From NCBI GenBank assembly GCA_021819245.1, contig JAKARI010000019.1:1-49429 (forward strand): a stretch of DNA of 49,429 bases, given 5' to 3'. Positions 1 to 49,429 of this stretch are shown piece by piece. The DNA is from Pseudomonadota bacterium (GTDB lineage Bacteria > Pseudomonadota > Gammaproteobacteria > Acidiferrobacterales > Acidiferrobacteraceae). The notes under the pieces are model-generated. The model worked only from the letters and a program-made list of their open reading frames with translations, ran no database searches and was not told the DNA's origin. Numbering within the stretch: the first letter of the stretch is position 1; each line of letters starts with the position of its first letter. The position numbers and the translations under genes are program-made.

Positions 1-114
1 GAAATCGGTCAGCGACTTGTGAGCGACCTCGGCGGCGCGACGCAGGACGGTTTCCTGCTCGGGGGTCGCGCGCAGTCCGAGGCGGGCCGAACGAGCAGTC
101 GTGGTGGCGGTCAT
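1..114 (-). CDS. DUF1778 (TacA-type) antitoxin, N-terminal part, cut by window edge
   Basis: Reading the minus strand from an ATG at 114 gives 38 residues beginning MTATTTARSARLGLRATPEQ and continuing through a VLRRAAEVAHKSLTDF stretch, after which the window ends. This is the N-terminal DNA-binding (ribbon-helix-helix) segment of DUF1778 antitoxins, which usually neutralise a GNAT acetyltransferase toxin encoded just downstream. The toxin would lie outside the window to the left. The start has a purine-rich AAGGAA ribosome site about 6 bases upstream. Known for the family: the antitoxin also represses its own operon. The residue pattern is clear, but the partner cannot be seen. Confidence 0.8.
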   Translation of the reverse strand, partial: MTATTTARSARLGLRATPEQETVLRRAAEVAHKSLTDF

Positions 115-524
115 GACGAGTTTCCTTCGTACTCCTGTTCAGATGACGGGCGCGGGTTCGGTTCCGTGTTTCACCCCCATATGCGCAGGGCTCGGGAATT
201 CTCCGGGTCCTTTTTTCTTGCCCGGAATCCCCGCGCCACGCGGGGCTCCAGCCGCCTGCACTGCAGCGAGCTGCCAGCCGAGACGCCCTGAATCGCCGTG
301 CCGCTCATTTAATTGGACCCAGATGGGCTCAATGAACCGGACCCGGTGAGCACGCAGGGCGCTGCGCCGATTAGCATCGTCATTTCGGCTACCGCTGGAT
401 AACAGACCTGGCGCGCAATGGCGGAATCAACACGTTACAAACGACCGTTCTTCGTAAGCCTTGAACGCCGCGAATCAGGTATAGGGCGCTACCCAGATAA
501 TGGCGCTTGGTTGCATCTTGCTGT
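115..524. other. Intergenic region between two toxin-antitoxin loci
   Basis: These 410 bases lie between the divergent DUF1778 and Doc-module antitoxin genes and should contain both promoters. I see no convincing ORF. A GATAAT hexamer at 496-501 is a possible -10 for the rightward module, without a good -35. Around 310-350 there are repeated TGGACCC/CGGACCC-like words that might be a trace of an insertion-sequence end, but not enough to call one. Confidence 0.4.
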
Positions 525-552
525 ATCATGAAACATCATGATGCTTCATGAT
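525..552. promoter_or_regulatory. 28-bp near-perfect palindrome, likely autoregulatory operator
   Basis: The left arm ATCATGAAACATCA and the right arm TGATGCTTCATGAT are reverse complements except for one symmetric mismatch. The palindrome ends 10 bases before the preferred antitoxin start at 563 and covers two alternative ATGs (548 and 551). Ribbon-helix-helix antitoxins typically bind such symmetric sites to repress their own operon, so it is the expected operator of the following antitoxin-Doc pair. The symmetry is seen in the sequence; the repression role is inferred. Confidence 0.65.
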
Positions 553-562
553 GGTGAGGGTT

Positions 563-793
563 ATGACGATTTCTATCCGCGAAAAGTTTTCCTCCCAAGC
601 CGCACCGGATGTGCTGGCTGCGCTGCGTCAAATCGCAGAAAGCCAGGGGCGCCAGTTCCAGGCGGTGCTCGACGAGGCCCTGCGAGACTACATCGACCGG
701 CAGCAAAAGGAACGCCCTCGCCGCCATGTGATGGCGGCGTTCGCGGCGAGCCTGGATGAGTTCGACAGCCTCTACCGGGAACTCGCGAAGTAA
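563..793 (+). CDS. Ribbon-helix-helix-type antitoxin of the Doc module
   Basis: A 76-residue protein beginning MTISIREKFSSQAAP. Residues 10-48 resemble a CopG/ribbon-helix-helix fold (a short beta segment, then helices around LAALRQIAESQGRQ and LDEALRDYIDR). The remaining tail (to ELAK) is charged and probably wraps the toxin. It lies 3 bases upstream of the Doc gene, the usual antitoxin-first order. The start at 563 is preferred because family-like sequence begins there and a GAG lies 4 bases upstream; in-frame ATGs at 548 and 551 sit inside the palindrome. Canonical Doc partners are Phd/YefM proteins, which this does not resemble. The function is inferred from fold and position. Confidence 0.72.
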   Translation: MTISIREKFSSQAAPDVLAALRQIAESQGRQFQAVLDEALRDYIDRQQKERPRRHVMAAFAASLDEFDSLYRELAK

Positions 794-796
794 GAT

Positions 797-1180
797 GTGG
801 CACACGATTACCTGACCGTAGCCGATGTGCTCGGCCTGCACGCCGTGCTGATGCAACGCTACGGCGGGGCGCCGGGCGTGCGCGACCCGGGGGCGCTGGA
901 GGCGGCCCTGTTCCGTCCGCAGACAGGCTATTACGAAGACATCGTAGCCGAAGCGGCGGCGTTGCTGGAGAGTCTGGCCATCAACCACCCGTTTCTTGAC
1001 GGCAACAAGAGGATCGCCTTTGCCGCCGCCGACGTGTTTTTGCGTATCAATGGCTGGCACCTGCAGCGCGCGCCAAGGCACATTCACGCGGAGATGATCC
1101 AGATGTTCGGGTCGGGGACATTGGACATCGCCCACCTCGAACCGTGGCTACGCAGGTTTGCGAGCGAAGATGGGGCGTGA
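797..1180 (+). CDS. doc: Doc-family (death-on-curing) toxin, Fic fold
   Basis: A 127-residue protein with a GTG start. The hallmark Doc/Fic motif HPFLDGNKR is at residues 64-72, with the catalytic-type His64 and the phosphate-binding GNKR loop. The N-terminal RYGGAPGVRDPG segment is also typical of Doc. Phage P1 Doc phosphorylates elongation factor EF-Tu and stops translation; the intact motif suggests a functional kinase-like toxin. It is translated together with the upstream antitoxin (3-base gap). The next reading frame begins 1 base after its stop. The length matches the family (about 126 residues). Confidence 0.9.
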   Translation: MAHDYLTVADVLGLHAVLMQRYGGAPGVRDPGALEAALFRPQTGYYEDIVAEAAALLESLAINHPFLDGNKRIAFAAADVFLRINGWHLQRAPRHIHAEMIQMFGSGTLDIAHLEPWLRRFASEDGA

Positions 1181-1181
1181 G

Positions 1182-1292
1182 ATGGCGAAGCCCAAAGGCG
1201 TGCAGTCCAGACAAGACGCGCACAAAATCCCCAACGACCAAACCCGTACTGCGATGGCGGAAGCGAGATCGCTGTTCGCACGCCGCGCAGGC
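1182..1292 (+). pseudogene. RelB/DinJ-like antitoxin C-terminal remnant
   Basis: Directly after the Doc stop, an open frame from ATG 1182 encodes about 37 residues, including the segment DAHKIPNDQTRTAMAEARSL. This resembles the C-terminal end of RelB/DinJ-family antitoxins (a 'P-N-x-x-T-R-x-A-M-x-E-A' signature). The N-terminal DNA-binding half is missing and no toxin follows. The frame runs without a stop into the downstream zinc-ribbon gene, so an ORF caller would join them. I read it as a decayed antitoxin left by loss or recombination. An alternative is an unrelated N-terminal extension of the next gene. Confidence 0.4.
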
Positions 1293-1322
1293 CATATGAC
1301 AGCAGCCCCCAAGGAATCCAGA

Positions 1323-1550
1323 ATGGCCATAGAATCACTGCCCGCCTTCACCAAACCGGCCCGCCAACGCTGGGAATCCATCCCTGCCGCCGTCCGCCAG
1401 CGGCTGCTGTCCAACGTCTGGTGCGCACATTGCCGTCACGAAACAACAATCACCAATTTCAGCGGCACCATCAAGCAGGACGACTTGCTGCTGGTTGGCA
1501 AGTGCGCCGAATGCCATGGCGACGTGGCGCGGGTGATCGAGGGCGCATAG
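1323..1550 (+). CDS. Small zinc-ribbon protein of unknown function
   Basis: A 75-residue protein. Cys34 and Cys37 (WCAHC) and Cys61 and Cys64 (CAEC) form a classic four-cysteine zinc ribbon in the C-terminal half, after a Pro/Arg-rich helical start. The ATG at 1323 is chosen because an AAGGAA ribosome site lies 6 bases upstream; the longer in-frame ORF back to 1158 overlaps the Doc gene and contains the antitoxin remnant. Similar small ribbons occur beside mobile and defence genes, but I cannot assign a role. Confidence 0.65.
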   Translation: MAIESLPAFTKPARQRWESIPAAVRQRLLSNVWCAHCRHETTITNFSGTIKQDDLLLVGKCAECHGDVARVIEGA

Positions 1551-1981
1551 CCCGATCACATATCAAACGCTGTCACCACCTCACAGATCGCCGCCCATTT
1601 CGGCCGGCAACGAAGGCCTGTCGCGGCGCGACCTTGGCACCGGCGGGGACAACCACAAACAATGTCACCGATTTCGCCGGGTATCCCGCACTGCGTTTAG
1701 ACAACTGGGCGGCCCCTCATCGGGTATGACAGGGCCCATCGTCCCGCAGCCTCGAACACTCCGGGGCACGGCACGAGATTGGGCCAAAACACGATCCCGG
1801 GGCTCGCGCCCCTCCTTGCGGCATTGGCACCCACGCGCGGCGGAGTGGGCCTTCCTGCACGCCACCACGAGGTCCCTTTTCATGGTGCGTCTGGCGGGCC
1901 CAGTTCGGGACTTCCAGATAAACTTTTTATTCTATCGATCTTTCTACCTTGCCCGCACGCTGGGGGGCCCTTGCTGGCCGG
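1551..1981. other. Non-coding stretch with no recognisable feature
   Basis: About 430 bases between the zinc-ribbon gene and the 3' end of ppa. Short ORFs exist on both strands but none resembles a known protein. A GGGGC-TCGC-GCCCC hairpin lies at 1799-1812, without a T-run. An AT-rich patch at 1918-1945 stands out from the surrounding GC. It could be decayed accessory DNA. Confidence 0.4.
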
Positions 1982-2530
1982 CTAGAAATGCGGCTTGTGG
2001 CGCAAGGCCTGATAGCGTGCGATACCGCCTGTGATCTCCGCCGGCACGGCATCGCCATCGACCCAGCCATCGATCTTCACCCACTTGCCGGACTCGAGAT
2101 CCTTGTAATGGGCAAAGAAATGGCTGATCTGGTCCAGCAAGGGGGCCGGGATGTCGGCAAGGGATTGATAATGACGATAGGCCACGCACAGCCTGTCGTC
2201 CGGGACGGCGAGGATCTTCATATCGACGCCCTTCTCGTCGGTCATCTTCAGCATCGCCAACGGCCGGCAGCTGATCACCGAACCGCTTATAAGCGGCGCG
2301 GGGGTGAGCACCAGGACGTCCACCGGATCGCCATCGTCCGACAGGGTGTGGGGGACATAACCATAGTTGCACGGGTAATACATGGCCGTGTTCATGAATC
2401 GGTCTACGAACATCGCCCCGGTTTCCTTATCCATCTCATACTTGACGGGCGGTCCATGGGCCGGGATCTCGATGATGGTGTTTACGATCGCCGGGGCCTT
2501 GTCGCCCGGACCCACTCGGTCCAGATTCAT
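1982..2530 (-). CDS. ppa: Inorganic pyrophosphatase, family I
   Basis: This 182-residue soluble cytosolic enzyme hydrolyses pyrophosphate to phosphate and pulls biosynthetic reactions forward. Active-site residues align one position after the E. coli enzyme: Glu21, Lys30, Glu32, Arg44, Tyr56 and the metal-binding Asp66/Asp68/Asp71 in the DDGDPVD signature (residues 65-71), then Asp98, Asp103 and Lys105. Length and motifs are those of bacterial hexameric family I enzymes. It is transcribed alone, with the 3' end facing the toxin-antitoxin patch. Confidence 0.97.
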
Positions 2531-2602
2531 GCTATGACGCTCCTTGAAGGTGGCGGGTTATTTAGGGTGACGCCTATACGACCCTTGCCTGCCGCGTAGG
2601 CG

Positions 2603-3628
2603 TCAGGCGGACTTGGCGGCATACACAAACGGCAGGATGTCGGTGAAAAATTCCCCCTTGGCCCGATCGCGGAGGTGCTGCGGGACCGAGGCGCGCACCT
2701 CGAAACTCACCGCCGTAAGCGATATGTCGGCGATCAAGACCACCGGCGGATCCCAGCCCAACGGGGGCGCGGCACCGCGCTTCCCGTCAGGCTCCGGGGA
2801 GTCGGCCGACGGCACAGGCTCCTCCGGGCGCGGCCGGAAATGGCGTCGCGCCACATCCTCGATCCGGCGTCTTGTATCGCAGGCATCGGCCGGGACCGCA
2901 ACGTCGAAACGAAAGGTGATGCGCGCCCAATCGTTTGGGAGCGAGCGTATCACACCGCCTGTGATGACGACGCCATTGGGCACACGAAAGAGCTGCCCGT
3001 CGTCTAGCCGCAGCTCGGAATAGAAGAGATTGATGTCGCGCACCACGCCCCGGTACCCTTGAGCCCGCAGCTTGTGCGGATAGGTCTCGGGCATCATCGG
3101 AAATTGCCAGGCGATGATCTGCACATGGTCACCGACATCGAACGGCTTAAATAGCGCCACCGCGAGGCCGCCGAAGAAGTTGCCGAAAAACGACTGGCCG
3201 GCCACGCCGAGCGCGACCGATACCATGGTACCCCCCACCAGGACCCCGCTTAGCGTACCGCCGGCGACAAAGACGACAATCAGCACGAGCCCGACATAGA
3301 GCAGCAGGCGGATGAGGTAGCTGCCGGTGACGGAATCCTGCCAGGCCAGCCGGTCGGGCTGCCCGGTGCGCGCCACCTGCTCGAGATATTGCGCCCGATG
3401 CCGGGCGAGTGCCGCGTCAATGCCGCGAATGACGCGCAGCCCCACAAACACGACGACCAGGACGCGCAGGATACTGACGTCCTTGGGCAGCCACTTATAA
3501 TAATGGGCGGCGTAGTCGATACCGAAAAGAAGCCCCACGGCCAGGGCCGCCCACACGGCGGCAGTCCACGGGAACGCGCGCAAAACGCGCCGCACGTGCC
3601 GCTTGTCGGGGATGTGTTCGTTCGCCAT
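2603..3628 (-). CDS. Small-conductance mechanosensitive channel, MscS family
   Basis: A 341-residue inner-membrane protein. Hydrophobic segments lie near residues 21-41, 52-70, 105-125 and 128-150. The last runs into the MscS pore signature GVAGQSFFGNFFGG, then KPFDVGD at the start of the beta domain. The C-terminal cytosolic vestibule (to residue 341) contains a proline- and charge-rich linker near residues 270-290. MscS channels release solutes on osmotic downshift. ATG 3628 is chosen because upstream in-frame residues are antisense to xseB and because a TATAAT box places the transcript start at or next to this ATG, implying a leaderless mRNA. Confidence 0.9.
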   Translation of the reverse strand: MANEHIPDKRHVRRVLRAFPWTAAVWAALAVGLLFGIDYAAHYYKWLPKDVSILRVLVVVFVGLRVIRGIDAALARHRAQYLEQVARTGQPDRLAWQDSVTGSYLIRLLLYVGLVLIVVFVAGGTLSGVLVGGTMVSVALGVAGQSFFGNFFGGLAVALFKPFDVGDHVQIIAWQFPMMPETYPHKLRAQGYRGVVRDINLFYSELRLDDGQLFRVPNGVVITGGVIRSLPNDWARITFRFDVAVPADACDTRRRIEDVARRHFRPRPEEPVPSADSPEPDGKRGAAPPLGWDPPVVLIADISLTAVSFEVRASVPQHLRDRAKGEFFTDILPFVYAAKSA

Positions 3629-3634
3629 GGGGGC

Positions 3635-3662
3635 ATTATAACGCACCGGGGAGTCGGGTCGA
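3635..3662 (-). promoter_or_regulatory. Sigma70-type promoter for the MscS gene, probably leaderless
   Basis: On the minus strand a perfect TATAAT lies at 3640-3635. A TCGACC (4/6 to TTGACA) lies 16 bases upstream, at 3662-3657. The expected start point, 7 bases after the -10 box, coincides with the A of the ATG at 3628, and no Shine-Dalgarno sequence precedes it. The wider sequence GGTTCGACCC-N16-TTATAAT closely resembles the promoter in front of aspA at 26562. Confidence 0.55.
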
Positions 3663-3683
3663 ACCGCCCCCCGCGACGTGCAA

Positions 3684-3712
3684 TTGACGGTTTTACACCG
3701 TTGCAGTAGGGT
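3684..3712 (+). promoter_or_regulatory. Promoter of the xseB-ispA-dxs operon
   Basis: TTGACG (5/6) at 3684-3689 and TAGGGT (weak -10) at 3707-3712 have a 17-base spacer. The spacer contains an inverted repeat, ACGGT-TTTAC-ACCGT (3687-3701), which could be an operator. The gene start follows at 3738. Promoter assignment is from sequence alone. Confidence 0.45.
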
Positions 3713-3737
3713 GACAGGCCGCAGATGAGGATGACTT

Positions 3738-3983
3738 GTGAAGGAAAACACGCCGCTCCCCAACTTCGAGGCCGCATTGGCCGAGCTCGAGACCATCGTG
3801 CAGCACATGGAAAACGGCCAGCAGTCCCTTGAGGAGGCCCTATCGACCTTCCAGCGGGGCATGGAGCTGTCGCGCTTATGTGAGGCCGGCCTGAAAAACG
3901 CCGAGCAGCGTGTGGAGCGCCTCGTGGCGGAAAACGGAAACTATCGCGTGGAGCCCCTAAAAGGGGGCGACCAGGGCGACTGA
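3738..3983 (+). CDS. xseB: Exodeoxyribonuclease VII small subunit
   Basis: An 81-residue helical protein with a GTG start. The core is NFEAALAELETIVQHMENG followed by LEEALSTFQRGMEL, the XseB signature of a two-helix coiled hairpin. Several copies bind the large subunit XseA to form exonuclease VII, which degrades single-stranded DNA in both directions during mismatch repair. It begins the conserved operon xseB-ispA-dxs, with 2 bases to the next start. Confidence 0.95.
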   Translation: MKENTPLPNFEAALAELETIVQHMENGQQSLEEALSTFQRGMELSRLCEAGLKNAEQRVERLVAENGNYRVEPLKGGDQGD

Positions 3984-3985
3984 GC

Positions 3986-4858
3986 GTGGTGGCCAAAGAT
4001 CACCTGAAGGGCTATCGCGCCCGCGTCGAAGAGGTGTTGGCGCGCGTCCTGCCCTCCCCGGAAACAGTCCCGGCAGACCTCCATGAGGCCATGCGTTATG
4101 CCACGCTCGGCGGCGGCAAGAGGTTGCGGGCCTGTCTCGTATACGCGACGGGCACGGCGCTCGGGGCGACGCCCGAGGCGCTCGATCCGGCGGCGGCCGC
4201 CGTCGAACTGATCCATGCCTACTCCCTTGTCCATGACGACCTTCCGTGCATGGATGACGATGACATGCGCCGCGGGCGGCCCAGCTGCCACAAGGCCTTC
4301 GGTGAGGCCACCGCCCTGCTCGCAGGCGATGCCCTGCAGACCCAGGCCTTCGCGGTATTGGCCCTGTCCGAGGCCTTGACGCCTCTGGCGCGTGTGCGCA
4401 TGGTCGCAGACCTCGCGCACGCCTCCGGATCCCTGGGCATGGCCGGCGGACAGGCCCTCGACCTCAAGGCCGGACCGACCGCCACCATCGAGGTCCTTGA
4501 GGAGCGGCACGGGCGCAAGACCGGTGCCTTGATGCATGCCGCCGTACGGCTCGGGGCCCTGGCGGCGGTCCCTGAAGTCCCGCCGGCCCTGGATGACTAC
4601 GGCCGGACCCTGGGGCTTGCGTTTCAGATCGCAGACGACCTGCTCGACGTCGAGGGCGTGGCGCTCGTGGTCGGCAAGACCGTAGGCGCCGATGCCGCCG
4701 CCGGCAAGGCGACCTTTGCATCGGTGCTGGGCATAAGCGAGGCGCGCCGGCGCGCGCGCGGCCTCTATGAAGAGGCGCTCGCCAGTCTCAAGTTTTTGGG
4801 CGATAATGGCGGGCTTCTTGCGAGCATTGCCCATTATGCCGTCGAGCGGGATCACTAG
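3986..4858 (+). CDS. ispA: Farnesyl diphosphate synthase (short-chain polyprenyl synthase)
   Basis: A 290-residue all-helical enzyme that adds isopentenyl diphosphate to dimethylallyl and geranyl diphosphate. Seen: GGGKRLR at 42-48, the first aspartate-rich motif [17 protein letters not shown] from residue 84 (Asp84, Asp85, Asp90), and the second aspartate motif in [12 protein letters not shown]. Bacterial IspA enzymes have the same two-residue insertion (DDxxxxD) in the first motif. The GTG start at 3986 is 2 bases after the xseB stop. It supplies the precursor for quinones and undecaprenyl phosphate. Confidence 0.95.
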
Positions 4859-4859
4859 A

Positions 4860-6746
4860 ATGACGAAGACCGGGACCGGGCACGCGCTTTTGCGCTCCAT
4901 CGATTCCCCCGCCGACCTTCGGCGGCTGCCTGAGGGGGCATTGCCCCAGCTCGCCGCGGAGTTGCGCGAATATCTCATCATGAGCGTAAGCCGCACGGGT
5001 GGCCATCTCGCCGCCGGGCTTGGCACGGTCGAGCTCACCATCGCCTTGCATTACGTGTTCGACACGCCCGAGGATCGCCTCGTCTGGGATGTCGGCCATC
5101 AGACCTACCCCCACAAGATCCTGACGGGACGGCGCGACCGCATGGCGACGCTGCGCAAGGCCGACGGCCTGTCGGGTTTTCCGAAGCGCTCGGAGAGCCC
5201 CTACGACACCTTTGGCGTCGGCCACTCCAGCACCTCGATCAGCGCCGCCCTGGGCATGGCGGTAGCCGCCAAGCAATCAGGCGAGACGCGCCAGGTGGTG
5301 GCGGTCATCGGCGATGGCGCACTCACCGCCGGCATGGCCTTCGAGGCCTTGAACAATGCCGGCAGCATGGACGCCGACCTGCTTGTCGTCTTGAACGACA
5401 ACGACATGTCGATCTCGCCCAATGTCGGGGCGCTGTCCAATTATCTCGCGCGCATCCTGTCGGGGCGCGCCTATACGAGCGTGCGCAGCGGCAGCAAGAC
5501 CGTGCTGAGCACGGTGCGCCCGGTGCTGCAGTTTGCCAAGCGCATCGAGGAACACATGAAGGGCATCATCATGCCCGGCACGCTGTTCGAGGAGCTCGGC
5601 TTTAATTACATCGGCCCGATCGATGGGCACGACCTCTCAAGCCTGATCCCGACCTTAAGAAACATGCGCGACCTCAAGGGCCCGCGCTTCCTTCATGTCG
5701 TGACCCGCAAGGGCAAGGGCTACACGCCGGCCGAGGGCGACCCCTGCGTCTACCATGGGGTGACGCCCTTCGATCCCCTCACCGGCAAGATGGAGGTCAA
5801 GGCCTCCGGCAAGACCTATACCCAGATCTTCGGCGAGTGGCTGTGCGACATGGCCGCAAACGACCCAAAGCTCGTCGGCATCACACCGGCCATGCGTGAG
5901 GGGTCGGGGCTTGTGGAGTTCTCGCAGCGCTTCCCGGACCGGTACTTCGATGTCGGCATAGCCGAACAGCATGCCCTGACCTTCGCGGCGGGTCTGGCCT
6001 GCGAGGGCCTAAAGCCCGTGGTCGCCATCTATTCGACCTTTCTGCAGCGCGGCTACGATCAGGTCATTCACGATATCAGCCTGCAAGACCTGCCGGTCAT
6101 GCTCGCCATAGACCGGGGCGGTCTCGTGGGGGCCGACGGGCCCACCCATGCCGGAAGCTTCGATCTCACCTTCATGCGCTGCCTGCCGCACTTTGTCATC
6201 ATGGCGCCAAGCGACGAAAACGAGTGCCGGCAAATGCTCTACACCGCCTATCAGCACAAGGGACCGACCGCGGTGCGCTATCCGCGCGGCAGCGGACCGG
6301 GCGTGGCGGTCGAACACGCCATGACGGCATTGCCCATCGGCAAGGCGGAGATGCGCCGGCAGGGATTGCGCGTGGCGCTGCTTGCCTTCGGCTCGCTCCT
6401 GAGCGCGGCCCTTGGAGCCGGCGAGACCCTCAATGCCACGGTCGTCAACATGCGTTTCGTAAAGCCTCTGGATGAGGCGCTCCTCATCCGTCTGGCACGC
6501 GCCCACGAATTGTTCGTCACGATCGAGGAGAATGCCGTGGCCGGGGGGGCGGGCAGCGGGGTAGGCGAGCTCGTCTCGCGGCTGCAGCTACCGGTGCGGG
6601 TCCTGAATCTGGGCCTGCCCGACAGCTATATCGAACACGGATCTCCGGCCCAGATGCTCGCCGATTGCGGGCTCGATGTGTCGGGGATCGTCCGTCAGGT
6701 CCAGGCCGTCATGCCCAAGCTTGCCCGGGCCTCGGAATCCGCCTAG
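4860..6746 (+). CDS. dxs: 1-Deoxy-D-xylulose-5-phosphate synthase
   Basis: A 628-residue thiamine-diphosphate enzyme that condenses pyruvate and glyceraldehyde-3-phosphate, the first step of the MEP isoprenoid pathway. Seen: [16 protein letters not shown] near the N-terminus, [12 protein letters not shown], the ThDP-binding [27 protein letters not shown], and the transketolase-type pyrimidine domain with [13 protein letters not shown] 4860 sits 1 base after the ispA stop; the in-frame extension back to 4767 lies inside ispA and is dismissed. The third gene of the operon feeds substrate to ispA. Confidence 0.96.
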
Positions 6747-6754
6747 AATGGCGA

Positions 6755-6779
6755 ATCGTTGACTAGATTACTCAGGATT
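6755..6779. promoter_or_regulatory. IscR type-1-like binding site upstream of folE2
   Basis: The left half ATCGTTGACTA (6755-6765), a GAT spacer and the right half TACTCAGGATT (6769-6779) have the 25-base length and most conserved positions of the E. coli IscR type-1 consensus (ATASYYGACTR-www-YAGTCRRSTAT): 10 of 11 on the left and 8 of 11 on the right. The TACTC-GG form of the right half is, from memory, also present at the E. coli iscR promoter. It ends 11 bases before the folE2 ATG. Binding is inferred. Confidence 0.45.
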
Positions 6780-6790
6780 AAGGTCCCGTT

Positions 6791-7606
6791 ATGATCGCTG
6801 CACCGCCCGGTGCGCGAGGCGACTGCATCGCTGATGTGCAAAGCAGTGTCGACTCGCGTCAGATCGCTATCGATAAAGTTGGCATCAAGGACATCCGCCA
6901 CCCGGTACGGGTCAAGGATCGCAGTCAGGGCGAGCAACATACGATCGCCCTCTTCAACATGTATGTGGAATTGCCCCATAACTTCAAGGGCACGCACATG
7001 TCGCGCTTCGTCGAGATCCTCAATCGCTACGAGACCGAGATATCGGTCGAGTCCTTTCAGGACATGCTCGTGGAGATGGCGCAACGCCTGGAGGCCGATG
7101 CCGGCCACATCGAGATGACCTTCCCGTACTTCGTGACCAAGGCGGCCCCGGTCACGGGCGTGCGCAGCCTCATGGATTACGAGGTGAGCTTTCGCGGCGA
7201 GATTCGTAATGGCCATAGCATCACCACGATCAAGGTGGTGGTGCCGGTCACGAGCCTGTGCCCGTGCTCCAAGGAGATCTCCGAGCGCGGGGCGCACAAT
7301 CAGCGGTCGCATGTGACCTTGGCGGTGCGAACCAATCAATTCGTCTGGGTCGAGGACCTGATAGACCTCGTGGAGAAGAAGGCGAGTTGCGAGCTCTACG
7401 GGCTCCTCAAGCGCCCGGATGAGAAATTCGTGACCGAGCGCGCCTACGACAACCCGCGGTTCGTGGAAGACATGGTCCGCGAGGTCGCGAGCGCCCTGAA
7501 CGCCGACCCGCGCGTCGACGCCTACACCGTGGAGTCCGAAAATTTCGAATCGATTCACAACCACTCGGCCTACGCCCTCATCAAGAAGGACAAGACCACC
7601 CCTTAA
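6791..7606 (+). CDS. folE2: GTP cyclohydrolase FolE2 (type IB)
   Basis: A 271-residue enzyme that converts GTP to dihydroneopterin triphosphate for folate synthesis. Seen: the [10 protein letters not shown] motif with the metal-ligand cysteine, followed by [23 protein letters not shown]; and the C-terminal [13 protein letters not shown]-type segment ([14 protein letters not shown]). Type IB enzymes use metals other than zinc and in many bacteria back up or replace FolE under zinc shortage. The gene stands alone behind dxs, with an IscR-like site just upstream. The start is supported by length and family N-terminus; the ribosome site is weak. Confidence 0.95.
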
Positions 7607-7650
7607 AAACCCGCGACCCCTTGCGCAACCGGCGCCGCTTCTGTTAGCCT

Positions 7651-7663
7651 CCTAATAGTTAGG
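7651..7663. promoter_or_regulatory. Inverted repeat upstream of the MarR gene
   Basis: CCTAA-TAG-TTAGG is a perfect 5-bp inverted repeat with a 3-base centre, 17 bases before the MarR start and immediately before its GAGAAGGAG ribosome site. MarR proteins commonly repress their own operon from such AT-centred sites. The symmetry is seen; its role is inferred. Confidence 0.5.
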
Positions 7664-7680
7664 TTGAGAAGGAGCGGGCC

Positions 7681-8109
7681 ATGGGGCTCCCTCAGGATTC
7701 GTTTTCGGGGATACTCCACGAGACGGCGCGCCTGTGGCGCACTGAGCTCGACCGCCGGTTGCGCCCGCTTGGTTTAAGTCAGGCCAAATGGCGCATGCTG
7801 GTGCACATCGCCTGTAGCGATAACTGCACGCAGGCGGAGCTCGCAGCACGTCTCGGGGTCGAGGCGCCGACGGTGGTCGGCCTGCTCGACCGCCTGACCG
7901 CCGATGGCCTCGTCGAACGCCGGGAATCGCCCCATGATCGCCGCAGCAAGACCGTCCACCTCTGCGAGGGGGGACGGGCGCTGATGCGGCCCATAACCGA
8001 GATCGCCGAGAACCTAAGCCGCGAACTCCTCGCCAACCTGAGCACGGACGAGGTGGCCATAAGCACCGCCACCCTGACAAAAATCCGTGACCGACTCTCA
8101 TCTCTCTAA
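7681..8109 (+). CDS. MarR/SlyA-family transcriptional regulator
   Basis: A 142-residue winged-helix regulator. The recognition region reads TQAELAARLGVEAPTVVGLLDRL, and the wing carries the family signature RRESPHDRRSKTVHL. It heads a gene set encoding an EmrA-like adaptor, a Usp protein and an EmrB-like pump, the arrangement of E. coli emrRAB and many drug- or phenolic-responsive efflux loci. A strong ribosome site (AAGGAG) precedes ATG 7681, and an inverted repeat lies just upstream. The likely role is ligand-relieved repression of the efflux operon; the ligand is unknown. Confidence 0.9.
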   Translation: MGLPQDSFSGILHETARLWRTELDRRLRPLGLSQAKWRMLVHIACSDNCTQAELAARLGVEAPTVVGLLDRLTADGLVERRESPHDRRSKTVHLCEGGRALMRPITEIAENLSRELLANLSTDEVAISTATLTKIRDRLSSL

Positions 8110-8136
8110 GACTTAAAACAACAGGCCCATCCCATC

Positions 8137-9024
8137 ATGTCCCGACTGTCGCAGTTCGCGCGCGCCCTGTCTCGGCAGAAGGCCCTGCTGGCCTTCATTG
8201 CCATCCTCGTCCTCTACGGCGCCTATGTGTATTGGCGCAGTCTGCAGGATTATGTGAGCACCGATGACGCCTATGTAGGCGCCCATGTCGTCTCGATAGC
8301 CGCCCAGGTGGCGGGGCCTGCGGCCCAGGTATTCGTGCACGACAATCGCCCGGTCCGCGCCCATCAGCGCCTGTTCGAGATCGACCCGCACCCCTACCAG
8401 ATCGCCGTCCTCGCGGCGCGCGCCTTGGTCGCGCAACGCCACGCCCTCCTGGTCAATGCCGAGGCCATAAGCGGTCGCACGCAACGCATGGCCGCGCGCC
8501 ATTTCTTGTCCTCGCAGGCATCGGAAACGGCACAGGCCACGGTCAAGGCCGATCGCGCGGCCCTGGCGGCAGCCCAGGCGGCACTGGCGCGCGCGAAGCT
8601 CAACCTCTCCTACTGCCTGGTGCGCGCCCCGACCAATGGCTACCTCAGCAATATGCGGCTGCGGCCGGGTGCCTATATTCAGGCCGGCACGCCGCTCTTT
8701 GCCCTGATCGCAAGCCGCGAGTACTGGGTGACCGCCAACTTCAAGGAGACCTCTCTTGGCCATATGGTCGTGGGCGACCGTGCCCACGTCCATATCGACA
8801 TGTACCCCGGCCACATGTTCCGCGGTAAAGTGGTGGGTATAAGCGGCGGCAGCGGCACCGCCTTCTCGCTGCTCCCCCCGGAGAACGCCACGGGTAACTG
8901 GGTCAAAGTCACGCAGCGCGTCCCGGTGCGGGTCCTGATCCTCGACCCAAACCCCCACTGGCCGCTTCGAATCGGGACGAGCGCGGACGTCACGGTCTTT
9001 TTCCGCACGCACCGCAGACATTAA
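8137..9024 (+). CDS. emrA: EmrA/HlyD-type membrane fusion protein
   Basis: A 295-residue periplasmic adaptor. A single N-terminal membrane anchor (about residues 16-33) is followed by the family hallmark VSTDDAYVGAHVVSI (near 40-54), a coiled-coil hairpin rich in Ala (about 85-155), the second lipoyl half (LVRAPTNGYLSNM) and a beta-barrel domain with YWVTANFKET. The EmrA family links a DHA2-type pump to an outer-membrane channel of the TolC type. It starts 27 bases after the MarR gene. No TolC homologue is in this operon. Confidence 0.9.
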   Translation: MSRLSQFARALSRQKALLAFIAILVLYGAYVYWRSLQDYVSTDDAYVGAHVVSIAAQVAGPAAQVFVHDNRPVRAHQRLFEIDPHPYQIAVLAARALVAQRHALLVNAEAISGRTQRMAARHFLSSQASETAQATVKADRAALAAAQAALARAKLNLSYCLVRAPTNGYLSNMRLRPGAYIQAGTPLFALIASREYWVTANFKETSLGHMVVGDRAHVHIDMYPGHMFRGKVVGISGGSGTAFSLLPPENATGNWVKVTQRVPVRVLILDPNPHWPLRIGTSADVTVFFRTHRRH

Positions 9025-9035
9025 GGGAGGCTTTC

Positions 9036-9491
9036 ATGGTCTTTCGCAAGATGCTGCTTTGTTATGATGGCACGCGTGAGAGCCATGCGGCGCTGCGCCG
9101 GGGCGCGGAGCTCGCGCGCGGCTGCAGCGCAACCGTACATCTCCTCGCGGTGGTTCGCACGAGCGCGACATCGATCGTGGGCGAGTCGCTCTCAAGCGAC
9201 GCGCCCTTTGTCGAGCAGACCCGGCAGACTGAGGAGATCCTCAAGGAAGGGATCGCGCAGCTTGGCGCGCTTGGCCTAAAGGCCCAGGGGCATGTGGTCC
9301 TAGGCGAACCGATCGACGAGATCGCGCGCGCCGCACAGGCCCTCGAGGTCGACCTGATCGTCCTCGGTCATCATACGAAGTCGGGGTTCGCGCGCTGGTG
9401 GCAGGGATCCGTGGGCGAGTCGCTGCTCGATCGATCGCACTGCAGTATTCTGATATGCATCGAAAATCCACCCCCTAAAGCCGGCTCGTGA
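9036..9491 (+). CDS. Universal stress protein (UspA family)
   Basis: A 151-residue single Usp domain beginning MVFRKMLLCYDGTRES, the first strand and ATP-contacting Asp of the fold. Near the C-terminus LIVLGHHTKSGF and a GSVGESLLDRSHCSILI segment correspond to the nucleotide-binding loop, although the classical G-2x-G-9x-G-S/T spacing is only partly recognisable. An AGGGAGG ribosome site precedes the ATG. It is placed between the adaptor and pump genes and overlaps the pump start by 4 bases, so it is co-translated with efflux components. Its role there is unknown. Confidence 0.9.
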   Translation: MVFRKMLLCYDGTRESHAALRRGAELARGCSATVHLLAVVRTSATSIVGESLSSDAPFVEQTRQTEEILKEGIAQLGALGLKAQGHVVLGEPIDEIARAAQALEVDLIVLGHHTKSGFARWWQGSVGESLLDRSHCSILICIENPPPKAGS

Positions 9492-11005
9492 CCCCCCGGC
9501 AACGCCTGCTCATCACCATCGCGGTCATGGCCACGACCGTGATGCAGGTGCTGGACACGACCATCGTCAACGTCGCCCTGCCGCACATGGAAGGGCAGCT
9601 CGAGGCCACCCCCGATCAGATCACCTGGGTCCTGACCAGTTACCTGGTGGCATCCGCGATCTTCATGCCGCTTACGGGGTTTTTTACCGACCGGCTCGGC
9701 CGCCGGCGCTACCTTCTCATCAGCATATTCGGGTTCGTGCTGTTCTCGGCGCTGTGCGGGCTGGCGGCGTCCTTGGACCAGATCGTCGCATTCCGGCTCT
9801 TGCAGGGGGCCTTCGGGGCCTCCCTGGTCCCGCTTTCACAGGCCATCCTGGTGAGTGTCTACCCGATCGAGGAACGCGGGCGCGCGATGGCGATATGGGG
9901 CATCGGCGTCATGGTAGGTCCCATTCTCGGTCCGACCCTGGGCGGTTATCTGACCGAGGTCTTGAGCTGGCGCTGGACGTTTTTCATCAACCTTCCCGTC
10001 GGCATCCTCTCCTACGTCCTGGCCCTGACATCGGTGCCGGATACCGCGCGCCGGGAGCGCACCATGGACTGGGGGGGATTGGCGTATCTTGCCCTGTGCA
10101 TCAGCGCCCTGCAATTTCTTCTCGACCGCGGCAATGAATACGGCTGGCTGGGATCGCAGCGCATTCAGCTGGCCGCAGTGATTGCCATCGCGGGCCTTGC
10201 CGCGTTTACCGTGCATAGCGCCGGGCCACGGCGGTCGCGCCTGTTCGACCTGCGTATCCTTGCCGACCGGAACTTTACCGTGGCAAGCCTTCTGCTCGCG
10301 ATCTTCGGCCTGGGCATGTATGGGTCCATGGTCATGCAGCCGCTGTTCCTCGAACAGCTCCTCCACTACCCGACGCTCACCACCGGGCTTGCCATGGCCC
10401 CGCGCGGTGTCGTGAGCGCCATGAGCATGCTGATCGTGGGACGGCTCATTACCCGCATGAATCCGCGCATTCTGATCGCCATCGGTATTGTCCTAAGCGG
10501 ACTGGGCACCTGGGCCATGGGGGGCTATGACCTCCATATCAGCGAATGGCAGGTCATCTGGCCGGTCCTCGTTCAGGGCCTGGGGCTTGGCATGATCTAT
10601 GTGCCGTTGTCCACGATTGCGTTTTCGACCCTCCCGCGGGAGTCGGCATCAGAGGCCGCGGGGCTCTTTAGCCTCATGCGCACGGTCGGCTCGTCCATCG
10701 GCATCTCGCTTGTCACCACCATGTTCATCCGCCATGGCCAGATGGCATGGAATGCCATAGGAACACACATTACGGCCTTTGGGGCGGCCGCCGCCGCCTA
10801 TCTCGCGCCGCTGCATGTGCTCCCGCAAACGCCGCTCGGCGCCCAAGTGCTCGCCGGCACCCTCGCCCGGCAGTCGCAAATGGTGGCATTCGATGCCGCA
10901 TTTGTGTTTATCACCTTCAGTTTCGTGGCCATGCTGCCGCTCGTGCTCCTGATCGGGGGCCACCGGCTGGGCGGGGAGACGGCCCCCGTGGTTGCAGCCG
11001 ACTAG
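9488..11005 (+). CDS. emrB: DHA2-family 14-TM drug:H+ antiporter (EmrB/QacA type)
   Basis: A 505-residue inner-membrane pump. The first helix carries LDTTIVNVALPHM, the DHA2-specific motif with the conserved Asp. Motif A is FFTDRLGRRRYLL, motif C lies around GVMVGPILGPTLGG, and SWRWTFFINLPVG follows. The pattern and length fit 14 transmembrane helices. The GTG start overlaps the Usp stop (GTGA). With EmrA and an unlinked outer-membrane channel it would export toxic compounds. The substrate cannot be read from sequence. Confidence 0.93.
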   Translation: MTPRQRLLITIAVMATTVMQVLDTTIVNVALPHMEGQLEATPDQITWVLTSYLVASAIFMPLTGFFTDRLGRRRYLLISIFGFVLFSALCGLAASLDQIVAFRLLQGAFGASLVPLSQAILVSVYPIEERGRAMAIWGIGVMVGPILGPTLGGYLTEVLSWRWTFFINLPVGILSYVLALTSVPDTARRERTMDWGGLAYLALCISALQFLLDRGNEYGWLGSQRIQLAAVIAIAGLAAFTVHSAGPRRSRLFDLRILADRNFTVASLLLAIFGLGMYGSMVMQPLFLEQLLHYPTLTTGLAMAPRGVVSAMSMLIVGRLITRMNPRILIAIGIVLSGLGTWAMGGYDLHISEWQVIWPVLVQGLGLGMIYVPLSTIAFSTLPRESASEAAGLFSLMRTVGSSIGISLVTTMFIRHGQMAWNAIGTHITAFGAAAAAYLAPLHVLPQTPLGAQVLAGTLARQSQMVAFDAAFVFITFSFVAMLPLVLLIGGHRLGGETAPVVAAD

Positions 11006-11121
11006 GGCGCGGGCCCTCAAGGCCGCTATACTAGCGTCGGGGCGACACCGTCCCCAGGCATGCCGTCACACGGCCCGGTCCGGTCGCGGCGGTCATGGTC
11101 CCGAAATCTAAGGCTTGCGCG

Positions 11122-11826
11122 ATGAAACCTATTGCCATTTTCCGACATGCCCCGGGCGAAGGCCCGGGCTATCTGGCCGATGTCCTGAAAAGACGCGGCC
11201 TGTCCCACGTCCTCATACGCGTCGATCACGGCGACGCCATGCCAAGGATACCCGGCGAGTACTCGGGGCTGGTATTCATGGGCGGCCCCATGAGCGTCAA
11301 CGACCCCCTGCCCTGGATCCCGCAGGCGCTCGCGCTGATCCGCGCGGCCCAAGCGGCGGGCCTACCGGTCCTGGGTCACTGCCTGGGGGGGCAGCTCATC
11401 AGCAAGGCCCTGGGCGGGGTGGTTGCCCCCAACCCGGTGATGGAGATCGGCTGGGCCCCGGTCGAGCGCGTGCCGGGCGAGGCCGCCTCGCACTGGCTTG
11501 GGCCACTGCCCGAGCGCTTCGAGGTCTTTCACTGGCACGGCGAGACCTTCACGGTCCCCGAGGGCGCCGCCTCGATTCTGAAAAGCCCCTTCTGCCGCCA
11601 TCAGGGCTTTGTCATAGGCCGCACCCTGGCCCTGCAATGCCATATCGAAATGACCGTGACCATGGTCGAGGCCTGGGCAGGCAGCCCGGCCGGCCAGGCG
11701 CTCGTGGCCTCGCCCTCGATTCAGACGGCGGACGCGATGCGCGAGGATGTGAAGGCCAAGGTCGCCGCCTTGCACGCGATCGCCGATACCGTATACGCCC
11801 GTTGGCTCGATCCGCTGTGCGCATAG
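11122..11826 (+). CDS. Class I glutamine amidotransferase-like protein
   Basis: A 234-residue protein with the GATase1 fold. The nucleophile elbow is GHCLGGQLISKALGG, and the histidine of the catalytic pair is in LALQCHIEMT. An additional conserved segment, FHWHGETFTVP, is characteristic of stand-alone amidotransferases related to GuaA N-domains. ATG 11122 (MKPIAIFRH) is preferred over an in-frame ATG at 11095. It overlaps the ROK kinase start by 10 bases, implying coupled translation. Substrate and partner synthetase are unknown. Confidence 0.88.
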   Translation: MKPIAIFRHAPGEGPGYLADVLKRRGLSHVLIRVDHGDAMPRIPGEYSGLVFMGGPMSVNDPLPWIPQALALIRAAQAAGLPVLGHCLGGQLISKALGGVVAPNPVMEIGWAPVERVPGEAASHWLGPLPERFEVFHWHGETFTVPEGAASILKSPFCRHQGFVIGRTLALQCHIEMTVTMVEAWAGSPAGQALVASPSIQTADAMREDVKAKVAALHAIADTVYARWLDPLCA

Positions 11827-12707
11827 GCATCGATCTGGGCGGCACCAAGATCGAAGGGATCGCGATCGACGCGCACGGCCTCGAACGGGCGCGCGCCCGG
11901 GTCCCGACCCCCGCCGCCCAAGGCTATGACGCCATTCTGACGGCCATCGCCGGGGTCATTGCGGATCTCGAGGCGACGACGGGGGAGACCGGCACGATAG
12001 GCATCGGCAGCCCGGGCGCGATCTCGCACAAGACCGGGGCGATCAAGAATTCCAACACCGCCTGCCTAAACGGCCGGGCCCTGCGCGAGGACTTGGCCGA
12101 CCGCCTCAACCGGCCCATCCGTCTCGAAAACGACGCCAATTGCCTCGCCTTGAGCGAGGCACGCGACGGCGCGGGCCAGGGGATGCGGTGCGTATTCGCC
12201 GTCATCTTAGGCACCGGGGTCGGCGGCGGGCTCATCATCGACGGCCGGCTCTGGCCCGGACGCCAGGGGATCGCAGGCGAGTGGGGGCATAACGTCCTGG
12301 AGGCCGATGGCCCGGCCTGCTACTGCGGGCGCCGGGGATGCGTAGAGACCCTGCTATCCGGACCGGGGCTTGCCGCAAGCTACCGGGCCCTCGGCGGGCG
12401 CACGGGGTATGCGGCCCATGAGATCGCCGCGCACGCAGCGGACGATCCCCGGGCACGGGCCGCGCTCGACCTGTACTGCACGCGCCTTGGGCGCGCGCTT
12501 GGCACGGTGGTCAATATCGTGGACCCCGACGTGATCGTGTTGGGCGGGGGTCTGAGCGCCATCGCGGACCTCTACAGCAAGGGGCGTGAGGCGCTCGCGC
12601 AGGCGGCGTTTACGGACGATCTCACCACACCCATCGTCTGCGCCCGCCATGGCGCGGCCTCCGGGGTACGCGGCGCCGCCCATCTCTGGCCACCTACAGC
12701 CCCGTAA
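11817..12707 (+). CDS. ROK-family sugar kinase
   Basis: A 296-residue protein with a GTG start. The N-terminal [14 protein letters not shown] is the ROK/ASKHA phosphate-binding loop, and [14 protein letters not shown] is the second ATP motif. The catalytic Asp is in [13 protein letters not shown]. The zinc-binding ROK signature is [20 protein letters not shown]. Proteins of this type act as fructokinase, glucokinase or N-acetylsugar kinases; the residues do not decide between them. No transcription-factor HTH is present. The start overlaps the preceding amidotransferase by 10 bases. Confidence 0.9.
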
Positions 12708-12870
12708 GCACCGAAACAGAGGGCCCAGGCGCGGCGGTTGCGGGATAGGCCCCATGCCCCGCGACCGCGGTATTCGTATATCATTACGAGAGGCGGTCGC
12801 GCAGGCGGCGCGGCCACAGGCCCCAGGAAATCATCCGCCCTTTTCAACGATCAAGGACCCTCCACCATCC

Positions 12871-14571
12871 ATGCGTACACAGGCACTGCTGCTCGCCACC
12901 CTGAAAGAGACCCCGGCGGACGCCGAGATCGTAAGCCACAGGCTCATGTTGCGGGCCGGCATGATCCGCAAGCTGGCCTCGGGGCTCTACACATGGCTGC
13001 CCACGGGGCTTAGGGTGCTGCGCAAGGTCGAGGCGGTGGTGCGCGAGGAGATGGACCGGTCCGGGGCCCTGGAGGTCCTCATGCCGGCCATTCAGCCCTC
13101 CGAGCTCTGGCAGGAATCGGAGCGCTGGGAATACTACGGACCGGAGCTCTTGCGGCTGACCGACCGCCATGAGCGGGCGTTCTGCTTTGGCCCCACCCAC
13201 GAGGAGGTCATCACCGATCTCGCGCGCCGCGAGATCAAAAGCTACCGCCAGCTGCCCCTGAACTTCTACCAGATTCAGACCAAGTTCCGCGACGAGGTGC
13301 GCCCGCGATTCGGCGTCATGCGCGCGCGCGAGTTCCTGATGAAAGACGCCTACTCCTTTCATGCCGATCACGCCTCGCTCAAGGCCACCTATGAGGTCAT
13401 GTACGCGACCTATCAGCGCATCTTCACGCGTCTTGGCCTGCGCTTTCGTGCGGTGCGGGCCGACACCGGCAGCATAGGGGGCGACGCCTCCCACGAGTTC
13501 CATGTCCTGGCCGACACCGGAGAGGATGCCATCATCACCTGCCGGGCGTGCGACTACGCCGCCAACGTCGAGCTCGCGCAAAGCGCCCCGGGCGCGCCGC
13601 GGGCGGCCGCCACCGAGACGCTCACGCCGGTGCATACGGGCGCTGCGCGCACCATAGACGAGGTGGCGCAGGCACTCTCCGTGCCCGCTACGCGCATTCT
13701 GAAAACACTCTTCATCAAGGGCACGGAGGGCCCGATCGCGCTCTTTGTGCGCGGCGATCGCGAGATCAATCCCATCAAGGCCGCCAAGGTCCCCCATGCC
13801 CTCAGCCCGCTTGCCTTCGCCACACCCGCCGAGGTGCGCGCCGCAGGGGGCGTGCCGGGCACGGCCGGGCCGGCGGGCCTTTCGGTCCCGGGCTACGCCG
13901 ATCCCGAGGCCCTGGCGCTCGCCGACTTCGTATGCGGCGCCAATCGCGAAGACCACCATCTCAAGGGCGCGAACTGGGGACGCGACTTTCCGGAGCCCTC
14001 GGCCTTTGATCTGCGCGAGGTGACAGGAGGCGACCCCTGCCCGCAATGCGGGGCGGGCCTCGAGCGCGGCCGCGGCATCGAGGTCGGACACATCTTTCAG
14101 CTGGGCACGAAGTACAGCAACCGGATGGCCGCGGGCTTTCTCGACGAGGCCGGCCAGTCCCGGCCGTTTATCATGGGCTGCTATGGCATCGGCGTATCGC
14201 GGGTCGTGGCCGCCGCCATCGAGCAAAACCACGACGAGCGGGGCATCATCTGGCCGGCTGCGATCGCGCCCTTTACAGTCGCCATCGTGCCCATCGGTTA
14301 CCACAAATCCCCGGAGGTGGCGCAGGCTGCGCACACGCTCTATGCCGACCTGCGCCAAGACGGCGTGGATGTCCTGCTCGATGACCGCGATGAACGCCCG
14401 GGCGTATTGTTCGGGGACATGGATCTGATTGGCATACCCCATAGGCTCGTGATCGGCGAGCGCGGACTTCAGGCCGGCACGATCGAATATAAAGGACGCA
14501 CCGATGCTCAGCCCTGCGACTGGCCGCTCGCCGATGCCCGGTCCCGGCTTGCCCAGCGCCTGGCGTCCTAG
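12871..14571 (+). CDS. proS: Prolyl-tRNA synthetase (bacterial type with editing domain)
   Basis: A 566-residue class II synthetase. Motif 1 is in the N-terminal region ([21 protein letters not shown]), motif 2 is [26 protein letters not shown] (first 20 residues spanning FRDE and the arginine), and motif 3 is [17 protein letters not shown]. Residues about 225-390 form the INS editing domain that clears Ala-tRNAPro (KTLFIKG and AKVPHAL region). The C-terminal anticodon-binding domain ends the protein. Start ATG 12871 ([19 protein letters not shown]) is the family start; upstream in-frame codons overlap the ROK gene in another frame. Confidence 0.96.
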
Positions 14572-15103
14572 GGCGCTGGGGCTTGCGCTCTTGGCGCTTG
14601 CGCCCACGGCAAGCGCCGCCTCCGGCGCGCCCTGGGGACATATCCCCGTGCACCGCGACGCCTTCCCGAACCGCTTCGCGGCCGAGGTGTGGCTTGCCGA
14701 CATGTCGCAGCGCCTCTCGATCCTGGTCCCGGGGCGCCATTTCCGGGTGCGCCTCTTGGAGGATGTCCGGTATGCCGCGCTGCGTGAAGGCCTGCGTCCC
14801 CGCGTGGTGCTCGCCGTCATCGAGGTGGAAAGCGGCTTTAATCCCTACGCGATCTCCTCGCAGGGGGCGCTTGGCCTCATGCAGGTGATGCCGTTTTGGA
14901 CAAAACGCCTCGGCGCGCCCTCGGCCAACCTCTTTCGTATACGCACCAATCTGCGCATGGGCTGCCGCATCCTGCGCCATTACCTCAACCGCCATCAGGG
15001 GGACCTATTCACGGCGCTTGCCGCCTACAACGGCAGCAATGGGCGGCGCTACTACCCAGACCGTGTCTATCGCGTATTCCACGCCCGCTGGTTTCATCAA
15101 TAA
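14504..15103 (+). CDS. Lytic transglycosylase, SLT/LT type
   Basis: A 199-residue exported protein. An N-terminal arginine stretch and a hydrophobic core ([14 protein letters not shown], ending near residue 38) form the signal peptide. The SLT domain starts near residue 100, with the catalytic Glu109 in [12 protein letters not shown], then [11 protein letters not shown] and [11 protein letters not shown]. It cleaves peptidoglycan strands with anhydro-muropeptide formation. ATG 14504 has an AAAGGA site 7 bases upstream but overlaps proS by 68 bases; ATG 14534 is an alternative and keeps the signal peptide. Confidence 0.9.
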
Positions 15104-15171
15104 AGAGCGCCGGGAAGGGACGGGGAATGGGGGTGCGGCCCGCCGTTGGGCGCGACCCGACATCCGCGTCT

Positions 15172-15453
15172 TCAGGTCTCGTCGTAGCGCACCACAAAAC
15201 CCTCGGACCCGCGCCATTCGCCGGCCATCTCGCGCTCCATGCCGGCGACATGCGCGCCGGGCGGGCCCTTGGCGACCTGCCTTATGAGCGCCTCGAGCGC
15301 CGCCTCCGAACCGCAGGCCAGCACCTCGACGGACCCGTTTGCGCGATTGCGGACCCAGCCCCTGACGCCAAGACCGCGTGCCCCATCGCGCACATAGGCA
15401 CGAAAGCCGACGCCCTGTACCCTCCCGGTGACGGTCAATCTGACACAGGCCAT
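15172..15453 (-). CDS. acyP: Acylphosphatase
   Basis: A 93-residue enzyme that hydrolyses carboxyl-phosphate bonds. The signature GRVQGVGFR (residues 10-18) gives catalytic Arg18, and GWVRN gives catalytic Asn36, with the usual 18-residue separation. Length and ferredoxin-like fold pattern are standard. ATG 15453 is chosen because a GAGGGGGG ribosome site precedes it and the upstream extension is not family-like. It is convergent with the transglycosylase gene. Confidence 0.94.
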   Translation of the reverse strand: MACVRLTVTGRVQGVGFRAYVRDGARGLGVRGWVRNRANGSVEVLACGSEAALEALIRQVAKGPPGAHVAGMEREMAGEWRGSEGFVVRYDET

Positions 15454-15613
15454 AGCCCCCCTCAAAGACGCACCGCGCCCCGGCGCTGTGCGTCTATCCT
15501 CGCATGCGCCCTTATCCGCATATCCCGCCATACGGCAAGGGGTTTAGGGCATCCGGAGATCGGCCGGGGCTGCGCGTGACACCGCACCCGGGCGCTGAGC
15601 TCAAGATGGCCCC

Positions 15614-16495
15614 CTATGGGGCCGCGGGAAACCGCTCGCGCGCCTCGCGCACGGACTTCCAGAAGGCGTAACCGGCGATCGGTACGAGCATGATCACGAC
15701 CAGAAAAAGGCCCACGCCCAGGTGCGCCAGATTGTGGATATGCAGGCCGGTCGTCCAGGACATCGAGGCAAGCTCCGGTGCCATGAGGCCGAGCGCCCCC
15801 ACGATCATAAAGGTCATCCCCCCGCCGCTTAACGTGCGCCCGGCCATCTTGCGCGCAACATACACGCGCGCCCGGCCGTCGAGCTTGCGCCGCGCCATCC
15901 AGCCCCCGAACAACGAGCCGATGAGCATCTGCGTGACCATAGTCCCGAGCCCAAAGAGCAGGCCCGGCAGGAACGCGAGGTAGGGGCTGCGCGTGGCCGG
16001 GGCGAGGACCGTATAGACGATGATGGCAAAGGCGCCTGTGCCCCACCCGGCGAGAAAACCGTGGACGAGCGGCATGTAGCGCGGCAGGGCCGCGGGCTCG
16101 ACGGACGGCTCATGGTCGAGCGCATGGCTATGAAAGAGGTGCGGGACACGGCCCTTGCGCAATATGTAATACCCCGAGGCCGCCATGACCAGGCCCACGA
16201 CGATATACACCGCGAAGTTCCAGCGCGCCCCTACCAGGAAATCGGTCATGGCGAAGTAGGCAAGCTCCGAGGCGATCGCGCGCTGCAGGGTAAAGGCCGC
16301 CGAAAAGAGCAGGCCGGCCCTAAAGCCCCCACGGATCGAGTACGACCCGATGGCATAGTTGAACGTAATGGGCCAGGTGTGCTCGTCGGGCGTTATCCCA
16401 TGCACCATGCCCAGGAAAAACGCCGTGACGAGCGCCAGACCCACGCCCAGACTGGCAAGCCTCGGATCCCAGAGGTTCAAATCGGCAATCGCCAT
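15614..16495 (-). CDS. Polytopic membrane protein with HGITPDEHTWP motif (NiCoT/RcnA-like, tentative)
   Basis: A 293-residue inner-membrane protein with about 6-7 hydrophobic segments. The first helix ends in GMVHGITPDEHTWPITF, reminiscent of the His/Asp-rich metal-binding helix of NiCoT and RcnA transporters (HxxxxDH-type). A His-rich cytosolic loop follows the third helix (HLFHSHALDHE). A Gly-rich segment (FLPGLLFGLGTMVTQ) resembles a second repeat. Transport of a divalent metal such as Ni or Co is an inference from these histidines; the substrate is unproven. It is transcribed alone. Confidence 0.6.
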   Translation of the reverse strand: MAIADLNLWDPRLASLGVGLALVTAFFLGMVHGITPDEHTWPITFNYAIGSYSIRGGFRAGLLFSAAFTLQRAIASELAYFAMTDFLVGARWNFAVYIVVGLVMAASGYYILRKGRVPHLFHSHALDHEPSVEPAALPRYMPLVHGFLAGWGTGAFAIIVYTVLAPATRSPYLAFLPGLLFGLGTMVTQMLIGSLFGGWMARRKLDGRARVYVARKMAGRTLSGGGMTFMIVGALGLMAPELASMSWTTGLHIHNLAHLGVGLFLVVIMLVPIAGYAFWKSVREARERFPAAP

Positions 16496-16529
16496 TCCCT
16501 ATGCCCCGTTTTCGCACGCAGGCGGTACT

Positions 16530-17561
16530 CTACCGGCAATCGATGGCCGCGCCAACTGCGGGCACCGGGACCTTGGCCGGGGCACCCGCCTGCTCGCGTA
16601 CCAGGCGCGGGACGAGATAGCCGGGAAGCCGCGCGCGCACGACCTCAAGCAAACCGGCCGCGCGCGCGGCATCGACCGCGAAATGCCGCGCCCCCTCCAC
16701 GCAGTCGAGCATATGGAGATAGTAAGGCAAGACGCCGGCCGCAAACGCCCGCTCGCTCAAGGCCGCCAGCACATCGGCATCATCATTGACCCCGGCAAGC
16801 AGCACCGCCTGATTGAGGAGCGTCACGCCCGCCACCTTAAGACGCGCGCATGCCGAAATGACCGCCTCGTCGATCTCTTGCGGATGGTTTATGTGCAGCA
16901 CCATGACGACTGCGGCCCGGGCCTGATCGAGCCACCCCAGGAGTCCCTCGTCGACGCGGCTTGGAATCACCACCGGCACGCGTGTGTGAAACCGCACGCG
17001 TTCGATATGCGGTATGCCTCGCAGCGTGTGCATCAGATCCGCGAGCCTGTCGTCGCTGAGGGTGAGCGGGTCGCCGCCGCTTAAGATCACCTCGCGGATC
17101 GAGCGGTCGGCGGCGATATGGGCCGAGGCCGCCTGCCAGCGGTCGCGCGCGGCCTGGGACTGGGCGTACGGGAAGTGGCGGCGAAAGCAATAACGGCAGT
17201 GCACGGCGCACGCCCCGGTGGCGGTGAGGAGCACGCGGCCTTCGTATTTGCGCAAGACCCCGGGGGCCACCTGGGCGGCGAGATCGCCGACCGGGTCCTT
17301 CGAGAACCCGGGCTGATCGGCCTGCTCGCAATCGAGCGGCAGGACCTGACGCAACAGGGGGTCACGCGGGTCGCCGGGGCGGATGCGCGCCAGATAGGCG
17401 GGGGGGACCCGTACCGGGAAGCGACCGTGCGCGATGCGCGCGGCCGCGCACAGCCCCTCTGGCAGGCCCAGGGCCCGGATAAGGGCCTCGGGGTCGCGAA
17501 TGGCCGCGGCGAGCTCCGCCTGCCAGGGTGCCTGCCGTGCAGGATCGGTTCGATGTATCAT
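16530..17561 (-). CDS. epmB: EF-P beta-lysylation protein EpmB (lysine 2,3-aminomutase family)
   Basis: A 343-residue radical-SAM enzyme. The cluster-binding motif is CAVHCRYC, with Cys118, Cys122 and Cys125, followed by the FRRHFPY typical of lysine aminomutases. EpmB converts (S)-alpha-lysine to (R)-beta-lysine, which EpmA attaches to EF-P. The shorter length relative to clostridial aminomutases fits EpmB. It is divergent from efp, with only 75 bases between starts; ATG 17561 is preferred over 17591, and its ribosome site is weak. Confidence 0.93.
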
Positions 17562-17636
17562 AGGCGCGCACTGTCCGTGTTCGGTCGACAAAAGGCAAGC
17601 GACACCGGCCAGCCCCTACTCCAATTCGAGAGCGTC

Positions 17637-18206
17637 ATGACCACCTACAGCACCAACGAATTCAAGAATGGGCTCAAGATCATGCTCGACGCCGACCCCT
17701 GCGCCATCATTGAAAACGAGTTCGTGAAACCCGGCAAGGGCCAGGCCTTCAACCGCGTCAAGATCCGCAATCTCAAGACCGGGCGCGTGGTCGAGCGCAC
17801 CTTCAAGTCGGGCGACACCGTCGAGGGTGCCGATGTCGTCGACGTCGAGATGCAGTACCTGTATAGCGACGGGGACTTCTGGTACTTCATGTCGCCCGAG
17901 ACCTATGAACAGTTGGGGGCCGACAAGACCGCCGTGGGCGAGGCCGCCAAATGGCTCAAGGAACAGGCGCTCTGCCTGGTGACGCTCTGGAACGGCGTGC
18001 CCTTGAGTGTGGCAGCACCGGTCCATGTCGTGCTCAAGGTCACGGATACGGACCCCGGGGTGCGCGGCGACACGAGCGGCGGCGGCGGCAAACCCGCGAC
18101 CCTCGAGACCGGCGCGGTCGTGCGCGTGCCGCTTTTCATCAATATCGGCGATACCCTGAAGATCAACACCGAGACCGGCGAATACATTGCCCGCGCCAAG
18201 GAATAG
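17637..18206 (+). CDS. efp: Translation elongation factor P
   Basis: A 189-residue three-domain protein that relieves ribosome stalling at polyproline. Lys34 in VKPGKGQAF is the conserved site for beta-lysylation by EpmA. The C-terminal signature [16 protein letters not shown] is the EF-P family pattern. ATG 17637 gives the exact family length, and the in-frame upstream region is antisense to epmB. The EpmA start overlaps its last codons. Confidence 0.97.
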
Positions 18207-19179
18207 TGCCGCATCCGCGCGCGGCCGCGCCGTTTCCCGGGAAGCGCGCCTTGCGGCCCTCCGCAAGCGGGCGACGCTGCTGGCAGAGGCGCGGGCCTTC
18301 TTTGGGGAACGCGGCTATCTCGAGGTGGAGACACCGGTGCTCGCGCGCTCCGGCGCCCCCGACGCGCAGCTCGCGCAGTTTGCGCTCAGCGACCCGATGC
18401 TCGGCGCCTTATACCTCCAGACCTCCCCCGAGTACGCCATGAAGCGGCTCATCCTGGCGGGCAGCGGTTCTATATTTCAGATCACCAAGGCCTTTCGCCA
18501 GGGCGAGAGCGGGCGGTTCCATAACCCCGAATTCACGCTCATAGAATGGTATGGCCTGGGCTATGATCGTGAGCGTCTTATCATTGAAGCCTGCGCCCTG
18601 ATCGCGCGGCTCGCCCCGTCTCTGCATGATAAGGCGCGCATCGTGAGCTACCGTGAGGCCTTTCGCGAGGCCCTAGGCATCGATCCCATCGAAGACCCCG
18701 ACGATCGCCTGCGCGATGCGGCGCGCGCACATGTGCCATCGGCGCACGAACTGCCTCTCGATGACCGGGACGAGATCCTCGACCTGCTCATGACGCATGC
18801 CGTGGCGCCCGCATTCCCAACCGGGGCCTTGACGGTCGTGACGGACTATCCCCCAAGCCAGGCAGCGCTTGCCCGCCTCAATGCCCGCGGGCTGGCCGAC
18901 CGCTTCGAGATCTACCAGGGGCCAATGGAGCTTGCCAATGGATTCCATGAGGCCACGCGCGGCGGGGAGTATGCGCAACGGTTTGCCACCGAGGCGGCCA
19001 AGCGCCGGGCCCGGGGCCTGCCGGATATTCCCGAGGACCGGCGCCTGCTCGGGGCACTGGCCGAAGGAGACCTGCCGGACTGCGCGGGCTGCGCGCTCGG
19101 CCTGGACCGGGTCCTCATGCTGGCCGTGGGCGCCACCCACATCGACGAGGTCCTGGCATTTCCCATAGAACGGGCGTGA
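18187..19179 (+). CDS. epmA: EF-P--(R)-beta-lysine ligase EpmA (LysRS-like)
   Basis: A 330-residue stand-alone class II catalytic core without an anticodon-binding domain, the hallmark of EpmA/PoxA/GenX. Seen: [35 protein letters not shown] (motif 2 Arg region), [14 protein letters not shown], and motif 3 [12 protein letters not shown]. It activates beta-lysine and transfers it to Lys34 of EF-P. The in-frame TTG at 18187 overlaps efp by 20 bases; no better start exists downstream without losing conserved sequence, so start confidence is moderate. EpmC is not in the window. Confidence 0.93.
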
Positions 19180-19192
19180 TAATAGACCATAA

Positions 19193-20275
<1,083 letters not shown>

Positions 20276-20308
20276 TCTCGTCTCCGGCTGCCCCTGGCCG
20301 GCACCGCG

Positions 20309-20338
20309 TGGCGCGCGCGAACTTCTGGCCGCGCGCCA
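20309..20338. terminator. Candidate bidirectional hairpin between convergent genes
   Basis: TGGCGCGCG (20309-20317) and CGCGCGCCA (20330-20338) form a perfect 9-bp stem with a 12-base loop, in the 90-base gap between two convergent genes. No long T-run follows on either strand, so intrinsic termination would be weak; a GC-rich hairpin in this position still suggests a terminator or 3'-end stabiliser. Confidence 0.4.
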
Positions 20339-20365
20339 TCCGGGGGCACGCCATAGAACAATGGC

Positions 20366-21136
20366 CTAGCCGATGTGATAGATCACATTGAGCGTGGTAA
20401 AGGTCGTGGTCCGGGCATAATGGACAAGCGCCGTTGACGGCAGGCTCGTGTAATGAATGACCTGCTCCGAGAACTTGAGCGCCAGGTGAGACAAGATCGT
20501 CATGGTCACCCCGGTCGATGACGTCAGCAAAGTGCCGCTGCGCGCGCCCATGACCCGCATGCGCTCGCTGAAGTGGGCCCCGCGGCGCAAACGCCACACA
20601 TAGTTCATCGCCACATCGCCTGCCGGCTCATCTTGCACGGCGCGCACCCCGGGGTAGTAGTTCTGGCGGGCGCCACCGCCTGCCTCGATGTCAAGGTGCA
20701 TGGTGCGCGTCGTAAAGACTCGCCGGCCCGCATTGAGCATTTCCACAAAGTAATGGTTGTAGCCATCGAACAAGTTGTGATCGTAGAGCACGCTGCCAAC
20801 AACGAAACTGATGGGCTCAGACCGGAAGCTGCGCTTGACCTGAAGGGTGGTGACGAGACGATTGACGCCCGCTACGCCATTGTAGGAAAAATAGTTGTAG
20901 CTGAGATTGCCCCCGTAGCTCCAGAGCCCCACGGTATCGCGGACGCGGTCTGTGGAGTTGAGACTTGTCGTAAGGGCCACCCCGGACGACGAGGACAGCC
21001 CGGCCCCGAACGCGCCGTGCCAACCGGGCTTGGGGTCGGTCTTTGGTTTGGCGGCATCCGCGCCCGTGGCGCCAGACAACACCGCCACGACGGCCGCGGC
21101 CATCACAAGCCGCGGGCAGACGACGCGCCTTGTCAT
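20366..21136 (-). CDS. DUF481 family outer-membrane-type protein
   Basis: A 256-residue exported protein. The signal peptide has an MTRRVV start, a hydrophobic core MAAAVVAVLSGATGADA, and cleavage near residue 30. The mature part is rich in alternating aromatic beta-strands (LWSYGGNLSYNYFSYNG, FVVGSVLYDHNLFDGYNHYF, LDIEAGGGARQNYYPG) and ends in a beta-strand pattern (TTLNVIYHIG), typical of DUF481 beta-barrel proteins. Function of the family is unknown. ATG 21136 is chosen because it begins the signal peptide; the longer in-frame extension is not protein-like. Confidence 0.75.
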   Translation of the reverse strand: MTRRVVCPRLVMAAAVVAVLSGATGADAAKPKTDPKPGWHGAFGAGLSSSSGVALTTSLNSTDRVRDTVGLWSYGGNLSYNYFSYNGVAGVNRLVTTLQVKRSFRSEPISFVVGSVLYDHNLFDGYNHYFVEMLNAGRRVFTTRTMHLDIEAGGGARQNYYPGVRAVQDEPAGDVAMNYVWRLRRGAHFSERMRVMGARSGTLLTSSTGVTMTILSHLALKFSEQVIHYTSLPSTALVHYARTTTFTTLNVIYHIG

Positions 21137-21436
21137 GCCCGGTGCGTACCGGGCGATGCCGCCCGAGGGCCGTCCTCGGGCGCACGCCGGGATACCATGA
21201 CGCATGCCCGGTACGGTGCGCGAAGGAGGCCTGCGGCCCGGGCGCGGGGACACCGGGACGTATCGTGGCGATCTTGCGGCAGACTTTCCAATGAGGCCTC
21301 TTAAAGGGTCTTCATTGGTGGGACTCGCTGCCCGGCCAGAGGTTCCGGGCGGCGCATGATCACGGCGCGTCGTGCCGGCGGGCACAAGATCCGGGGCGCT
21401 GCCCCCTGCCCGGGACATCTTCCCTGCGCCTATGGG

Positions 21437-22714
21437 CTAAGGGCTTGTCCGCTTGTGGGGGTTTATGGCACTGCGCAAACGGGTGACTGCCGCATCCAGG
21501 CCAAGGCTGCGGCGCGTATTCAGAAATTCGAGCAGCACCGTGACATCCGATGTCAGCAAATCCAGAAAGGGCTCGAGCTCCGCCTCCCGGCCATTGTCCA
21601 GATAGCACAAGGCGCGGTCGAGCCCCATCAGGGCGCGGCCCGGGGCCGCAGCCGGCTCGGGGGCGGCAAATGTCGTCGCGGAGACCGCCTCGGGCAGGAA
21701 TTCGGGCTCGAACAGCATATCGGCGCCGGTATCGCCCTCGGTGTCCGCCGACGGCTCGGGCGGGGCGATGCCGTCAAGCACCAGCTCCTCGGGCCCGCCC
21801 AGGGTATCGCTCAAGGCCGAACCGTTTGCGCGATTGCCCCCCAGCGCCACCGCGCGCTTGAGACGATCCTCGGCCAGATGGCGCAACGCCTCGCAGCTCG
21901 TGGCGCCTTCTTCCGATGACGCCACCCCCACGCTGATGCTGAGGACCTTGCCGTCATGGGCCGGCCGACGGGCAAACGCCCCCACGAGGCGCTGCGCCAG
22001 GGCAAGCCCCGGGGCCTTGGACATGCCGCTGACGAGTATGCCGAACTCCGCCCCGCCCAGGCGCGCTATCGCCGTCGCCTCGGCGCCGGCCTCGTCGCGC
22101 AATACCTTGGCGACATGCCTGACCACGGTCTCCATCTGCTCATCACCGTATTCCCGATACAGGATACGGACCTGATCGAGCCCGGCCCTCAGTACCGTCA
22201 GCGGCCGCTGCGCCGAGGCCTCGTGCCACAGCGCCTCGCCGCGCTCGTAGAAGGCCTTGCGGCCGAGCAGCCCGTCATAGGCGGAGGCCTCCTCCGGGAC
22301 GGGCTGTTCAAACCGCATATAGGCCTGAGTGCAGGCCTGAAGCTGGGCCAGGTTCAGGGGCTTGGTAATGAAATCGGTGGCCCCGCAGGCGAATGCCCGG
22401 GTCTTGGTCTCGTCGTCATCGGCGCCCGTGATCACGATGATCGGCAGGTCGCGTATCCGCGCCTCATCGCTCGCCCGCACCCGGCATATGAACGCATAGC
22501 CGTCGAGCCGCGGCATCTCGATGTCGGTGATCAGCACGCCGATGTCGGGGGCCTGAACAAGCGCCTCCCAGCCGGCCTCGCCGTCGCCTGCTACCGCGAC
22601 GTCGAAGTCCACTTTCAGCATTTTACTGATAGCCTGGCGGATGACCGCAGAATCATCCACCACCAACACTCGACCACCGTTGCGCGCCGTCACCACCGCC
22701 GTAGTCGCACTCAC
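21437..22714 (-). CDS. Response regulator with degenerate GGDEF domain
   Basis: A 425-residue protein with a GTG start. Residues about 15-130 form a receiver domain with phospho-acceptor Asp64 (LITDIEMP), acidic Asp20/Asp21, Thr96 and Lys118. Residues about 145-310 are a GGDEF-like domain in which the signature reads GGAEF (220-224), losing the acidic third residue needed for cyclase activity. The remaining 115 residues are Ala/Pro-rich with a C-terminal helical segment. It probably acts as a signalling scaffold or GTP/c-di-GMP sensor rather than a cyclase. GTG 22714 is chosen because AGAGG lies 5 bases upstream. No kinase gene is adjacent. Confidence 0.82.
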   Translation of the reverse strand: MSATTAVVTARNGGRVLVVDDSAVIRQAISKMLKVDFDVAVAGDGEAGWEALVQAPDIGVLITDIEMPRLDGYAFICRVRASDEARIRDLPIIVITGADDDETKTRAFACGATDFITKPLNLAQLQACTQAYMRFEQPVPEEASAYDGLLGRKAFYERGEALWHEASAQRPLTVLRAGLDQVRILYREYGDEQMETVVRHVAKVLRDEAGAEATAIARLGGAEFGILVSGMSKAPGLALAQRLVGAFARRPAHDGKVLSISVGVASSEEGATSCEALRHLAEDRLKRAVALGGNRANGSALSDTLGGPEELVLDGIAPPEPSADTEGDTGADMLFEPEFLPEAVSATTFAAPEPAAAPGRALMGLDRALCYLDNGREAELEPFLDLLTSDVTVLLEFLNTRRSLGLDAAVTRLRSAINPHKRTSP

Positions 22715-23229
22715 GCTCACCTCTAGTTGTCGGCGGGGATTTAATAGCCACAAATCAAGGCCTTGCTCCCCCGCATCTGCATCCTTTGACCTTAGAACGA
22801 AAATCCCCAAAGTCAACACGGCGCGATGCTCGCAGGCGGCGTATCCAGGCCGCCCGCACCCAAGGCGACAACTCTGGCCCTTGCCCTGCAATCGCCGGGA
22901 TTATACGCAAACGCCTGCCGGTAAACCGCAAATTCCCCCCATGGACCGGGAATCGCGGTGTAAGGGGCGCGCGCCACCCGGGCCGGGCCGGCCCGCCATC
23001 GCAAGCGCCTATAAGGAGCTTGACTCCGGCCCAATCGCAGGCGCCGCCCCGAGTCCTTAGCAAGGATCGCCACCATCCGGCAAAACCCCCTGACCGCGGT
23101 CCGGGCCCGAACCCACCCAGGGTCCGGCCGCTTGCGCACGGCCGCCCATGCCGGCGCACCACGATAGGAGTAAGATGGCGGGCGACGAGCCAGGGCATGA
23201 CCGACCCGACGAGACGCGAGCACCGCCAC
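22715..23229. other. Long intergenic region with small inverted repeats
   Basis: These 515 bases separate the divergent REC-GGDEF and NifU-type genes. ORFs here (for example 22755-23243 minus) resemble nothing known. Noted: a perfect TCCTT-AGC-AAGGA inverted repeat at 23054-23066, a GGAG-CTTGA-CTCC hairpin near 23017-23030, and a TTGAC word on the minus strand near 22818. It may hold both promoters and possibly a small RNA, but none can be called. Confidence 0.35.
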
Positions 23230-23613
23230 ATGAGCGCAGACACGCCCCCACAGACGATTCGCTTTTATACGGAAGAGGAACTCGATGCCCTCGAGGCCCA
23301 GGACCCGGACACGGCCTATCGCATTGCCCGCGCCCAGGCCATTGCCGCGCGCGCGCAACGCGCGCCCTGCACGGACGCCGACGCAGCCCCCCCGGATCCC
23401 GTGGCCGTAGCCCAGGCCGTCGAGACCGTACGCAGAATCCTGCAACGCGACGGCGGCGATATCGAGCTTGTCGCCATCGACGGCGCGACCGTGCGGGTGC
23501 GCATGAAGGGCGCCTGCGCCGGCTGCCCCAACTCGGTCTTGGACCTGCGCAACGTCGTCGAAAAGGTGGTGTGTGCGGTACCGGGCGTATCGGCGGTCGT
23601 CAATACCTTCTGA
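23230..23613 (+). CDS. NifU C-terminal-domain (Fe-S scaffold) protein
   Basis: A 127-residue protein. The N-terminal 55 residues are helical and acidic (RFYTEEELDALEAQ). Residues about 58-127 form a NifU/Nfu C-terminal domain with Cys96 and Cys99 in GACAGCPNS, which hold a transferable Fe-S cluster between subunits. It would deliver clusters to client enzymes. ATG 23230 starts the conserved region; ATG 23197 in frame is an alternative, and neither has a good ribosome site. It stands close to a small unknown gene (48-base gap). Confidence 0.85.
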   Translation: MSADTPPQTIRFYTEEELDALEAQDPDTAYRIARAQAIAARAQRAPCTDADAAPPDPVAVAQAVETVRRILQRDGGDIELVAIDGATVRVRMKGACAGCPNSVLDLRNVVEKVVCAVPGVSAVVNTF

Positions 23614-23661
23614 CCGGCCGCCCGGCGCTGACAGGGCGCGCCCGCATTGATACCATAAGCC

Positions 23662-23979
23662 ATGGACGATAGGATCGATCCCGACGCCCGCTGCCCGGGC
23701 CCCGAGTCTCTGCGGCCCGATGCCGTGATCGTGGCGGGGCGGACCCATACCGGTCATGCGTGCCGAATCGTCGACAATACCTGCACGGTGGCGCACCAGG
23801 ATCTGGTCGATGTCTTAAACGATCTCATCGCCGCGCGCCGATTCGGCATCGCCGCGCGCTCGGCCCATGGCGGCCAGACCCTCGCCATCGGGCGGCCCGA
23901 GGCCACGCATGTCCAGTTCGGCGACACCCTCTATCGCCTGCTGCTCTACCCCTACGAGGCGCGGATCGAGCGCTTCTAG
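23662..23979 (+). CDS. Conserved-looking hypothetical protein
   Basis: A 105-residue protein that I do not recognise. It is acidic at the N-terminus; the middle (GHACRIVDNTCTVAHQDLVDVLNDLI) and a C-terminal strand pattern (HVQFGDTLYRLLLYPYEARIERF) suggest a small alpha/beta fold. It follows the NifU-type gene closely and may be in its operon. It is convergent with the Kdo hydroxylase gene, and both stop codons share one CTAG. Coding is supported by clean codon structure rather than homology. Confidence 0.55.
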   Translation: MDDRIDPDARCPGPESLRPDAVIVAGRTHTGHACRIVDNTCTVAHQDLVDVLNDLIAARRFGIAARSAHGGQTLAIGRPEATHVQFGDTLYRLLLYPYEARIERF

Positions 23980-24866
23980 CCGCGCGCCCCCGCCAGGGGC
24001 CGCCCCAGGAGCCGCTCGAGCACGGACAGTGGCGCGCCCTCCGGCCTAGCCAGGTCCTGTACCGACACATGAAAGGTCTGCTCCAGCAGGTACTGGCCGG
24101 CCATCGCCGCATGACTGACCTGATCGGTAAAGGCCATCCAGGTGGTGCCGGCCGGGAACGTCACCTCGTACTGAGGACAGTGCCTCTGAAAATGTTCATC
24201 GGCTTTCATGGCGTTATGCAGCGCCAGCATGTAATGGTCATAGTCCGAGCGATAGCCGCTTGTGATCCCGCAGGCCTTCAAGAGCCAGCGCTGGCCGGGC
24301 AACGGCGGGCGGATACCCGGCAAAAACCGGCGCGCGCAGACCTCGAAGGGCTCGCCTAGGCGCCACTCCCGGCCGCGGCCCTCAGGATTGACGTTGCTAA
24401 AGACGCGCAATATGCGCCGCCCGCCGCTAGGGCGCGATGGGAAGGCGTCCACATGCAGGCGGCTGTCGTCCTTGCGATAGGATGAGGCCCGGCCCTTGGC
24501 CTCGATCGGCCGGTAGCTGGTGCGCCCCATGGCAAGATGCGGCGTATAGCGGGGGAACAGGCCCTCGACCAAGACCCGCGCGCCCTGCGCAAAGCGCGCC
24601 ACCATGGCCTGCAGGCGCGCGCGCTCGTCGCCGGTCAAGACGGTCCCCTTCAGAATGCCCGCCTGCGGGTCATAGCTTATGTTCTTGGAGCGGCCGTCGG
24701 CGCAGCCCGGGCTCAAAAACCGCCGCTCATCCTCGGTCAGCGCAAAGGCCAGATGCGAAAAATACAGGACCTGCCCGGCCTCGAGCGCGCGCAATGCCCG
24801 CGCCCTTTGCGCCTCATCAAAAACAGCGTCGAAGCGACCACCATCGATACTTTCGAGTGGCTCCAT
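23976..24866 (-). CDS. kdoO: Kdo hydroxylase-type Fe(II)/2-oxoglutarate dioxygenase
   Basis: A 296-residue protein. The iron-binding His138 and Asp140 lie in LHVDAFPSRP, followed by GGRRILRVFSNVNP; a distal histidine is in FTDQVSHAAMAGQY, and an Arg/Lys-rich segment near residues 130-150 would bind 2-oxoglutarate. These match the KdoO family, which 3-hydroxylates Kdo of lipopolysaccharide to Ko. ATG 24866 is chosen because a G-rich ribosome site precedes it and the upstream in-frame extension is Arg-rich noise. It is the last of three same-strand genes. Confidence 0.85.
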   Translation of the reverse strand: MEPLESIDGGRFDAVFDEAQRARALRALEAGQVLYFSHLAFALTEDERRFLSPGCADGRSKNISYDPQAGILKGTVLTGDERARLQAMVARFAQGARVLVEGLFPRYTPHLAMGRTSYRPIEAKGRASSYRKDDSRLHVDAFPSRPSGGRRILRVFSNVNPEGRGREWRLGEPFEVCARRFLPGIRPPLPGQRWLLKACGITSGYRSDYDHYMLALHNAMKADEHFQRHCPQYEVTFPAGTTWMAFTDQVSHAAMAGQYLLEQTFHVSVQDLARPEGAPLSVLERLLGRPLAGARG

Positions 24867-24960
24867 AACCCCCCACCGTCTGCCCTTCTCAAGCACCGGC
24901 GGTGCCGCGTCCCATATCAGTCGCCGCGCACACCCCCCATAAAACGCATGCGACCCATGC

Positions 24961-25617
24961 CTAGCCGCGCCGGCACAACCGGTAAACCCCCTCCTCGCGC
25001 CATGCCAGACCCTGCTCGGCAAGCTGCGGATCGTCCTCTGGGGTCTTGCGCTCGCACTCCAGGACCTCCACCGTAAAATGCCCCGCAAAGATCTCCTGAA
25101 TCTCCGCAGACGACACCGGAAACGGCGGACCGCTGTGCGCATCCTTCGGGGAAAACGGCGCGATCAAAAGGACCGGCGTGCCCGGGGCGAGCAGCCGGGC
25201 CATCTGCTCGGCATAGGCGGGCCGCATCGCCGGGGGCATGGCGATCAGGGCGGCGCGGTCATAGACCGCGGCCACCGGTCCGAGCAGCTCTGCAGTCAAC
25301 CGGAAGTAATCGCCGAGCAGGATCGTGATATCGGTGCTGCGGTATTCGAGGTATTCGCCCCGTCCAACGCGGTCGACGGGTATATTCTGTTCGCGAAAAA
25401 ACGCCTCGACGGCAAGCGGGCTGATCTCGATGCCCACGACCTGGCGCCCCTGCTCGGCAAGCCATGCCATGTCGCGGCTCTTGCCGCACAATGGCACAAA
25501 GACCGGGCCGCTCGTCCCCAGGACCGCGGCATGCCGAAGCAGAAAACGGTTGATTTCACTCTGATGGAATCCAATGCGATTCTCGTGCCAGCGCGCATGC
25601 CAGAATTCTGCCTTCAT
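24961..25617 (-). CDS. tpm: Thiopurine S-methyltransferase (TPMT family)
   Basis: A 218-residue SAM-dependent methyltransferase, the exact length of bacterial TPMT. The start MKAEFWHARWHENRIGFHQ is the family N-terminus; VFVPLCGKSRDMAWLAEQG and VVGIEIS form the SAM site. Bacterial members methylate thiopurines and also selenium or tellurium compounds. A very strong AGGAGGAGG ribosome site precedes ATG 25617, which overlaps the stop of the upstream phosphatase gene by 4 bases. Confidence 0.95.
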   Translation of the reverse strand: MKAEFWHARWHENRIGFHQSEINRFLLRHAAVLGTSGPVFVPLCGKSRDMAWLAEQGRQVVGIEISPLAVEAFFREQNIPVDRVGRGEYLEYRSTDITILLGDYFRLTAELLGPVAAVYDRAALIAMPPAMRPAYAEQMARLLAPGTPVLLIAPFSPKDAHSGPPFPVSSAEIQEIFAGHFTVEVLECERKTPEDDPQLAEQGLAWREEGVYRLCRRG

Positions 25618-26423
25618 ACACCCTCCTCCTGCGCCACTCCCAATAGGGCCGTGGCCATTGCGACCACCCTGGGTCTTCCGAAAACCACCTGGTAGCGCGC
25701 CTGCGGTCCGGCGAGACGCACGAATGCCGCGCCCGCCTCGCGCGCGATCGCCCAGGCCGCGCACACGTCCCAGATATGCGCATGCCAGTCGACGGCCACC
25801 GCGCCCTGGCCCTGCAAAACGATGCTGTGGGCATAGCAGTCCCGGTAGACACGCAGATTGGGATACGCCGCCGCCAGGCGCCCGAAGAGCTCCCCCCGCC
25901 CACCCTTGGCGAAATTCTCCGGGGCCGTGATCAGGACCATCGGCGTGCCCGGCTCGTCGCGATCGGCGATCCGCACATCCCGCCCATTGCACTGAGCCCC
26001 CAGCCCCTCTGCCGCGCTCACCCTAAGATCGAGCCGCGGATGGTCTATGACCCCCAGGACCGGGAGCCCTTCGTGGCGCAACGCCACCAGGGTCCCGAAG
26101 GTCGCAAGCCCGTGCACGAAATTGTCGGTCCCGTCGATCGGGTCGAGCACCCACTCCCAGGCGCTGCCGCGGGCCTGCGGCGGGTACTCCTCGCCGAGCA
26201 GGTCGTGATCGCCAAACCGCGCGGTGATGGCCTCGCGCCAGGCCGCCTCGATCCGCTGATCGGCCGTACTGACATAGGAGCCATCGGCCTTGACGGCGAT
26301 ATCCGTCTCAGTGATTGGGGTCTCGGCCAGAAGCCGGCGCGCGAGATCGGCAAGCGACCAGGCAAAGTGCAGGAAACGGCGGCTGTCGGCCTCGCCGATA
26401 CGGGGCCCGGATGCAGGCTTCAT
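25614..26423 (-). CDS. Inositol-monophosphatase superfamily phosphatase (HisN-like)
   Basis: A 269-residue Mg-dependent phosphatase. Metal-binding motifs: Glu in LLGEEYPP, DPIDGTDNFVHG (Asp/Ile/Asp triad) and WDVCAAWAIAREAGAAF. It could act on inositol-1-phosphate, histidinol phosphate, or PAP (CysQ-like); sequence alone does not decide. ATG 26423 is preferred over the Arg-rich extension to 26543. It overlaps the methyltransferase start by 4 bases (coupled). It is divergent from the aspA promoter region. Confidence 0.88.
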   Translation of the reverse strand: MKPASGPRIGEADSRRFLHFAWSLADLARRLLAETPITETDIAVKADGSYVSTADQRIEAAWREAITARFGDHDLLGEEYPPQARGSAWEWVLDPIDGTDNFVHGLATFGTLVALRHEGLPVLGVIDHPRLDLRVSAAEGLGAQCNGRDVRIADRDEPGTPMVLITAPENFAKGGRGELFGRLAAAYPNLRVYRDCYAHSIVLQGQGAVAVDWHAHIWDVCAAWAIAREAGAAFVRLAGPQARYQVVFGRPRVVAMATALLGVAQEEGV

Positions 26424-26561
26424 GACCCGGGACAATACCGGCTCGCCCGGCCCGAGACAAGACCGGCCCGTCCTCGCCGCCGCATGGGGTCTTTGGGTGC
26501 CGGCCGCATACCCGATGTCTCGAAGCCGGCGCGATGACGGCACGGGCGCCTAGGCACGGGT

Positions 26562-26589
26562 TCGACCCCCTGGCCGACTCGGTTATACT
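26562..26589 (+). promoter_or_regulatory. Promoter upstream of the leader ORF and aspA
   Basis: TATACT (5/6) at 26584-26589 and TCGACC (4/6) at 26562-26567 have a 16-base spacer. The context GGGTTCGACCC...GTTATACTG matches the MscS promoter in sequence and spacing. The transcript would carry about a 115-base 5' leader before the short ORF at 26712, with small GC hairpins such as CCGCC-A-GGCGG. No gene lies between 26424 and 26711. Confidence 0.5.
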
Positions 26590-26711
26590 GGCGGTCCCGG
26601 TGATCGGTCCAGCCCGCAGCCACCGCCAGGCGGTCCTTACCGGGATACGCCACGGGTCTGGCAGCCCGGACACGCCCCATCTTCAATCTTTACAAGGAGG
26701 GTGAAAACGCC

Positions 26712-26767
26712 GTGGCCGCGATGACCTCTTTTAAGGGTCTGCGGCACATGAGCGTTTCCCATACCGC

Positions 26768-26771
<4 letters not shown>
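26712..26771 (+). CDS. Putative leader peptide translationally coupled to aspA
   Basis: A 19-codon ORF (GTG 26712, or ATG 26721 for 16 residues) reads MAAMTSFKGLRHMSVSHTA. It has a full AAGGAGG ribosome site at 26694-26700, while the aspA ATG itself has none. Its TGA overlaps the aspA ATG as ATGA, so ribosomes ending here could restart on aspA. The peptide has no obvious run of one regulatory amino acid. Coding is inferred from the ribosome site and overlap only. Alternatively the true aspA reading begins by another route. Confidence 0.4.
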
Positions 26772-28752
<1,981 letters not shown>

Positions 28753-28774
28753 ATCCCGGCCCCGTGACACACCG

Positions 28775-29461
28775 CTAGGCGCGCGCGAGGATGGCGCGCA
28801 GATAAGGGATGGTTAGGCGCCGGCCGTCGGCCAGGGTCTCGCGGTCGAGGTCTTCGAGCAGCGCGAACAGGGCCCGCGGATCACGCGGACCATGGGCCAG
28901 GAGATAACGACTCGCGGCATCGCCCATATGCAGCCCGCGCAAGGCGGCCCGGTGGCGCACCGCCTGCGCCTTGGCCTCGTCCGATAGGCGGTGCATGGCC
29001 ACGATGGGGCCGCTTGCAAGCCGCGTACGCAGATCCTCGCGCGCCACCGGCAGGCCGGCGGGGTTGCTGCGCCCGGCCAGCACCAGGCGCCGCGCCGGCG
29101 CGAGCATCTCGAACAAGACAAACAGGCGCCGCTCGCCCTCCGCGTCCCCCGCCAGGGCCTCTACATCGTCGATACAGGCGACACTGTCGTGCGGCAGATC
29201 GGCAACGCCTTCCCAGGCGGCCGGGGACAGGGAGGCCAGCGACAGGTAGGCGCACGGCCCGTGCGCCTGCGCCGCGCGCGCCGCGGCCACCAGCAGATGG
29301 GTCTTGCCGCACCCCTTGGGACCAAACAGATACAAGGGCCCCGGACGCCCCAGGGCGACCGCCTGCGCGGCCGAAAGCGCCGCGCCATTGTCAGCGGCCC
29401 AAAAGTTCTCGAACGACGGCCGGTCGCGCGCCAAAAGCTCGAGGGGCAATTGGCGGGTCAT
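28775..29461 (-). CDS. hda: DnaA regulatory inactivator Hda
   Basis: A 228-residue AAA+ protein. The N-terminal QLPLEL is a beta-clamp-binding motif as in E. coli Hda. The Walker A is GPKGCGKTHLLVAAA, and the Walker B region is ACIDDVEAL. DnaA-like domain III follows without the DnaA DNA-binding domain. With the clamp on DNA it stimulates DnaA-ATP hydrolysis and prevents re-initiation. ATG 29461 is the family start. It is near purMN and a phosphatidyltransferase gene, as in other gammaproteobacteria. Confidence 0.92.
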   Translation of the reverse strand: MTRQLPLELLARDRPSFENFWAADNGAALSAAQAVALGRPGPLYLFGPKGCGKTHLLVAAARAAQAHGPCAYLSLASLSPAAWEGVADLPHDSVACIDDVEALAGDAEGERRLFVLFEMLAPARRLVLAGRSNPAGLPVAREDLRTRLASGPIVAMHRLSDEAKAQAVRHRAALRGLHMGDAASRYLLAHGPRDPRALFALLEDLDRETLADGRRLTIPYLRAILARA

Positions 29462-29673
29462 CGGCGCCGCGCCCGAGGGGCCGGGCGTGCGGGCAGGCCC
29501 GGGGGGCGGCCCAAGCAAGGCGGCGTACCGTACATCGGCCTTCCCGTCATCTCCTCAAAACCACACTCACACGTCACACCCCTTGGCATCATGGGGCCCC
29601 GCGACGGGGACAAGGCCCGCAACCCGCGCGGGGCGTCGGCGGGGCTGTAAGGCCATCGCGCCCGATCATGCGC

Positions 29674-30240
29674 CTAGCGTCTCTCGACATGCCCCGCCTC
29701 GACCTCGCGCACGATACCCCAAGCCCAGAGATAGTGTGCGCCGCTTGCGATCGTCGTCATAAGCACCGCGAACACGAGCACCCCTTGAGCGTGGGCGATA
29801 TGAAACGTGAAGGCGCGCTCGGTCAGCACAAACACCACCAGCACGATCTGCGTGAAGGTATTGAACTTGCTCACCCGGCTCGGGCGCATCACGACCGGGC
29901 CATACAGGGAGGTGTAGACGAGATAGCCACCGACGATGAGCAGGTCGCGAAACGCCACCACCAGGACCAGCCAAAACGGCACGAGCGCGAGCAAGGCCAG
30001 CATGACATAGGCGCTCACCAGCAGGACCTTATCGGCCAGGGGGTCGAGGATGGCGCCGAGCTGGGTCACCAAACCAAACCGCTTGGCGATATAGCCATCC
30101 AAACCATCCGATACCCCGGCCATGATAAAGACCCACAGGGCGTCGAGATAGCGATGATCCTTCAAGAGCAGGATCAAAAGCGGCACGAATGCCATCCGCA
30201 GCATGGTGATCATATTGGGCAGATGCTGCATCCTTCTCAC
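29674..30240 (-). CDS. CDP-alcohol phosphatidyltransferase family protein (PgsA-like)
   Basis: A 188-residue inner-membrane protein with about 5-6 hydrophobic segments. The catalytic motif reads DGYIAKRFGLVTQLGAILD followed by PLAD, matching DG-x2-A(R)-x8-G-x3-D-x3-D with Lys in place of the usual Arg. It would transfer a phosphatidyl group from CDP-diacylglycerol to an alcohol such as glycerol-3-phosphate. GTG 30240 is preferred because GGGAGG lies 6 bases upstream; ATG 30231 is the alternative. The exact acceptor is undecided. Confidence 0.85.
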   Translation of the reverse strand: MRRMQHLPNMITMLRMAFVPLLILLLKDHRYLDALWVFIMAGVSDGLDGYIAKRFGLVTQLGAILDPLADKVLLVSAYVMLALLALVPFWLVLVVAFRDLLIVGGYLVYTSLYGPVVMRPSRVSKFNTFTQIVLVVFVLTERAFTFHIAHAQGVLVFAVLMTTIASGAHYLWAWGIVREVEAGHVERR

Positions 30241-30324
30241 AGATGTCCTCCCTAGCGGCGCAGGCGGCGGTGCCCGCGGGGCGTTGACATGCCGTTTACC
30301 TGCGCGCACCAGACGAAGTCAAGA

Positions 30325-30353
30325 TTTACTTGCCGGGCCTGAGGCCCTAACAT
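30325..30353 (+). promoter_or_regulatory. Promoter of purMN with palindromic spacer
   Basis: TTTACT (4/6) at 30325-30330 and TAACAT (4/6) at 30348-30353 have a 17-base spacer. The spacer contains the 13-base palindrome GGGCCT-G-AGGCCC (30335-30347), a possible operator that would block RNA polymerase. It does not resemble the E. coli PurR box. The purM GTG follows at 30391. Confidence 0.45.
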
Positions 30354-30390
30354 AGCGGGCCATCCGAGGCCCGCCTGCGAAAAGACCCCC

Positions 30391-31428
30391 GTGACCGACG
30401 CAAAGACCCCAACACCCTTGAGCTACCGCATCGCCGGCGTCGACATCGATGCCGGCGATGCCTTGGTCGAGGCCCTCAAACCCATCGCCGCCCGCACCAC
30501 CCGCCCCGGGGTCCTTGCGGGCCTCGGCGGTTTCGGGGCGCTCTTTAGCCTGTCCGGGCGCTATCGCGACCCGGTGCTCGTCTCCGGCACCGACGGCGTG
30601 GGCACCAAGCTTTTGCTGGCCATCGCGCTCGACCGCCACGACGACATCGGCATAGACCTGGTGGCCATGTGCGCCAACGACATCGTGGTGCAGGGGGCCG
30701 AGCCGCTCTTTTTCCTGGACTACTTCGCCTCGGGCCGGCTCGACATCACGAGGGCCGAACGCATTATCGCCGGAATAGGGCGCGGCTGCGAGTTGGCAGG
30801 GGCGGCCCTGGTCGGTGGCGAGACCGCGGAGATGCCCGGAATGTATCGCGATCAGGACTATGATCTCGCCGGTTTCTGCGTGGGCGCCGTGGAGCGCGCG
30901 CGCCTGATCGACGGCAGTCGCGTCAAGGCCGGCGATGTCATCCTCGGCCTGCCCTCGTCCGGGCTGCACTCAAACGGCTACTCCCTGGCGCGCGCGGTCA
31001 TCGCAAGACGCCAGGCCGACCTCGCGACAACCCTGGACGGCCGCCCCCTGGCCGATATCCTGCTGACCCCCACGCGCATCTATGTCAAGGCCCTACTCGC
31101 GCTGCATGCGGCCCTTGATATCCATGCCATGGCCCATATCACAGGCGGCGGCCTGCCCGGCAACGTGCCGCGCGTGATCCCGTCGGGCCTGCGCGCGGTC
31201 ATCGACCGCGCATCGTGGTCCTGGCCGCCGATCTTCCGGTGGCTTCAGGAGGGCGGGGCCATCGCCGAAGACGAGATGTACCGGACCTTCAACTGCGGGG
31301 TTGGCATGGCGGTGGTGGTGGATGCCGCCGACGCCGGCGCCGCCCAGGCGATCCTGCGCGATCACGGGGAGACGCCGTTTGTCATGGGCGTCATCGACAG
31401 GGGCCAAGGCGAGTTTGCGTGGGCCTAA
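30391..31428 (+). CDS. purM: Phosphoribosylformylglycinamidine cyclo-ligase (AIR synthetase)
   Basis: A 345-residue enzyme closing the imidazole ring in purine synthesis with ATP. It begins [20 protein letters not shown], then [28 protein letters not shown] (phosphate-binding), [26 protein letters not shown] and [14 protein letters not shown], all AIR-synthetase motifs. The GTG start gives the usual length. The purN start overlaps its end by 10 bases. Confidence 0.97.
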
Positions 31429-32048
31429 GGGCGCCCCTGAGGGTCGCAGTCGGTGTCTCGGGGCGCGGCAGCAACCTGCGCGCCCTGCAGGAACAGGCCC
31501 CGGCCTACGGCTATGTGATCACCGGGGTCGTCAGCAACAACCCGGCAGCGGCGGCCATCGACTATGCGCGCAGTCAGGGCCTTGCGGTCCATGTCGTCGA
31601 TCATCGGGAGTTCCCATCGCGCGCGGCGTTTGAGCAGGCCCTCGCCGGGGCGCTCGACAGCCTGGCGCCGGATGTCATCGCCCTGGCGGGCTTTCTGAGG
31701 GTCCTGGGCACAGACTTCGTCGATCATTACCGAGGGCGCCTGCTCAATATTCACCCCTCCCTTTTACCGGCCTTTCCGGGGCTCGATACCCACCGGCGCG
31801 CGCTCGCATCGGGTGCGCGTTTTCATGGCGCCACGGTCCATCAGGTCACGTCCACCGTAGACGGCGGACCGATCATCGCCCAGGCCGGACTTGTGGTCGT
31901 CCCGGGGGAGTCACCGGCCTCGCTCGGCGCACGCGTACTCGCCCTGGAACACGCGCTCTACCCCTACGTACTCGGCCGATGGGCACGCGGCGAGGTCGCC
32001 TGCAACGGGCCGCAAGCCCCCCTTCCGCTTCGCGCACCGCGGGCATAG
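31419..32048 (+). CDS. purN: Phosphoribosylglycinamide formyltransferase
   Basis: A 209-residue enzyme using 10-formyl-THF to formylate GAR. Seen: [13 protein letters not shown] (substrate phosphate loop), the catalytic Asn/His segment [31 protein letters not shown] and the catalytic Asp in [14 protein letters not shown] 31419 overlaps purM by 10 bases. Two in-line genes in this window share such 10-base overlaps, suggesting tight translational coupling. Confidence 0.95.
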
Positions 32049-32063
32049 ACTGCGCATGGTTTC

Positions 32064-32090
32064 GGAATAAATAACAATAAAATGCCGTCC
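32064..32090 (+). promoter_or_regulatory. ECF-type promoter of the sigma factor operon
   Basis: GGAATA at 32064-32069 and CGTCC at 32086-32090 with a 16-base, AT-rich spacer fit the general ECF promoter plan (GGAA..., N16-17, CGTC). The start codon is at 32115, with an AGAGGAGAT ribosome site between. ECF genes usually direct their own transcription, so this is the predicted autoregulatory promoter. Specificity is inferred. Confidence 0.55.
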
Positions 32091-32114
32091 TACTGCTAGA
32101 GGAGATCTTAAAGA

Positions 32115-32663
32115 ATGGGCATCCGTCAATTGCTATGCCGTTCGCGGGAATTCAAAAAGACCCTGGAAACCAGCCGCCCGCGCCTCTATCGCATCGCCTA
32201 CGCCTGGACGCACAATGCCGCGCTGGCCGACGACCTGGTGCAGGAAACGCTGGCCAAGGCCTGGCAGAAGCACGACCAGCTGCGCGATCCCCGGGCCGAG
32301 GAGGCCTGGCTTTTCAGTATCATGACCAACTGTTTCCGCGATCATCACCGGCGCGAACACGAGGCCGAAGATATCGATGAGATGGACATCCCCTGCGACC
32401 ACTGCCTGGAGACCGAGCACCTGCGCTCGGAGCTCGTCGGGCGCGTGCGCGCCGCGATCGCGAAACTGCCCCCGGGCCAGAGGCAGGTCGTGACCCTGGT
32501 TGATTTAGAAGGTTTCTCTTATAATGAGGTCTCATCGATACTGGGGATACCGGGGGGAACGGTGATGAGCCGCTTGTGCCGTGCGCGTGCCGCCCTAAAG
32601 ACCCTGCTTCTGCCGGACATGGCGGCCCATGGTCAGGCGCCCAGGATGCGGAGAATCAAATGA
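32115..32663 (+). CDS. ECF-family RNA polymerase sigma factor
   Basis: A 182-residue two-domain sigma factor. Region 2 is LYRIAYAWTHNAALADDLVQ followed by ETLAKAWQ; region 4 is LPPGQRQVVTLVDLEGFSYN with EVSSILGIPGGTVMSRLCRARAAL, the DNA-recognition helix. Length and lack of region 3 define the ECF class. It is translationally coupled (ATGA) to a membrane anti-sigma factor, so it is probably released by a periplasmic or envelope signal. Targets are unknown except for its own predicted promoter. Confidence 0.93.
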   Translation: MGIRQLLCRSREFKKTLETSRPRLYRIAYAWTHNAALADDLVQETLAKAWQKHDQLRDPRAEEAWLFSIMTNCFRDHHRREHEAEDIDEMDIPCDHCLETEHLRSELVGRVRAAIAKLPPGQRQVVTLVDLEGFSYNEVSSILGIPGGTVMSRLCRARAALKTLLLPDMAAHGQAPRMRRIK

Positions 32664-33394
32664 CGGAACCGGGCGGGCCCAGTCTCTCGGAGGAATTCCT
32701 CAACGCCTTTGTCGATAATCAGATCGACGGCGACGAGAAGGGCCGCGTCTATCCGCTCATAAACGCCGATCCGGAACTCAACCGCAAGGTCTGTGAGTTG
32801 CGCAAGGTCTCGGACTTGGTGCGGCTCGCCTATGACAACCCGCCCCCGCCGGTACGGCGCGAGGTACCGCGACGGCATCTGGCCTCGCGCCTGGCCCCCT
32901 TGATCGCGCCTATCGTCTTACTGATCGGAATGACGCTCGGCTGGTCGCTGCGCGCCTTATGGACGCCGACCGTGCCGACTGCGGGGCGGGGCCCGGCGAT
33001 GACCGTGGCACGGGCGACCACCCGCATCACGACCAAGGTGCTGTTTCATCTGGACAATGGCGACCGCACCCATATGCGCCAGGTGCTCGCGGAGGCCCAG
33101 CACCTGCTCGCGCGCTATCGCGCCGACCACAAGCGGGCGAAGGTCGAGATCCTCGCCGATGGCCCGGGCCTCGCCCTGCTGCGCCGCCATCTATCGCCGT
33201 TTGCGGCGCGTATCGCAAGGCTTCAGGCACGCTACCCGAATCTGATATTCGCCGCCTGCCAGGATACGATCAACCGCATCAAGCGCCGCGAGGGCATCGT
33301 CCCGCACCTCTTGCCGCAGGCGGTGGTCGTGCCCTCGGCGATCGCGGAGATCGTGCGGCTCCAGCGCCGCGGATGGACCTACATCAGTGTCTAG
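32660..33394 (+). CDS. Membrane anti-sigma factor with periplasmic DsrE-like domain
   Basis: A 244-residue protein. Residues 1-75 are an anti-sigma-type helical domain (SEEFLNAFVDNQIDGDEK...) but have no HxxxCxxC zinc motif. One membrane helix lies at about 78-98 (LAPLIAPIVLLIGMTLGWSL). Residues about 118-244 (KVLFHLDNGDRTHMRQVLAE..., ending AIAEIVRLQRRGWTYISV) resemble the DsrE/DsrF-like fold and would be periplasmic. The C-terminus closely resembles that of the exported protein at 42257. It is coupled to the ECF gene by an ATGA overlap. Its ligand may be a sulfur species, by analogy only. Confidence 0.75.
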   Translation: MTEPGGPSLSEEFLNAFVDNQIDGDEKGRVYPLINADPELNRKVCELRKVSDLVRLAYDNPPPPVRREVPRRHLASRLAPLIAPIVLLIGMTLGWSLRALWTPTVPTAGRGPAMTVARATTRITTKVLFHLDNGDRTHMRQVLAEAQHLLARYRADHKRAKVEILADGPGLALLRRHLSPFAARIARLQARYPNLIFAACQDTINRIKRREGIVPHLLPQAVVVPSAIAEIVRLQRRGWTYISV

Positions 33395-33419
33395 GCCAAG
33401 GCCGGTACGGGGGGGCATC

Positions 33420-34550
33420 GTGGACCGACCCTGGGGTGCGGCCCTCTGGCTCTGCCTCGTGGGCGGGCTCGCGCAGGCGCGCACGTTTGTGTATGTCGCC
33501 AATTACAACACCAGCACGATCGGCGTCTACGCGGAACGCGGGCATGGCCATCTCGTGGCGTCCCAATCGGTGCCGACACCCGGGGGGCCGGAATCGATCG
33601 CGGCGGACGCGCGCGGCTATGTGATCACGGCAGACAGCCTCGCGCACGCCGTCAGCGCCTACCGCGTAGACCCCGTGAGCGGCCGGCTTACGCGCGTCGC
33701 GGTGCGCTTCGAGAGGCCCAACGCCAATCCCTTTAGCGTGGCCACAAGCCCCGGGGGGCGCTTTGTCTATGTCGCCAACAGCGGCGACAGCACGGTGGGC
33801 ATATACCGCCTGCACCGCGGGCCGCAGGTGCTGGTCCCGGCCGGGCATGTCCACGAGGCAGCGGGCGCGAGCCCCTACTCCATAACCTTCGCGCCCAACG
33901 GGCGCACCGCCTATGTCGCGAACTTCGGAAACGCGACGATTGGCATGTACCGGCGCAGGCCGGGCCACGCCGCGCTCGCGCCGCTCGGGATATTCCACGA
34001 GCCGCCGGGTGACGGCCCCTATGGGCTCGCGGTCGGCCCCGACGGGCGGTTTTTGTATGTCGCCGACTTCCGGACCAACGTCATTCTGGTGCTGGCCATC
34101 GGGCCACAGGGCCGGCTCTCCCTGAAAGATCGGGTGACCGAGCCGTTCGATCACCACCCGGACTCGCTCACCATCGACCCAAGCGGCCGCTATCTCTTTG
34201 TCGCCAATACCAGCGCCAACGACATCTCGATCTTTCGTATCGACCAGGCCGACGGCCGGCTCACACACGTCGGGCATGTACCCACCGAGGGCTACCCGTT
34301 CTCGCTCACCCTAGACAGCGCGGCGCGTTTCGTATTCGCGGTCAATTATGGCAATAGCACGATCAGCCGCTACCGCCTCGACCGGCACAGCGGCCTGCTT
34401 GCGGCCATCGGGACGACACCCGAGGCCACCGATGCCGACCCCTATGGCATTACCGCCTTGACGGTTCCGGGGCCGGCCGCTCGCCGGTCTCACAAAACCG
34501 CCGGTAGTCATGCACAATCCGGGCGTGATCAAAAACGAGCGGCACCGTGA
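33420..34550 (+). CDS. Secreted lactonase-type beta-propeller protein
   Basis: A 376-residue exported protein. The signal peptide is MDRPWGAALWLCLVGGLAQA. About seven repeats follow, each with a core like FVYVANYNTSTIGVY, RFVYVANSGDSTVGIY, TAYVANFGNATIGMY and YLFVANTSANDISIF, the 6-phosphogluconolactonase/YVTN propeller pattern. GTG 33420 is chosen because of the G-rich ribosome site and signal peptide; the GTG at 33387 is an alternative. It is the third gene of the sigma operon and overlaps the convergent NUDIX gene by 101 bases. Enzymatic activity in the periplasm is unproven. Confidence 0.82.
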   Translation: MDRPWGAALWLCLVGGLAQARTFVYVANYNTSTIGVYAERGHGHLVASQSVPTPGGPESIAADARGYVITADSLAHAVSAYRVDPVSGRLTRVAVRFERPNANPFSVATSPGGRFVYVANSGDSTVGIYRLHRGPQVLVPAGHVHEAAGASPYSITFAPNGRTAYVANFGNATIGMYRRRPGHAALAPLGIFHEPPGDGPYGLAVGPDGRFLYVADFRTNVILVLAIGPQGRLSLKDRVTEPFDHHPDSLTIDPSGRYLFVANTSANDISIFRIDQADGRLTHVGHVPTEGYPFSLTLDSAARFVFAVNYGNSTISRYRLDRHSGLLAAIGTTPEATDADPYGITALTVPGPAARRSHKTAGSHAQSGRDQKRAAP

Positions 34551-34893
34551 TGTGGTCGATATCGACCATCTGGCAGGACCGGGCGTCATCCCCCGCGCGC
34601 GCAACCCCGGAGGCGCGCGCGACATAGACCAGGGATACGGTATGCCCGCGGGGATCACGCCCGGGATCCGAATAACAGCCGAGCAGGGCCTCGAGGGTCA
34701 CGGCAAGGCCCGTCTCCTCGTAGGCCTCGCGGCGCGCGGCGTCCTCGACCCGTTCGCCGACATCCACGAACCCCCCGGGCAGCGCCCATCCAAGCGGCGC
34801 ATGGCGCCGTTCAATCAAAAGCACCCCCCGCGGATGCCCGTCTTGGCGAATGATGATGTCGACCGTGAGCAGGGGGGTCTTGGGGGCTGCCAT
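34450..34893 (-). CDS. NUDIX hydrolase
   Basis: A 147-residue protein with the complete NUDIX box, GGFVDVGERVEDAARREAYE followed by ETGL, fitting G-x5-E-x7-R-E-x2-E-E-x-G. The preceding RRHAPLGWALPGG is also typical of nucleotide-sugar or dinucleotide NUDIX enzymes. The substrate cannot be assigned. It is divergent from the small gene at 34928, with starts 34 bases apart, and its 3' end lies inside the lactonase-type gene on the opposite strand. Confidence 0.9.
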   Translation of the reverse strand: MAAPKTPLLTVDIIIRQDGHPRGVLLIERRHAPLGWALPGGFVDVGERVEDAARREAYEETGLAVTLEALLGCYSDPGRDPRGHTVSLVYVARASGVARAGDDARSCQMVDIDHITVPLVFDHARIVHDYRRFCETGERPAPEPSRR

Positions 34894-34927
34894 GTTCGTC
34901 CTCGGTCCGTGCTACACTGTCTATGAT

Positions 34928-35131
34928 ATGGAGCAAATTACCGCGCCCTCGGGACAGGTGATCGAGCTGCGCCAGGTGTTTCACGAGACTGGGGCACGTC
35001 TGCTACGGGTCATCATACGCGATGGCGCCAAATATTTTACCGTCGAGCTTGATGCCGCGACCGCCCATGATTGGGGGGCCCGGATGCAGGATTGGGCGCG
35101 CGCAAGCGCTGAGCCTGCGCAGGACCCCTGA
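34928..35131 (+). CDS. Small conserved protein (possibly DUF6967)
   Basis: A 67-residue protein starting MEQITAPSGQVIELRQVFHE, then a beta-strand pattern (LLRVIIRDGAKYFTVELDAATAHDWG). I associate it loosely with a small uncharacterised family (DUF6967), at low certainty. A TACACT box at 34913-34918 places the transcript start within a few bases of the ATG, so the mRNA may be nearly leaderless. The ORF track-independent reason for ATG 34928 is that upstream residues are antisense to the NUDIX gene. It precedes the desaturase by 51 bases. Confidence 0.6.
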   Translation: MEQITAPSGQVIELRQVFHETGARLLRVIIRDGAKYFTVELDAATAHDWGARMQDWARASAEPAQDP

Positions 35132-35182
35132 TAGGGGTCACCCGCCGGGCGTGGCGTCGTCGTTTCTCAAGAGGAAGAGAGC

Positions 35183-36373
35183 ATGGTTCAAGGTCTTATC
35201 GTCTTGCCGTGGTGGGGCTATGTGCTGGTGGCGCTGGCCCTGACGCATATCACGATCGCGTCGGTCACCATTTACCTGCACCGCCACCAGACGCACCGGG
35301 CCCTGGACCTGCATCCCGCCGTCGCCCACGTCTTCCGCCTGTGGCTATGGCTTACGACCGGCATGGTCACCAAGGCGTGGGTGGCGATCCACCGCAAACA
35401 TCACGCGCGCTGCGAGACTGAAGAGGACCCGCACAGCCCGCAGGTGCTGGGCCTGAGGAAGGTCCTGTGGCAGGGGGCGGAACTCTACCGCGCCGAGGCC
35501 AAAAACGCCGAGACGCTCGCCAAGTTCGGGCACAACACCCCAGACGACTGGCTGGAGCGGCACGTCTATACGCGCCACAGCGCATCCGGCATCGTCGTGA
35601 CCCTGATCCTGAACGTGCTGTGCTTTGGGCCGCTTGGCCTGACGATCTGGGCGGTGCAGATGGCCTGGATCCCGTTTTTTGCAGCCGGCATCGTCAACGG
35701 CGTGGGGCATTATTACGGGTACCGCAACTTCGAATGCGCGGACGCCGCGACCAATATCGTGCCGATCGGCATTCTGATCGGCGGCGAGGAGCTGCACAAC
35801 AACCACCATACCTATGCGAGTTCCGCGAAATTCTCCTGCAAGCCGTGGGAACTGGACATCGGCTGGGGATACATCCGCGCGCTCGAGGCCCTGGGCCTTG
35901 CCACCGTGAAGAAGGTCGCGCCCATACCCACCTATACCCAGCCCAAAGAGGTCTGCGATCTGGACACCGTCCGGGCGGTCATACACCACCGCTTCGAGGT
36001 CATGGCGCGCTTCGCCCGCGAGGTCCTTCACGAGGTCCACGGCGAGGAGGTGCGCAAGGCCGCGGCCGCCAATCGCCAGACCGCCAAGCTCCTCAAGGGC
36101 GCCCGCCGCCTCATGGTGCGGGAAAAGGCCCTCATAGGCGAGGCCGGCCACCGCCAGCTTCAGGAGGTCCTGGCCGCCAACAGCACCCTGCACACGGTCT
36201 ATACCATGAAGGAGCGCCTGCAGGACGTCTGGCGCCGGTCGGCCAGCTCGCAGGAGCAGTTGCGCGAGGCCTTGCAGGACTGGTGCCATCAGGCCGAGGC
36301 CACCGGGATTCAGGCGCTCTCGAACTTCGCGACCGCCATCCGCAGCTACGCGGCGACCAAGATTACGGCCTAG
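35183..36373 (+). CDS. Membrane fatty-acid desaturase with C-terminal transposase-like tail
   Basis: A 396-residue integral membrane diiron enzyme. Histidine boxes: HRHQTH (33-38), HRKHH (70-74) and HNNHH (205-209), with membrane segments around 5-30, 48-62, 135-158 and 160-180. This places it with delta-9-type acyl-CoA or acyl-lipid desaturases (DesA-like). Residues about 265-396 are an extra helical region that ends LYTMKERLQDVW-like (VYTMKERLQDVW, 339-350) and ALQDWCHQAEATGIQAL (363-379), reminiscent of ISL3-type transposase C-termini. A strong AGAGGAAGAGAG ribosome region precedes it. Confidence 0.88.
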   Translation: MVQGLIVLPWWGYVLVALALTHITIASVTIYLHRHQTHRALDLHPAVAHVFRLWLWLTTGMVTKAWVAIHRKHHARCETEEDPHSPQVLGLRKVLWQGAELYRAEAKNAETLAKFGHNTPDDWLERHVYTRHSASGIVVTLILNVLCFGPLGLTIWAVQMAWIPFFAAGIVNGVGHYYGYRNFECADAATNIVPIGILIGGEELHNNHHTYASSAKFSCKPWELDIGWGYIRALEALGLATVKKVAPIPTYTQPKEVCDLDTVRAVIHHRFEVMARFAREVLHEVHGEEVRKAAAANRQTAKLLKGARRLMVREKALIGEAGHRQLQEVLAANSTLHTVYTMKERLQDVWRRSASSQEQLREALQDWCHQAEATGIQALSNFATAIRSYAATKITA

Positions 36374-36387
36374 GGGATGCGGCGGGC

Positions 36388-36415
36388 GACGCCCGGCGCC
36401 TCTCGCCGGGGCGTC
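36388..36415. terminator. Bidirectional terminator hairpin between desaturase and HNH genes
   Basis: GACGCCCGGCG (36388-36398) pairs with CGCCGGGGCGTC (36404-36415), an 11-bp stem with one bulged G and a 5-base loop, in the 44-base gap between convergent genes. There is no long T-run, but the stem is very stable and correctly placed. Confidence 0.55.
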
Positions 36416-36417
36416 CG

Positions 36418-37035
36418 TCAGGCGTAGCCGGAGACCGCGAGGCCGCGCGAGAGCCGTTCATGCAGGGGGCTCGTTCGCGGAAAATGGGCCTTGAGAAAGG
36501 CCATCTGATCGGCGAGCACGCGGCGGCCCTGCAGATAGATGTATTCGGCGTGTGTCGGCACAAAGGGGACCGCGAGCAGGGCCATACCGGCCTCCTCGGG
36601 CGTGCGGCCAGCCTTATGGTTGTTGCAGCGCTTGCAGGCCGTGACGACATTGTTCCAGACATCGCCGCCGCCGCGACTGAGCGGCGTCACGTGGTCGCGT
36701 GACAGGTCGCGGCCCGAGAACCGCTCGCCGCAATACAGACACAGGCGGGCATCGCGGGCAAACAGCGCCGGATTGCTAAGCGGCGGCACATAGTGGTCGC
36801 GCTGGCGCGCCAACTGGCCGTTTTCCCCGTAGGTGGCAAGGATCGAGTTCACTTCGATGACGCTGCGACGCCCGGTGGCCGCGTTGTAGCCGCCGTGAAC
36901 CCGGTACAAGAGGATACCGCATGTATAGGCCACCTGCCCCAGGTGACAGATGCGCACCGCCTCGCGAAAATCGATCCACTCAAGCGGCATGCCGGCGACA
37001 TCGGTGCGCAACACTTGCTGACTAAGCGGGTACAT
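36418..37035 (-). CDS. HNH endonuclease
   Basis: A 205-residue protein. The HNH domain lies in the middle: CLYCGERFSGRDLSRDHVTPLSRGGG, then WNNVVTACKRCNNHKAGRTP. Two CxxC pairs bind zinc, and the DHVTPLS histidine plus the WNN asparagine form the HNH core. The C-terminal LAVPFVPTHAEYIYLQGRR segment is conserved in a stand-alone bacterial family. No intron, phage or restriction genes are adjacent, so it is probably a chromosomal house nuclease of unknown role. Confidence 0.9.
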   Translation of the reverse strand: MYPLSQQVLRTDVAGMPLEWIDFREAVRICHLGQVAYTCGILLYRVHGGYNAATGRRSVIEVNSILATYGENGQLARQRDHYVPPLSNPALFARDARLCLYCGERFSGRDLSRDHVTPLSRGGGDVWNNVVTACKRCNNHKAGRTPEEAGMALLAVPFVPTHAEYIYLQGRRVLADQMAFLKAHFPRTSPLHERLSRGLAVSGYA

Positions 37036-37200
37036 GGCAACCTCGGGCGGCCCCGGCCGCCAACTGCAGCAATGGACCTCAACAGAGGATTGCCCGCCAA
37101 TATACCGGGCACAAGACGCAAGGACAAGTGGACCCGGCCCCTATTTTGCAGGGGATACGGGACGCTCGAACCAGAGAGGCGGCACCAGGGGGCGCCGCAC

Positions 37201-37217
37201 GCCCGGCACAGCCGGGC
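37201..37217. terminator. Hairpin downstream of rpmG
   Basis: GCCCGGC-ACA-GCCGGGC is a perfect 7-bp stem with a 3-base loop, 34 bases past the rpmG stop on its strand. No T-run follows, so it could be a weak terminator or a 3'-end stabiliser. Confidence 0.3.
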
Positions 37218-37250
37218 CGGACGCCGTCTCGGGAACCGGGGGGATGAGAA

Positions 37251-37406
37251 TTACTTGATCTTGGCCTCGCGATAGGGCACATGCTTGCGGGCGACGGGAT
37301 CGTACTTCTTGATCTCGAACTTGTCGGTCATCGTCCGCTTGTTTTTCGTGGTGGTGTAAAAATGACCCGTATCGGCACTCGACACGAGCTTGATCTTATC
37401 GCGCAT
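37251..37406 (-). CDS. rpmG: 50S ribosomal protein L33
   Basis: A 51-residue basic protein beginning [20 protein letters not shown], followed by [20 protein letters not shown]. It has no CxxC zinc pairs, so it is a zinc-independent (C-minus) L33. It follows rpmB by 9 bases on the same strand, the usual rpmB-rpmG pair. Confidence 0.97.
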
Positions 37407-37415
37407 GGCGGTCTC

Positions 37416-37652
37416 CTAAACCGATTCGCCGCGGGCCCGCATCTCGGCCAGGACGACATCGATACCCTTCTTGTCGATCGTCCGCAGCCCGTGATGGGAC
37501 AGGCGCAGCCGCACCCAGCGCTGCTCGCTCTCGACCCACAATCTGCGGTTTTGCAGATTGGGCAAAAACCGCCGGCGTGTCTTGTTGTTGGCATGCGACA
37601 CGTTATTGCCGCTCATGGGCCGCTTGCCGCTGACCTGGCATACCTTGGACAT
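37416..37652 (-). CDS. rpmB: 50S ribosomal protein L28
   Basis: A 78-residue basic protein, [20 protein letters not shown] with [20 protein letters not shown]. It binds the large subunit near L33. ATG 37652 gives the standard length; the long in-frame extension upstream overlaps non-conserved DNA. It begins the rpmB-rpmG operon, with radC further upstream on the same strand (92-base gap). Confidence 0.97.
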
Positions 37653-37744
37653 GGGAACCCCCGGATGAATCGGCGGATTCTGCCACAACCCCAGACCCCT
37701 GCCAACCCCCCTAGGCCCGCGACGAGCGGCGGGCATGGGGGGCG

Positions 37745-38419
37745 CTACAGCCAGCCGCGCTCCCGGAACGACACGATGTGCCCATCGCCGATGACGAGAT
37801 GGTCTACGACGCGCACGCCCATCAGCGCCAAGGCCTCGCCCAGGCGGGTGGTGAGATCGCGGTCGGCCAGGCTTGGCTCGGCATGCCCGGAGGGGTGATT
37901 GTGCACGAGAATCACGGCCGCGGCATTGTGATAGAGGGCGCGCTTTACGACCTCGCGCGGGTACACGACCGCGGCGTCCAGGGTGCCCTCGAACAGGACC
38001 TCCTCGGCCAGCAAGCGGTGGCGAACATCCAGAAAAAGACAGGCGAAGACCTCGCGCGGGCGGTCGCGAAAGGCCGCGGTGAGATAGCGGCGCGTGACCT
38101 GCGAGGACGACAATACCATCTCGCGCCGCAGGCTCTCGCCCAAGTGACGGCGCCCCATCTCCAGCACCGCGCGCACGATGGCGTATTTGGCGGGCCCGAG
38201 GCCCGGCGCCTCGCAAAAGAGCGGCTGTTCGACCGTAAGCAGGCCGCGCAGTCCCCCGAAACGCACCAAAAGGGTCCGCGCGAGGTCGACGGCGGTCTTG
38301 CCGCTCACCCCGGTTCTCAGGACAATAGCCAGGAGCTCGGCATCCGATAGGGCCTCCGGGCCGAGCTGCAACAGGCGCTCGCGCGGGCGTTCATCGACCG
38401 GCCAGGCGGAAATAGTCAT
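37745..38419 (-). CDS. radC: DNA repair-associated protein RadC (JAMM metalloprotein)
   Basis: A 224-residue protein. The N-terminal helix-hairpin-helix-like part ([20 protein letters not shown]) is followed by a JAB1/MPN metalloprotease-type domain with HNHPSG and a downstream Asp (SLADRDLT), plus LDVRHRLL. Despite its name its function is unsettled. It sits between coaBC (divergent) and rpmB, as in many gammaproteobacteria. Confidence 0.93.
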
Positions 38420-38505
38420 GGGGGCTCCTTGCCGCTACCATAACAGCCCGCCACAAAAAACGCTGTCCGGGAAATCACCGGATGCCAACGGAATCGGGAG
38501 ACGAT

Positions 38506-39708
38506 ATGCAAGACATGCCCTCGCTGCCGGGCCGCCGTATCGTGCTGGGCATCACCGGCGGCATCGCGGCCTATAAGACCCCGGAACTCGTGCGCCTCCT
38601 GCATGCGAGGGGTGCCTTGGTGCGGGTGGTGCTTTCGCACAGCGCCCGGCAGTTCGTGACCGCCGGCGCCCTGGCGGCAGTCGGCGCCCAGGTGGTAGAC
38701 GACCGCGGCCCGGGCATGGTCCATATCGAGCTCGCGCGCTGGGCCGACGCCATACTGATTGCGCCGGCCACCGCGCACCTCTTGTCCCGGCTTGCCGCAG
38801 GCGCCGCAGACGACCTCCTGACCACCGCGTGCCTCGCCACAGAGGCCCCGCTGTGCGTAGCCCCGGCCATGAACCGGGTGATGTGGCGGCACGCCGCGAC
38901 ACGCGCCAACTGCGCCCTGCTTGCCGAACGCGCCGTCGTATTCATAGGCCCCGCCGAGGGCCCGCAGGCGTGCGGGGAAGACGGCCCGGGGCGCATGACC
39001 GAGCCTTGCGAGATCGTCGCGGCCCTCGAGCGCCTGTGGGCCGCGCACGGGTCCTTGCAGGGGGTGCGTGCGGTCGTGACCGCAGGCGCCACCTATGAGG
39101 CCCTCGACCCGGCGCGCGGATTCACCAATCGCAGCACCGGCAAGATGGGTTATGCCCTGGCCGCCGCACTCGCCGATCAGGGGGCCTCGGTGACCCTGGT
39201 TTCGGGCCCCACGGCGCTCGCGCCGCCCCCGGGCGTGCGGATCATGGCGGTCACCAGCGCCGCCCAGATGCGCGATGCGGTCATGGCCTGCCGCGAGGAG
39301 ATGGATGTGTTCGTGGGGGCCGCCGCGGTCGCCGACTACCGGCCGCAGACGGTGCTTGCGCGCAAGCTCAAAAAGACCGCGGATGCGCTCACCATCACGT
39401 TCGTGCGCAACCCCGATATCCTGGCGGAGGTGGCCGCGCTTACGCCGCCTCCCTTTACCGTGGGATTCGCCGCCGAGACCGGCGACCTGGAGAGCCAGGC
39501 GCGCGCCAAGCGCGCGCGCAAGGGCATCGACCTCATGGTCGCCAATCCCATCGATGAAGAGGGTGTGGGATTTGCGCACGACGACAATCGCGTGCTCCTC
39601 ATCGACAAGGATCGCACCGTGGCATGGGCGGCCGCGCCCAAGACCGAGGTCGCGCGCGCGCTCGTGCGCGAGATCATAAAACGCCTGCCGAGGACCGCAC
39701 CGCCATGA
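38506..39708 (+). CDS. coaBC: Bifunctional phosphopantothenoylcysteine decarboxylase/synthetase
   Basis: A 400-residue CoA-pathway enzyme. The N-terminal flavoprotein domain ([29 protein letters not shown]) carries out decarboxylation; the C-terminal CoaB domain ([30 protein letters not shown]) joins phosphopantothenate to cysteine with CTP. ATG 38506 is chosen because GGGAG lies 5 bases upstream; ATG 38482 is in frame but lacks one. It overlaps dut by 4 bases (ATGA). Confidence 0.96.
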
Positions 39709-40166
39709 CCACACCTGTCATCGATCTCAAGATCCTCGACCCCCGCTATGGCCGGGAGTTTCCCTTGCCCGCCTACGCCACCGCCGGTTCCGCGGCCGTG
39801 GATCTGCGCGCCTGCGTGCCCGAGACCCTGACGCTTGCGCCCTCGGACTGCCGGTTCGTACCGACCGGGCTTGCCCTTCATATCGCAGACCGCAGCCTCG
39901 CCGCACTCATCCTGCCGCGCTCGGGCCTGGGCCACAAAGGCCTCATCCTCGGCAACACCGTGGGCCTGATCGATTCAGACTATCAGGGCGAGATCACGCT
40001 ATCGTGCTGGAACCGCGGCGTAGAGCCGCTTATGATCACGCCCGGGGACCGCATTGCGCAGCTCATGATGATCCCGATCGCCGCCGCGCGCTTTCGCGTC
40101 GTCGACGAGTTTGCGGAAACGACCGGGCGCGGCAGCGCCGGGTTCGGCCACTCAGGGGTACGGTGA
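39705..40166 (+). CDS. dut: dUTP diphosphatase
   Basis: A 153-residue trimeric enzyme that removes dUTP and supplies dUMP for thymidylate. Five motifs are recognisable: [29 protein letters not shown] (nucleotide-binding Asp), RIAQLMM, and the C-terminal [12 protein letters not shown] that closes over the substrate. It is translationally coupled to coaBC. With dcd at 44.8 kb the window contains both steps from dCTP to dUMP. Confidence 0.97.
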
Positions 40167-40202
40167 TACGAAGGCCCCGGCCATCACAGGAGACATCCGG
40201 CC

Positions 40203-41609
40203 ATGACCGCCACGCCCTTTGGACCACGCGCCGAACGCGCTGACCTGCCGCCTGCGGGGATATTCAAGTCGTACGACATCCGCGGGGTGGTCGATGCCGA
40301 GCTTGCGCCCCCGCATGTGCGCGCAATCGGCCAGGCGATCGGCAGCGAGGCGCGAGACCGCGGGGTTACGACCGTCGTGATCGCCCGCGACGGCCGGCTC
40401 TCGGGGCCGGTACTCCTTGAGGCCTTGAGCACGGGGCTTACCGCAAGCGGCTGCGATGTCATCGACATCGGGCTCGTGCCGACCCCGCTTCTCTACTTCG
40501 CGACACAGGCCTTCGGGACCGGATCGGGCGTCATGCTGACCGGCAGCCACAACCCACCCCAGTACAACGGCCTCAAGATCCTGCTCGATGAAGAGACCCT
40601 CTCGGGCGCGCAGATCACGGCCCTCTATGAGCGGCTTGTCGACGACCGCCTGCACGTCGGGGAGGGCACGAGCCGCACAGCCGACATCCGTCAGGCCTAC
40701 CTCGAACGGGTCACCGGGGACATACGGCTCGCCCGGCCGCTCAAGGTCGTCCTTGACTGCGGCAATGGCGCCACCGGCGAGCTCGCCCCCGCGCTCTTTC
40801 GCGCGCTCGGCTGCGCGGTCACCACACTCTATGCCGACATCGATGGGCATTTTCCCAATCACCACCCTGACCCGAGCCAGCCCGAGAACCTCAAGGACCT
40901 CCAAAGGCGCGTGGTGGCAGACGGCGCCGATGTCGGACTGGCATTCGACGGCGATGGCGATAGGCTGGCCGTGGTATCGCCCAACGGCGCCATCATCTGG
41001 CCAGACCGGCAACTCATCCTCTTTGCCCGCGACGTGCTGTCGCGTCATCCCGGGGGCCAGATCCTGTATGACGTCAAGTGCTCACAAGTGGTGGACGAGG
41101 CCATACGGCAGGCCGGCGGGCGCCCGCTCATGTGGAAGACCGGGCATTCGTTCATCAAGGCCCGCATGCGCCAAGGCGACGTGCTGCTCGCAGGCGAAAT
41201 GAGCGGCCACATCTTCTTCAAGGAACGCTGGACCGGATTCGACGACGGGCTGTACGCCGGCGCGCGCCTTCTGGAGCTGCTCGCCAAAAACCCGGCCCCG
41301 CCCTCTGCGGTGTTCGCCGCCCTGCCCGACACGGTCAATACGCCCGAGATCCAGCTGCCCGTCTCGGAAAGCCCGCACGCGCTCGTCGACCTGCTGGTTG
41401 CGGCCGCGCGCTTCCCCGACGGGAAGGTGACGACCATAGACGGCCTGCGTGTGGATTTTCCCGATGGCTTCGGACTGATCCGCGCCTCCAATACGACCCC
41501 CATCCTGGTGCTGCGCTTCGAGGGCACGACACAAGCGGCGCTCGAACGCATTCAGGCGCGCTTTCGGGAGCTCGTAACGAAGGTAAGGCCTGCGCTCGCG
41601 GGCTGGTAG
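40203..41609 (+). CDS. algC: Phosphomannomutase/phosphoglucomutase (AlgC type)
   Basis: A 468-residue alpha-D-phosphohexomutase. The phosphoserine loop is TGSHNPP, with Ser115; the metal loop is DGDGDRLAV; the sugar-binding loop is GEMSGHIFF; the phosphate-binding loop is RASNTTP. It interconverts glucose-1/6- and mannose-1/6-phosphates for LPS and exopolysaccharide. It follows dut by 36 bases, the Pseudomonas order coaBC-dut-algC. Confidence 0.93.
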   Translation: MTATPFGPRAERADLPPAGIFKSYDIRGVVDAELAPPHVRAIGQAIGSEARDRGVTTVVIARDGRLSGPVLLEALSTGLTASGCDVIDIGLVPTPLLYFATQAFGTGSGVMLTGSHNPPQYNGLKILLDEETLSGAQITALYERLVDDRLHVGEGTSRTADIRQAYLERVTGDIRLARPLKVVLDCGNGATGELAPALFRALGCAVTTLYADIDGHFPNHHPDPSQPENLKDLQRRVVADGADVGLAFDGDGDRLAVVSPNGAIIWPDRQLILFARDVLSRHPGGQILYDVKCSQVVDEAIRQAGGRPLMWKTGHSFIKARMRQGDVLLAGEMSGHIFFKERWTGFDDGLYAGARLLELLAKNPAPPSAVFAALPDTVNTPEIQLPVSESPHALVDLLVAAARFPDGKVTTIDGLRVDFPDGFGLIRASNTTPILVLRFEGTTQAALERIQARFRELVTKVRPALAGW

Positions 41610-41622
41610 ACGCATCGAGGCG

Positions 41623-41648
41623 CGGAATTATTCCGGGGAAATTTCCGC
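41623..41648. promoter_or_regulatory. Tandem GGAA palindromes upstream of the DUF302-DsrE operon
   Basis: GGAAT-T-ATTCC (41625-41635) is followed after two bases by GGAA-T-TTCC (41638-41646), and the whole is framed by an outer GCGGAA...TTCCGC repeat. Four GGAA half-sites in 26 bases look like a regulator-binding site. GGAAT also resembles an ECF -35 element, but no CGTC is found at 16-17 bases. The following genes start at 41747. Confidence 0.45.
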
Positions 41649-41746
41649 AATCGTGCGCGCCTTAAGGGTTGTCAGGGCCTCCATTTGGTGCCATGTTGTA
41701 AGGCTGTGGTATGAACCGTTCATCGCCAAAAAGGAGAACCGCCATC

Positions 41747-42253
41747 ATGCGCCGATTTCTCATGGGGGTCGCTATCGCGCTCGGCAGCGCCGGCACCTGC
41801 TACGCCCATAACCCGCTCAACGCCATTTCGGGCCCGCGCATCGATCTCGACAAGACCGTCATCAAGGTGCCGCTCGCCAAGGGCGTCTCCCCCAAGGATG
41901 CCGTGCAGGCCATGAAGATCGAGGCCGACACCGTCAACATGAAGTATGTGGGCGACCTGCCGCTGTCAAAGCAGCTCAAAAACATGGGCATCAAGTCCGG
42001 GGTGCTCACGGTCTATGAGTTCTGCAGCCCGCCCATCGCCCACCTCATGGTCGATGGCGATCCGGCGTTCGCCGCCTATCTCCCCTGCCGGATCACCATG
42101 GTGGCGGCCGGCGGGCGTGTGTGGCTTGAGATGCTCAATCTCAACATGATCATCAACGGCGCGCATTTAAAGGGCACGTTGCGCACCCAGGCGCTGCGCG
42201 TTCGCGACGACCTCGACTCGATCCTCTGGGCCGGGGCCAAAGGCAACTGGTAG
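41747..42253 (+). CDS. Exported DUF302 family protein
   Basis: A 168-residue protein with a signal peptide MRRFLMGVAIALGSAGTCYA and a mature part ending in a DUF302-type domain: VYEFCSPPIAHLMVDGDPAF, then AAYLPCRITMVAAGGRVWLE. The two cysteines (FCSPP, PCRI) are conserved in many DUF302 members. Their role is unknown, but they are common in sulfur- and metal-rich environments. AAGGAGA precedes ATG 41747; the in-frame ATG at 41711 is upstream of that site. It is followed after 3 bases by the DsrE-like gene. Confidence 0.82.
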   Translation: MRRFLMGVAIALGSAGTCYAHNPLNAISGPRIDLDKTVIKVPLAKGVSPKDAVQAMKIEADTVNMKYVGDLPLSKQLKNMGIKSGVLTVYEFCSPPIAHLMVDGDPAFAAYLPCRITMVAAGGRVWLEMLNLNMIINGAHLKGTLRTQALRVRDDLDSILWAGAKGNW

Positions 42254-42256
42254 CCG

Positions 42257-42664
42257 ATGCCTAAACGTGCGCTGGCGGTCGCCCTCGTCTTGCTGCTGGC
42301 CTATCCGGCGGCCGGACGGGCGGCAACCGGCGGCGTGGTCTTTCAGATCAGCACGACCACCGCGGGGACCTGGAAGGTCGCGGTGCGCAATGTCCGCAAC
42401 CTGGAGGCCGCCGGCACGCGCGGCCGCGACATCGAGATGGTGGTTCTCGGGCCGGCCATCCGCATACTGCTGAGAAGTTCCCCCGTAGCCCGCAACCTCG
42501 CCGCCCTGCACGCCTCGGGGGTCGTGATCGAGGCCTGCAAGACCTCGGTCCGCCGCGCCGGCCTCAAGACCGGGGCCATTCTGCCGTTCGTGCGCTACAT
42601 CCGCTCCGGGATCGCCGAGGTCGTGCGCCGCCAGCGCGAGGGCTGGGCCTACGTCCGCCCCTAA
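42257..42664 (+). CDS. Exported DsrE-like protein
   Basis: A 135-residue protein with a signal peptide (MPKRALAVALVLLLAYPAAG, cleavage near residue 23). The mature part (VVFQISTTTAGTWKVAVRNV..., DIEMVVLGPAIRILLR, GVVIEACKTSVRRAG, IAEVVRRQREGWAYVRP) follows the DsrE/DsrF-like alpha/beta fold, including the single Cys of VIEACKTS. Its last 20 residues closely resemble the end of the ECF anti-sigma factor at 32660. It is in an operon with the DUF302 gene (3-base gap). Periplasmic sulfur-related binding is inferred. Confidence 0.75.
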   Translation: MPKRALAVALVLLLAYPAAGRAATGGVVFQISTTTAGTWKVAVRNVRNLEAAGTRGRDIEMVVLGPAIRILLRSSPVARNLAALHASGVVIEACKTSVRRAGLKTGAILPFVRYIRSGIAEVVRRQREGWAYVRP

Positions 42665-42838
42665 GACCTCCCGGCAGACCGCCGATCGCCGAGACTCGTT
42701 TTGCCCGCCCTCCGCGGGCTCGAACATGCGATGCGCGGGCCCATCGGCAACGGCCCCGGAGGGTACCCGCCCGCGCACCCTGCACGGTCCGGCCGCACGC
42801 GCTGCCACCGCCCTGAGCGGCGACATGACGCATGTCCC

Positions 42839-43765
42839 TTAGGGGCGCAGCGGTGCGGCCCCCTTGGGTCCGTCATAATGGTAGCGGCGCAAAACCGCCT
42901 GGCCCGCAGGCCCGCGCAGCCAGTCGATGAAGCGCTCGCCCGCGTCCGGGTATTCGCTCTCCGTCAGGACCGCCGCATAAAACACAAGCGGCGAAGGCCT
43001 ATGGACCCGGCCGTTGAGACGCAAGGACACCGCATCGTAGGCCTTTTCGTAGGCGGCATCGCCGAGATTGATCGCAGGCGGCAGGGACAGATAAGGCAGG
43101 CCCATGGCCGCGGGCTGGGTTTTGTAGGCCGAGCTCGCATCAAATTGCCCGCCCTGGAGGCGCGCCATCACCTCGGGCTCCGGAAAGATCTGGCGGTGGT
43201 TGATGACAGGCCCCAGGATGCGGCGGGCAAGCCCGGGCTTATGGTAGTAGCGCTCGGCCAGCCGCATCATGAAGACAATGTTGAGCCCCTGGGGGTCTGT
43301 CAGGGGGTCGGTGCGCGCAAAGCGCATGCCGGGCTCTTCCAGGATCCGCCACCAGGCGGCGTGCCCGGCCCGGCCCGCCTCGCGAAAGGCCGATGTAAAT
43401 CGCGTGCGCGGGCTATAGGCGATGACAAGCTCGGTGCTTGCGATCGCCAGGGCCTCGCGCGCCTTGTGGGCGCCAAGCACGATATCCATGGGACCGCGGG
43501 TAATGGATATAAAGACGTCCGGCCGGATGGCACCCGCCACGATCATGTGCGCAAGGCCCAGCGCACCCTGCGCGCGCCCCTCGATATCGATGGCAAATTC
43601 CCGGGCCATGACCGGCGCCACGGCGCCATGCATGAGCGCGCCCATGGAGCCCGCATAGGCCACCTGCAGATTGGTCTGCGCGCGCGCCTCGCCCACCAGG
43701 GGCAGCGCGAGCGCGCCGATACCCATCGCCGCTGACTGCAGAAACGCCCTTCTCGTAAGACTCAT
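42839..43765 (-). CDS. Molybdate/tungstate-type substrate-binding protein (ModA/WtpA-like), Tat signal
   Basis: A 308-residue periplasmic protein. The N-terminus SLTRRAFLQ is a twin-arginine signal, cleaved after about GEARA. The mature part starts LQVAYAGSMGALM and contains STELVIAYSPRTRF and DPQGLNIVFMMRLAERYYH, as in WtpA/ModA anion-binding proteins. No permease or ATPase gene is adjacent, so it is an orphan binding protein here. AAAGGGGGGA precedes ATG 43765. It lies just downstream of modE and may be Mo-regulated. Confidence 0.8.
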   Translation of the reverse strand: MSLTRRAFLQSAAMGIGALALPLVGEARAQTNLQVAYAGSMGALMHGAVAPVMAREFAIDIEGRAQGALGLAHMIVAGAIRPDVFISITRGPMDIVLGAHKAREALAIASTELVIAYSPRTRFTSAFREAGRAGHAAWWRILEEPGMRFARTDPLTDPQGLNIVFMMRLAERYYHKPGLARRILGPVINHRQIFPEPEVMARLQGGQFDASSAYKTQPAAMGLPYLSLPPAINLGDAAYEKAYDAVSLRLNGRVHRPSPLVFYAAVLTESEYPDAGERFIDWLRGPAGQAVLRRYHYDGPKGAAPLRP

Positions 43766-43801
43766 GATCCCCCCTTTGTAAGATGCTGCGTGGTGCACGG
43801 C

Positions 43802-44605
43802 CTAGCTGCTCACCGCGAGGATGATGTGCGAGGCCTTGATCAGGGCGCAGGCGCGGACACCCTCCTTCAACTGAAGGGTTTCGATGCTCTCGTTCGTTAT
43901 GATGGCGGCGACACTCTTGCCGCTTTCGAGCGCGATCACCACCTCGCCATTGACCGCGCCCGTTTGGCAGCGCGTCACAACCCCGCACAAGGTATTGCGG
44001 GCGCTGGTCCGGATCGCGCTATCGGCGGCCGTGACGATGACCCAGGGGGCCTTGATGAGGGCATAGGCCTCGACCCCCGGGGCCAGCCCCAGGTTGTCTG
44101 CGCTCTCGTTTGTGATGATGGCCACCAAGGATGTGCCGTTGCCGATATCGAGCACCACCTCGGCATTGACCGCCCCCTTCTTGACTGTCTTGACCCGGCC
44201 GAGAAACTCATTGCGCGCGCTGGTCTTCATGTCGAACTTCCTCATCAGCTGAAAGAACCGCTCGAAATCCTCGTGTCCCTTAAGCGCCTCGAGAAAACGC
44301 TGGTACTCGCCCTCGAGCCGCCGGAACGCCGACAGGGCCTGCAGGCCGAACGGGGTCAGCGCCGTGTTCCCCCCGCGCCTGCCCCCCGCAACGCGCGCCA
44401 CAAGCGGGGTGGCGGCCAGATTGTTCATGCCCTCGACGGCCTCCCAGGCGCCCTTGTAGCTCAGCCCCAAGGCCTTGGCGGCGGCCGAGATCGATCCCAG
44501 CTCCGCGATCTTCTCCAAGAGCTCGATGCGCCCCTTGCCGCGCCGCCCGTCCGATTCCGACACCAACCGCATGATCGAGGCTTGCGGCCCCCCTCGCCCC
44601 TTCAT
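43802..44605 (-). CDS. modE: Molybdate-responsive regulator ModE
   Basis: A 267-residue protein. The N-terminal winged helix (GSISAAAKALGLSYKGAWEA, VEGMNN) is the ModE type with the typical NTALTPFG wing region. Two tandem TOBE/Mop domains follow (each with TSARNxxxG, GAVNxEVVLxIxxG and AIITNES), binding molybdate or tungstate in a dimer. ATG 44605 has GGAGGG 5 bases upstream. A near-perfect ModE box lies immediately upstream, so it probably represses itself and the downstream binding-protein gene when Mo is plentiful. Confidence 0.95.
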   Translation of the reverse strand: MKGRGGPQASIMRLVSESDGRRGKGRIELLEKIAELGSISAAAKALGLSYKGAWEAVEGMNNLAATPLVARVAGGRRGGNTALTPFGLQALSAFRRLEGEYQRFLEALKGHEDFERFFQLMRKFDMKTSARNEFLGRVKTVKKGAVNAEVVLDIGNGTSLVAIITNESADNLGLAPGVEAYALIKAPWVIVTAADSAIRTSARNTLCGVVTRCQTGAVNGEVVIALESGKSVAAIITNESIETLQLKEGVRACALIKASHIILAVSS

Positions 44606-44624
44606 CACATCCCTCCACCACCTG

Positions 44625-44647
44625 GTTATGTACTTTTACTACATAAC
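44625..44647. promoter_or_regulatory. ModE-box operator
   Basis: GTTATGTA (44625-44632) and TACATAAC (44640-44647) are perfect inverted repeats with a 7-base AT-rich spacer; ModE boxes have the form GTTATATA-N-TATATAAC. It lies 20 bases upstream of the modE start, where it would cover the promoter. The rest of 44648-44804 holds no gene. Confidence 0.85.
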
Positions 44648-44804
44648 GCATCGCGCGTCCATGACGAACGGGCCGATCGGCCCCTGTCACTTTTCGATCG
44701 CGGTATCACACGATGGCCCCTCGGCGCCGGGGCGCGAATGGCCGCGGGCCTTCGGAGATAGCCCCGGGACACGGGACCGGCCGCGCAGGCGCGGGCGGCC
44801 GCCC

Positions 44805-46103
44805 TCAGGTCTTGGGGAGGGTCACACCCTTCTGGCCCTGATACTTTCCGCCACGGTCCTTGTAGGAGGTCTCGCAGGGTTCATCGGCCTCGAAGAAGAT
44901 CACCTGCGCCACGCCCTCGTTGGCGTAGATCTTCGCCGGCAGCGGCGAGGTGTTGGAGAACTCGAGCGTGACATGGCCCTCCCATTCGGGCTCGAAGGGG
45001 GTCACGTTCACAATGATGCCGCACCGGGCATAGGTGGAATTATGAACGATGAGCCCGTTGGCGAGGAAGTTGTGGGCCCCCGGGACCTCGATGTCATAGA
45101 CCGGCGCCTGTCCGGCGGGCTCGATCGCCGTGATCGGGTCCCATTCGATCACCTCTTGCGCATAGGCCCCGTCGGTCCCGTTGGCGAGACAGGCCTGCAC
45201 CGGCCCACGCACCAGCAGCCGGGCCTCCCGGCCCTCCGCAACCATCCGGCATCGATACCCGAGACGGGTCGCGAGATGGCGCACGTCGTCTAGGACCCCG
45301 CGCGCGCCGCGCAGGCCCCAGGCCGCGTCATCCCCCAGCACGGCCGCGAAAAAGCGCGCGACATCCGCGCGCGGCGCGCGAAAGACCGCCGCGGGAATCC
45401 CCTCGATGGTACCGGCCCGCATCTGCGCGCGCACGAGGCGTCCCAGCCGCTCGGGGGCGGCCAGGGGTTCGATTCCGAAAAACGGCGCCGACACCGCCGC
45501 GGCGAGCCGGTCGCCCAGGACAAGATCGGCAAGCGCGACCCAGCCCCGGGGGGTGAGCAGCGGGTGGTTGGCGGTGGCGTTAAGCGTAAGTCCGCTTTCT
45601 GTCACAAGCCGCCACACGGGCTTTACCCCATGGGCCGCGAATGCCGACACCCGGGCCTTGCGCAACCCCCCGGCCCCCAAGGCCGCGGTGCGCCGCGCCG
45701 CCCCCCAGTGTGCGATCGGCCGATAGGCGCCGCTCTCGGCGTCGAGCACCCGCGTATCGCCCGTCACGCACTTGCCGAGGCAAATGGTGAGCACGTTGCG
45801 CGGTATCCGGAAGTACTCGACGGTACGCGCGAGGGCAAAGGAGTTGGGCGGGATGATGCAGACGTCCCCATGAAAATCGACAAAGCTATTGGCGTCGAAG
45901 TTCTTCGGGTCGACTATGGCCGAGTTGATATTGGTGAATATCTTGAACTCGTTCGAGCAGCGGATATCGTAGCCATAGCTCGACGTCCCAAAAGACACGA
46001 GCCGCTCCCCGGCACGGGATTTCACCTGACCGGGCTCGAACGGCTCGATCATGCCATGATCCCGCGCCATGCGCCGGATCCATTTATCGGATTTTATGCT
46101 CAT
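44805..46103 (-). CDS. dcd: dCTP deaminase with an in-frame intein
   Basis: A 432-residue precursor. The exteins (residues 1-111 and 356-432) join into a 188-residue dCTP deaminase, the normal length. The N-extein carries SFGTSSYGYDIRCSNEFKIF and HGDVCIIPPNSFALARTVEY; the C-extein has STYARCGIIVNVTPFEPEWE, GHVTLEFSNT and ANEGVAQ. The conserved Ser/Arg of STYAR and Glu of EPEWEGH are the catalytic residues. The intein sits between Lys111 and this Ser. The enzyme makes dUTP from dCTP for Dut. It is downstream of apbC on the same strand. Confidence 0.95.
   Translation of the reverse strand: MSIKSDKWIRRMARDHGMIEPFEPGQVKSRAGERLVSFGTSSYGYDIRCSNEFKIFTNINSAIVDPKNFDANSFVDFHGDVCIIPPNSFALARTVEYFRIPRNVLTICLGKCVTGDTRVLDAESGAYRPIAHWGAARRTAALGAGGLRKARVSAFAAHGVKPVWRLVTESGLTLNATANHPLLTPRGWVALADLVLGDRLAAAVSAPFFGIEPLAAPERLGRLVRAQMRAGTIEGIPAAVFRAPRADVARFFAAVLGDDAAWGLRGARGVLDDVRHLATRLGYRCRMVAEGREARLLVRGPVQACLANGTDGAYAQEVIEWDPITAIEPAGQAPVYDIEVPGAHNFLANGLIVHNSTYARCGIIVNVTPFEPEWEGHVTLEFSNTSPLPAKIYANEGVAQVIFFEADEPCETSYKDRGGKYQGQKGVTLPKT
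45039..45770 (-). mobile_element. Dcd intein, 244 residues, with degenerate endonuclease region
   Basis: Residues 112-355 of the Dcd precursor. Block A is CVTGDTRVLD with nucleophile Cys112; block B is LTLNATANHPLLT with Thr177 and His180; block F is VYDIEVPGAHNFLANG and block G is GLIVHN with terminal Asn355; the +1 residue is Ser. The splicing motifs are complete. The middle (about 215-300) resembles the second half of a LAGLIDADG endonuclease (RADVARFFAAVLGDDAAWG, DDVRHLATRLGY), but the catalytic motif is altered and the first half is missing, so homing activity is probably lost. Confidence 0.93.
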
Positions 46104-46147
46104 CCCTTCCCCGGACTGAAAGCCGGCCTCCCCGGACCCCGACCCCG

Positions 46148-47239
46148 TCAGGTGTTCTGAATGACGATATTGGGAAACGCCCCCGAGAAATCCTTCTTCA
46201 TCAGCGACAGGCGTCCGGCGATACGCCGCGCGATCTCGCGGTAGATCTGCGCGATCCGCCCCTCGGGATCGGCGACCACCGTCGGCCGCCCCCCGTCGGT
46301 ATCGGCCCGGATACGCAGATCGAGCGGCAGCGACCCCAGAAAATCCACGTCATACTGCTCGGCCATCTTGAGTCCGCCGCCGGCCCCGAAGATATGCTCC
46401 TCATGACCGCATTGGCTGCAGATGTGAGTGCTCATGTTTTCGATGATGCCGACCACCGGGATCTCGACCTTCTCGAACATCTTGAGCCCCTTGCGGGCAT
46501 CGAGCAGGGCAATATCTTGAGGGGTCGTGACGATCACCGCGCCCGTGACCGGCACCTTCTGGGCCAGCGTCAACTGAATGTCGCCGGTGCCCGGCGGCAG
46601 GTCGACGATCAGATAATCGAGGTCCTGCCAGTTGGTGTCGCGCAAGAGCTGCTCGAGGGCCTGTGTGACCATCGGCCCGCGCCAGATCATGGGCGTCTCT
46701 TCGTCGATCAGATAGCCGATGGACATCGACTGCAGGTGGTAGCTCGGGACCGGCTCCATGCGCCGCCCATCCTTGGACTCAGGCTTGGCCCGTGAGCCCA
46801 GCATGCGGGGCTGGCTGGGTCCGTAGATATCCGCATCGAGAATGCCGACCTTCGCGCCCTCCGCCGACAGCGCCAGGGCGAGGTTGACCGCGGTCGTCGA
46901 CTTGCCGACACCGCCCTTGCCGGAGGCGACGGCGATGATGTTCTTGACCCCGGGGATGGGCTTCACGCCCTTTTGAACGCCATGCGCCACGATGCGCGAT
47001 GTGATCGTCACGCGCGCCGTCTTCACCCCCTTGATCGCCTGGACCTTATCGCGCAGGCGCTCGGCCAGGGCCTCCTGCACACCCTTGGCCGGATAGCCCA
47101 AGACGACCTCGACCGACACCGTGTCACCGTCGATCGTAATCCCCTTGATCGCCTTCGCGGTCACCAGGTCCTGCTCCAAATAAGGGTCTATGACCCCCTT
47201 CAAGGCCGTTTCCACCTGAAGCTCAGAGATCTCCGCCAT
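46148..47239 (-). CDS. apbC: Fe-S cluster carrier ATPase Mrp/ApbC
   Basis: A 363-residue protein. Residues 1-95 form a MIP18/FeS assembly domain; the deviant Walker A is VASGKGGVGKSTTAVNLALA, followed by LDADIYGPSQPRMLG and VDLPPGTGDIQL; the cluster-binding pair is HICSQCG. It transfers Fe-S clusters to apoproteins. It precedes dcd on the same strand (44-base gap) and is divergent from metG, the common order dcd-apbC-metG. Confidence 0.94.
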   Translation of the reverse strand: MAEISELQVETALKGVIDPYLEQDLVTAKAIKGITIDGDTVSVEVVLGYPAKGVQEALAERLRDKVQAIKGVKTARVTITSRIVAHGVQKGVKPIPGVKNIIAVASGKGGVGKSTTAVNLALALSAEGAKVGILDADIYGPSQPRMLGSRAKPESKDGRRMEPVPSYHLQSMSIGYLIDEETPMIWRGPMVTQALEQLLRDTNWQDLDYLIVDLPPGTGDIQLTLAQKVPVTGAVIVTTPQDIALLDARKGLKMFEKVEIPVVGIIENMSTHICSQCGHEEHIFGAGGGLKMAEQYDVDFLGSLPLDLRIRADTDGGRPTVVADPEGRIAQIYREIARRIAGRLSLMKKDFSGAFPNIVIQNT

Positions 47240-47442
47240 CTGTGCCGACTCCTCAAAAAGCCTTACCGAACCACGGGGTTTAGGGTCGGCATCCTACACC
47301 TTGTCGGCCCAAACCGGAACCGGCCCCGGGTCCGATTCCGGCCCCACAACCCGGGGGCTACCGCCTCCAGGGGCGAGCCCCGCCATGGCTTGGCCGCGCC
47401 TGCCCAACCTGTTACCGTTTCGCTTTCCTCAGGGGACATCGC

Positions 47443-49429
47443 ATGTCAGACGACCGCAAAGTCCTGGTGACGAGCGCCTTGCCGTACGCCAACGGGCCTA
47501 TCCATATCGGCCACCTGGTCGAATACATTCAGACCGACATCTACGTCCGCTACCAGCGGCTGCGCGGCCGGACCTGCTATTACCTGTGCGCCGATGACAC
47601 CCACGGCACGCCCATCATGCTCAAAAGTCAGGCCGAGGGCATTGCCCCCGAACAGTTGATCGCGCGCGTGGCCGCCGAACACCTGCGCGATTTTACCGAT
47701 TTCGGCATCTCCTTCGACCGCTTCGGCTCCACCCACAGCGAGGAAAACCGCGCCCTGTCCGAGCACTTCTATGCAAGGCTCAAGGCCGGCGGGCACATCG
47801 CGGTGCGCGCCATCGAACAGGCCTACGACCCGGTCAAGCGGCTGTTCCTTCCGGACCGCTTCATCCGCGGGGAATGCCCGCGCTGTCATGCCCCCGACCA
47901 GTATGGGGACTCCTGCGAGGTATGCGGCGCGACCTACGCACCCACCGACCTCATCAATCCCGTCTCGGCCTTGAGCGGGGCGACGCCCGTCACCAAGAGC
48001 TCCGAGCACTACTTCTTTACGCTCGGGGACTTCGCCGATGACCTCGAGGCCTTTACCACGAGCGATGCCCTGTCCCAAGAGGCCGGCCACAAGCTTGCCG
48101 AGTGGCTGACCGAGGGCCTGAGTGATTGGGATATCAGCCGTGATGCGCCCTATTTTGGATTCGAGATCCCGGGGGCGCCCGGCAAGTATTTCTACGTCTG
48201 GCTGGATGCGCCGGTCGGCTATATCGCGACCTTCTGGCAGCTGCGGGCGCAGCTCGAGGGCCATGCGCAGGACATCGACGGCATTCGCGCGCAATGGGGG
48301 CAATACCAGATCCACCACTTCATCGGCAAGGACATCCTGAACTTTCATGGGCTGTTTTGGCCGGCGATGCTCAAGGCCGCGGGCTTTGCGCGTCCGTCCG
48401 CCATCCATGTGCACGGGTTTCTCACGGTAAACGGCAAGAAGATGTCGAAGTCCCGCGGGACCTTCATCACCGCGCGCCAGTACCTGGACACCCTCCCCGC
48501 CGAATATCTGCGCTACTATTTTGCCGCCAAGCTGGGCCGCGGCATCGATGACATCGACCTCAATCTCGACGACTTTCGCGCGCGCATCAATGCCGACCTC
48601 GTCGGCAAGCTCGTCAACATCGCCAGCCGTTCGGCGCAGCTCATCGCCAAGCACCTCGACAATACCCTGGGAGAGACGCTGGCGGATACGGACCTCTATG
48701 CCGCGTTCATCGAGGCGGGCACGGCCATCGGGGACTGCTACGAGGCCGGCGAATACAGCCGTGCGGTCAAGATCATCATGGATCTCGCTGACCGCGCGAA
48801 CCGCTATGTCGACGAGGCCCGGCCCTGGGAGATCGCGCGCGCAATCGAGCGCCGCGCCGAACTCCAGGCGGTGTGCACGCAGACCCTGAACCTGTTTCGT
48901 GTCCTGATCGCCTACCTAAAGCCCATCCTCCCGCAAACGGCGATCCGGGTCGAGGCCTGGCTCGGAGGGGCTGCGCTCGATTTCGAGAGTATAAAGACCC
49001 CACGGCTTGGGTGCGTCATCGCGCCCTACACCCATCTCATGCGCCGCATAGAACCCAGCGATCTCGCGCCGCTCACACCCAAACCGGCCACCGAGGAGCC
49101 GGCACCGAAGGCCGCCGCCAAGCCGGATGGCAAGGATCACAAAAAGAAGGACACGGCCGCATCCGTGATCTCTGCCGAGGACTTCGCGCGCGTCGACCTG
49201 CGGGTGGCCCGCGTGGTCGCAGCCGACTATGTCGAAGGGGCCGACAAGCTCCTTAAACTCTCTCTCGACCTCAATGAGGGCCGCACGCGCACGGTATTTG
49301 CCGGTATCCGCCACGCCTACGCCCCCGCCGACCTCGTCGGCCGCCTCGTGGTATGCGTCGCGAACCTGCAGCCGCGCACGATGCGCTTTGGCGTGTCCGA
49401 GGGCATGGTGCTGGCCGCATCCGACAGTG
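47443..49429 (+). CDS. metG: Methionyl-tRNA synthetase, C-terminus beyond the window
   Basis: The reading frame is open to the right edge (662 codons seen). Class I motifs: [13 protein letters not shown] (HIGH) and [11 protein letters not shown] (KMSKS). The zinc knuckle [18 protein letters not shown] has four Cys, the type with a single Zn. Residues about 545-575 are a Lys/Ala-rich linker, and from [20 protein letters not shown] a C-terminal EMAP/Arc1p-like tRNA-binding domain begins, cut by the window edge. ATG 47443 follows AGGGGA. It charges initiator and elongator tRNAMet. Confidence 0.96.

Follow-up and report, generated by a model that had tools for sequence, protein, structure and literature searches.

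Inteins in dCTP deaminase (Dcd) are already known but rare, and the insertion site described here differs from that of the only one studied experimentally. The latter interrupts Dcd (ORF069) of cyanophage vB_AphaS-CL131, and the accessible part of PMC6293099 reports its self-excision in E. coli. According to the same part of that article, Dcd inteins had earlier been found in two bacteria only, from Proteobacteria and Chloroflexi, and those of Ca. Maribeggiatoa and a Chloroflexi bacterium are cited there (MacGregor 2013, Novikova 2016); both of these may well occupy the site considered here. A literature search on inteins and dCTP deaminase, which covered few subscription journals, returned PMC6293099 as the only article on point and nothing on inteins in Acidiferrobacter, while PMC7412058, as far as its accessible part goes, deals with terminase inteins. 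The closest solved structures, by sequence and by fold, are the DnaB mini-inteins of Npu (4o1r) and Ssp (1mi8/6frg), which share the class 1 Hint fold but reside in another host protein, 4o1r having 142 residues versus 244, including an endonuclease remnant, for the element studied here.

This element was located in the window, i.e., the whole stretch of 49,429 nucleotides that was analysed, within a single open frame of 432 aa encoding Dcd (46103-44805, minus strand). The interrupted copy is the only dcd found in a search of its own assembly, which is 91% complete. The features of the locus are as follows:

46148..47239, minus strand: mrp/ApbC-like P-loop NTPase gene, which served as host marker (lies 44 nt upstream of dcd)
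45771..46103, minus strand: Dcd N-extein, residues 1–111, ending ...TICLGK (Pfam, 4dhk alignment, motifs)
45039..45770, minus strand: Dcd mini-intein at site a, residues 112–355, 244 aa (Pfam, NCBIfam, structure model, Foldseek)
45492..45770, minus strand: Hint N-terminal part, residues 112–204 (boundary set by eye), with nucleophile Cys112 (codon 45768-45770)
45564..45575, minus strand: block B, T177-A-N-H180 (TxxH in 26 of 26 copies)
45153..45491, minus strand: homing endonuclease remnant, residues 205–317, LAGLIDADG motif 1 deleted and motif 2 degenerate (alignment with larger inteins)
45039..45152, minus strand: Hint C-terminal part, residues 318–355, with Asp337 (45093-45095) and terminal His354-Asn355
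44805..45038, minus strand: Dcd C-extein, residues 356–432 plus stop, with +1 Ser356 (45036-45038), Arg360 and Glu381
39624..40166, plus strand: dUTPase gene, next enzyme after Dcd (PF00692, E 9.7e-30)

The insert starts with CVTGDTRV and ends with NFLANGLIVHN, followed directly by STYAR, and the predicted spliced Dcd has 188 aa. The observation that an intein splits Dcd was thus confirmed, with coordinates, frame and junctions exact. The sequence comparisons below show how the element is built, where it sits, how well it is conserved, that its endonuclease has decayed and that it is present throughout the family. Very probably, dcd is interrupted at the active site by a class 1 cis-splicing mini-intein that derives from a LAGLIDADG element, has lost its endonuclease and is inherited with the gene. 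As to the surroundings, the dUTPase gene is ~4.6 kb from dcd, which places the Dcd and Dut steps close together on the chromosome. Downstream of dcd, the segment 42839-44608 (minus strand) encodes a ModE-like product with an HTH and two TOBE domains as well as a ModA-like solute-binding protein, the two names being taken from Pfam domains.

Searches with the 432-aa precursor returned Pfam DCD (E 2.5e-31) and Intein_splicing (E 3.1e-15; 56.7 bits against a cut-off of 35.8), both over their cut-offs. The NCBIfam dCTP_deam family (TIGR02274) scored 153.1 bits with the precursor against a cut-off of 92.8, which the separate Dcd halves did not reach in a scan of the genome; NCBIfam intein_Cterm was matched with E 3.6e-10 and intein_Nterm fell just short (22.9 versus 24.5 bits). 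The solved Burkholderia Dcd (4dhk) aligned to residues 1–112 and 356–432 of the query, with both stretches meeting at its residue 115. The splicing residues, namely Cys112 at intein position 1, the block B Thr and His of T177-A-N-H180, block F Asp337, His354-Asn355 and +1 Ser356, were each invariant across 26 aligned same-site copies (17 mini-inteins of the family and nine complete larger inteins). These family matches and invariant motifs bear out the complete set of splicing motifs claimed in the preliminary description. A chance motif was ruled out by the family scores and by shuffling, as none of 200,000 residue shuffles of the intein kept Cys1 together with a correctly placed TxxH and the terminal HN. 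Assignment to class 1 follows from the Cys nucleophile, TxxH, the His-Asn end, Ser at +1 and the Hint fold, the last taken from a predicted structure only. With the intein model as query, Foldseek ranked DnaB mini-inteins first (6frg, E 7.3e-13; 4o1r, TM 0.90 by target length). Bacterial intein-like (BIL) and hedgehog Hint domains, which share the Hint fold, came further down this list, and a domain of either type would cleave without ligating. Given the +1 nucleophile, the HN end, a C-extein that completes a known enzyme and best matches to splicing DnaB inteins, such a domain is extremely improbable here. Judged from its motifs, the element would splice by the usual class 1 mini-intein mechanism; it is its place that is instructive.

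The insertion point was determined by aligning E. coli MG1655 Dcd with the joined flanks (28% identity, 153 aligned positions, E 2e-18). E. coli Ser111, Arg115 and Glu138 aligned with precursor Ser356, Arg360 and Glu381, respectively, which agrees with the earlier placement of the split between Lys111 and STYAR and of an Arg four residues after the +1 Ser. The alignment puts the insert directly before the Ser111 position, not away from it, and the +1 splicing nucleophile therefore coincides with the active-site serine position. Calling this residue "the catalytic serine", as was done in the preliminary description, was right as to the position but overstated, the residues essential by mutation in E. 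coli Dcd being Arg115 and Glu138, with Ser111 an active-site residue. Among the 19 intein-free Dcds found in the same order, all 13 inspected carry GKSTYARC unbroken. With one serine acting both as +1 nucleophile and in the active site, Dcd activity would report directly on splicing.

The CL131 intein (MG209611) likewise lies in the active-site segment of Dcd, but it is inserted between STYAR and C (site b), five residues downstream, with Cys at +1, a length of 352 aa and an HNH_3 endonuclease. BLAST between the two inteins gave no significant match (best E 0.12 over 8 residues). By its site between GK and STYAR, its lack of HNH and this lack of a significant match, the window intein is not of the CL131 type. 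Site b is occupied in another genus of the same order (genome G021; L051:1845-3032, plus strand), where Dcd contains a 205-aa intein with Ser in place of His before the terminal Asn, no endonuclease detected and no significant sequence match to the window intein. One small enzyme thus has two intein sites five residues apart, whose occupants lack detectable sequence similarity.

From the motifs and established intein biochemistry and, for excision and ligation, also from conservation, we infer the following splicing route. The 432-aa frame would be translated as a single precursor, presumably inactive. Cys112 would attack the Lys111 carbonyl in an N-S shift, with help from Thr177 and His180, and transesterification would pass the N-extein to Ser356. 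Cyclisation of Asn355, assisted by His354, would then release the 244-aa intein, and an O-N shift would restore the Lys111-Ser356 bond to yield the 188-aa Dcd, in which the same Ser would serve as active-site residue.

The preliminary description held that Dcd cannot be active without splicing. In an AlphaFold monomer prediction of the precursor with a 24-sequence alignment, pLDDT values were mostly 75–96 over residues 111–305 of the intein, and mostly 86–96 in the endonuclease remnant up to about residue 300, but below 50 in both exteins (residues 1–109 and 357–432), where most were lower than 40. An intein-free viral Dcd, predicted as a control with a 24-sequence alignment, reached a pLDDT of 92.7, and its insertion point falls between a strand (103–109) and a short helix (111–114); the intein would accordingly interrupt the Dcd active site where a beta strand passes into the STYAR helix. 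The low extein values in the precursor against high ones in the intein-free enzyme make dependence on splicing a reasonable part of that claim; since a different protein served as control and monomers were predicted in both cases, the view that the precursor is unable to fold as Dcd is supported but not proven.

Same-site relatives were sought with a degenerate DNA pattern of the C-terminal junction, which demands F/Y..N/D-G...HN and misses variants, so that its counts are lower bounds. The pattern matched all 17 loci of the family and at least 24 stretches among 84,980 species genomes, consistent with the earlier remark that Dcd hosts are uncommon. Of these stretches, 14 were reading frames of the family, and the ten others belonged, by record titles, to Allochromatium palmeri, Burkholderiaceae, a Betaproteobacterium, two Gammaproteobacteria, three other Proteobacteria, Methylococcaceae and a Roseiflexaceae MAG. 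Nine of the ten inteins were complete, and the tenth (L068), cut by a contig end, was left out of alignments, counts and trees. The larger inteins, e.g., that of A. palmeri (L063), share with the window intein the site between GK and STYAR, the +1 Ser and alignable Hint and endonuclease parts, but they measure 317–414 aa versus 244 and are scattered over taxa rather than family-wide. Both LAGLIDADG acids are present in five of the nine, one in two and none in two. On the preferred reading, the ancestor of the family mini-inteins was a LAGLIDADG homing intein of exactly this site, of a kind extant in other Proteobacteria and in a Chloroflexota MAG; in the family, the endonuclease was lost and the intein then inherited along with dcd. 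The series from both acids through one or none to a shortened family-wide form, together with unoccupied sites elsewhere in the order, clearly displays the intein homing cycle at a single site.

Viral source or phage carriage at site a was considered, and none was found in viral, phage or plasmid scans, which were not exhaustive. The junction pattern yielded no stretches in viral contigs, where the window intein as query gave four pattern matches, none confirmed as a relative. At the viral Dcd loci found with protein queries (10 and 28), the matches span too little sequence to accommodate an intein, and all 24 that were aligned (of 28) run uninterrupted through GKST[YL]AR. The phage collection returned 117 records and the plasmids 17, none covering 80% of the precursor among the matches listed (40 of 117 and five of 17, respectively).

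Outside Dcd, an intein from the same order (L048; G028:C1, about 764288-765553), in a frame that we take from its sequence to be a DnaE2-like polymerase, is 51% identical to the window intein over residues 1–99 and is likewise followed by Ser at +1; it differs in host gene and in having both LAGLIDADG-like motifs visible by eye.

Endonuclease decay was followed in the alignment of family copies. LAGLIDADG motif 1 is deleted in all 17 mini-inteins, and the acid of motif 2 is lost in 15, the window copy and that of G004 having kept Asp. Pfam detected no LAGLIDADG domain in the window intein at E 0.1, versus E 1.3e-19 in the larger intein of A. palmeri. By this comparison, the homing endonuclease of the Dcd mini-intein is a fossil, a feature that the preliminary description missed together with the family-wide presence of the intein. 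That the 244-aa element is still mobile, its own endonuclease opening empty dcd alleles to it, might be proposed from the same-site close relatives that retain both acids (five of nine complete copies), but the absence of motif 1 from the window intein largely refutes this. The negative domain search, the absence of motif 1 from every family copy and a tree partly congruent with that of mrp (see below) also count against the proposal, which has a negligible chance.

Substitution rates were compared across parts of the gene. Median dN/dS among the 14 genomes of the genus was 0.18 for Hint-N, 0.30 for the endonuclease remnant, 0.13 for Hint-C and 0.016 for the exteins, with synonymous sites near saturation. 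As most pairs were near such saturation, pN/pS was limited to the 18 of 136 pairs with pS <0.45, giving 0.19 for Hint-N, 0.20 for Hint-C, 0.39 for the remnant (95% 0.31–0.49) and 0.02 for the exteins, values that point to purifying selection. The remnant evolved faster than the Hint part in 200 of 200 codon bootstraps, yet its pN/pS is well below 1, so that by this test of neutral decay the remnant is not free sequence.

Dcd and its intein were surveyed in 41 genomes, 18 from the family and 23 from elsewhere in the order. An intein of 242–249 aa occupies the same site in all 14 genomes of the same genus, with one truncated at a contig end, and in all three of a second genus, and hence in all 17 family genomes that have dcd. 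The 18th (G015; third genus, 97% complete) gave no match to Dcd or its intein, and a family search returned only a weak partial dUTPase-like match; dcd is thus not indispensable in the family, being dispensable or replaced there. In the rest of the order, 19 genomes had an uninterrupted Dcd, one (G021) the intein at site b, one a contig-end fragment and two no match. With the intein alone as query, close relatives were retrieved across 57 genomes of the order in these 17 only, and the weak matches in G028 and G050 arose through other inteins. The existence of a genome living without Dcd would suit a reading in which the intein no longer splices, dcd is a pseudogene and dTTP is made by other routes. 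This is nevertheless highly improbable in view of the extein pN/pS, the splicing residues invariant in all 26 copies and the lack of any stop or frameshift in the 17 family copies.

In the intein tree (26 rows), which is unrooted and has flagged long branches, the 17 mini-inteins and the nine larger ones were parted with support 100/98. Comparison with an mrp tree was made for 16 of the 17 genomes, one lacking mrp owing to a contig end. Six of 13 splits were common, against a mean of 0.17 and a maximum of 3 in 1000 shuffles; the other seven mrp splits were absent from the intein tree, and most conflicts were weak, the exception, well supported on the mrp side, being the mrp grouping of L003 with L004 (99/97) against L004 with L005 in the intein tree (84/84). 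This congruence fits inheritance with the chromosome, with some exchange inside the genus possible.

A Pfam intein search of the window's own genome returned two loci: Dcd and, with a score under the cut-off, a 1264-aa frame of NrdA, the large subunit of ribonucleotide reductase. The latter contains a second intein, of 313 aa, between SSNLC and TEITLNTS:

L149:835-1773 (= G000:C49:6268-7206), minus strand on L149: NrdA intein, endonuclease acids lost

The Cys of the N-terminal flank is, we assume, the catalytic thiyl-radical Cys. This intein was found in 16 of 18 family genomes; G006 lacks such a reductase in its assembly, and G015 has the reductase without the intein. Over 17 loci in the 16 genomes, the motif 1 acid is absent throughout, and the motif 2 position is Glu in two and Asp in none. 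With endonuclease-dead inteins in both NrdA and Dcd, two enzymes of dTTP supply would depend on splicing. Inteins in ribonucleotide reductases are common, however, so the pair may be a coincidence.

Regulation by Dcd splicing, raised in the preliminary description as a gate on dUTP production, is put forward as a hypothesis. Splicing that responds to redox, pH or metal could gate dUTP/dTTP supply, with the intein retained by selection on the gate. An insert at the Dcd active site, family-wide retention after endonuclease loss and the second such intein in NrdA would fit this, as would Cys108 (-4) and Cys361 (+6), which all 26 copies share and which could be disulphide partners of Cys112. These cysteines are not distinctive, however, since all 13 intein-free Dcds inspected have them too, and they give no sign of adaptation to the intein. 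Moreover, enzyme genes rarely lose an intein precisely, so that one can persist without conferring any benefit. A regulatory intein is unlikely, although conditional splicing is documented for other inteins (PMC10663303; cf. PMC6195587 and PMC7360933). The wider proposal, that the NrdA and Dcd inteins, each at the active site of its enzyme, have been kept throughout two acidophile-related genera as a joint post-translational checkpoint on dTTP supply, is very doubtful; if it held, failure to splice would mean neither dNDP reduction nor dUTP, and nature would offer here an uncommon example of splicing that controls a whole pathway instead of one protein. With inheritance of an endonuclease-dead mini-intein along with dcd as the preferred reading, what makes the locus interesting is its site, the decay that can be followed in series and the second intein in NrdA.

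Two further observations were made in the order. A ribonucleotide reductase match in G028 (C1:3107627-3109396) runs across three stop codons and is probably a decayed copy. In addition, a 1383-aa frame in G040 (C14:8464-11550) shows intein-like matches in two pairs, so that this gene may hold two inteins.
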